Below, one piece after another: positions 1 to 39,817 of a DNA stretch of 39,817 nt. Source of the stretch: Chitinophagaceae bacterium (GTDB lineage: Bacteria > Bacteroidota > Bacteroidia > Chitinophagales > Chitinophagaceae); contig JAICPX010000002.1 of NCBI GenBank assembly GCA_025929635.1, forward strand, positions 1-39,817, written 5' to 3'. Position 1 is the first letter of the stretch. Each line of letters opens with the position of its first letter. The position numbers and the translations under genes are program-made. The notes under the pieces are model-generated. The model made no database searches. It was not told the DNA's origin and saw nothing but the letters and a program-made list of their open reading frames with translations.

Positions 1-342
1 GAAGCCGATGTTGTAGCGCATAAAAAAAGATATGACCTCTATTTACACAAAGCCCATCATGCTGATATGATGATGGCAGAGCTATGGAATTTTGTACAGA
101 CCACCAAAGGATATACTGATAACACCACATTCCTGATCACGACGGATCATGGACGCGGTAACAAAAAAGGAAGCTGGCACAAGCATGGAATGTTTGTCAA
201 TGGGTCGTCAGAAACATGGATTGCAACAATCGGCCCGGGCTCAGGCGTTTTAAAATCGGGTCTAACATCGACGAGATTATATAATAAACAACTTGCAAAT
301 ATGATAGCAATCCTTGCGGGAGAAGCTGCATTTGCCACATGA
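1..342 (+). CDS. Alkaline-phosphatase/sulfatase superfamily protein, C-terminal fragment
   Basis: The frame is open from the first base of the window, so this is the last 113 codons of a gene starting upstream. It contains LITTDHGRG followed by a His-containing segment (KGSWHKHG). In the alkaline phosphatase superfamily such a TTDHG motif supplies Asp and His ligands for the second metal, and a later His completes the site. The preceding HHADMMMAELW helix and the following SSETWIATIGPGSG strand fit the C-terminal part of metal-dependent phosphatases, sulfatases and phosphoglycerate mutase-like enzymes. The nucleophile-bearing N-terminal part lies outside the window, so phosphatase and sulfatase activity cannot be told apart. 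No terminator with a T-run was seen directly downstream. Confidence 0.75.
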   Translation, partial: EADVVAHKKRYDLYLHKAHHADMMMAELWNFVQTTKGYTDNTTFLITTDHGRGNKKGSWHKHGMFVNGSSETWIATIGPGSGVLKSGLTSTRLYNKQLANMIAILAGEAAFAT

Positions 343-711
343 CCATGAACAGAGATGTGATAGCATTCCTCCACCCGATCGCCGAAAAGAAGCAAGACGG
401 GTTCCTGCTTCTGACCCTTAGCTAGCTTGGCGGTCAGCCGAAAAAAAATAGTAAAAGGCACCGCAAAGTTGTTAAGCACAATGAAGGCTACTGAGGATAG
501 CTTTACAATACCCATTATTTAGAATCTTCAGGACGACATCGGATAAGGCCGGGGAGTCTGGGATTTTCCGAACAAGTGTTCACGAAAAAGAGAATAATGA
601 CTTTCAATGTCTAAGGAAAATTAATATTAAGTTTTTATTACCTTTTTCGTCATCGCTGTTTTGGGTTTCATAATTGCATACTTTGAACATTCCACAACTA
701 AAGCCAACGTT
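343..711. other. Intergenic region without recognised gene
   Basis: This spacer lies between the phosphatase-family gene and the next gene. It contains a short hairpin-capable stretch (GAAGCA...TGCTTC, about 389-411) without a T-run. A frame could begin with TTG at 661, but the ATG at 712 is a more credible start. No RNA gene or convincing promoter was recognised. Confidence 0.4.
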
Positions 712-1191
712 ATGAATATAGTTTCCATTCAAAACAACCCGGGTCAGCAAGATTATTTATTAAAAGAGGATGATAAAACGGTTCTGAAGCTTCGTTATAA
801 GAATGATCTTCATATTGCGAGGGTGGAAACAGAAAAAGAAAAGAGGGTATTGATAATTGAAGACGAAGGATTGCTTAGAACGCGGTTGGTGCTAAAAAAT
901 GAGTATGGTGTTCGTATTGGTTCATTGAACTATGATAATTTTTCAGCTGCTCATGGTACAGTCGATATTGAGAACACAAAGTATCGTTTTGACCTGAAGC
1001 AGAAAGACTCACTCGAATTACAAGTATATAAGCGGTCACGGAGAAACCTTATTTACAGATGCCAATTATTCATTGGAAATAATAATTCTAAGATCGCATT
1101 GGCTTCGTTGATCATTGCCCTTACATGGTATTTATTTTTGAAGGGAGAGTCACAAGAACAGCATGCGTTCAATGAAGCGATCATTTTGTAA
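712..1191 (+). CDS. Hypothetical protein with C-terminal hydrophobic segment
   Basis: A 159-residue protein starting MNIVSIQNNPGQQD. An upstream TTG at 661 would add 17 residues, but the ATG start is preferred. The first two thirds are alternating charged and hydrophobic beta-strand-like stretches (LKLRYKNDLHIARV, YGVRIGSLNYDN). Near residues 125-143 there is one hydrophobic segment (SKIALASLIIALTWYLF), followed by a short polar tail. The beta-rich body could suggest a tubby/LURP-one-like fold, but no diagnostic motif is visible, so this is only a thought. A strong terminator follows, so the gene ends its own transcript. Confidence 0.55.
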   Translation: MNIVSIQNNPGQQDYLLKEDDKTVLKLRYKNDLHIARVETEKEKRVLIIEDEGLLRTRLVLKNEYGVRIGSLNYDNFSAAHGTVDIENTKYRFDLKQKDSLELQVYKRSRRNLIYRCQLFIGNNNSKIALASLIIALTWYLFLKGESQEQHAFNEAIIL

Positions 1192-1211
1192 TTGTCCTGA
1201 TGAATAGCTTG

Positions 1212-1240
1212 ATCCTGCTTTTAAGCAGGATTTTTTTATT
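1212..1240 (+). terminator. Rho-independent terminator
   Basis: The perfect 9-bp stem ATCCTGCTT / AAGCAGGAT has a 2-nt loop and is followed by a run of seven T. It lies 20 bp after the stop codon of the hypothetical gene ending at 1191. Confidence 0.85.
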
Positions 1241-1255
1241 TCCTACCTTTAAATA

Positions 1256-1660
1256 ATGAGGTATTATCCGGTTGTCTTATTTATTGGGATCATTTTTTGC
1301 AGCTGCAAACCTTCGGCTGTTAAGCAAAACTTTTCGGCTGCCGATAGTTTGGTTATTCATTTCAAAGATGAGCAGGCGGCTGTCGTTACCAGGACAGTGC
1401 AGACTGCCGAATCAAAAGCTATAAGACGTATCATTGAGTTCATTGACTCCAAAGAAACAGAATTGTTTAAATGTGGATACGATGGCAAAATGTTTTTTTA
1501 TAACAAAGGCAATCAAATACAGGAGCTGGATTTTAAAATGAAAAATGACAGCTGCCGGCATTTTGCTTTTTTATTGAATGGGAAATTGGTAAGCACCCGC
1601 ATGAGCAATGAAGCGGTAGATTTCCTGGATGCGCTCGAGAGAGGAATGCCTTATTACTAA
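1256..1660 (+). CDS. Small putative lipoprotein of unknown function
   Basis: A 134-residue protein starting MRYYPVVLFIGIIFCSCKPS. The N-terminus has a short basic and hydrophobic segment ending in FCSC, which fits a lipobox with Cys17 as the lipidated residue. The mature part is charged and has no recognised domain. A near-consensus -7 element (TACCTTTA, 1244-1251) lies only 5 bp before the ATG, so the transcript would be nearly leaderless if that promoter is real. The gene ends 8 bp from the convergent histidine kinase gene, leaving no room for a terminator between them. Confidence 0.6.
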   Translation: MRYYPVVLFIGIIFCSCKPSAVKQNFSAADSLVIHFKDEQAAVVTRTVQTAESKAIRRIIEFIDSKETELFKCGYDGKMFFYNKGNQIQELDFKMKNDSCRHFAFLLNGKLVSTRMSNEAVDFLDALERGMPYY

Positions 1661-1668
1661 TATCCTTT

Positions 1669-2718
1669 TCAGTCTCTCCTGGATTCCAACGTAAAACCAA
1701 TTGTCGTTCCCAGCCCCTCCGTGCTTCTTACATGTATGGTTTGGCCATGCGCTTCAATGATGTGTTTGCAAATAGCCAGCCCGAGTCCACTGCCGGTAAT
1801 GTCCCGGCTGCGCCCCCCTTCTGTTCGGTAAAAACGTTCGAAGATCCTCGGTAGATTTTTTTCCGGTATTCCAATCCCATCGTCACTGATCTCAACCAGG
1901 ATGTGTGCTTCATCAACTTTATATATGCTGGCAACAATATGCCCCCCCTGTTTGCTGTATTTAATCGAATTGTCAAGAAGATTGATCAGTAATTGCCTTA
2001 TTTTTTCTTTGTCTGCAAATACTGTCAGCGGGGATTCACAACCTTTCTTTATGCTAAAGCTGATTTGCGGACTTACTGCTTTGATCGATAAACTTTCAAA
2101 AACTTCTTTCACAAAATCCTGTATCACAAAATTTGTCTTGTTTAATACCAGCTCGCCTCTTTCTAATTTTGATATTTCATCAAGATCCTGGATTAGATTA
2201 GAAAGCCGTTCAATGTTCTTTTCTGTATTCTCCAAAAATCGTTTATTGATCTCCGGGTTATTCATGCCCCCGCTTAAAAGACTTTCTACGTAGCCTTGTA
2301 TGGCGAACACAGGTGTTTTGAATTCATGAGAAAGGTTTTGCAAAAACTCCCGGCGAAACTGCTCATTCTGTTTTAACAGGTCCATTTCCTGTTTATTTTC
2401 TTCGGCCCATTGCTCCACATCTTCTCTAACTTCATCAATACTTTTTTGCGGAAGAATGTATTTATAATATGTTTCCTCTTTCTTCGTCGCCTTTGTTTGA
2501 TAAATGAACTTGTAGATCAATTTTATTTTCCGGTAAATAAAACGCTCCAGCACAAAAGAGATGAGCACGTAACTGCCTGCCAAAATAATAATAAATGAAC
2601 CTAATCCCCAGCGCCAATCTTTTTCAATCAGGAAGATCAGCAAACTGATCGGTATCGACAAGATCAGTGCAGTAAAAAAAGAAAGTTGTCGTGGAGAAAT
2701 GTTTTTGGGAGAAAGCAT
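1669..2718 (-). CDS. Membrane sensor histidine kinase (PhoR-like)
   Basis: A 349-residue kinase starting MLSPKNISPRQ. The frame stays open to 2847, but the extra 43 codons are the translation of an inverted repeat, so the ATG at 2718 is chosen. Two hydrophobic segments (about residues 12-31 and 38-57) with almost no loop between them replace a large sensor domain. These are followed by a dimerisation region with phospho-acceptor His131 in NLSHEFKTP. The HATPase part has the N box DNSIKYS (Asn250), DDGIGIP and GSGLGLAI. It lies downstream of the response regulator gene at 2873-3550 and was probably co-transcribed with it. With no periplasmic domain, the signal is probably sensed in the membrane or through a partner protein, as for PhoR. 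The pairing with phosphate starvation is inference from family resemblance. Confidence 0.9.
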   Translation of the reverse strand: MLSPKNISPRQLSFFTALILSIPISLLIFLIEKDWRWGLGSFIIILAGSYVLISFVLERFIYRKIKLIYKFIYQTKATKKEETYYKYILPQKSIDEVREDVEQWAEENKQEMDLLKQNEQFRREFLQNLSHEFKTPVFAIQGYVESLLSGGMNNPEINKRFLENTEKNIERLSNLIQDLDEISKLERGELVLNKTNFVIQDFVKEVFESLSIKAVSPQISFSIKKGCESPLTVFADKEKIRQLLINLLDNSIKYSKQGGHIVASIYKVDEAHILVEISDDGIGIPEKNLPRIFERFYRTEGGRSRDITGSGLGLAICKHIIEAHGQTIHVRSTEGLGTTIGFTLESRRD

Positions 2719-2740
2719 GGTGCGCAAGTTAGTGGATTCT

Positions 2741-2855
2741 TGATGCTGGATACTGGATGCTGGATGCTGGATCCTCATGTGTGTGCCTAAAAAAAAGTCA
2801 ACCTTATTTAGGCAAGCTCTTAATATCCAGTATCCAGTATCCAGCATCTAATATC
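2741..2855. repeat. Nested inverted repeat built of 7-bp units
   Basis: The left arm (2741-2772) consists of tandem copies of GATRCTG, and the right arm (2824-2855) of the complementary unit CAGYATC. The best matched block is 17 bp (GATGCTGGATACTGGAT and its complement). Inside lies a second perfect inverted repeat, TGCCTAAA (2784-2791) and TTTAGGCA (2807-2814). The element fills the spacer between response regulator and kinase and would form a long hairpin in their mRNA. It causes the false N-terminal extension of the kinase frame. Confidence 0.85.
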
Positions 2856-2872
2856 TGAATCCCAAAGACGCC

Positions 2873-3550
2873 TCACAACTCAAACTTATACCCAACACCC
2901 TTTACAGTGGTGATGCAATCAACGCCGAGCTTCTGACGGATTTTACGGATGTGAACATCAATGGTCCGGTCACCAACGATCACCTCTGCTCCCCACACCT
3001 GGCTTAAGATCTCATTTCTAACAAATACTCTTCCCGGTTTTGAAGCAAGAAGGTATAACAATTCAAATTCTTTCTTTGCCAGCATTATGTCTTTACCATG
3101 ATATTGGACAAGAAATTTTTCCGGGTCAATCACCAGTCCATTCACAGCTATCACCTTCACCTCGGTCTTATTTAACCGGCGAAACAGTGAACTTACCTTG
3201 CTGAGAAAAACTTTCGGACTTATTGGTTTATTGATATAATCATCGGCGCCGGTTTCCAACCCTCTTATTTGTGTGCTTTCGTCACTTAATGCGGTAAGGA
3301 AAAGTATCAATGTACTTTTAAAAGCAGGAAGCAGCCGGAGTATTTCGCATACTTCAACCCCATTTTTCTTCGGCATCATGATGTCGAGTACGATCAGGTC
3401 GGGATTAAACATTTTTGCCTTTTCGATCGCCTCGTCGCCATCCTTTGCCGTCACCACCTGGTATCCCTCTTTGACCAGGTTATACTTAAGGATCTCAAGT
3501 ATATCCGGCTCATCGTCGGCAATTAACACCTTTCGGCTTCTGATATCCAT
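2873..3550 (-). CDS. OmpR/PhoB-family response regulator
   Basis: A 225-residue two-domain regulator. The receiver domain (about residues 7-120) has the acidic pair Asp12-Asp13, phospho-acceptor Asp56 (DLIVLDIMMP), switch Thr86 (FLTALS) and Lys108 (NKPIS). The C-terminal winged-helix domain (about 130-225) has the typical ending DVHIRKIRQKLG ... TVKGVGYKFEL. Length and organisation match PhoB-like regulators. It is the first gene of the minus-strand pair with the kinase at 1669-2718. The 154-bp spacer between them carries an inverted repeat that could lower kinase expression relative to the regulator. The real target genes cannot be read from the sequence. Confidence 0.93.
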   Translation of the reverse strand: MDIRSRKVLIADDEPDILEILKYNLVKEGYQVVTAKDGDEAIEKAKMFNPDLIVLDIMMPKKNGVEVCEILRLLPAFKSTLILFLTALSDESTQIRGLETGADDYINKPISPKVFLSKVSSLFRRLNKTEVKVIAVNGLVIDPEKFLVQYHGKDIMLAKKEFELLYLLASKPGRVFVRNEILSQVWGAEVIVGDRTIDVHIRKIRQKLGVDCITTVKGVGYKFEL

Positions 3551-3572
3551 CCAATTAGTTTGAAAATTTCCG

Positions 3573-3580
3573 CAAACCTA
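3573..3580 (-). promoter_or_regulatory. Probable -7 element for the two-component operon
   Basis: On the minus strand the sequence reads TAGGTTTG, matching the Bacteroidota -7 consensus TAnnTTTG, 23 bp upstream of the response regulator ATG. No clear TTG was found at the -33 position, so confidence is moderate. Confidence 0.5.
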
Positions 3581-3752
3581 ACAGAAATTGCTCTTTACCA
3601 GGCACCGCACGCCGCTCATAACACAGACTTAATGAAAAATTAATAAAAGAGGCTTAATTCACAGATTATGAATAATTTTAACACGCCATTGACCGCGATC
3701 GGCCCGGTAAGGCAGTCTGGGAACGTATTCGTACCATTTAAAAATGATGATT

Positions 3753-3760
3753 TATTTTTG
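3753..3760 (+). promoter_or_regulatory. Probable -7 element for the 3773 gene
   Basis: TATTTTTG matches TAnnTTTG and lies 12 bp before the ATG at 3773. The -33 region is poor. Confidence 0.5.
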
Positions 3761-3772
3761 TAAACCATCCTT

Positions 3773-6016
3773 ATGATAGCAATTCGACAATATTCTATAC
3801 TACTGTGTGTTTTTCTTTTTGCCTCGTTAACTTCTCTTGCCCAAAATCCAAGAGATCCGAACCTTAAACCTAATCGCAACAGGGAATTATTTCATGATTA
3901 CGTTGATTCAGAACAGAAAAAAGCGCTGACCTCCGACGGCAAAGATGATAAGCTATTTACTCCCTCAGCAAACGAAGAAACGAATATCCAGATCACCAAT
4001 GCCCTCATTGGCAAAGTAAATGATTTGCAGAAAAAGATCGAAAAAGATTCTACCATCAGTGGTCAGGCGAAAGTGCTATATATCCGCGGCATGGAAAGAT
4101 TGCTAAAGGACTTTAACGCAGGATGGCGGACAAATCGTTTTGTAGCTACACGATTGCCCGAAGTACTTGACAGCTATGCAAAATGTATGGAGCTCGATAT
4201 TAAAAAGATGAGTATTGAAAATTATATTGAACAAATACATTATCATGTCGCCCGCCCATTACTTGATTGCACTGCATTTGAAAAGAACCCGGGGTATAAG
4301 ACATCACGGTATGTCATTATAAGAAAATTTTGCTTGTTGCACCCCGAACAGATATTTGCAACAATGCTGAATGCGCTTACCCATTATCCTGAAGTTCCTT
4401 TTGCAGACAGCATGATCATCGCTGCCGGTCATCTTTATCCAAAACAATTGTATGATTATGCAGCAGCGTCCAATGTTTTAGGCAAGCGAATAAAAACAAT
4501 TAAGGACCCGTTAGTGCAGGCGGTCACAAAAATGACCTCCAGCGGAGGCAGTGGCCAGTTGTATTTTCCTTTTCTTGACAATATTGTAAAAGGTAAAATG
4601 ACCTTGTCGGAAATTGATGCTGTGAGAAATGATTCTGTTCAATATTATAAGCTACTTGTAAAGACACATCTGGATTACAGGGAAAGGATCCTGAACAAGG
4701 ACACGGCATTTGAATTTGAGTCACTGACGGATATGATGGAAAGAAAATCGAGACAGGTTTTTGTAAATACAATAAATGCTCTGCATGACGAACCCGATGC
4801 TTTCCGGTTCCGGATCATTCAATCATTGAATGCCCAGGAACTTTATTATCTCGCCGTGTTAAATGACGGTGAGATTTATACATCAAGTTTTACTAAAGGC
4901 GTATTTCCTTTAATGATGAGCAGGGCCGGTAACCGTGGTGATTCTGTGCTTAAGCTCGTGATGTTTGATAAGTACCGCAAGTTTATCAAAATGGCCGCCG
5001 GGTATAACAAGCTAAGCAATTTCCTTAGCTCATTCCCGAACCAGGAAAATGCAAGCGATCTCATGAGAGCCTTTGTCGGCAACCTGGAGAAAACAGGAAG
5101 TCTTGAGGATGGTGTTGATGTTGCTGATTCGTACGCAAGCATCGTGGAAACAATGAAACCGCTTTCTGAAGAAATGCTCGTGAATGTAATGGTCAATCAT
5201 CAAAGAAATGTTGCTCGGAATAACAAGAAAGGAATGGAGATATACCGGATACTCGAAACACTTTTCCTTTCTGCGGATACGACAAAGAACATTAACCTGA
5301 CGAAGGAGCTGGGAGTGCCACCGGTGTATAATATTCCTTATGTAAATCTTGCAAATGACAGCAATCGCGTTGTGCTCCAGGTATTTTTTTATGGAGAGAA
5401 ATCCGATATGGGAATATTCAATGAATTTGTGGGGGCATTCAGAAATTCCAACTGGAAAATGAACAGCAATGATAAATGGGTAAGTTTTCATTCCGTAAAA
5501 GGTAAACCTGTTTCAATTTATGCAAACAGGGCGTTACCACAGGAAACGGGTGAAGACGAGAAAGCTCAAAAAGAGCTATGCAGTTACCTCACAAGAAATA
5601 ATATTTACCCGACTGTTACCATTCATCGCGGTCATAGCTATACTGCAGACTATACCATCAATCAGATGTTCGCAACGTCAAAGATCGTTTTTCTTGGCTC
5701 GTGCGGCGGGTATCATCTCATTCATGATGTGCTGGCGAAAGCTTCTGATGCCCATATTATTGCTTCAAAGCAAATAGGCAGAACAGTTATCAATCAACCC
5801 TTCATTGAACTGTTGACTGAAAAAGCAAGGGCCGGTAGTGGTATTGACTGGATCCCATTCTGGAAAGAATTCAGGAAGAAAGCGAACAATGTTCCCGAGT
5901 TTGATGATTATATCCCCCCGTATAAGAACCTTGGTGCTATTTTTATCAAAGCTTATAAAATAGCAATGGGTGAAACGGAACCTGACCTGGCGGTAATAAC
6001 CCCCGCGGGCCAATAA
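3773..6016 (+). CDS. Exported large protein with putative clan CD cysteine peptidase-like C-terminal domain
   Basis: A 747-residue protein with an N-terminal signal peptide (SILLCVFLFASLTSLAQ, cleavage near residue 24). The first 500 residues look largely helical and match no domain I recognise. From about residue 520 there is an alternating strand/helix region. It includes a hydrophobic strand (VVLQVFFYG), then TVTIHRGHSY with His618 and His621, then KIVFLGSCGG with Cys644. A His after a hydrophobic strand, followed by a Cys after a second strand and flanked by Gly, is the signature of clan CD peptidases (caspases, gingipains, clostripain, CHAT). The His-Cys distance of 23-26 residues is somewhat short for that clan. 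The gene is monocistronic with its own -7 element. Peptidase activity is inferred; a non-catalytic relative is possible. Confidence 0.7.
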   Translation: MIAIRQYSILLCVFLFASLTSLAQNPRDPNLKPNRNRELFHDYVDSEQKKALTSDGKDDKLFTPSANEETNIQITNALIGKVNDLQKKIEKDSTISGQAKVLYIRGMERLLKDFNAGWRTNRFVATRLPEVLDSYAKCMELDIKKMSIENYIEQIHYHVARPLLDCTAFEKNPGYKTSRYVIIRKFCLLHPEQIFATMLNALTHYPEVPFADSMIIAAGHLYPKQLYDYAAASNVLGKRIKTIKDPLVQAVTKMTSSGGSGQLYFPFLDNIVKGKMTLSEIDAVRNDSVQYYKLLVKTHLDYRERILNKDTAFEFESLTDMMERKSRQVFVNTINALHDEPDAFRFRIIQSLNAQELYYLAVLNDGEIYTSSFTKGVFPLMMSRAGNRGDSVLKLVMFDKYRKFIKMAAGYNKLSNFLSSFPNQENASDLMRAFVGNLEKTGSLEDGVDVADSYASIVETMKPLSEEMLVNVMVNHQRNVARNNKKGMEIYRILETLFLSADTTKNINLTKELGVPPVYNIPYVNLANDSNRVVLQVFFYGEKSDMGIFNEFVGAFRNSNWKMNSNDKWVSFHSVKGKPVSIYANRALPQETGEDEKAQKELCSYLTRNNIYPTVTIHRGHSYTADYTINQMFATSKIVFLGSCGGYHLIHDVLAKASDAHIIASKQIGRTVINQPFIELLTEKARAGSGIDWIPFWKEFRKKANNVPEFDDYIPPYKNLGAIFIKAYKIAMGETEPDLAVITPAGQ

Positions 6017-6024
6017 ATTAAAGG

Positions 6025-6105
6025 TTAAATTGTTTAATTGCTTAATTGCTTTTGCGAAACTTCCGATTTAAGTGAAGATGACAATTTAACAATTTAGCAA
6101 TGCAA
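6025..6105. repeat. Inverted repeat built of 8-bp units
   Basis: Left arm: three tandem octamers TTAAATTG, TTTAATTG, CTTAATTG (6025-6048). Right arm: CAATTTAA, CAATTTAG, CAATGCAA (6082-6105), which are complementary to the left units. The 33-bp loop is unique. Its plan resembles that of the heptamer element at 2741-2855, but the unit sequence differs. Confidence 0.8.
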
Positions 6106-6155
6106 TAGAAATTCAGTTCTCTGATGAATGGTATCTTCATTCTTGTTCTTCTTTT

Positions 6156-6163
6156 TACATTTG
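6156..6163 (+). promoter_or_regulatory. Probable -7 element for the ABC exporter gene
   Basis: TACATTTG matches TAnnTTTG and lies 10 bp before the ATG at 6174, predicting a very short leader. No good TTG was found 17-23 bp upstream. Confidence 0.55.
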
Positions 6164-6173
6164 TTGTTTGTAA

Positions 6174-7979
6174 ATGGCTACCGGTATCAATAAAAAATTT
6201 TTTGATTTTGATCTTCTGAAAAGAGTACTGCGCTTTGCAGCACCGTATAAAAGAAGGTTCTATTGGTCGATAGCCCTGGCGATCATTCTTGCCGCTTTTA
6301 CGCCTGTTCGTCCCATACTTATTCAGCTAACGGTTGATAACTATATTGCCGGGGACAAAACGGCAACTTTCTTTAATGGGCTTTCAATTACTGAAATGCT
6401 GGTGCTGATCACTATTATCCAGATCCTTTTTCTTTTTCTTGAAACAACCCTTCGTTTTTATTTTTCTTACATCACCGCGTGGTTAGGCCAAAATGTGGTG
6501 AAAGATCTTCGTGTAAAAGTGTATAAAAAGGTTCTTTCATTAAATCTTTCTCAATTTGATAAGACCCCGATTGGAACATTAACAACAAGGACAGTGGACG
6601 ATATCGAAAGGATCAATGATGTATTTGCCGACGGGTTGATACCCATCATTGCCGACCTGCTTTCCATCATCTGCGTACTGGGTTATATGTTTTGGGCTGA
6701 TGCGAAACTGACATTGATCGCCCTGGTACCTTTCCCGGTTCTGATCATTGCAACTTATTATTTTAAAGAAAGTGTAAACAAATCATTTCACAGGGTAAGA
6801 AATGCAGTGGCACATTTAAACGCTTTTGTGCAGGAGCATATAACAGGCATGCAGGTGGTGCAGGCATTTGCTGCGGAAGACAGGGAGTTTGAAAAATTCA
6901 AGGCGATAAATAAAGAACACCGGAATGCCAATATCCATGCGATTTGGGCGTATTCGATCTTTTTTCCCATTGTTGAAATTGTGTTGGCTACCTCGATCGG
7001 TTTGCTTGTCTGGCAAACATCACACGAAGCTTTACAGCTTGAGCGCAGCCAGCAGGGAACATTAATGGCATTCATTCTTTGCCTGAATTTGATATTCCGT
7101 CCATTGAGGGTGATCGCAGATAAATTCAATGTACTGCAAATGGGCATGGTAGCAAGTGAAAGAGTTTTCAAGGTGTTGGACAATGATGATCACTTACAGC
7201 CTTCGCCGGCTGATGCACACAAGCCCCTCCATGTAAAAGGTAAGATCGGCTTTGAAAAGGTGTTGTTTGAATACACACCGGGTGTTCCGGTTTTAAAGGA
7301 TGTTTCTTTCCAGGTCGCCCCCGGAGAAACAATAGCTATCGTTGGACATACCGGGAGCGGCAAAACAACCATTATAAGTTTATTGAATCGCTTATATCAT
7401 ATACAAAGCGGCCAGATAAAGATCGATGATGTAAATATTGAGAAATACGATACTGACACGCTCCGGAAGAATATTGGTGTTGTGTTGCAGGATGTGTTCC
7501 TTTTCTCAGGTTCTATCATTGACAACATTACATTACGCAATAGTGAAATACCAAGAGAAAAAGTAATTGAGGCGGCAAAGCTGATCGGCATGCATGATTT
7601 TATCATGATGCTGCCAGGTAATTATGATTTCAATGTAATGGAAAGAGGCGCTACGCTTTCTTTAGGACAACGTCAATTGCTTTCCTTTATCAGGGCATTG
7701 CTTTACAATCCATCCATCCTTATTCTTGATGAAGCCACTTCTTCCGTAGACACAGAAAGTGAAATGATGATACAAAATGCGATCGATAAATTAATAACAG
7801 GAAGAACCTCCATTGTGATCGCCCACCGCCTTTCTACTATCCGTAAAGCAAGTAAGATAATAGTACTGGAGAAAGGAGAAGTAAAAGAAATCGGAACTCA
7901 CGATGAACTGATCACGAGAGATGGGTACTATCAAAAGCTTTACCAGTTGCAGTTCGAAAAACATAAGTCAGTTGCATAA
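6174..7979 (+). CDS. ABC exporter half-transporter (MsbA/MdlB-like)
   Basis: A 601-residue fusion of a six-helix type I exporter membrane domain (about residues 15-325) and an ATPase domain (about 345-595). Visible ATPase motifs are Walker A GHTGSGKTT (391-399), the Q loop VLQDVFLF, signature LSLGQRQ (495-501), Walker B LILDEATSS with Asp519 and Glu520, and the switch His in VIAHRLST. All catalytic residues are present. The length is normal for a homodimeric exporter of lipids, peptides or drugs. The substrate is unknown. It is followed after 17 bp by a metallo-beta-lactamase-fold gene and may be co-transcribed with it. Confidence 0.92.
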   Translation: MATGINKKFFDFDLLKRVLRFAAPYKRRFYWSIALAIILAAFTPVRPILIQLTVDNYIAGDKTATFFNGLSITEMLVLITIIQILFLFLETTLRFYFSYITAWLGQNVVKDLRVKVYKKVLSLNLSQFDKTPIGTLTTRTVDDIERINDVFADGLIPIIADLLSIICVLGYMFWADAKLTLIALVPFPVLIIATYYFKESVNKSFHRVRNAVAHLNAFVQEHITGMQVVQAFAAEDREFEKFKAINKEHRNANIHAIWAYSIFFPIVEIVLATSIGLLVWQTSHEALQLERSQQGTLMAFILCLNLIFRPLRVIADKFNVLQMGMVASERVFKVLDNDDHLQPSPADAHKPLHVKGKIGFEKVLFEYTPGVPVLKDVSFQVAPGETIAIVGHTGSGKTTIISLLNRLYHIQSGQIKIDDVNIEKYDTDTLRKNIGVVLQDVFLFSGSIIDNITLRNSEIPREKVIEAAKLIGMHDFIMMLPGNYDFNVMERGATLSLGQRQLLSFIRALLYNPSILILDEATSSVDTESEMMIQNAIDKLITGRTSIVIAHRLSTIRKASKIIVLEKGEVKEIGTHDELITRDGYYQKLYQLQFEKHKSVA

Positions 7980-7996
7980 GTTGTAACTTGTCGTTG

Positions 7997-8908
7997 ATGA
8001 CTTACAGGTTGTTGATCATATTTCTTTTATTCACTGCATTTCTATCCCCGGTAAAAGATCCATTTATTGTTGTGCTTGGTATTGCGCAGGATGCGGGCTA
8101 CCCCCAAATCGCCTGCGATAAAGATTGTTGCAAAAAATATTGGGATAAAAGAATTCCCCAACAACGAGTCTCTTGTCTTGCCCTGTTCGATCCGGCTACA
8201 AACCAGCAATGGTTATTTGATGCCACACCTGATCTGACCGGGCAATTGCATGAAGCAGATAAGATCCAAAAAGGAGTCTTATCAGGTATATTTCTTACAC
8301 ATGCGCATGTTGGGCATTATTCAGGTTTAATGTATTTGGGCAGAGAAGCATTAAATGCAAAAGAGATTCCCGTGTATGTCATGCCCCGGATGCATGATTA
8401 TTTAAAAACAAACGGGCCATGGCGCCAGCTGGTCGAGATAAAAAACATTCAGCTTGAAAAATTGAAAGCAGATAGTGCAATCAAGTTGACAGATAAAATT
8501 TCAGTAACACCATTACTTGTTCCTCACCGTGATGAATTCTCTGAAACTGTTGGATTCTCAATTAAAGTGGGGGGCAAATCGGTGCTTTTTATTCCTGATA
8601 TTGACAAATGGCAAAAATGGGATAGGGATATAAAGCAATTGGTAAAACAACACGATCACCTGTTTCTTGATGGTACATTTTACAAAGACGGTGAACTGCC
8701 GGGTAGAAATATGAGTGAAGTGCCTCACCCTTTTGTGCAGGAATCAATTGAACTTTTTAATGCCTTACCTGCAATGGAAAAACAAAAGATTTTCTTTATC
8801 CATTTTAATCACACAAATCCACTGATCGACCAGACCTCAAACGAATATAAAGAAGTGAGAAGCAAAGGATTTAACATTGCTTCGGCGGGCATGCAAATCA
8901 CGCTTTGA
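7997..8908 (+). CDS. PqqB-like metallo-beta-lactamase-fold protein, exported
   Basis: A 303-residue protein starting at the ATG of MTYRLLIIFLLFTAFLSP. A TTG frame start three codons earlier is less likely. The N-terminal hydrophobic stretch looks like a signal peptide. The mature part begins VVLGIAQDAGYPQIAC, resembling the opening of the PQQ-synthesis protein PqqB, followed by the THAHVGHYSG metal-binding motif of the MBL fold. Later come LLVPHRDE, LFIPDIDKW and FFIHFNHTNP, which supply further His/Asp ligands. Cys-rich CDKDCCKKYW near the N-terminus might bind another metal. No pqqA, C, D or E gene is nearby, so a role in PQQ synthesis is unlikely. A hydrolase of unknown substrate is the safer call. 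Confidence 0.8.
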   Translation: MTYRLLIIFLLFTAFLSPVKDPFIVVLGIAQDAGYPQIACDKDCCKKYWDKRIPQQRVSCLALFDPATNQQWLFDATPDLTGQLHEADKIQKGVLSGIFLTHAHVGHYSGLMYLGREALNAKEIPVYVMPRMHDYLKTNGPWRQLVEIKNIQLEKLKADSAIKLTDKISVTPLLVPHRDEFSETVGFSIKVGGKSVLFIPDIDKWQKWDRDIKQLVKQHDHLFLDGTFYKDGELPGRNMSEVPHPFVQESIELFNALPAMEKQKIFFIHFNHTNPLIDQTSNEYKEVRSKGFNIASAGMQITL

Positions 8909-8980
8909 TATAGCTTGAAATTCAATTCCGTTTTTTTGTTCAGGCTTCTTCATTTTCAAGGTTTTTTACACGTGCCCCCT

Positions 8981-8988
8981 TATCTTTG
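8981..8988 (+). promoter_or_regulatory. Probable -7 element for the atp operon
   Basis: TATCTTTG matches TAnnTTTG and lies 14 bp before the first possible atpB start (9003) and 35 bp before the second (9024). The -33 region is T-rich but has no clear TTG at the right distance. Confidence 0.6.
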
Positions 8989-9002
8989 CGCCAAATTTCA
9001 GG

Positions 9003-10462
<1,460 letters not shown>

Positions 10463-10500
10463 GCACATTACTGCATCCAAAGCACAGGGCGGCGGGTGCG

Positions 10501-10538
10501 GTAATTTGAAATTTGGAATTTAGAAACTTGAAATTTTT
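10501..10538. repeat. Degenerate AAATTTG-type repeat arm between atpE and atpF
   Basis: Four imperfect copies of a (G)AAATTTG-like unit run directly into the atpF start region: AATTTGAAATTTGG, then AATTTAGAAA, CTTGAAATTT. No matching opposite arm is present. The composition differs from the surrounding GC-richer spacer. Confidence 0.6.
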
Positions 10539-10541
10539 GAT

Positions 10542-11039
10542 ATGCATCCTCTTTTAAAACCTGAATTTGGTTTATTGATCTGGACACTTGTTGCATTCCT
10601 TGTTGTATTTTTTATTTTAAAGAAGTACGCGTGGCCTGCAATTATAAAAGGGTTAAAAGACCGTGAGCATTCCATTGCCGATGCATTGTCAACGGCTGAA
10701 AAAGTAAAAGCAGAAATGGCACAAATGAAAAGTGAACATGAAGCATTACTTGCACAGGCCCGCGAAGAAAGGGCGCATATCCTGAAAGAAGCCAGGGAAA
10801 CAAAAGAGAAGATCATTAATGAATCAAAAGAAACAGCCAAGGCAGAAGCATCGAAGATCATAGCCGAAACGCAGGCCGCTATCGAAGCACAAAAGATGGC
10901 AGCTGTGATAGATGTAAAAAACCAGGTAGGAAAAATGGTGATCGAGATATCAGAACAGATATTAAGAAGAGAATTGAACAATAAGGCTGACCAGGAAGCG
11001 CATATCAAGGGATTGGTGAATGAAGTTAAATTGAATTAA
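10542..11039 (+). CDS. atpF: F-type ATP synthase subunit b
   Basis: A 165-residue peripheral-stalk subunit. One N-terminal membrane helix (LLIWTLVAFLVVFFIL, about 11-26) ends in KKYAWPAI, followed by a long charged coiled coil (about 35-165) rich in Ala, Glu and Lys. That is the standard layout of subunit b. Start MHPLLKPEFG is typical. It ties the a subunit to delta and the alpha/beta head. A repeat arm occupies the 79-bp spacer before it. Confidence 0.95.
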   Translation: MHPLLKPEFGLLIWTLVAFLVVFFILKKYAWPAIIKGLKDREHSIADALSTAEKVKAEMAQMKSEHEALLAQAREERAHILKEARETKEKIINESKETAKAEASKIIAETQAAIEAQKMAAVIDVKNQVGKMVIEISEQILRRELNNKADQEAHIKGLVNEVKLN

Positions 11040-11044
11040 GAAAC

Positions 11045-11096
11045 AAGACACAAGGCTCAGGTCAAAACGCCATTCTTGTACCCTGGGGCTTGAACC
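11045..11096. repeat. Imperfect inverted repeat between atpF and atpH
   Basis: AAGGCTCAGG (11052-11061) and CCTGGGGCTT (11082-11091) can pair with one mismatch and one G-U. They are flanked by CAAGACACAAG-like and TTCTTGTA sequences that extend the similarity of the arms. It fills most of the 67-bp spacer. Confidence 0.5.
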
Positions 11097-11106
11097 TTTA
11101 TAAATT

Positions 11107-11670
11107 ATGTCCAACGTAAGATTAGCCACACGTTACGCCAAATCATTACTGGGACTTGCTATTGAAAGAGGTGAGTTGGAAAAAGCATTTACCGATATGC
11201 AATGGCTGCAATCAGTTTGCAAAAGCAACCGTGATTTTATCGGTATGCTTCGCAGCCCGGTTATTAAGTCCGATACAAAGGGCAAGATCGTGAAAGCTGT
11301 AGCCAGGGATAATATTGGCCAGTTGACAAATTCTTTCATCCAGTTATTGATCAATAAAGGAAGAGAAAGTGCGTTACCGGAGATTGCAACCTCTTTTATT
11401 CAGCAATACAAAGAGGTTAAAAAGATCTACACGGTAAAACTTACAACGGCCGCCCCTCTTGGTGAGGGTTTAAAAAAATCAATTGTTGATCATATAAAAT
11501 CAACAACTGAAATGCAGAATATAGAATTGGAGGCTGCGGTTAATGAGAATATAATCGGTGGTTTTGTTATTCAAACTGGGGACAAGCTTGTTGACGCAAG
11601 TATTGCTTACGATCTGAAAGAGATAGCAAGACAGTTTGAGAACAATGATTTTATTTATAAGGTGAGATGA
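11107..11670 (+). CDS. atpH: F-type ATP synthase subunit delta (OSCP)
   Basis: A 187-residue delta subunit linking the peripheral stalk to the top of the alpha3beta3 head. The N-terminal helical domain starts with the family hallmark RLATRYAKSLLGLAIERGELE. The C-terminal domain ends with the conserved ENIIGGFVIQTGDKLVDASIAYDLKEIARQF, matching the usual GG(F/L) ... D.S...KL...L pattern. Position between atpF and atpA is standard. Confidence 0.95.
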   Translation: MSNVRLATRYAKSLLGLAIERGELEKAFTDMQWLQSVCKSNRDFIGMLRSPVIKSDTKGKIVKAVARDNIGQLTNSFIQLLINKGRESALPEIATSFIQQYKEVKKIYTVKLTTAAPLGEGLKKSIVDHIKSTTEMQNIELEAAVNENIIGGFVIQTGDKLVDASIAYDLKEIARQFENNDFIYKVR

Positions 11671-11672
11671 AC

Positions 11673-11859
11673 CAGGATTTGCTGGATTGATTGGATTTGG
11701 GATGAAATGGTGATAAGAATTACTGAACGTAGAAGAGTGCCCCAAAGGGGCTCCTTCGGGGCGACCTTTCGACAAGTTCAGTGTAAACTGCGACGCGATG
11801 TCAATAAGGGAAGGGGACGCTGAACACTTCGCTACGCTCGGCGCAGGCTGTGCGTCGCA
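11673..11859. repeat. Repeat-rich spacer between atpH and atpA
   Basis: The 295-bp spacer holds several repeat-like blocks. 11673-11701 is a degenerate GGATTTG/CTGGATTG tandem arm. 11739-11751 is the perfect hairpin GCCCCAAAGGGGC, followed by another GGGGC. TGCGACGC (11789-11796) and GCGTCGCA (11852-11859) form a perfect 8-bp inverted repeat. Between these lie TTCAGTGT and ACGCTGAACAC, again partly complementary. It resembles bacterial REP/BIME-like intergenic elements. CCTCGCAA also occurs twice (11939-11946, 11951-11958) just before atpA. Confidence 0.7.
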
Positions 11860-11965
11860 AGAGAAGATTAGAGTAGCAATGCAGTCGGGCTCATAAAATA
11901 AAAATTAAAACAACTGAGGAGATTTTGCTTCGGATAAACCTCGCAATTCGCCTCGCAAGTAGATT

Positions 11966-13549
11966 ATGGTACAGATTAAACCGGAAGAAATCAGTGCGAT
12001 ACTGCGCCAGCAGTTAAGCAACTTTAACGCCAGCGCCGATCTTGAAGAGATCGGAACCGTGTTGCAGGTGGGTGATGGTATTGCCCGCGTATACGGATTG
12101 GGCAATGTTCGTTATGGTGAACTCGTGGAATTTGAAAACGGTGTTCGCGCAATTGCATTGAACCTTGAAGAAGATAATGTAGGTGTTGTATTGATGGGTG
12201 AGACCGGGGGAATCCAGGAAGGTTCTAAAGTTCGTCGTACTGGACAGATCGCTTCAATCAAAGTTGGTGAAGGAATGGTTGGCCGCGTTGTGAATACGTT
12301 GGGTGAACCGATCGATGGTCGCGGACCGATATCTGGTGAGCGATATGAAATGCCATTGGAGAGAAAAGCTCCTGGTGTAATTTTTCGTGAGCCGGTGAAA
12401 GAGCCGTTACAAACAGGTATTAAGGCGATCGATGCGATGATCCCTATTGGTCGCGGTCAACGTGAGCTGGTAATTGGTGATCGCCAAACGGGTAAGACTG
12501 CGATCTGTATTGATACTATCATCAACCAGAAAGAATTTTTTGACGCAGGTAAACCTGTGTATTGTATTTATGTTGCGATCGGTCAGAAAGCTTCAACGAT
12601 TGCAGGTGTGATGAAAACTTTGCAGGATGCCGGCGCCATGCAATACACGATCATTGTTGCTGCTTCTGCAAGTGATCCCGCTCCGCTACAGTTCTACGCT
12701 CCATTTGCCGGTGCTGCTATTGGTGAATACTTCCGCGATACGGGCCGTCCTGCATTGATCATTTATGATGATCTCTCAAAACAAGCTGTTGCTTATCGCG
12801 AAGTGTCATTGTTGCTTCGTCGTCCGCCGGGTCGCGAAGCTTATCCGGGTGATGTATTCTACCTGCATAGTCGTTTATTGGAAAGAGCTGCAAAAATTAT
12901 TACCGATGACAATGTCGCAAGACAGATGAACGATGTGCCCGATACGATCAGGCACCTGGTAAAAGGGGGAGGTTCATTAACCGCTTTACCGATCATCGAA
13001 ACACAAGCGGGTGATGTATCCGCATATATTCCGACAAACGTAATTTCAATTACTGACGGGCAGATCTTTCTTGAAACAAACCTGTTCAATGCCGGTATTC
13101 GCCCTGCGATCAACGTAGGTATTTCAGTAAGCCGGGTGGGTGGTAATGCACAGATCAAATCAATGAAGAAAGTGGCAGGTACATTGAAACTTGACCAGGC
13201 GCTGTACCGTGAGATGGAAGCTTTTTCAAAATTTGGCGGTGATCTTGATGCTGCTACCAAGAATGTATTGGATAAAGGAGCAAGAAACGTTGAGATCCTT
13301 AAGCAACCACAATACACTCCTTTTTCCGTCGAGAAGCAAGTTGCGATCATCTACCTTGGTACAAATGGATTGATTAAAGATGTGCCGGTTGCTAAGGTGA
13401 GGGAATTCGAAGATCACTTCCTGATGGAAATGGATAACAAATACCCTGAAGTGTTGGCTGAATTTAAAAAGGGTAATTTGCCGGAAGAAGGAATTAAGAA
13501 GATGGTAGAGATGGCGAATCAGTTGATTCCACAATATAAGGTCAGGTAA
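11966..13549 (+). CDS. atpA: F-type ATP synthase subunit alpha
   Basis: A 527-residue alpha subunit of the F1 head. The beta-barrel domain is N-terminal. The P-loop GDRQTGKT spans 171-178. [34 protein letters not shown] is the classic central block, and Arg390 in ISVSRVGG is the arginine finger that completes the beta-subunit active site. The C-terminal helical domain is complete. It is the last gene of the cluster: a terminator follows and atpG (gamma), usually next, is absent, as are atpD and atpC. The repeat-rich spacer upstream may hold a separate promoter or affect the alpha dose. Confidence 0.97.
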
Positions 13550-13569
13550 TTAATATTCTTTCTATGAGA

Positions 13570-13596
13570 GGCAGCCGGATGGTTGCCTTTTTTTTT
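13570..13596 (+). terminator. Rho-independent terminator of the atp operon
   Basis: Stem GGCAGCC / GGTTGCC (one G-U pair), loop of four bases, followed by nine T. It lies 20 bp after the atpA stop. Confidence 0.85.
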
Positions 13597-13608
13597 GTCT
13601 AAAATAAA

Positions 13609-13640
13609 TTTGGTTTATACTATAAACTACTTTACATTTG
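13609..13640 (+). promoter_or_regulatory. Canonical Bacteroidota promoter for the TonB receptor operon
   Basis: -33 TTTG (13609-13612), a 20-bp spacer, then -7 TACATTTG (13633-13640). The ATG of the receptor lies 24 bp further on. Confidence 0.75.
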
Positions 13641-13664
13641 TCGTCCTAAAGAGAAAAATTGATC

Positions 13665-15923
13665 ATGAGAACACTTGCCAAAACCTTATTTCTGACCCTG
13701 TTTACCGGGATCTCAGGCCTAGTTTGGGCGCAAACAACAATCACCGGAAAAGTAACCGATAAGAAAAACCCATTGCCGCTTGTCAGCATTGTATTAAAAG
13801 ACACTTATGATGGGGCAACATCTGATTCATCAGGGAACTATTCATTCCGGACAAGTGAAAAAGGAGAATACTTGCTGATTGCAACATCGGTCGGTTATCG
13901 GCCATTTGAACAAAAGATAACGCTCGACGGCAAAGGAACATTAACGATAGATATTGTATTGAAAGAAGAAGTAACAGAATTATCGGCAGTGGTTATTAGT
14001 GCAGGGACCTTTGAAGCGAGTGACAGGAAAAGAGCAGCTGCTGTATTAGATCCGATCGATATCGTAACAACAGCAAGCGCCAATGGTGATATAACCGGTG
14101 CTTTAAAAACTCTGCCGGGTGCCCAACAAGTGGGGGAAACAGAAGGATTATTTGTTCGCGGAGGGACTGCAGGAGAAACAAAAATTTTTATTGATGGTAC
14201 GTTGGTAAATAATTTCTTCCAGGGAAGTGCCCCAAATATTGCCGGTTATGGAAGATTCTCGCCGTTTCTTTTTAAAGGAACCGTTTTCAGCACGGGTGGT
14301 TATTCGGCATTGTATGGGCAGGCCCTATCTTCTGCATTGGTCCTCGAATCGATCGATCTCCCGGAGAGAACTTCTGCAAGTCTTGGATTATCTGTTATTG
14401 GCGTGAATGGCGGCTACCAGGCATTGTCAAAAAATAAAAAGTTTTCGTGGGGCGGAGCTTATAGTTACATGAATCTTGCCCCTGCTTTTGCTATCATAAA
14501 ACAAAAACAGGATTATGCCCGGATGCCCGAAATTCAAAATGGAGATATCAACTTTCGCATTAAGACTTCGGCCAAAGGAATGATCAAGTATTATGCATAC
14601 TTTGCCAGGAACCGGTTTGATTTTACAGTAAACAGCATTGATTCACCTGGCTACCTCGATCGCTTTGCGCTCAAGAACTTCAACATGTATCACAATCTTT
14701 CGTGGAAAGAAAGCATTGGCAAAATGTGGAAGTTAAATATGGGATTCTCTTATACCAATAATGCCGATGATATCCGTTCGGGAATGAAGGATGGAAATAA
14801 GAATGATGTTCTGTTAAATGGGCTTGAGTTCAAAAAGTTTGATCTTGATCTTGATGCCAACTATTTTAATGCGAAACTTGTTTTTGAAAGAAGGTTAAGA
14901 GGATTGTCTGCCATTCGTTTTGGCGGTGAATACAACTACAGCGATGAAAAATCTCTTTTTACAATTTATAACGGTCAGAAGTTTCCTGACAGGTTAAGAG
15001 AAAATGTCAAATCGGTTTTTGCAGAAAGTGATATTTATATCACAAATGCACTTGCGGCAAAAATTGGAACCCGGTTTGAACAATCATCCCTGCCTGACAA
15101 AACAAATATTGCACCGCGACTTTCGTTGGCGTATAAATTAAGCAAGCGGTCCCAGGCGTCGCTGGCTTACGGGATATTTTATCAAAATCCTGAAAGAAGA
15201 TATTTGCCATCACCCAATGAGCTGGACTTCATGAAAGCAACACATTACATTGCCCAATACATGACGGTTTCAAGTGTAAGAACTTTTCGCGCCGAGATCT
15301 TCTACAAAAAGTATGATGGTCTTATTAAAACCGGATTTGCCGGTGGAAGAGAGGGTGTAGCCGTCAATAACAACGGTTTTGGAGACGCCAAAGGCTTTGA
15401 ATTTTTCTGGAGGGATAAAAAGACGATCAAGAATGTGGATTACTGGATATCGTATTCATTTCTTGACACGAAAAGAGATTTTCTGAATTTTCCCGGTGCG
15501 ATCACCCCAAATTTTGCAGCAAAGCATACGGCATCATTTGTGGTAAAGAAGTTTGTCCAGACCTGGAAAATGCAATTTAACGGCGCGTATAATTATGCAA
15601 GTGGCCGTCCCTATTATGACATCAGGTTTGATGGAACTAAGTACTATTTTGCCGACAGGGGTATGGTACAGGATTATCACAATGTTAGTGTTGCATTTAA
15701 TTACCTGCCTTCTATTGGCAAGCAGAATTCAAAAAACTTTGCGGTCTACGTTCTTTCTATCAGCAATGCATTAAACATAAAGCAGGTTTACGGCTATCAA
15801 TATTCCTATAACGGGTTAAGAAAAGAACAGATTGTGCCACCTTCAAGGGTCTTCGTTTATATCGGTGCATTCTTCAGCTTTGGTATTGACAGGTCGCAGG
15901 ATGCCATTGATCGCTTATTTTAA
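13665..15923 (+). CDS. TonB-dependent receptor with carboxypeptidase-regulatory-like domain
   Basis: A 752-residue outer-membrane receptor. The start is ATG at 13665 (MRTLAKTLFLTL); a TTG two codons earlier is in frame but less likely. Signal peptide ends at about residue 23 (VWAQ). The mature protein begins with a CarboxypepD_reg-like beta sandwich (ITGKVTDKKNPLPLVSIVLKDT, about 24-105). A plug domain follows (about 125-235: LKTLPGAQQVGETEGLFVRGGTAGETKIFIDG), then a long beta-barrel with many aromatic-rich strands to the C-terminus. No SusD-like gene follows. Instead a small exported helical protein is next, which may be its partner. The ligand is unknown. Confidence 0.88.
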   Translation: MRTLAKTLFLTLFTGISGLVWAQTTITGKVTDKKNPLPLVSIVLKDTYDGATSDSSGNYSFRTSEKGEYLLIATSVGYRPFEQKITLDGKGTLTIDIVLKEEVTELSAVVISAGTFEASDRKRAAAVLDPIDIVTTASANGDITGALKTLPGAQQVGETEGLFVRGGTAGETKIFIDGTLVNNFFQGSAPNIAGYGRFSPFLFKGTVFSTGGYSALYGQALSSALVLESIDLPERTSASLGLSVIGVNGGYQALSKNKKFSWGGAYSYMNLAPAFAIIKQKQDYARMPEIQNGDINFRIKTSAKGMIKYYAYFARNRFDFTVNSIDSPGYLDRFALKNFNMYHNLSWKESIGKMWKLNMGFSYTNNADDIRSGMKDGNKNDVLLNGLEFKKFDLDLDANYFNAKLVFERRLRGLSAIRFGGEYNYSDEKSLFTIYNGQKFPDRLRENVKSVFAESDIYITNALAAKIGTRFEQSSLPDKTNIAPRLSLAYKLSKRSQASLAYGIFYQNPERRYLPSPNELDFMKATHYIAQYMTVSSVRTFRAEIFYKKYDGLIKTGFAGGREGVAVNNNGFGDAKGFEFFWRDKKTIKNVDYWISYSFLDTKRDFLNFPGAITPNFAAKHTASFVVKKFVQTWKMQFNGAYNYASGRPYYDIRFDGTKYYFADRGMVQDYHNVSVAFNYLPSIGKQNSKNFAVYVLSISNALNIKQVYGYQYSYNGLRKEQIVPPSRVFVYIGAFFSFGIDRSQDAIDRLF

Positions 15924-15950
15924 AATCATTAAAAACTCAAAATATACACA

Positions 15951-16616
15951 ATGAAAAAGACAATTTTTATTTTATCAGCAATACTTATCGCTGGTTTTTC
16001 ATTTGGACAAATGCCGGAAAAATTTGTGAAAGCAATGGAACCTAAAATGGCAGCTATTGATACAACGATGACCGTGCAAGGCCTGACTGACCTGGCCAAT
16101 TCATTTGAAAGGATCGCCGACGCTGAGAAAAACCAATGGCTTGCTTATTATTATGCTGCATTTTGTAATGCAAGCGCAGGATTGATGGTTGCAAGCGGCG
16201 GAGATATGATGGCATCAAAAGCCGATAAAACAGATCCTTATGCTGACAAGGCAGAAAAGCAATTAAGCAAAGCTGAAGAGTTAATGAAAGACAACTCTGA
16301 AGTTTTTGTTGTTAAGAAAATGATTGCCACATTAAGAATGATCGGGGATCCTATGAACAGGTATATGACGTATGGTCCTGAAGCAGCGCAGGCATTGGAA
16401 ACAGCAAAAAAATTAGATGCAAATAACCCGAGAGTTTATTTGCTCGAGGCGCAGGATAAATATTATACTCCCGAACAATTTGGTGGCAATAAAGATGAAG
16501 CAAAAGTATTGTTCGAAAAATCCAAACAACTTTTTGAAACCTTTAAGCCCGCGACCAATATTCATCCTAATTGGGGAAGAGGAACGGTTACTTATTTCTT
16601 GTCTCAATATAAATAA
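15951..16616 (+). CDS. Exported TPR-like helical protein
   Basis: A 221-residue protein with a clear signal peptide (MKKTIFILSAILIAGFSFGQ). The mature part is helical and Ala-rich, with repeated pairs resembling tetratricopeptide helices (EKNQWLAYYYAAFCNASAG, DPYADKAEKQLSKAEEL, NNPRVYLLEAQDKY). It lies 27 bp after the TonB receptor and before a hairpin, so the two form a likely operon. It probably acts in the periplasm with the receptor. No enzymatic motif is seen. Confidence 0.7.
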   Translation: MKKTIFILSAILIAGFSFGQMPEKFVKAMEPKMAAIDTTMTVQGLTDLANSFERIADAEKNQWLAYYYAAFCNASAGLMVASGGDMMASKADKTDPYADKAEKQLSKAEELMKDNSEVFVVKKMIATLRMIGDPMNRYMTYGPEAAQALETAKKLDANNPRVYLLEAQDKYYTPEQFGGNKDEAKVLFEKSKQLFETFKPATNIHPNWGRGTVTYFLSQYK

Positions 16617-16631
16617 GATCTGTTTTAAAGA

Positions 16632-16656
16632 AATGCCCTGCAACATGCGGGGCATT
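16632..16656 (+). terminator. Hairpin, possible terminator
   Basis: AATGCCCTG / CGGGGCATT forms a 9-bp stem (one G-U pair) with a 7-nt loop, 15 bp after the stop codon at 16616. The following sequence has only a weak T-run, and the next gene starts 17 bp later, so read-through is possible. Confidence 0.5.
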
Positions 16657-16673
16657 CGGTTTTCATTTTCTAA

Positions 16674-17273
16674 ATGAATAATATGGAAGACAACCAGAAA
16701 TTTTCAGCAGAACAAAGCCTGCAGGTCATTCAATCAATGATCCAAAAAGTGAAAGAGGAGGTAGCCAATAATTCCTTTTATTTCCTGCTTTGGGGCTGGC
16801 TGGTATTCATAGCCGCGGTCTTGAATTTTGTGCTGATAAAATTTACGGAGTTCAGCCACCCCTATCTTGTCTGGAATCTGATGTGGGTGGGTGTAGTGAT
16901 GAGTATCATTAAAGGTATAAATGAGTCAAAAAAAGAAAAAGTAAAAACCTATATCGGGGAAACCATGCGGTATTTCGGTATCAGCACGGCAATCATATAT
17001 TGTGGCCTTCCATTTATTTTTGGTAGTTACAATCTCTGGCAATATTCCTTCCCCTTCTATATACTTATTTATACGGCAGCATGTTTTTTTATGGGATCGA
17101 TCATGCAATTTCCCATTTTAAAATGGTTGGGGCTTTTATGCTTACCGATCATGATAATTTCTGTTTTTATTGGGTTTGAATGGCAACTACTGCTGATGGC
17201 TTTAGCTATTTTAATTGCATACATCATCCCGGGGTATATCCTGAGCGCCAGGGAAAAAACCAAAAACAAATAA
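16674..17273 (+). CDS. Polytopic membrane protein, first of a tandem pair
   Basis: A 199-residue protein with a cytosolic N-terminal helix (SAEQSLQVIQSMIQKVKEEV) and about six membrane segments, among them FLLWGWLVFIAAVLNFVL and WLGLLCLPIMIISVFIGF. The N-terminal pattern SL..I..MI.K.KE ... WG is repeated in the next gene, so the two are paralogs. Three bases separate them, and the following gene encodes a winged-helix regulator, so all three are probably co-transcribed. The start at 16674 (MNNMEDNQ) could also be the internal ATG at 16683. Function unknown; a membrane partner of the regulator is a possibility. Confidence 0.7.
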   Translation: MNNMEDNQKFSAEQSLQVIQSMIQKVKEEVANNSFYFLLWGWLVFIAAVLNFVLIKFTEFSHPYLVWNLMWVGVVMSIIKGINESKKEKVKTYIGETMRYFGISTAIIYCGLPFIFGSYNLWQYSFPFYILIYTAACFFMGSIMQFPILKWLGLLCLPIMIISVFIGFEWQLLLMALAILIAYIIPGYILSAREKTKNK

Positions 17274-17276
17274 TTT

Positions 17277-17948
17277 ATGGAGCAGGAAAAAACGTTATCT
17301 GAACAGGAAAGCCTGAGACTGATCACAATAATGATCAATAAGGCAAAAGAATCCTATCATGACACAGGGATTGGTGCCATTATGTGGGGAGCGGTCATTG
17401 CGGTATGTTCCCTGGTCCGGCTGTCAGAAGTGCAATTTGATTACAGGCTTCCGTTTGACATTTACCTGCTGACACTTGTTGCCATTATACCGCAAATATT
17501 CATTTCAATTAAAGAAAAGAGAGAAAGAAAAGTAAAGTCTTATGATGATGCTTATCTTGACTATATCTGGCTGGGCTTTGGCATTACGATTTTTCTCCTT
17601 ATTCATATTAGCAATAATATTTTTGGCGAATGGGGGTCCTGGTCAAATGAATACAGGAGTATCACAGGTAAAGAAGCGCCGATGCGCTTCAGTGAATTCG
17701 TTTCACCACTTTTCCTGATGCTTTATGGTTTGCCGACGTTTATCACCGGCGCAGCATGTAAGTTCAAGCCAATGCTTTGGGGCGGAATTTTTTGCTGGGT
17801 ATGCTGCGTAGTTACAGTATACACGACGATCAAAATAGATCTTTTGTTAACGGCCTTGTCAGCAATAACTGCCTGGTTCATCCCGGGGATATTAATGGAA
17901 GTTGAATATCGTAAATATAAAAAGGAGCAGGCATTATTGAATGTTTAA
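17277..17948 (+). CDS. Polytopic membrane protein, second of a tandem pair
   Basis: A 223-residue protein starting MEQEKTLSEQESLRLITIMINKAKESYHD, sharing the N-terminal motif of the preceding gene. About six membrane segments follow (GAIMWGAVIAVCSLV, IYLLTLVAIIPQIFISI, FGITIFLLIHI, and three near the C-terminus). It has an extra soluble insertion around residues 115-140 (GEWGSWSNEYRSITGKEAP). Its last codons overlap the start of the regulator gene by 8 bp, indicating translational coupling. Confidence 0.7.
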   Translation: MEQEKTLSEQESLRLITIMINKAKESYHDTGIGAIMWGAVIAVCSLVRLSEVQFDYRLPFDIYLLTLVAIIPQIFISIKEKRERKVKSYDDAYLDYIWLGFGITIFLLIHISNNIFGEWGSWSNEYRSITGKEAPMRFSEFVSPLFLMLYGLPTFITGAACKFKPMLWGGIFCWVCCVVTVYTTIKIDLLLTALSAITAWFIPGILMEVEYRKYKKEQALLNV

Positions 17949-18231
17949 AGATCTTGATCCCATATTACATTCTCAATTGCGCCTTGCGGTGATGTCAGTT
18001 CTTATCAGTGTAAAAGATGCAGAATTTACTTTTTTAAAGGAAAAAACCAATGCCACTGCCGGTAACCTGAGTGTTCAGATCCAAAAACTGAAAGAAGCAG
18101 GGTATATCGATGTGATAAAACAATTCAAAGACAATTACCCGCAAACAATTTGTAAGATCACTGCAACGGGTATTGGCGCTTTCGAAGAATATGTAAAGAA
18201 CCTGCAGGTTTATCTGACCCAGCCAAAATAA
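17941..18231 (+). CDS. Small winged-helix transcriptional regulator (HTH_34-type)
   Basis: A 96-residue protein that is almost entirely one winged helix-turn-helix domain. It reads LRLAVMSVLISVKDAEFTFLKEKTNATAGNLSVQIQKLKEAGYIDV (helices 1-3), then a wing containing ICKITATGIGAFEEYVKNL. The recognition-helix stretch TAGNLSVQIQKLKEAGYI is typical of the MarR/PadR-related small regulators of this family. It overlaps the membrane-protein gene by 8 bp. The genes are therefore made together, and the membrane pair may control, or be controlled by, this regulator. Confidence 0.85.
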   Translation: MFKDLDPILHSQLRLAVMSVLISVKDAEFTFLKEKTNATAGNLSVQIQKLKEAGYIDVIKQFKDNYPQTICKITATGIGAFEEYVKNLQVYLTQPK

Positions 18232-18285
18232 AAAGGCCCTTTAGACAAAGGGCCCGTCTCCGTTGATACTCTAAGTGTATGAAAA
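18231..18285 (-). terminator. 55-bp conserved 3' element with terminator, copy 1
   Basis: On the minus strand: a near-palindrome ATACACTTAGAGTAT, then CAACGGAGAC, then the strong hairpin GGCCCTTT / AAAGGGCC followed by T's. It lies 90 bp after the stop codon of the 18376-19992 gene and serves as its terminator. The same 55 bp recur at 21126-21180 with one difference (54/55). The plus side has no T-run, so it probably acts mainly on the minus strand. Confidence 0.85.
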
Positions 18286-18375
18286 GTTATAGGGTTAAAC
18301 TATTCATTTAATCTTAAAGCTGAGTATCGGGAGAACCTGTTCGTTAGTAAATGGTAGCATTTTTATCAAAACCGC

Positions 18376-19992
18376 CTATTGCTTAATGAATTTTTTTGTC
18401 TGGATATCTGCGCCATTGGTTACTTCAATGGTGTACATGCTTGTTTGCATGTTTGCAGCCAATGGAAAACTGATCATATTATCTCCTTTAAAGCTGTTTA
18501 TCCTGTTATGAATGATCACTTTCCCTGTCATATCGTATATTCTTACATCGATCGTTTTATCTGCTCCGGCTGCATAATTAAAGGTTAACTGATCACTTAC
18601 GGGATTGCCAATGATCTTAAGATTATTGCCGGTAGTGGGCTTATTTTGAAAAGTGAGTATCCTTGAATAGCTTATTTCATTTGTTTTGCTGGTGATCCTG
18701 AGACGGTACATCACTTTTTCATAGGCCGGGATAGTCTCATAAAACATATAATCTTCAACTCCCTTACTCTCACTTGTGAATACCAGGGCAACGGTTTTAA
18801 ATTCTTTACCATCGTAGCTTCTTTCTATCTCAAACTGGTTGATCATTTCGTTATTGCCAACTTTCCATTGAAGCCTTGTTCTATTGTTGGCATCAATATT
18901 ACCCTGGAGGCTTATCAGGTTAACAGGTAAAACGGACCAATAGTTACCAATGGCAAGCGTGGTATCATAACAGTCAGAAGCAGACTTTATATCGATTATT
19001 ACGGCCACATCCCACGATGGCAATACAATATATTGCGAACCCGTAGGTGTGCTGGTAAATGTCCTTGAATCAATCAGCACATCATTTATATCAAATTGTA
19101 ATGCGATGCCGGCATCAGAATAAACGTTTACAACAACGGGCAGGGCAGCGGCCGGTGCCGACAGGATATTGTAAGTGAGCAGCGCTTTAGTAGGCTCCAT
19201 CGCATATTGAGAAATGATAGCCGATATTGATAATTGATTTCCGGGAGCAGACGAAAAAGAACCATTTGTTGAACCGGGAGTATGTTGTCCCGGCTGGTCA
19301 CTTTTTAACCATTCACCACACAGCCCATCAAAGCTCCGGTAATAGCCATTATTTGTACCTAAAGAGTTTGGAATAAATTCTATGTCGTTGTCGGGAATTG
19401 TATTAAAATTGATTGTAAAATCAGGAGCGCTGCCACTCATATCAACAGGCAGGTTAGGCATTGACTTTATGGTCCCAGGCAGTGTAGTTGTATTGATCCC
19501 ACCAACAACTCCATTCACCAGTATCCCATTTTTATACACAAAAACATGGTATACTCCGTCGCTGCCACCAACTATTCTTACCATGAAGTCATTAAGGTTT
19601 GCCGGAACTGCAACCTGAGTATAAGAAGCACCATTCCGTTGCCATTTTGAAATCGCGCCGCCGGCAGGAATTGAGTTCCAGCTAAAATCGGCATTTTGAT
19701 TTAACTGTAATTGTATATCAAAGGGATCTTGTGAAGCTCCAGCATAGTACCCATGGGCGGCCATGTTTGCGTTGGGAAGATCGAGAATATAAAAACCAGA
19801 ATTGACACCTTCCTCGTAATACGTTACAATCGTATAATTGTCCAGGTTTTCTACGCTATTGCTCTCATTATAGAGTTCAAAGAATTCATGATAGCCATTA
19901 CCGGGTTGCGGGTAAACTTCATTCAGCACGGCCTGCGATCTCGAAAGAAGTGAAATAGATACGAGTACGCTGATAAGTAGAATTTTCTTCAT
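18376..19992 (-). CDS. T9SS-type secreted protein with lamin-tail-like domain (paralog A)
   Basis: A 538-residue protein with signal peptide (MKKILLISVLVSISLLSRSQ). The mature start AVLNEVYPQPGNGYHEFFELYN resembles a lamin-tail domain (about residues 22-190), often found in secreted bacterial surface proteins. The middle region has no recognised domain. From about 355 there is a fibronectin-III-like module (LQGNIDANNRTRLQWKVGNNEMINQFEIERSYDGKEF). The last 80 residues form a T9SS type A sorting domain (NLKIIGNPVSDQLTFNYAAG ... MYTIEVTNGADIQTKKFIKQ). It is paralogous over its full length to the 21424-23040 protein of equal size. It is preceded by a conserved leader and followed by a conserved 55-bp element. 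The role is unknown; it is probably surface-exposed or released. Confidence 0.85.
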   Translation of the reverse strand: MKKILLISVLVSISLLSRSQAVLNEVYPQPGNGYHEFFELYNESNSVENLDNYTIVTYYEEGVNSGFYILDLPNANMAAHGYYAGASQDPFDIQLQLNQNADFSWNSIPAGGAISKWQRNGASYTQVAVPANLNDFMVRIVGGSDGVYHVFVYKNGILVNGVVGGINTTTLPGTIKSMPNLPVDMSGSAPDFTINFNTIPDNDIEFIPNSLGTNNGYYRSFDGLCGEWLKSDQPGQHTPGSTNGSFSSAPGNQLSISAIISQYAMEPTKALLTYNILSAPAAALPVVVNVYSDAGIALQFDINDVLIDSRTFTSTPTGSQYIVLPSWDVAVIIDIKSASDCYDTTLAIGNYWSVLPVNLISLQGNIDANNRTRLQWKVGNNEMINQFEIERSYDGKEFKTVALVFTSESKGVEDYMFYETIPAYEKVMYRLRITSKTNEISYSRILTFQNKPTTGNNLKIIGNPVSDQLTFNYAAGADKTIDVRIYDMTGKVIIHNRINSFKGDNMISFPLAANMQTSMYTIEVTNGADIQTKKFIKQ

Positions 19993-20125
19993 TTTCTTAG
20001 GGTTGAATTAAAACGTTCTTGATTTTTTCTGCTGCTGAATACCGGTGATAACAGAGTTACAAGTTGAGAAGCGATATCAGTACGGATTATTCAGAAGCAG
20101 TTTTACCCGGATACTTGGTTTTTTT
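19993..20125 (-). promoter_or_regulatory. Conserved leader of paralog A
   Basis: This is the predicted untranslated leader of about 133 nt. It contains ATCCGTACTGATA (minus strand, 20074-20086) about 40 nt after the expected start. Just before the ATG it has AATTCAACCCTAAGAAA. Both blocks recur ahead of paralogs B and C, with the second block partly altered in B. Confidence 0.7.
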
Positions 20126-20131
20126 TCCACA

Positions 20132-20162
20132 CAAATCTACTATGGCATTCGGTCAAATACAA
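20132..20162 (-). promoter_or_regulatory. Promoter of paralog A
   Basis: On the minus strand: TTG (20162-20160), a 20-bp spacer, then TAGATTTG (20139-20132). The TTG is preceded by AAGC, as in the other two promoters of this cluster. Confidence 0.75.
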
Positions 20163-20271
20163 GCTTGTTTGAATGAAACTTTACGATGTCGCACATTTAC
20201 TAAAGCAATCTGCCTGCCGGTATTATAGCTCATCTCCGGGATCATAAAAAGGATAGTTTTTACCATGGAGT

Positions 20272-20892
20272 TTATTGTTTTATGAATACCGAGGTGAGTC
20301 GTAGTATTGCGTTATTTATCTCTATTACATAAAATCCGGGCATAAAGCCGGAGTTCAATGGAATTGTTATGAAGTTATTCCCTTTGACACTATTTATTCT
20401 TTGACGGAGTACGGCGCTGCCGCTCAGGTCATAGATCTTCAATTCGGCCTGGTCCGCTTTTTTTGAAGTGTAGTTGAAAGAAAGCCTGTCACTGGCAGGA
20501 TTAGTCATAATGGTGATTTTATAATCTGGGGCGATTTTGTGCTGGAGGATGACGATTCTTGAATAAAATGAATGGTGGTTTTTACTGACAATTCTTAAAC
20601 GATACATTATTTTATCCGGGATATTGATAGAATCGGAATAAGCATAGCTTTCTGTAGCAAATTTGTCAGTGGCATTCAAAACCCCGATCGACTCAAAATC
20701 TTTTCCGTTAATGCATCTTTCAACTTCGAACCTGTTTGCGCCCTTGTTATTGCTAATTGTCCAGGTCAGTCGATTAATAGAATTTTCGCAACTACCGCTA
20801 AAATTGGAAATAAACGCCATATCCAGTTGTCCGTTTATTTTTTGAGCAGCTATTAAAAGGATAAGCAGGCAAAGGGTATAGTATTTTTTCAT
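20272..20892 (-). CDS. Shortened T9SS-type secreted protein (paralog B)
   Basis: A 206-residue protein with signal peptide (MKKYYTLCLLILLIAAQKINGQ). It is directly followed by the fibronectin-III-like module (NRLTWTISNNKGANRFEVERCINGKDFESIGV) and the T9SS type A sorting domain (YKITIMTNPASDRLSFNYTSK ... FYVIEINNAILRLTSVFIKQ). It matches the C-terminal 190 residues or so of paralogs A and C, but the lamin-tail and middle regions (over 330 residues) are missing. The frame is intact and the promoter and leader are conserved, so it is probably expressed rather than a decayed copy. It has no 55-bp terminator element behind it and may read through to paralog A. Confidence 0.8.
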   Translation of the reverse strand: MKKYYTLCLLILLIAAQKINGQLDMAFISNFSGSCENSINRLTWTISNNKGANRFEVERCINGKDFESIGVLNATDKFATESYAYSDSINIPDKIMYRLRIVSKNHHSFYSRIVILQHKIAPDYKITIMTNPASDRLSFNYTSKKADQAELKIYDLSGSAVLRQRINSVKGNNFITIPLNSGFMPGFYVIEINNAILRLTSVFIKQ

Positions 20893-21029
20893 TTTAACAG
20901 GGTTGAATTAAAATATGTCCTTTAATTTTTTGGAAGCGGAAAATTCGTAATGATAGAGGGATAGTGTTCAGGATAGTATCAGTACGGATTATTCAGCAGC
21001 GGCTTTACGGGGGATATTGTGGCTTTTGT
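20893..21029 (-). promoter_or_regulatory. Conserved leader of paralog B
   Basis: The predicted leader is about 137 nt, with ATCCGTACTGATA (minus strand, 20977-20989) about 40 nt after the start. It is extended by AATA on its 5' side as in paralog A. The start codon is preceded by AATTCAACCCTG, close to the A and C versions. Confidence 0.7.
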
Positions 21030-21035
21030 CCGACA

Positions 21036-21066
21036 CAAATCTACTATGCACTTAACATACATGCAA
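21036..21066 (-). promoter_or_regulatory. Promoter of paralog B
   Basis: On the minus strand: TTG (21066-21064), a 20-bp spacer, then TAGATTTG (21043-21036). AGCTTGCATG around the -33 site matches the promoter of paralog C. Confidence 0.75.
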
Positions 21067-21125
21067 GCTAATTTGATATGACTTTTACGATAGCGGGTTT
21101 TTTCATAACGGTGATGATGAATAAA

Positions 21126-21180
21126 AAAAGGCCCTTTAGAAAAAGGGCCCGTCTCCGTTGATACTCTAAGTGTATGAAAA
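21126..21180 (-). terminator. 55-bp conserved 3' element with terminator, copy 2
   Basis: It is identical to 18231-18285 except for one base in the hairpin loop. On the minus strand the hairpin GGCCCTTT / AAAGGGCC is followed by seven T. It lies 243 bp after the stop of paralog C, downstream of another hairpin at 21329-21354, and just ahead of the paralog B promoter. Confidence 0.85.
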
Positions 21181-21328
21181 TTTTTCAAGGTTTTAACCAG
21201 TCGACAGATTCTTTGAATTAGTACCGGAGACATGTTTTATCGACGAGGATCACTTTTTATTTCTTCCTTTGCTCCCTCAAGTGAAAGGAAGATGGCTTGT
21301 CTAAAGATTTGTTTTTGATTTTGAAAAA

Positions 21329-21354
21329 AAAGCCGAAACACAGTTTTCGGCTTT
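21329..21354. terminator. Bidirectional terminator hairpin behind paralog C
   Basis: A perfect 10-bp stem AAAGCCGAAA / TTTCGGCTTT with a 6-nt loop is flanked by A's on the left. On the minus strand it is followed by a T-run and would end the paralog C transcript about 70 nt after its stop. Confidence 0.75.
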
Positions 21355-21423
21355 TCATAATTGGATTCGAATTTTCAAGGATGGGTTTTCAACCTAAGAT
21401 GAAAGATATACGAGCTTGTATCT

Positions 21424-23040
21424 TTATTGTTTTACAAATTTCGCGATCTGGCGGCCATCGGCATTTGCCACTTCCACTACATACAAACCAGGCGTGAAAG
21501 TTGCATTTAATGGCAGGCTTAACAGGTTACTTCCTTCCGCACTGTTTACTTTCTGGCTCATCATTGTTTTACCAGCCAGGTCGTATACTCTGATGTTTAC
21601 TTCCTGCGTGGCGTTTGAATAGAAGCTGAATGTAAGCTTATCTTTTACCGGGTTACCGTAGATCCTGATATCGTTTGTGATCAATGTTTTTGTTTGGAAC
21701 ACAAGAATTCTTGAGTAATCAATATCCTGTCCTTTGTCGATCATTCTTAAACGATACATAACCCTGTCACTTGCTGTTACAGTTTCATAGAACATGTAGT
21801 TCTCGGTGCCCATTTTTTCAGAAGCAAATACCACACCTACCGTTGAAAAATCACGACCATTGGTGCTTCTTTCGATCTCGAAGCTGTGTACTGTTTCATT
21901 ATCGGCTACTGTCCAGTTAAGTGTTACCTTATTATTCTTATTCATATTACCCTGGAACTTTAAAAGGTGCACGGGCAGCGGTGATAATCCGTTAGGTATC
22001 GCGATTACCTGGTCAAAACAACCCGAAGGGCTTTTTACAACGAGCATTACCGGGTCAGTTCTTGATGGAAGGATCACATACTGATCACCCTCATTGGTGG
22101 CATATATTATTCTTGAATCAACCAATACATCATTGGCATCGAGCTGGCCAACAGTCCCAAGGTCGGTATAAACCTGGATGGTGACAGGAAAGGCAGACAA
22201 AGTTGAAGAGGTAATATTATAAGTCAATAATGCTTTCGTATAGTCGCCACCTAATTCGCTGATTGCGTAACTAACAGAAACGCTACCGCTACCGGGTACT
22301 GCTGAGCCGTTTGAAACACCAGGTGTGTGTTGTGGCGCAGAGCTACTTTTGTTCCATACACCGCAAATTCCATCAGCAAGACGAAAATAACCATTGTCGT
22401 TTCCTGTCGCTGAGCCAATATATTCAAATTGGTTATCGCTATAAACACTAAAATCGATATAGAAATCTGTTGATGTTCCACTCATATCCACCCAAAAAGG
22501 AGGCAATGATTTGATATAGGTCGGTATTTTGGCTTGCGACATACCACCGAAAACACCATTTACCAAAACACCATTTTTAAAAACAAATATGTTGTGCTGG
22601 GCATTGTTACCCTGGCGTGGAATAAATATATTATTAAGGTTGGCTGGTAAAGAAACTTCACTATAAATACCTCCATTCCTTTCCCACCTTTTAAGATAAC
22701 CACCGGCCGGAATTGCATCCCAGCTAAAATTGGGAGTTACGTTATTTGAACCCTGGACTGAAAAAGGACTCTCTGAGGCCCCTACATAGAAACCTTTGGA
22801 TGCTACCGTTTGTGTCGGAAGATCCAACACATAAAAACCAGTTTTACCATTGTCCTCGAAATACGTAACAACAGTGTAGTCATCCATACTCTCAGGAGTA
22901 GGACTCGTACTTGTGTTGTAGAATTCAAAGAATTCACTTCTGTTGGCGCCTGGATCTGTATAGACTTCGTTAAATACTACCTGTGCATGTATGATGGCAG
23001 CAGAGAGGATAAGTACAGAAAGAGTAAAAATCTTTTTCAT
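21424..23040 (-). CDS. T9SS-type secreted protein with lamin-tail-like domain (paralog C)
   Basis: A 538-residue paralog of A with the same order of parts. It has a signal peptide (MKKIFTLSVLILSAAIIHAQ) and a lamin-tail-like start (VVFNEVYTDPGANRSEFFEFYN). The middle region shares short blocks such as PAGG, KNGVLVNGVFGG, QHTPG and KALLTYNI. A fibronectin-III-like module follows (VTLNWTVADNETVHSFEIERS), and a T9SS type A sorting domain ends ...FVKQ. DANDVLVDSR is shared nearly unchanged with A (DINDVLIDSR), suggesting a functional site. It shares promoter architecture and leader with A and B. The gene is divergent from the ABC transporter operon at 23311. Confidence 0.85.
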   Translation of the reverse strand: MKKIFTLSVLILSAAIIHAQVVFNEVYTDPGANRSEFFEFYNTSTSPTPESMDDYTVVTYFEDNGKTGFYVLDLPTQTVASKGFYVGASESPFSVQGSNNVTPNFSWDAIPAGGYLKRWERNGGIYSEVSLPANLNNIFIPRQGNNAQHNIFVFKNGVLVNGVFGGMSQAKIPTYIKSLPPFWVDMSGTSTDFYIDFSVYSDNQFEYIGSATGNDNGYFRLADGICGVWNKSSSAPQHTPGVSNGSAVPGSGSVSVSYAISELGGDYTKALLTYNITSSTLSAFPVTIQVYTDLGTVGQLDANDVLVDSRIIYATNEGDQYVILPSRTDPVMLVVKSPSGCFDQVIAIPNGLSPLPVHLLKFQGNMNKNNKVTLNWTVADNETVHSFEIERSTNGRDFSTVGVVFASEKMGTENYMFYETVTASDRVMYRLRMIDKGQDIDYSRILVFQTKTLITNDIRIYGNPVKDKLTFSFYSNATQEVNIRVYDLAGKTMMSQKVNSAEGSNLLSLPLNATFTPGLYVVEVANADGRQIAKFVKQ

Positions 23041-23178
23041 TTTCTTAGGGTTGAATTGAACGGATCTTGTTTTCGATCTCAGCAGCTACCGTAATGTTAC
23101 CGGGAATTTTTTTTTAGAGCAGGTATCAGTACGGATCGCTTATCGTAATTTTCATTGGATACTGTGATTAAAACTACG
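23041..23178 (-). promoter_or_regulatory. Conserved leader of paralog C
   Basis: The predicted leader is about 138 nt. ATCCGTACTGATA (minus strand, 23124-23136) lies about 42 nt after the start, and AATTCAACCCTAAGAAA lies directly before the ATG, identical to paralog A. Sequence between the blocks is much less conserved. Confidence 0.7.
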
Positions 23179-23184
23179 ATGACA

Positions 23185-23215
23185 CAAACGTAATATGCAC
23201 ATTTAGTTCATGCAA
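23185..23215 (-). promoter_or_regulatory. Promoter of paralog C
   Basis: On the minus strand: TTG (23215-23213), a 20-bp spacer, then TACGTTTG (23192-23185). Same spacing as in A and B. Confidence 0.75.
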
Positions 23216-23283
23216 GCTTTTCGATAGAAAATTTTTCAGGTATATTTTCAAAATATTCATTTTCAATAAACATTTTTTAAAAC

Positions 23284-23291
23284 TAATTTTG
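23284..23291 (+). promoter_or_regulatory. Probable -7 element for the ABC transporter operon
   Basis: TAATTTTG matches TAnnTTTG, 19 bp before the ATG at 23311. The -33 region has no clear TTG. Confidence 0.45.
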
Positions 23292-23310
23292 AATTTCGTA
23301 GGAATACTAT

Positions 23311-24219
23311 ATGTCTTCAATTATTGAGGTTCGTGGATTAACGAAATCATTTAAGGAAATAACCGCAGTTGACGATCTGAGTTTTACTGTAAATGAAAAG
23401 GAAGTTTATGGTTTTCTTGGTCCAAACGGTGCAGGAAAATCTACCACTATACGAATGTTATTAAGTTTGATTAAACCTACACATGGGGAAATAAGAATCT
23501 TTGGCCTTGATCTTTTGTTACACCGAAGGGAAATATTGCAAAGAATTGGAGCTATTATAGAAAAACCTGATTTGTATAAATATCTTACGGCCATTGAAAA
23601 TTTGCGATTTTTTGCAGCGATGAGTGGTTTAAAGCTGGATCGTAAGCAATTATTGGAGAAGTTGGAAAAAGTTGGACTTGGAGAAAGAGCTGATAGCAAA
23701 ATAAAAACCTATTCCCAGGGGATGAAACAGCGATTGGGTATTGCGGTCGCACTTGTGCATGATCCTGATCTTATAATATTAGATGAACCAATGAATGGCC
23801 TGGATCCCCAGGGGATCGCAGACATCCGACAGTTGATCAATCATCTTAGTAAAGATCTTGGAAAAACGGTTTTTATTTCCTCCCACCTGCTTAGTGAAAT
23901 GGAGCAGGTGGCCGATTCGCTGCTGATCATTCATAAAGGAAGAAAGATCGCTGAAGGGAACATGCAGCAGTTGTTAAATCCTGAACATACAAAAATAGAG
24001 GTAGAAACCGGGGCAGCAGGAGCACTCGAAAGGAAGCTAGGGCAAACAACCTGGGGAGCTAAGATCATTTCAGTCAATGGCCACAGGCTGACTATGCAAA
24101 TGAGGAAAGAGGAAGTACCGCAATTTATCCAGGAATTGGCGGAAATGAAGGAAGACATCTACGGGATACGCCGAAAGAACTCATTAGAGGATTATTTTTT
24201 ATCACTTACTGCCCATTAA
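23311..24219 (+). CDS. ABC-2-type transporter ATP-binding protein
   Basis: A 302-residue ATPase of the DrrA/CcmA-like group. Walker A GPNGAGKST (37-45), signature YSQGMKQR (134-141), Walker B LIILDEP with Asp158 and Glu159, and the switch His in FISSHLLSE are all present. The extra C-terminal 80 residues are typical of drug/lipid-exporter ATPases. It pairs with the permease gene 1 bp downstream and powers export of an unknown substrate. Confidence 0.93.
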   Translation: MSSIIEVRGLTKSFKEITAVDDLSFTVNEKEVYGFLGPNGAGKSTTIRMLLSLIKPTHGEIRIFGLDLLLHRREILQRIGAIIEKPDLYKYLTAIENLRFFAAMSGLKLDRKQLLEKLEKVGLGERADSKIKTYSQGMKQRLGIAVALVHDPDLIILDEPMNGLDPQGIADIRQLINHLSKDLGKTVFISSHLLSEMEQVADSLLIIHKGRKIAEGNMQQLLNPEHTKIEVETGAAGALERKLGQTTWGAKIISVNGHRLTMQMRKEEVPQFIQELAEMKEDIYGIRRKNSLEDYFLSLTAH

Positions 24220-24220
24220 T

Positions 24221-25102
24221 ATGATGTCACTGCTTAAGATAGAGATATTTAAGATCTTTAAAAGACCCAGAACTTATATTGCATTTGCGGTAATTGCATT
24301 GATCATCCTTCTTATTCAAATTGCCCTGAAATTCGGTGGCGAAGAGTATGTGGGGTTGATGCTAAGCGGGATGAATGATAGTTTCGAAGAGATACCATCT
24401 GCAGTTATATTGAATGGATACCTCGTTTGCTTTATTATACTTAATCTATTGCTCATTCATGTACCTATCCTTGTGGCGCTTGTTTCGGGAGATGCCATTG
24501 CCGGCGAGGCAAATATGGGAACACTCCGTCTCCTGGTCTCCAAACCAGTCAGCCGGATCAAATTGCTTATTATTAAATTTATTGCTTCCGTTTTTTATAC
24601 GTTGATATTGTTAACATGGGTGGCCATTCTCGCCCTGTTTGGGAGCATGATCCTTTTTGGTGTGGATTGGCTTGGTGTAGCCAGGGAACTTGAATTTAAC
24701 GTCATGGAAGCTGACGATGTGTTGTGGCGGTATGCAATGGCCTTTGGTTTTGCTGCTATCGGTCTTATTTGTGTCGCTGCTTTAGCGTTCATGCTTTCGG
24801 TGTTTGCAGATAACTCAATCGGGCCGATCGTTACCACCGTTTGTGTGATCATTGTTTTTACTATACTGACACAACTGCAAATACCGTTTTATGATGAAAC
24901 CATCAAGCCATATCTTTTTACCACGCACATGCTGGGTTGGAAAGGTTTCTTTTATGTAAAAGCTGTTGACGGGGTAACGGTGAAAGGATCCATTGAAAAT
25001 CTGCCGGCTGTTTTAAAAAGCGCAGGAATACTCATCGTTTATACTGCCGGGTTCTTAGCAGTTGCTTTCCGGCACTTTAATAGAAAAAATATTTTAAGCT
25101 GA
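24221..25102 (+). CDS. ABC-2-type transporter permease
   Basis: A 293-residue membrane protein starting MMSLLKIEIFKIFKRPRTYIAF, the usual amphipathic entry of ABC-2 permeases. About six membrane helices follow. GDAIAGEANMGTLRLLVSKPVSRIKLLIIKF is the characteristic cytosolic segment that couples to the ATPase. Its stop overlaps the start of the next gene by one base (TGATG), so the three genes are translationally linked. Confidence 0.9.
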   Translation: MMSLLKIEIFKIFKRPRTYIAFAVIALIILLIQIALKFGGEEYVGLMLSGMNDSFEEIPSAVILNGYLVCFIILNLLLIHVPILVALVSGDAIAGEANMGTLRLLVSKPVSRIKLLIIKFIASVFYTLILLTWVAILALFGSMILFGVDWLGVARELEFNVMEADDVLWRYAMAFGFAAIGLICVAALAFMLSVFADNSIGPIVTTVCVIIVFTILTQLQIPFYDETIKPYLFTTHMLGWKGFFYVKAVDGVTVKGSIENLPAVLKSAGILIVYTAGFLAVAFRHFNRKNILS

Positions 25103-25788
25103 TGAAAAATATTCTTTTAACTGTGATTGCTTTTGGATTGGTCGGTTGCCTGGCAGCGCAAACACCGGAGGAGCTGTTAAACAAAATAAAAGTAAAGCTT
25201 GAAAAGGTAAATGATTATACGGCAAAGGGCAAATTAAAAACTAACGTAGTTTTCATCAAGGCCCCCATCGCTTCAGTAAAAGTATTCTATAAAAAGCCCG
25301 ATAAGATGAAGATCGTAAATGAAAATGGCATTTCATTTATACCTAAGGGGTCTGTGAATATTAATCTTGCAAAATTTCTTACTGCCGCAGGCAACGTTGA
25401 GATTGTTGATGCAGGAAAGGAGGCTTCTTCAGGATTAAGAATTCTTAAACTATTACCTTCAGATGAAAACTCGGACATCGTGCTGTCTACCCTGTATATC
25501 GACGAGAAAGCTGAACTTGTTAAGAAGGCAAAAAATACCACGAGAGATAACGGGACATATGAATTGGAAATGACGTATAACAAATACGCTTCGTATGGAC
25601 TTCCTGATAAGGTTGTTTTTTCATTTAATACCAAGGATTACAAGCTGCCAAAGGGGGTAACATTTGATTATGACGACGGTGCTGAAAAGAAAACAGGCGA
25701 TGACCTGAAAAATAAGAAGGGTAAGGTCGAGATCACCTATTCTGAATATGCGATCAACAAAGGTGTTGATGATGCAATTTTCCAGTGA
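25102..25788 (+). CDS. Exported LolA/LolB-like outer-membrane lipoprotein-sorting protein
   Basis: A 228-residue protein with a hydrophobic N-terminus ending in GCLAAQ, so it is either lipidated at Cys16 or cleaved after Ala-Ala-Gln. The mature part begins TPEELLNKIKVKLEKVNDYTAKGKLKTNV and continues with beta strands such as ASVKVFYKKPDKMKIVNENG. That pattern fits the LolA-like half-barrel that carries acyl chains. It is co-transcribed with the ABC-2 ATPase and permease, suggesting a periplasmic carrier or acceptor for the exported substrate, probably a lipid or lipoprotein. It is not the housekeeping LolA, whose partners LolCDE differ. Confidence 0.75.
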   Translation: MKNILLTVIAFGLVGCLAAQTPEELLNKIKVKLEKVNDYTAKGKLKTNVVFIKAPIASVKVFYKKPDKMKIVNENGISFIPKGSVNINLAKFLTAAGNVEIVDAGKEASSGLRILKLLPSDENSDIVLSTLYIDEKAELVKKAKNTTRDNGTYELEMTYNKYASYGLPDKVVFSFNTKDYKLPKGVTFDYDDGAEKKTGDDLKNKKGKVEITYSEYAINKGVDDAIFQ

Positions 25789-25958
25789 TTTTTCTTAGTA
25801 GAAGTTCAGCTCCTTTATCGTGTGTTTTCGAATTGACCTGCGATGTGCAGGAGTGATTGGTTAATAATAAGTAGTCTCAAATAAAACGCCCATTTTACCG
25901 TTTTTTATTTGGCTGATTTCCTGTTGCTGGCGTGTTTTTCAAAGACGAGAACAGGAAT

Positions 25959-25966
25959 TATCTTTA
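25959..25966 (+). promoter_or_regulatory. Possible -7 element for the 25985 gene
   Basis: TATCTTTA differs from TAnnTTTG only in the last base, 18 bp before the ATG. A T-run lies about 20 bp upstream, but no clear TTG. Confidence 0.35.
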
Positions 25967-25984
25967 TAGCAATAAATCCAATGA

Positions 25985-28771
25985 ATGAAAAACGCGGTCC
26001 TGGCTGTTTTCTCGGTGTTATTATCTGTTTGTCTTTGCGCCCAGTCCGGTACAATAAAAGGGACATTGGTCGACACTACCGGGCAGGTGTTAACTAATGC
26101 AACGATCTCGGTCTTATTAAAGAAAGATACTTCACTGGTAACCTACGGTCTTTCCGATTCCAGGGGTTCATTTGAAATAAAAAACCTTTCTTACACGGAT
26201 TACGTCATATTTATCTCGTTTACCGGATACGAACTTTATACAGGTTCATTTTCAATTTCTGCAAATAATCGTATTTCGGATTTTGGGTTGATCATGCTGT
26301 GGCCTGAGTATAAAATGCTGTCCCGCGTCATTGTTGCTGAAAGTCCTGTAAGAATGAATGGCGATACGATCTCGTTCAAAGCAAATGCCTTCAATTCAAA
26401 ACCGAATGCCACACTTGAAGAAGTCTTAAAAAAAATTCCAGGTATCCAGGTACAGAAAGACGGAACGGTAAAAGCAATGGGTGAGCAGATTCAGAAAGTC
26501 TATGTAGATGGGAAAGAATTTTTTGGTAACGATCCAAAAATTGCCACCAGGAATTTGACCGCTGACATGGTTGACCAGATCCAGGTTTTCGACGATATGA
26601 GCGAGCAGGCCAGGTTTACCAAAATTGATGATGGAAGCAGGAGCAAATCTATCAATATCAAACTAAAGAAAGATAAACGAAAAGGTGATTTTGGAAGAGT
26701 GATCGTCGGAGCAGGCAGCAATTCGCGATACGAAGGAAATTTTTCATTGAATCATTTCAGGGACGATCAGCGAATATCACTTGTCGGGTCGGCCAATAAT
26801 ACAAAAAAATTGAATTACTCATTCAGTGATTTTTCTGGTGGGCAGGGTGGGGGTTCCCAATTTTCCGGCGGTGGATCAGGCCATGCAGGGATGATCAACG
26901 CTTCAGGCAGTTCGCAGGGTGGGATCAGCAGACCGGTTTCAGTGGGATTGAATTTTAATGATACCTGGGGTCCAAAGTTGGACTTCAGGGGCAGCTATTT
27001 TTATTCTGATAATTCGGGCATTCTTGAACAGAATAAATTCAGAAGAAATACATTCCCGGGGGATTCTTCGTCCGAAGTGAATAGTTTCAGTAATATTTTA
27101 AATGGTTCCCGGTCTCATCGTGTGAACCTTAGGGGAGAATACATGATCGACACCATGAACTCCTTGCTATATACTGTCAATATCAATAAACAACAATTTG
27201 AAGGCTCCACAATTGATACGAGTCTTACTTATTCAACAGGCAGGGAACAATACCTGGCTGTTAAGTCCAATACAGCAAGGAAAGACTCCCGCAAAGGTAT
27301 AAACTACTCTGGTGAATTAGTTTACAGGAAGAAGTTCAAGCGAATCGGCAGAACTTTTACATTCGGATGGAGGAATGGCAAAGGAAATAACGAATCAAAC
27401 AATAATAACAGGTCACCAATCACTACTTATGACCGGAATGGCAATATAGTCTCAGAAATAGATCTTAACCAGCAGGCTTTCCAGGAAAGTGAAAATGCCA
27501 ATAATACGATCAGCGCATCATATACTGAACCGATCGGTAATAACAAATTATTTGAGATTAACTATGCTTATTCAGGAAGCTCGAATGTCTCTGACAAAAA
27601 ATCTTATGACTTCAATACAGGTTCGGGAAAGTATGATCTTTTAAACGCGCAGCAAACAAATTACTTTGACTACGATAATTCATCAAACAGGGCCGGGATA
27701 AATTTCCGTCACCAGGTAAAAAAAATAAGTTACCAGCTGGGAATGGGGATGCAGGTGAGCAAACTGGCCAATAGAAGTATAATGGCCGCAAGTGGCAAAG
27801 ACACAACGATTCGCCAGCGGTTTACAAATCTCTTTCCAACGGCAAACATTGCCTATGCATTTTCGCGGTCGAAAAATCTCAGGTTTATATACCGCGGAAG
27901 GACCAATGCACCAGGTGTAGCCCAGTTACAAAATGTGCCTGATGTCAGCAATCCATTAATGATCAAAACCGGTAACCCTTCGTTAAAACAGGAATTTGCA
28001 AATAATTTCAACATTCACTACAATACATTTGCAGTTGCATCCCAGCGTTTTCTTTCAATTAGCCTTAATGCTAACTACACCGCCAATAAGATCGTGAACA
28101 GTATCGACTCATTAAATGCTGTAACGATCATTTACAAACCGGAAAACATGAACGGCTCATTCAGCGGTTCAGGCATGGCCTCGCTGAATCTCCCCATAAA
28201 AAGATTCAAAGGGATGCACCTGAATCTTACGAATATGATCTACCTGAGCCGTGATGCAAACCTTGTTTTTAAAAAGAAGAATTTCACAACACTGCTCCAG
28301 GTAAACCAATCTGCGGGGTTGAATTATGGGAAAGACAAGTTCGATATCTCCTTCAGCACAGCTTTCGTTTACAATGCTGTTGCTTATAATTTTGAGGGAA
28401 ACAATAATACAAATTATTTTAATCATGCTTATTCCCTGGATTTTACTTACCGCTTTAAGAACCGGTTATATTTTCTGACAGATTTTGATTATTATATCAG
28501 TTCCGGTCGCACAGCCGGGTTTAACCAGGATGTTTTGCTTTGGAACATGTCGGTAGCCAAGAAGTTTTTACAAACAAATATTCTTGAAGTAAAATTTACT
28601 GTATATGATATCCTGAAACAAAATAATGGCATCAACAGGGTGATCGGTGAGAATTACTTTGAAGATGTACGGGCAAATGTTGTTCCACGATTTTTCCTGA
28701 TGACGATCGGGTATAATTTAAATCATTTAGCAAAAAATAAGGATGCCGGGAAAGATGGGCCGCAAAAATAA
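25985..28771 (+). CDS. TonB-dependent-receptor-like outer-membrane beta-barrel protein
   Basis: A 928-residue protein with signal peptide (MKNAVLAVFSVLLSVCLCAQ). It has an N-terminal carboxypeptidase-regulatory-like domain (GTIKGTLVDTTGQVLTNATISVLL, about 22-105) and a plug-like region (NATLEEVLKKIPGIQVQKDGTVKAMGEQIQKVYVDGKEFFGND, about 138-185). A long barrel follows to the end. The block DMVDQIQVFDDMSEQARFTKIDDGSRSKSINIKLKKD is characteristic of the Bacteroidota outer-membrane beta-barrel family (OMP_b-brl_3). A Gly/Ser-rich low-complexity insert (about 280-310, GGQGGGSQFSGGGSG) probably forms a loop. No TonB-dependent partner gene adjoins it. Substrate unknown. Confidence 0.85.
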   Translation: MKNAVLAVFSVLLSVCLCAQSGTIKGTLVDTTGQVLTNATISVLLKKDTSLVTYGLSDSRGSFEIKNLSYTDYVIFISFTGYELYTGSFSISANNRISDFGLIMLWPEYKMLSRVIVAESPVRMNGDTISFKANAFNSKPNATLEEVLKKIPGIQVQKDGTVKAMGEQIQKVYVDGKEFFGNDPKIATRNLTADMVDQIQVFDDMSEQARFTKIDDGSRSKSINIKLKKDKRKGDFGRVIVGAGSNSRYEGNFSLNHFRDDQRISLVGSANNTKKLNYSFSDFSGGQGGGSQFSGGGSGHAGMINASGSSQGGISRPVSVGLNFNDTWGPKLDFRGSYFYSDNSGILEQNKFRRNTFPGDSSSEVNSFSNILNGSRSHRVNLRGEYMIDTMNSLLYTVNINKQQFEGSTIDTSLTYSTGREQYLAVKSNTARKDSRKGINYSGELVYRKKFKRIGRTFTFGWRNGKGNNESNNNNRSPITTYDRNGNIVSEIDLNQQAFQESENANNTISASYTEPIGNNKLFEINYAYSGSSNVSDKKSYDFNTGSGKYDLLNAQQTNYFDYDNSSNRAGINFRHQVKKISYQLGMGMQVSKLANRSIMAASGKDTTIRQRFTNLFPTANIAYAFSRSKNLRFIYRGRTNAPGVAQLQNVPDVSNPLMIKTGNPSLKQEFANNFNIHYNTFAVASQRFLSISLNANYTANKIVNSIDSLNAVTIIYKPENMNGSFSGSGMASLNLPIKRFKGMHLNLTNMIYLSRDANLVFKKKNFTTLLQVNQSAGLNYGKDKFDISFSTAFVYNAVAYNFEGNNNTNYFNHAYSLDFTYRFKNRLYFLTDFDYYISSGRTAGFNQDVLLWNMSVAKKFLQTNILEVKFTVYDILKQNNGINRVIGENYFEDVRANVVPRFFLMTIGYNLNHLAKNKDAGKDGPQK

Positions 28772-28824
28772 TCAAATAGCGTAGCGTCAAATTATGATTC
28801 CTGGAAGCCGGGATTAAAAGAAAT

Positions 28825-28850
28825 GGGCCAATCCAACGATCGGCCCTTTT
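28825..28850 (+). terminator. Possible terminator after the 25985 gene
   Basis: GGGCC / GGCCC (5 bp) pair across a 12-nt loop, followed by four T. It is weak but lies between two convergent genes. Confidence 0.4.
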
Positions 28851-28873
28851 CATTAATATGGGGGTAAACGCTC

Positions 28874-31510
28874 TTAGTGTGATACGGTGAGCTTATTGGT
28901 ATATACTTCCTGGTTTGTGATCAATTCGACCACATATAAACCATTGGTAAAGTTATTTATTGAAATCTGTGTTCTGTTAGCCCCGGTGACTAACACAATA
29001 GGCTTACTCATTAAGACATTACCCGAAAGCGATCTTATCCGTAACGTTGCCATTTGATTTGATGTTGAATTGAAAGAGACTACTACATCATGTTGGGCAG
29101 GGTTAGGATGTACCCTGACATGGTTAATCAGGTTGTCCATCTGGATAATTCGTATACCGCTGTATTTAGACGACCCGGAGCTTTCTATCATACGCAACCT
29201 GTAATAAGATCTTCCGGGAGCGGGTTGTTCATCAACCAGGCTATAATCTGCGGTCTTAACTGATATGTTCACATTTACAGATCCGATCTTTTCCCAGGAA
29301 ACAAGATCCGCACTTCGTTCAATCTCAAACCCACGATCTCCTGGTTCGGCCGAAGCTCTCCAGTTCAGCATCACATTTCCTGATGACGTATAGGTTGCCC
29401 TAAAATCAAGCAAGCGGATTGTAAGCGGCATCGCCTGTGAGATCACAGGGTAGTCTTCCGTTTCGCCATCCGCCAACCAACCGGTGGCGTCACCGGATGT
29501 AAGTGCACCCGAATACAGTCGTACACGAAGAAATGAATTAGGTGTACCGGCAGCAATAGTAATTCCATTCCACGCCAATGATATTGTCTGTGGTGAGGCG
29601 CTACTGGGTACAGTAAGAACGACTCCTTCGGAGGCTTCAAACAGGCCATCCGCATCATAGTCGAGCCAACCAGCCAAATAAGCAGTGACTCCGGTATTAT
29701 TCAGTACTATTACATCCTGCACATGATTATAGGCATTTCCATCTGAAACCATCATGGTTACAGTCCCGATGCCATCCTCTTCATCATCTCCTGACGCGTC
29801 AGCCGAGGTGGATTTGTTCCATTCATCACCCCATGCTGAACCTATTCTTAAAGTTGAATTGTTGCAGGCCTTTTGGTTAGCCGCGGGAGAAAGAGCAACC
29901 GGATCGTATGAAGATGGTGCATCACCAAAATCACATTTTGGTTTGAATGGGTCAGATGCGTCGCCCGCGTCATTCACCCAGGCGGGTGAACAGGAAGACA
30001 CAGTAATAGCGGTGGAAGTTCCGATCGTACCGTCATTATTATAAAGTGCAATATTATTTTTTACCCTGTATAAATTGCCATCATAGGTTGCGCCCAGCTG
30101 TCCTGCTATTTCTGCGTTACCGGTGTAAGTAGTCACGGTGTTGTTTTGCATGGCAACATGAATATAATGATTACTTGAAAGGCTGCCACTTGTTGCATGT
30201 GTAATGATAGTTCCATCTCTTACGATAAAATCTCCCCAATCATGCATTACCGTTCCGGCCCCATCATCACCAGGGGTAGCAAAGGCCTGAACGGCGCGAA
30301 TAGGAGTGCCCGATCCGTCAAAGTCAATCCGCCAGATCACGGATTCGGCATTTGTCCCGTAAAAAACGCCGTCGCTTCCCTCTATACCAAGGTAAAGTGA
30401 TCCATTATAAAAAGCCGCACCGGCAAATTCCACTCCCTGTTCAAAGCAAGGAATTCCGAGAGTTTTTATATCGGCTAATACAGTGGTTATGGTTTCAGTC
30501 TCAAAGTCATATTTTTTTAATATGAAATTTCCCAGCGGGCCGTTCGGAAGTGGTGCATTGTCCATCACATAATACAACCAATGGTTAACCGGATCATATG
30601 CCAATGAGTTCATTTTATTCCCAGTTGTTCCCGGATCGGAGAACAAATAATGCGCCTGTGCTGTGCTTGCATTGACCATATAGACATGCAGGTTTTGCGG
30701 ATTAGCGAGAAAATAGGATGGTTGTCCCGTAAATGGTTGTGTGTAGGCATAATGATAGTTAGTGGGAAAGCCCGGGTTGGCCACACAAGCCGTAATATCG
30801 GACAGGAAGAATTCATCATTGCTTCCCAGTATAGAGTCTTTGATAACAATCGTCTTCAGAGGGCCATCGATTGAAATAGTAACTGCTCCCGTATTTGCTG
30901 TATACCCCGGGTTGTTGTTTGAAGCCGAGAAAGTTCTCCAGTTAGATGAACCTCCTGCGGTCAGGATTGTTGAAGCATATAGGGAATAATTAATTGTTTG
31001 TAATGTACCACTTGCATTGGTGGCATTGATCGTGAAAATAGCGCCACGATCTATATCATTTAATGTGAATGATAAATTCTGAACTTCAGTATCAAAGGTG
31101 AGTGTAATGGTTTGTCCCGCGGTTGTAGGATCAAAATGTATGTCAGCTCCCGTATGTGAACCAGCATCACCTGTATGGGTGGTCCTGTCACCGGAAAGAG
31201 CGGCTGCCGGATACGCTGGAATCGTGGTTGAGGTTGTTAGAAAATTCGTACCGATCGCAAACTTCTGCGTTTGCCACATCGAAGAAGTTACAAAGGCTTG
31301 TCCTGTGACCGGGTTAACAACACCATAATAGCCATTAGCATGCAAATAATCCAGGTTGTCCCAATTAACTGTTGCCGAAGTGTAGCCGGCTCCACATTGT
31401 GCGGAAGAATTTTTTGATACACTTAAATTCAAAACAGTAAATACGAGAAAAGAAAGTTTTGAAAAATTCTTCGATAAAGAGTATACGGATTTGAGTAAAG
31501 TTAATTTCAT
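28874..31510 (-). CDS. Large T9SS-secreted protein with GEVED domain
   Basis: An 878-residue protein with a signal peptide of about 38 residues (LSFLVFTVLNLSVSKNSSAQ). Residues about 245-520 form a propeller-like region (NSLAYDPVNHWLYYVMDN, LKKYDFETETITTVLADI). A GEVED domain follows (about 530-690): CDFGDAPSSYDP, GDDEEDGIG, AYLAGWLDYDADGLFEASEGV and LADGETEDYPV, rich in acidic residues that may bind calcium. Next come a fibronectin-III-like module (NVMLNWRASAEPGDRGFEIERS) and a T9SS type A sorting domain (HVRVHPNPAQHDVVVSFNS ... LTVSH). It is probably a released or surface-attached adhesin-like protein. It lies downstream of the small exported protein at 31667, separated by a terminator. Confidence 0.85.
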   Translation of the reverse strand: MKLTLLKSVYSLSKNFSKLSFLVFTVLNLSVSKNSSAQCGAGYTSATVNWDNLDYLHANGYYGVVNPVTGQAFVTSSMWQTQKFAIGTNFLTTSTTIPAYPAAALSGDRTTHTGDAGSHTGADIHFDPTTAGQTITLTFDTEVQNLSFTLNDIDRGAIFTINATNASGTLQTINYSLYASTILTAGGSSNWRTFSASNNNPGYTANTGAVTISIDGPLKTIVIKDSILGSNDEFFLSDITACVANPGFPTNYHYAYTQPFTGQPSYFLANPQNLHVYMVNASTAQAHYLFSDPGTTGNKMNSLAYDPVNHWLYYVMDNAPLPNGPLGNFILKKYDFETETITTVLADIKTLGIPCFEQGVEFAGAAFYNGSLYLGIEGSDGVFYGTNAESVIWRIDFDGSGTPIRAVQAFATPGDDGAGTVMHDWGDFIVRDGTIITHATSGSLSSNHYIHVAMQNNTVTTYTGNAEIAGQLGATYDGNLYRVKNNIALYNNDGTIGTSTAITVSSCSPAWVNDAGDASDPFKPKCDFGDAPSSYDPVALSPAANQKACNNSTLRIGSAWGDEWNKSTSADASGDDEEDGIGTVTMMVSDGNAYNHVQDVIVLNNTGVTAYLAGWLDYDADGLFEASEGVVLTVPSSASPQTISLAWNGITIAAGTPNSFLRVRLYSGALTSGDATGWLADGETEDYPVISQAMPLTIRLLDFRATYTSSGNVMLNWRASAEPGDRGFEIERSADLVSWEKIGSVNVNISVKTADYSLVDEQPAPGRSYYRLRMIESSGSSKYSGIRIIQMDNLINHVRVHPNPAQHDVVVSFNSTSNQMATLRIRSLSGNVLMSKPIVLVTGANRTQISINNFTNGLYVVELITNQEVYTNKLTVSH

Positions 31511-31619
31511 GGGATGAAACGGCTTTCATAGGGTTGAGTTAGACAAATTGATGCAACCTACGTTTTACGGTAGTAGTCATAGACCGAATCAGCGATAGCA
31601 AATTCAATTAACAGGATAC

Positions 31620-31648
31620 AAAAGGCTGCTCATTACAAGCAACCTTTT
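31620..31648. terminator. Terminator hairpin between two exported-protein genes
   Basis: AAAAGGCTGCT / AGCAACCTTTT forms an 11-bp stem with one G-U and a 7-nt loop. T-rich sequence follows on both strands. It lies 19 bp after the 31667-32200 gene and probably ends its transcript. Confidence 0.7.
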
Positions 31649-31666
31649 ATGTATTTTTTTAGATGA

Positions 31667-32200
31667 TCAATCCAGCTTGCGATTTGCAACACCGGTAAAA
31701 TAATACCAGTTGCAACCGTTTCTGCCACCACCCGTTTTGATATAACACTTGGCCCAACCACTTGTTTCGAATTCATCGTTAAATGTAATTCTGAAATAAA
31801 GGGGCTCGGAACCTGTGGTACCCACATCAAACTTAAGTACATCGGCTGAAGTGCACTGCTTGATAGTTGGGTCACGATCCATGGAAAGTGCAATTGAAGT
31901 CCACGTAATGCCATCATAGCTGTATTCGGCAGACACCAGCGCTGACTCGGCTTCAGCAGTAAGTGGAATACTCAGATGACTTACATCCTGGAGGGTTCCA
32001 TCATCACCACTCCCGGGATTGGGATTTGATAATATCCATGTCCACTGCTCATTACTGGCTTCGTCAGTTGTTTTACTGATCATCTGGATCGAATAACTTT
32101 CAGCATTGGCAGTTTTTTTGGATGTCATAAAGGCGGAAAGAACAAATGTAGTGCCCGTAAGAATGGCTAAGGCTACAGTCAATTGGAAGAAATGTTTCAT
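31667..32200 (-). CDS. Small exported protein of unknown function
   Basis: A 177-residue protein with a signal peptide (MKHFFQLTVALAILTGTTFVLSAF). The mature part is beta-rich (WTWILSNPNPGSGDDGTLQDVSHLSIPL; YSYDGITWTSIAL; LYFRITFNDEF). It has three Cys (QCTSAD, AKCYIKTGGGRNGCNWYY), of which at least two could form a disulfide in the periplasm. A short hairpin (AAAGGTT / AACCTTT, 32235-32252) lies in its leader. It has no sorting domain, so it should stay in the periplasm or leave by another route. I recognise no family. Confidence 0.7.
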   Translation of the reverse strand: MKHFFQLTVALAILTGTTFVLSAFMTSKKTANAESYSIQMISKTTDEASNEQWTWILSNPNPGSGDDGTLQDVSHLSIPLTAEAESALVSAEYSYDGITWTSIALSMDRDPTIKQCTSADVLKFDVGTTGSEPLYFRITFNDEFETSGWAKCYIKTGGGRNGCNWYYFTGVANRKLD

Positions 32201-32704
32201 TGTTTTCTTTTTAGGGTGAATGAATAATTATAGTAAAGGTTTAACAACCTTTGATTACACTTTTTTGCCGGATAGCTGAAAGAAAAGATCAGCAATCGGA
32301 AGGCTTTTCAGTTGGATTCTTGCCAGAAGTTCTTTTTGAAATAGTACACCGAGAAAGTTACTTGGTAGGACTCGCCCGGGTATCGGATTATTGTTGCGAT
32401 TGTAAAAGTATATTCCACTTTTCTAATCTCATAACTTTTCTAAGAAAATTTTCGAAGAGAATATGCGTTTGATTGTGTATTTGTCCGGTGATGATTTAAA
32501 AATTGGAAAGTAAAAACACGAATACAGGATCTCCAGGTTTTATTAATTGAAGAAGCAGGAACTTATTTCAGTCTGTGTGTAAACAATTTGGAGTTTGTAA
32601 ATGTATATGTGAAAAATACTATACAGTAATGAGCCCGGTATAAAAAAATTTTATTTTTTCTATGAAAAATCACTCATTAAAACGGGATTAAATCTTTCGG
32701 AAGA
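32201..32704. other. Intergenic region without recognised gene
   Basis: A 504-bp spacer between two minus-strand genes. It contains the leader hairpin at 32235-32252 and otherwise AT-rich sequence. A 73-codon plus-strand frame (32251-32472) lacks a promoter, a plausible start context and recognisable composition. No tRNA or known RNA fold was seen. The AT-rich tail just before 32704 (AAAAAAATTTTATTTTTT) may help terminate pdxA. Confidence 0.5.
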
Positions 32705-33793
32705 CTAATTTTCTTCGATTCTTTCATCTTCCTGGTTGGCAAGAATAACAGAGGTAATTTTTTTCAATGGGTTTTTGCGATATTCTTCAAACTCCTTTCT
32801 TTTATTAATGATGTCAATACATTCAAAAACAGCAGTGCGAAATGATGACTCATCTGCTTTTCCCCTGCCCGCAATATCAAAAGCTGTTCCATGATCCGGC
32901 GAAGTTCTTACGACAGGAAGACCCGCTGTATAATTAACACCTTCGCCAGCCGTCAGCAGTTTAAATGGAGCAAGACCCTGGTCATGATACATGGCAAGTA
33001 CAGCGTCAAATCTGTTATGCAAATGCCTTGCAAAGAATCCATCCGCACTAAAGGGACCCGTTACAAGCATGTTATTTTGCTTTGCTTCTTTAATCGCTGG
33101 TTTTATGATTGCCTCTTCCTCCTTTCCGATCAGGCCTTCATCACCCGCATGAGGGTTTAATCCCAATACTGCGATCTTCGGCTTTTCAATCCCAAAATCT
33201 TTTCGGAGGCTATCATTCAGAATATTTAATTTTCTAATAATAATTTCCTTCGAAATATTTGCAGCTACTTCATGAAGGGATATATGTTCAGTGACCAGCG
33301 CGACACGAAAATCGCCCGCAAATAAGACCATTACTACATCGTTGGCGCCAAAATAATTTTTCAGGAAAGGAGTATGCCCGGTATAATTAAAATCGACTGT
33401 TTGTACATTTTTTTTGTGTATAGGCGCTGTCACCATTCCATGTATTTCACCTTTTTTTAATGCCTCACTTGCCGCTAGTAATGATTTTACCGCATACTTC
33501 CCGCCGGTATCATTTAATTGTCCGGGTTGAATAATAACATCTTCGTCCCAGCAATTGCAGATGTTTACCTGTTTTATATTCAGTCGGTTCAATTCCTTTA
33601 CATTTTGCCAGCTAAAATTCAGCTCAGGTAAACTCTTACGATAAAAATTTATCACCTTGTTAGAGGAGAAAATGACTGGCGTGCACTGTTCAAGAAGCCG
33701 GTTATCAGAAAAGACCTTTATGATCAGCTCGGTTCCGATACCATTGATATCCCCGCATGTAATCCCTATCACCGGTTTATTTGTCAAATTCAT
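32705..33793 (-). CDS. pdxA: 4-hydroxythreonine-4-phosphate dehydrogenase
   Basis: A 362-residue enzyme of DXP-dependent pyridoxal phosphate synthesis. It oxidises 4-phosphohydroxy-L-threonine, after which decarboxylation gives the amino-ketone used by PdxJ. Motifs are GITCGDINGIG (10-20), YTGHTPFL with His140, and three metal-binding His at 170 (VTEH), 215 (GLNPHAGD) and 270 (YHDQGLAPFK). RTSPDHGTAFDIAGRGKAD is also present. The spacing is that of Escherichia coli PdxA with a constant offset of four residues, so the active site is complete. It stands alone here; pdxJ is not adjacent. Confidence 0.95.
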   Translation of the reverse strand: MNLTNKPVIGITCGDINGIGTELIIKVFSDNRLLEQCTPVIFSSNKVINFYRKSLPELNFSWQNVKELNRLNIKQVNICNCWDEDVIIQPGQLNDTGGKYAVKSLLAASEALKKGEIHGMVTAPIHKKNVQTVDFNYTGHTPFLKNYFGANDVVMVLFAGDFRVALVTEHISLHEVAANISKEIIIRKLNILNDSLRKDFGIEKPKIAVLGLNPHAGDEGLIGKEEEAIIKPAIKEAKQNNMLVTGPFSADGFFARHLHNRFDAVLAMYHDQGLAPFKLLTAGEGVNYTAGLPVVRTSPDHGTAFDIAGRGKADESSFRTAVFECIDIINKRKEFEEYRKNPLKKITSVILANQEDERIEEN

Positions 33794-33822
33794 ATTGAAG
33801 TATTGATGTAAAAATACAGAAT

Positions 33823-33830
33823 TAAAGGTA
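33823..33830 (-). promoter_or_regulatory. Possible -7 element for pdxA
   Basis: On the minus strand: TACCTTTA, one base off TAnnTTTG, about 30 bp before the ATG. No clear -33 element. Confidence 0.3.
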
Positions 33831-33992
33831 CGTGATTGTAGTGTCGTTACCCCCTCATTGGTTGATTGCTACCGATCGTTTGAAATTGTTCCAAAGCATT
33901 GTTGATCTTAATCACCATTTTTTTTGTCAATAAGTTGCTTAAGGATTATAACTTTATCCCCACTAACTATTAAGTAACCAAAGCCACTATTT

Positions 33993-36644
33993 ATGAAACA
34001 CCTTAGCTCTTCCATCGTTTGCTTCATTATTTTCTTAACATTAAATGGTCAAAGCTGCCCTGGGGTTGGCAACATAAGTTACCAGCGCTGGAATGGGATC
34101 AACGGCGCTGCTGTTTCGAATCTGACATCCAATTCAAATTATCCTGATAATCCTTCGTCCACCGGCACAAGGACTTTATTTGAAATGCCCACTAATTTTG
34201 GTAATAATATTGGCGTGAGGATGAATGGCTATTTATGCCCTCCTGCAACGGGAAACTATGTTTTCTGGATAGCCAGTGATGCAAGCGGAGAATTGTGGTT
34301 AAGCACAACCACTAGCCCTGCCAATAAAATAAGGATTGCCTTTAATACGAATCCTACAAAATATAGAGAGTGGAATAAATACAGTACACAAAAATCTGCT
34401 CCTGTCAGCCTGACAGCCGGGCAGGTTTATTATGTTGAGGCATTGATGAAAGAAAGCAATGGGAATGATAACTTATCTGTGGGATGGGCAAAACCCGGTC
34501 AATCAACATCCGCACCAGGCGAAGTAGTGCCCGGTACAAGTTTAATGACCCAACTTCCCGATACGCAATCTCCTGCCCCTCCAACTAATCTTGCCGCTTC
34601 AAATATCACCATGACTTCATTTACGTTGTCATGGGCGGCATCAACCGATAATGTTGGTGTCACAGGTTACGACGTGTATCAAAACGGCGTGAAAATAAAT
34701 CCATCAAATATAACGGTCTCTTCCTATGATGTTACAGGCCTGGCGGCCGGAGTGACTTATAATTATTTCGTCGTGGCAAAGGATGCAGCAGGAAATGTTT
34801 CGTCAAATAGCAGCACCCTGGATGTAACAACACTTGAGCCAGATATAATACCTCCTGCATCTCCAACTAATTTATTATCATCCATAATTACGTTGACAAG
34901 TTTCAGACTTAATTGGGCTGCATCAACTGATAATGTTGGAGTAACTGGTTATGATGTATACCGTGACGGAATAAAGATAAATGGACCATTAGTTACAAAT
35001 ACATTTTTTGATGTTACAGGATTAGCTTCAGGTCTTTTATATTCAATGACAGTAATAGCAAGAGATGCAGCGGGAAATTCGAGCCCGGCTAGTTTGCCTC
35101 TGGAGGTGACGACCCTATTAAATATCGGCGGGAATGAAACATTTACAATGAGGACGATTATTGCGAATCAGCGAATGCCGCATGATCTCGTGTATGGTCC
35201 GGATGGAAACGTTTGGTATACCGAACGATTCGCCGGGACAGTAAGCTTTGTAAATCCAATTACTTCAGTCAAAAGGGTTGTTCTTACCCTTGGGTCAGCA
35301 ATGGTAAGAACAGGAGGACAAGACGGCCTAATGGGACTTGCCTTGCATCCGCAGTTCCTGCTTGGTTCACCATATGTGTATATATCTTATACGTATGAAT
35401 CAACCAGTAGTACAATGCGAAAAACAAGGATCCAACGCTATACTTATGATTTTTTAACGCAGACTCTTGGTTCACCCGTCACTGTTCTGGAAAATATACC
35501 AGGGAGTAATGACCATAATTCTGCCCGTATTGCTATAGGACCAGATCTGAAATTGTACTATTCAGTCGGAGATATGGGTGCGGGCCAATTCGATAATATT
35601 AGCCGGCCTAACAATTCACAGAACGCAAATATTTATGAAGGAAAGATATTACGTCTGAATACAGAGCCGGATGCTTCCGGTTCATGGATACCGACAGATA
35701 ATCCTTTTGGTAACGCAGTGTATTCTTTGGGGCATCGTAATCCGCAGGGATTGGTTTGGGGAAATGTTAACGGCACAAATATTTTATACAGTGATGAACA
35801 CGGACCATTCAGTGATGATGAGATCAATATTATTGAAGGAGGCCGCAATTTTGGATGGCCAAATGTCATTGGTTGGTGTGATGGCAATTATAATGGACGA
35901 ACAACAGGTGGCTTTACAATTGTAAATGAACTTAATAATTGCAATTCATTAAATGCAAAAGAACCTTTGCGTTCTTTGTTTCCGGTGTCGAATCCCCCAT
36001 CGGGTGGTGATAATATGTTATGGCCTTCGGTGGGTCCGTCGGGATCTGACTTTTATGGAAATATAACTATCCCAGGCTGGAATAATTCATTATTAGTAGC
36101 CAATCTAAAAAAGGGAACGGTTTCACGATATAAACTGAGTAATGACGGCCAAAGTATTATTTCAGACACCATTCATTATTTCCGTGGCTTGGGCAGGTTC
36201 AGAGATGTTATTGTTTCACCGGATGGATTAAAGATATATGTAGCATGTGATAGCAGCGGCTCTACATCCGGACCCACTGGTGGCGTAACCACTACACCTG
36301 CAAATCCCGGCAGCATTCTTGAATTTACCTACCAGATCCTTGGCGGTGCCAGGGCAGCGGACCAATTGTTGACAGAAGTGAAGATCCAGGAGGATAAAAA
36401 AGATCTAAGCATTGATGTTTATCCGAATCCGGCTATCGACCATTTTGTGGTTTACAACCATAAGCTTACTAATAGTCAGATATTATTATATGATATCGGT
36501 GGCAAACAATTAAGAAATATAAAGACCAGCAACCTGGCGACCAAAATAGATGTAAGCAACCTGGCCAATGGAATATATATATTAACTGTAAAAGGGTTTG
36601 ATGGAAAAACTATAAGAACGGAAAAGATTATTGTTACGAAATAA
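33993..36644 (+). CDS. T9SS-exported PA14-FN3-FN3-sugar dehydrogenase (PQQ-type)
   Basis: An 883-residue modular secreted protein. Signal peptide (MKHLSSSIVCFIIFLTLNGQ). A PA14-like domain covers about 25-180 (FWIASDASGELWLS; GQVYYVEALMKESNGNDNLSVGW). Two fibronectin-III domains follow (about 195-283 and 287-375), both containing WAASTDNVGVTGYDVY. A glucose/sorbosone dehydrogenase propeller covers about 385-790, with the catalytic base candidate His508 (DHNSARI) and the PQQ-site-like GHRNPQG (Arg582, Asn583, Gln585). It also has EHGPFSDDEINIIEGGRNFGWP. The T9SS type A sorting domain is at 800-883 (IDVYPNPAIDHFVVYN). Sugar or alcohol oxidation at the cell surface is inferred; PQQ would have to come from outside, because no pqq operon is seen. 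Confidence 0.88.
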   Translation: MKHLSSSIVCFIIFLTLNGQSCPGVGNISYQRWNGINGAAVSNLTSNSNYPDNPSSTGTRTLFEMPTNFGNNIGVRMNGYLCPPATGNYVFWIASDASGELWLSTTTSPANKIRIAFNTNPTKYREWNKYSTQKSAPVSLTAGQVYYVEALMKESNGNDNLSVGWAKPGQSTSAPGEVVPGTSLMTQLPDTQSPAPPTNLAASNITMTSFTLSWAASTDNVGVTGYDVYQNGVKINPSNITVSSYDVTGLAAGVTYNYFVVAKDAAGNVSSNSSTLDVTTLEPDIIPPASPTNLLSSIITLTSFRLNWAASTDNVGVTGYDVYRDGIKINGPLVTNTFFDVTGLASGLLYSMTVIARDAAGNSSPASLPLEVTTLLNIGGNETFTMRTIIANQRMPHDLVYGPDGNVWYTERFAGTVSFVNPITSVKRVVLTLGSAMVRTGGQDGLMGLALHPQFLLGSPYVYISYTYESTSSTMRKTRIQRYTYDFLTQTLGSPVTVLENIPGSNDHNSARIAIGPDLKLYYSVGDMGAGQFDNISRPNNSQNANIYEGKILRLNTEPDASGSWIPTDNPFGNAVYSLGHRNPQGLVWGNVNGTNILYSDEHGPFSDDEINIIEGGRNFGWPNVIGWCDGNYNGRTTGGFTIVNELNNCNSLNAKEPLRSLFPVSNPPSGGDNMLWPSVGPSGSDFYGNITIPGWNNSLLVANLKKGTVSRYKLSNDGQSIISDTIHYFRGLGRFRDVIVSPDGLKIYVACDSSGSTSGPTGGVTTTPANPGSILEFTYQILGGARAADQLLTEVKIQEDKKDLSIDVYPNPAIDHFVVYNHKLTNSQILLYDIGGKQLRNIKTSNLATKIDVSNLANGIYILTVKGFDGKTIRTEKIIVTK

Positions 36645-36671
36645 ACAGATGTGGAAACATTTTAGCAGGAG

Positions 36672-36698
36672 CTGGCGGCAGTAGTACCGCCAGTTTTT
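36672..36698 (+). terminator. Rho-independent terminator overlapping the next promoter
   Basis: Perfect 7-bp stem CTGGCGG / CCGCCAG with an 8-nt loop, followed by five T (36694-36698). The T-run is also the -33 box of the next gene's promoter. Confidence 0.85.
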
Positions 36699-36727
36699 GT
36701 TTATCGCTTGCCGAAATTCTAGATTTG
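36694..36727 (+). promoter_or_regulatory. Canonical promoter of the 36751 TonB receptor
   Basis: -33 TTTTTG (36694-36699), 20-bp spacer, -7 TAGATTTG (36720-36727). This supports the start at 36751, because an upstream ATG at 36730 would lie at or before the transcription start. Confidence 0.75.
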
Positions 36728-36750
36728 TAATGCTACTAAAGCCAATACTT

Positions 36751-38814
36751 ATGAGAAAGACGTCCATCATCCTGATCACTGGGTTATTGTTTGGTTTTAT
36801 TTCCAGCCCGCAACAAACACCAGATTCTTCACAAACACTGGGTGAAATAATAGTAAAAGCTTTTGAGCAAAATCAAAGTTTAAAAAAGATCCCTGCACCC
36901 ATCGTTCAAATCAGCAAGGCAAAACTTGATCGTTTCAATAATACAAGTATTCTTCCTGCATTAAACAGTGTACCTGGTGTAAGAATGGAGGAAAGGTCTC
37001 CCGGCAGCTATCGCATGAATGTAAGAGGCAGTACTTTACGATCTCCCTTTGGTGTAAGAAATATAAAAGTTTATTGGAATGAAATTCCTTTTACTGATCC
37101 TGGCGGAAATACTTATTTAAACCAGTTGAGTTTTTTCAATTTTAATTCATTGGAAATCATAAAGGGTCCTGCAGGAAGTTTGTACGGCGCCGGCACCGGC
37201 GGGGTCATATTGGCAAACAACAATCCTGAACAAAATACTCCCGTTTTCTCTTCAAGTCTTATCTACGGTAGTTATGATCTTGGGTCTTTGAATATCCAGG
37301 TAAACCAGGGTAAAGACAATTTCAGAAATACTTTTAATTTCTCCCGGCTGCAAAGTCACGGTTACAGGGAGCATACTTCAATGCACCGCGATGTTACATC
37401 CTGGCAAACACAAATCGCATCAGGCAAAAGGGAAACGTTACGATTCAATTTTCTTTATGGGGATCTTTATTATGAAACGCCTGGTGCCCTGACAAAAAGC
37501 GAATACCTGAAAGATCCGCGGGCGGCCCGGCCCGCCGCAGGCAGTTTCCCAAGTGCTGACAAAGCTAAGGCTGCAATATTTCAGAAAACCTGGTTGGGGG
37601 CGTTGAACAATCATTTTAAATTCAATGATCGATTTGAGAACAATTTTGTTTTTTATGGGGCGTATTCAAATATCAGGAACCCGACATTCAGAAATTACGA
37701 AGTGCGGAAGGAACCACATCTTGGCGGCAGAACCCTTTTCACATGGAAACCCGGCACTAAAAAGGTTGAAACAAAGCTTGTATTTGGTGGCGAATTACAA
37801 AAAGGGTTTTTCAATGTAAGAACTTATGCAAACGCTGATGGCAAGCCTGGAGCAAGCCTAACTAATGACGATGTCAACAATAGTGTATGGTCCATCTTTT
37901 CACAGGCGGATTTGCGATTGAAAAATGATCTCAATATTGCGGCAGGACTAAGCATCAATAAATCGTCGATCAGGATCCACCGGTTATCTGTTCCGTCACT
38001 GCCGGTTCAAAAAAGGATCTATAAAAGCGAAGCTGCTCCGCGAATTGCCGTATCAAAAAGGGTCGCAAGTGACCTTTATATTTATGGTAGCGTAGCAAAA
38101 GGCTTTTCGCCGCCTACAACTGCCGAAATATTGCCATCTACGAGTATCATAAGCACGGATTTAAATGCAGAACATGGCATTAGTTATGAATCAGGATTCA
38201 AAACCAGCTTTGTAAAAAGACGGTTATATGTCGAAGTAAATGCCTTCTATTATCAATTGAAAAATGCAATTGTCCAAAGAAGAGACGCGGGTAATGCTGA
38301 TTATTTTACCAACGCCGGGGCTACAAAACAAAAAGGAATAGAGTCGCAGATTGCTTATGTCGTCCGGAATAATTCTTTGATGGATGGCAGCCGCGTATGG
38401 ATCAGCCACACATTGAATGATTTTATCTATAAGGAATTTAAACAATTGACCAATGATTACGCCGGAAAGAAATTACCCAGTGTTGCAAAACATACAATAG
38501 CTGCGGGTGCTGATATCATTACCGGTCCTGGATTTTATCTAAACATTACTTACTACTATAGCGATCCGGTTTACTTAAATGATGCAAACACCGACGCAGC
38601 CGCTTCTTACAATTTACTGGGTGCAAGACTTGGGTGGAAGAAAATCGCCTCCGGGAATAACAGATTTGAACTCTTTGCAGGAGTAGATAATGCGTTTGAT
38701 GTTACCTACAGTCTCGGGAATGATATAAATGCGGCCGGAGGGAGATATTATAATGTTGCTGCTGGCAGGAATTTTTATTGTGGCCTTACACTGAATATGT
38801 ATCAAAAGAAATAA
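36751..38814 (+). CDS. TonB-dependent receptor
   Basis: A 687-residue outer-membrane receptor starting MRKTSIILITGLLFGFISSP. The start is chosen from the promoter at 36694-36727, which excludes earlier in-frame starts. A TonB-box-like segment and plug follow (LGEIIVKAFEQNQSLKKIPAPIVQISKAKLDRF; LNSVPGVRMEERSPGSYRMNVRGS; IIKGPAGSLYGAGTGGVI). The beta-barrel runs to the C-terminus. It lacks the carboxypeptidase-regulatory domain of the other two receptors here, so it belongs to the classical siderophore/cobalamin-type architecture. The ligand is unknown. A hairpin over the stop codon separates it from the convergent gene. Confidence 0.9.
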   Translation: MRKTSIILITGLLFGFISSPQQTPDSSQTLGEIIVKAFEQNQSLKKIPAPIVQISKAKLDRFNNTSILPALNSVPGVRMEERSPGSYRMNVRGSTLRSPFGVRNIKVYWNEIPFTDPGGNTYLNQLSFFNFNSLEIIKGPAGSLYGAGTGGVILANNNPEQNTPVFSSSLIYGSYDLGSLNIQVNQGKDNFRNTFNFSRLQSHGYREHTSMHRDVTSWQTQIASGKRETLRFNFLYGDLYYETPGALTKSEYLKDPRAARPAAGSFPSADKAKAAIFQKTWLGALNNHFKFNDRFENNFVFYGAYSNIRNPTFRNYEVRKEPHLGGRTLFTWKPGTKKVETKLVFGGELQKGFFNVRTYANADGKPGASLTNDDVNNSVWSIFSQADLRLKNDLNIAAGLSINKSSIRIHRLSVPSLPVQKRIYKSEAAPRIAVSKRVASDLYIYGSVAKGFSPPTTAEILPSTSIISTDLNAEHGISYESGFKTSFVKRRLYVEVNAFYYQLKNAIVQRRDAGNADYFTNAGATKQKGIESQIAYVVRNNSLMDGSRVWISHTLNDFIYKEFKQLTNDYAGKKLPSVAKHTIAAGADIITGPGFYLNITYYYSDPVYLNDANTDAAASYNLLGARLGWKKIASGNNRFELFAGVDNAFDVTYSLGNDINAAGGRYYNVAAGRNFYCGLTLNMYQKK

Positions 38815-38836
38815 CCCCGACAGCCTATCGGGGTTA
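38812..38836. terminator. Bidirectional hairpin over the stop codon
   Basis: Perfect 9-bp stem TAACCCCGA / TCGGGGTTA with a 7-nt loop. The first arm begins with the TAA stop of the TonB receptor. There is no T-run on either side, so termination efficiency is uncertain. It separates two convergent genes. Confidence 0.6.
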
Positions 38837-38863
38837 TCTGGACAAAGGAATCAATTTTACCGA

Positions 38864-39817
38864 TTACAATTTCTGCATTTTTACTTTTTGATCATTACCT
38901 GCACCCGTTACATTTAAGTAATACGTGCCTGCAGGTAATCTACTCATATTGATGATAAAGGTATTGGGACCCTCTGATACCTGCTCGGAACCTTTCAGTA
39001 ATATTCTGCCAACATTATCAATCAATTTCCATTGAATATTTCCTTGCTCCGGTGAAGCGACCATGATTTTCACTTCATTAATTACAGGGTTTGGAGAGAC
39101 GGTGATGTTACCTGTAGTGAATGGTAATGTAACTGCAACAATATTTGAATACTTGTAGGTGCCGTCTATGTCTACCAGTCTCAATCTATAAAACAGCTTT
39201 TGTGAAGATTGGTTGATCGCATCATTATCAGTAAATGCATAGTTGAATGATCCCTGCGTGTTGTTGCGGCCGTTAGCGGTTACATTCCCGAGCGGTGCAA
39301 AACGCGATCCATCGACGCTTCTTTCAATTACAAAATGGGAAGTATTGATCTCGTTCTCTGTTTTCCAGTTCAATAAAACCGTATTGTTGTTTTGCAACTG
39401 GCCTGTAAATGAAAGCAGGTCTAACGGCAATGTAAAGCTGTTGCTTGCAAAATAGAATGAGGAGAAACTTGTAATATCGCCCTGCAACACATAGCCATTG
39501 GCGCCATGCGACTCGGCAAAAGTTGGAGCAATAGCTGTCGTAGTTTCATTGGCTGTACTGCTGCAAGGATCCTGGTTTTTCAATATCAAAAGGTTGCTGA
39601 TGCTAAATACGCCACTGCCTGCATCAGCGATCAGGGCATCAAGCTCAGCTTTTGAAATATAGAGCCTGATCTTCACGGTTGATGAGGGCTGATTTTGGGG
39701 TGTAATTGTAATATTCCGATCAAGATAATGCGTGCTGCCAGCTATGCGAATGGCGCCCGAGTTCTTATAAAATGATGAGGTGACGGTACCCAGGTTATTT
39801 CCATTTGCATAGATCTC
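38864..39817 (-). CDS. T9SS-secreted protein, C-terminal part
   Basis: The frame is open to the end of the window (317 residues visible), so the N-terminus lies outside. A GTG at 39676 that could be read as a start is internal. The visible part has a beta-rich domain, then a fibronectin-III-like module (LDLLSFTGQLQNNNTVLLNWKTENEINTSHFVIERSVDGSRF). The T9SS type A sorting domain follows (ITVSPNPVINEVKIMVASPEQ ... GTYYLNVTGAGNDQKVKMQKL). The start of the visible sequence (GSTHYLDRNITITP) looks like part of a larger surface protein. Function unknown. Confidence 0.8.
   Translation of the reverse strand, partial: EIYANGNNLGTVTSSFYKNSGAIRIAGSTHYLDRNITITPQNQPSSTVKIRLYISKAELDALIADAGSGVFSISNLLILKNQDPCSSTANETTTAIAPTFAESHGANGYVLQGDITSFSSFYFASNSFTLPLDLLSFTGQLQNNNTVLLNWKTENEINTSHFVIERSVDGSRFAPLGNVTANGRNNTQGSFNYAFTDNDAINQSSQKLFYRLRLVDIDGTYKYSNIVAVTLPFTTGNITVSPNPVINEVKIMVASPEQGNIQWKLIDNVGRILLKGSEQVSEGPNTFIINMSRLPAGTYYLNVTGAGNDQKVKMQKL

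Follow-up and report, generated by a model that had tools for sequence, protein, structure and literature searches.

The gene at positions 3773-6016 (+ strand, stop codon included) of the window, the whole 39,817-nucleotide stretch of Chitinophagaceae DNA that was analysed, encodes a 747-residue protein with a signal peptide, a long helical part and a C-terminal domain that carries His and Cys motifs. The ORF starts with ATG and continues without interruption across 747 codons, and stops are abundant on the reverse strand of the same stretch in the frame read. Comparison with two relatives of 78-79% identity gives a dN of ~0.14-0.15 and a dS of ~3-4.5, a saturated value, and indicates purifying selection. 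Judged from the open frame, the relatives and a dN of ~0.14, this is a real gene under constraint. By eye, the first 24 residues (3773-3844, +) are a signal peptide (MIAIRQYSILLCVFLFASLTSLA/QNP); its A/Q site is typical, and cleavage is likely before or after Gln24. Of 75 aligned sequences, at least 90% retain Gln24 of this AQ site, and in the AlphaFold2 model residues 2-23 form a helix, after which confidence is low (23-28). The protein thus looks exported, as the preliminary description had proposed. No type IX C-terminal domain or sorting motif was recognised in it by eye, and it was therefore dropped as a candidate T9SS cargo.

The gene is divergent from a two-component system and is followed by a transporter, all named by sequence reading. 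The response regulator (2873-3550, -) is of the OmpR/PhoB type and shares a 222-bp intergenic region with the gene, the sensor histidine kinase lies at 1669-2847 (-), and the downstream ABC transporter (permease plus ATPase) at 6174-7979 (+). The clusters of the kinase, the response regulator and the transporter are present in 70, 69 and 63 of 81 loci, respectively, the window being included in the kinase count. Among the relatives, the usual arrangement is the gene divergent from the kinase/response-regulator pair and the ABC transporter next, often with ATP synthase genes after it. The link to the two-component system may reflect regulation via the shared intergenic region, or plain synteny. 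The intergenic region (3551-3772) has TAnnTTTG-like boxes on both strands, with TATTTTTG near the gene start and TAGGTTTG on the opposite strand; a full -33/-7 pair was not found there. Outside Chitinophagaceae the neighbours differ and there is no constant operon partner; the recurring ones, which by eye resemble a methylase and MutS, seem to reflect no more than synteny.

The full-length AlphaFold2 model, built with 75 sequences, has a mean pLDDT of 92 (92.2) and a pTM of 0.82. Residues 35-526 (3875-5350, +) are helical in the model except for loops and one two-residue bridge, with pLDDT mostly 90-98, so that the ~500 helical residues described earlier amount to ~490. This part is likely an alpha-solenoid, and its best fold matches, though insignificant, include HEAT/ARM solenoids. 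It is best conserved at 335-376 (N335, R345, Y358, T370, S371, G376).

The C-terminal alpha/beta domain, residues 533-731 (5369-5965, +), is the putative catalytic domain. Modelled alone it takes the same fold, with a mean pLDDT of 92.7 and a pTM of 0.91. Its first half consists of strand 533-538, helix 543-555, strands 561-565, 569-574 and 580-585, and helix 594-608. The second half begins with strand 615-618 and HRGHS, followed by helix 622-631, strand 638-641 and GSCGG, helix 646-656, strand 661-665 and SKQxG, helices 671-686 and 693-703, and later helices. TVTIHRGHSY occupies residues 614-623 and KIVFLGSCGG residues 637-646, so the earlier numbering of His618, His621 and Cys644 is right, and their placement on two strands agrees with strands 615-618 and 638-641. 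In both models the HRGHSY motif (residues 618-623; 5624-5641, +), with His621 as the proposed general base, and the GSCGG motif (residues 642-646; 5696-5710, +), with Cys644 as the proposed nucleophile, stand directly behind the C-terminal ends of these consecutive strands. Two more conserved loops follow strands 533-538 and 661-665: residues 540-545 (5390-5407, +), YGEKSD here and YGDxDG in most relatives, and residues 666-674 (5768-5794, +), with K666, Q667, G669 and the invariant N674. All the conserved loops therefore lie behind C-terminal strand ends in the model, which is where the active site would sit in such sheets. The predicted element order, β1-α1-(hairpin)-β2-α2-β3(His)-α3-β4(Cys)-α3'-β5-α4-α5, is that of caspases plus the extra helix of separase, both as described in PMC4626109.

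The motifs are conserved well beyond what would be expected by chance. Among 137 distinct sequences of relatives from two phyla, Azospirillum included, Cys644 is present in all, His621 in 136, Ser643 in 136 and His618 in 134. Arg619, Gly620, Ser622, Gly642, Gly645, Asn674, Trp693, Trp697, Tyr713 and Pro716 are each found in 137/137. Eight of the 15 invariant alignment columns fall within the 28-residue stretch 618-645 (hypergeometric P ~7e-9), so the conservation of HRGHSY and GSCGG is not random. Cys644 is the sole invariant cysteine, the other cysteines of the window protein being unconserved, and no copy lacking it occurs among the 137 sequences. The expectation that His621 and Cys644 would be kept in homologs is thus borne out, Azospirillum included. 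Three proteins have Asn at 618, each being one member of a tandem pair (L059 1169-3394, L060 8335-10485, L085 8240-10366), and they retain His621 and Cys644; Tyr replaces His621 in a single protein, a long tandem copy that retains the Cys. The first-strand loop is more variable: it reads FYGDxDG across the family, with D542 in 132/137 (E in five), D544 in 130/137 and G545 in 132/137, and FYDDPDG in Azospirillum. The YGEKSD of the window protein is a change common to five of the 137. The sequence blocks of clan CD are, in MEROPS usage, His-Gly and Ala-Cys. The His-Gly and Ala/Gly-Cys blocks are not matched here: the family has His621-Ser622 and Ser643-Cys644 instead, with little or no variation; the Gly that precedes His621 is kept.

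Relatives are encoded in 42 of 61 genomes (the window's own and 60 related ones), and 35 of the 36 other Chitinophagaceae genomes sampled contain one. GTDB contigs contain at least 550 stretches that encode relatives; the best 80, which were retained, include Terrimonas, Flavisolibacter, Niabella, Niastella, Puia and Flavihumibacter. In a sample of the phylum, relatives occur in 11 of 297 genomes, all within Chitinophagaceae; a domain-profile search across the class Bacteroidia found 22 of 395 in all and added two further families. Four relatives from Azospirillum, annotated as 'hypothetical protein', were found in a search of plasmid proteins (E 2e-19 to 8e-16). They have in common with the family the C-terminal domain, with DxDG retained in the first-strand loop, and a short segment of the helices (profile positions ~327-388), and the rest differs. 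On these large plasmids (L282 5458-7233, L283 4786-6681, L284 4438-6654, L285 4573-6597) the domain stands behind a different N-terminal part, and in three of the four its gene has ethanolamine ammonia-lyase genes on one side and a LysE transporter on the other. Neither phages nor viral contigs, the latter searched with two queries, yielded a relative, and a phage or viral origin was discarded.

The family had been described as unrecognised, and the searches agree. Pfam, NCBIfam, PADLOC and PHROGs scans of the 747-residue protein gave nothing above cut-off, and neither the protein nor two profiles found a related sequence in the PDB. Weak PDB matches to designed cage proteins are confined to the helical part and not relevant, and matches to Vac14, DUF7923 and (in the Azospirillum relatives) Toprim_3, at 0.006-0.05 and below cut-off, were taken as chance. 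The HRGHS/GSCG motif is named in no paper found by the literature search. On these comparisons the family is unnamed and filed in no named family.

Profiles were made from the C25, CHAT, C14 and C11 domains of relatives, and 34 profiles were ranked against the domain. The preliminary description had looked to these four families, but neither the Pfam scan nor the profile comparison gave a significant match to any of them. The nearest is CHAT, first of 34 with a score of 22.4 (best unrelated family 20.9), while C25, C14 and C11 score within background. The hhalign P values are 0.013-0.025 for CHAT (PF12770), 0.2 for C14 (PF00656), 0.19-0.24 for C11 (PF03415) and 0.36-0.43 for C25 (PF01364). The CHAT, C14 and C11 alignments place the GSCG strand on the catalytic-Cys strand, and the longer spacing of the templates puts their His motifs out of register. 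Accepted clan CD families were compared at equal depth as a control: only CHAT and C14 detect each other strongly, with P 0.53 for C25-C11 and 0.03-0.15 for CHAT-C11. Since accepted families often miss each other at such depth, the missing profile match is weak counter-evidence. The separase profile PF03568 (C50) did not match the 747-residue protein in an hmmscan against all of Pfam, and gave nothing above cut-off in the 61 genomes.

Fold comparison with Foldseek gave no PDB match at E < 0.001. The best 50 matches listed, for the full model and for the domain, include no caspase, gingipain, separase or CHAT structure. Solenoids (the insignificant HEAT/ARM matches included) and Ras-like proteins top the matches of the full model, FeoB, GBP and Rab GTPases those of the domain alone (TM ~0.3), and viral models give a similar result with TM up to 0.43. 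This counts as evidence that the protein does not closely match a known clan CD structure. It is not decisive, because all TM values are low and Ras (3-1-4-5-6) and caspases (2-1-3-4-5) have the same core strand order. Structure prediction has thus given a confident model with the element order of clan CD, but no clan CD structure among the best 50 matches (TM at most 0.43).

Separase (MEROPS C50, clan CD) resembles the protein in having a helical N-terminal part, then one C-terminal His-then-Cys domain (PMC4626109, PMC4852461), and in the helix that separates the Cys strand from the one after it. The spacing of the two residues is also short in both, 23 here (His621/Cys644) and 26 in C. elegans separase (H1014/C1040; PMC4626109). 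There is, however, no sequence match, and the protein here is bacterial and exported. Caspase-7 (His144/Cys186) and PmC11 (133/179) have spacings of 42 and 46 (PMC4357240), and Csx29 (615/658) one of 43 (PMC10028731). The earlier remark that the His-Cys distance is shorter than in gingipains and caspases therefore stands against caspase-7, PmC11 and Csx29, but has to be softened as a mark of a distinct branch, since separase comes close and a short spacing is not unique.

CHAT and TPR-CHAT proteins (PF12770; Csx29) share the helical part and the His/Cys domain, and their top-ranked profile aligns GSCG with SACE and keeps the next helix, strand and helix in register. The match is insignificant (P ~0.013-0.025), however, and Csx29, whose spacing is longer, belongs to the CRISPR-associated proteins and has a pseudo-caspase domain (PMC10028731). 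Clostripain C11/PmC11 is similar by strand count: when the extra hairpin strands of the model are included, His lies behind the fifth strand and Cys behind the sixth, as in PmC11 (PMC4357240), but the profile is in background and the spacing of PmC11 twice as long. Gingipains and PorU-like C25 proteins are likewise exported cysteine peptidases of clan CD in Bacteroidota, but have no profile similarity to the protein, which lacks a recognised type IX C-terminal domain. Caspases and metacaspases (C14) share the xGH and SC motifs and the element order, but differ in spacing and in their sixth strand, which is not seen in the model beyond a two-residue bridge, and the profile comparison gives P 0.2.

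The favoured reading, at about even chances, is that of a cysteine hydrolase, probably a peptidase, which is exported, belongs to an unnamed family and acts in the manner of clan CD. The signal peptide would take it out of the cytoplasm, and the predicted solenoid may hold or present a partner or substrate. Cys644, modelled at the end of one strand, would be the nucleophile and would be activated by His621 at the end of the preceding strand, with Gly620, Gly642 and Gly645 shaping the active-site turns and the oxyanion site. The acidic loop behind the first strand, EKSD in the window protein and DxDG in the family, would occupy a position that contributes to the S1 pocket in clan CD enzymes. 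Several observations were counted in favour: the single invariant Cys with nearly invariant His621 and His618 across two phyla; the predicted element order, strand-end motif positions and PmC11-like strand count; GSCG aligned on the catalytic-Cys strand, with CHAT just above background; the partial mutual detection of clan CD families at this profile depth; and, by analogy, the helical part followed by a His/Cys domain in separase and Csx29. Counted against it were the Foldseek result, with P-loop GTPases first at TM 0.3-0.4; the lack of a significant clan CD profile match, with His-Ser and Ser-Cys replacing His-Gly and Ala/Gly-Cys; the conservation of His618 like that of His621; and the deviation of the window protein from the DxDG loop. 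Of the clan CD pattern suggested earlier, the conserved His-then-Cys order on consecutive strands, in clan CD element order, thus stands, but fold matches and the His-Gly block do not follow. Membership of clan CD (the caspase fold) is unproved by the models, and membership of any named clan CD family is not supported by the sequence comparisons.

The Ras-like domains that top the fold searches would fit a different cysteine-dependent enzyme, with a Rossmann-like domain outside clan CD, a sheet nearer to Ras-like and a His and Cys that do other chemistry, such as acyl transfer or amide or thioester hydrolysis. His-Ser for His-Gly and the want of a clan CD profile link clearly above background point the same way, but TM values of at most 0.43 establish no fold, and Foldseek matches cannot separate Ras from caspase sheets of equal core strand order; such an enzyme is unlikely, though the least so of the alternatives. 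A GTPase itself is ruled out: the P-loop GxxxxGK[ST] is absent, the first strand being followed by YGEKSDMG here and YGDxDG in relatives, and the protein is exported. HRGHS and GSCG are not HAD motifs, and a HAD-type phosphatase acting through the DxDG loop was dropped, the motif being broken in the window protein.

His618 is conserved as well as His621, so that these two, an HxxH pair, and Cys644, all nearly invariant, could ligate a metal, zinc or another, as part of a metalloenzyme or in a structural role. This is rather improbable: three tandem copies have Asn618 and one long copy Tyr621 with the Cys retained, no fourth ligand was identified, and GH[G/S] and [S/A/G]C on consecutive strands fit clan CD better. 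It is slightly less probable again that the protein is non-catalytic and serves outside the cytoplasm in binding or as a scaffold, with the conserved HRGHS/GSCG surface as the site where a ligand or partner binds. The solenoid makes up most of the protein, the DxDG acids are lost in the window protein, no activity is known and no constant operon partner is seen outside Chitinophagaceae. Against this, a single absolutely conserved Cys with a His across two phyla is typical of catalysis, and the copies with an altered His are rare and always retain the Cys.

The clan CD-like hydrolase reading can be extended, tentatively and at somewhat under even chances, to a new family: clan CD-type cysteine peptidases that are exported and combine a long alpha-solenoid with a compact domain in which His and Cys are 23 residues apart. 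This would be a bacterial extracytoplasmic counterpart of the separase/TPR-CHAT layout, near-universal in Chitinophagaceae and present in Azospirillum. An absolutely conserved Cys and nearly invariant His, in an unnamed protein that 35 of the 36 other Chitinophagaceae genomes encode, point to a putative core extracytoplasmic enzyme. If it is a clan CD-type peptidase, it would form a new branch that has a layout like that of separase but lies outside the cytoplasm, and whose His-Cys spacing is the shortest among those compared. Should it prove otherwise, a conserved domain across two phyla is still defined by the invariant set HRGHS, GSCG, N, W, W, Y and P.

The family also includes duplicated and longer members. 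A second, distant member (~30% identity) is encoded in the window's own genome (G000:C556:1696-3504, -; locus L031/L262); it retains HRGHSY, has GSCGA as its second motif, and adjoins two exported proteins that are related to each other. Tandem pairs of the gene occur at L059, L060, L078, L081, L082, L085 and L091. A tandem pair at L069 (4430-6699) has one copy in two frames (548 + 187 aa), apparently through gene breakage or a sequencing error. Relatives of ~930-1085 aa (L036, L038, L042, L043, L044) appear by reading to have the helical module twice, with one C-terminal domain after it. Elsewhere in the window, three related exported proteins are encoded in a row (18376-19992, 20272-20892 and 21424-23040, -). 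The two long ones have a similar NEVYxxPG..EFFE start, lamin-tail-like by eye, and all three have a similar C-terminal end of the sorting-domain kind.
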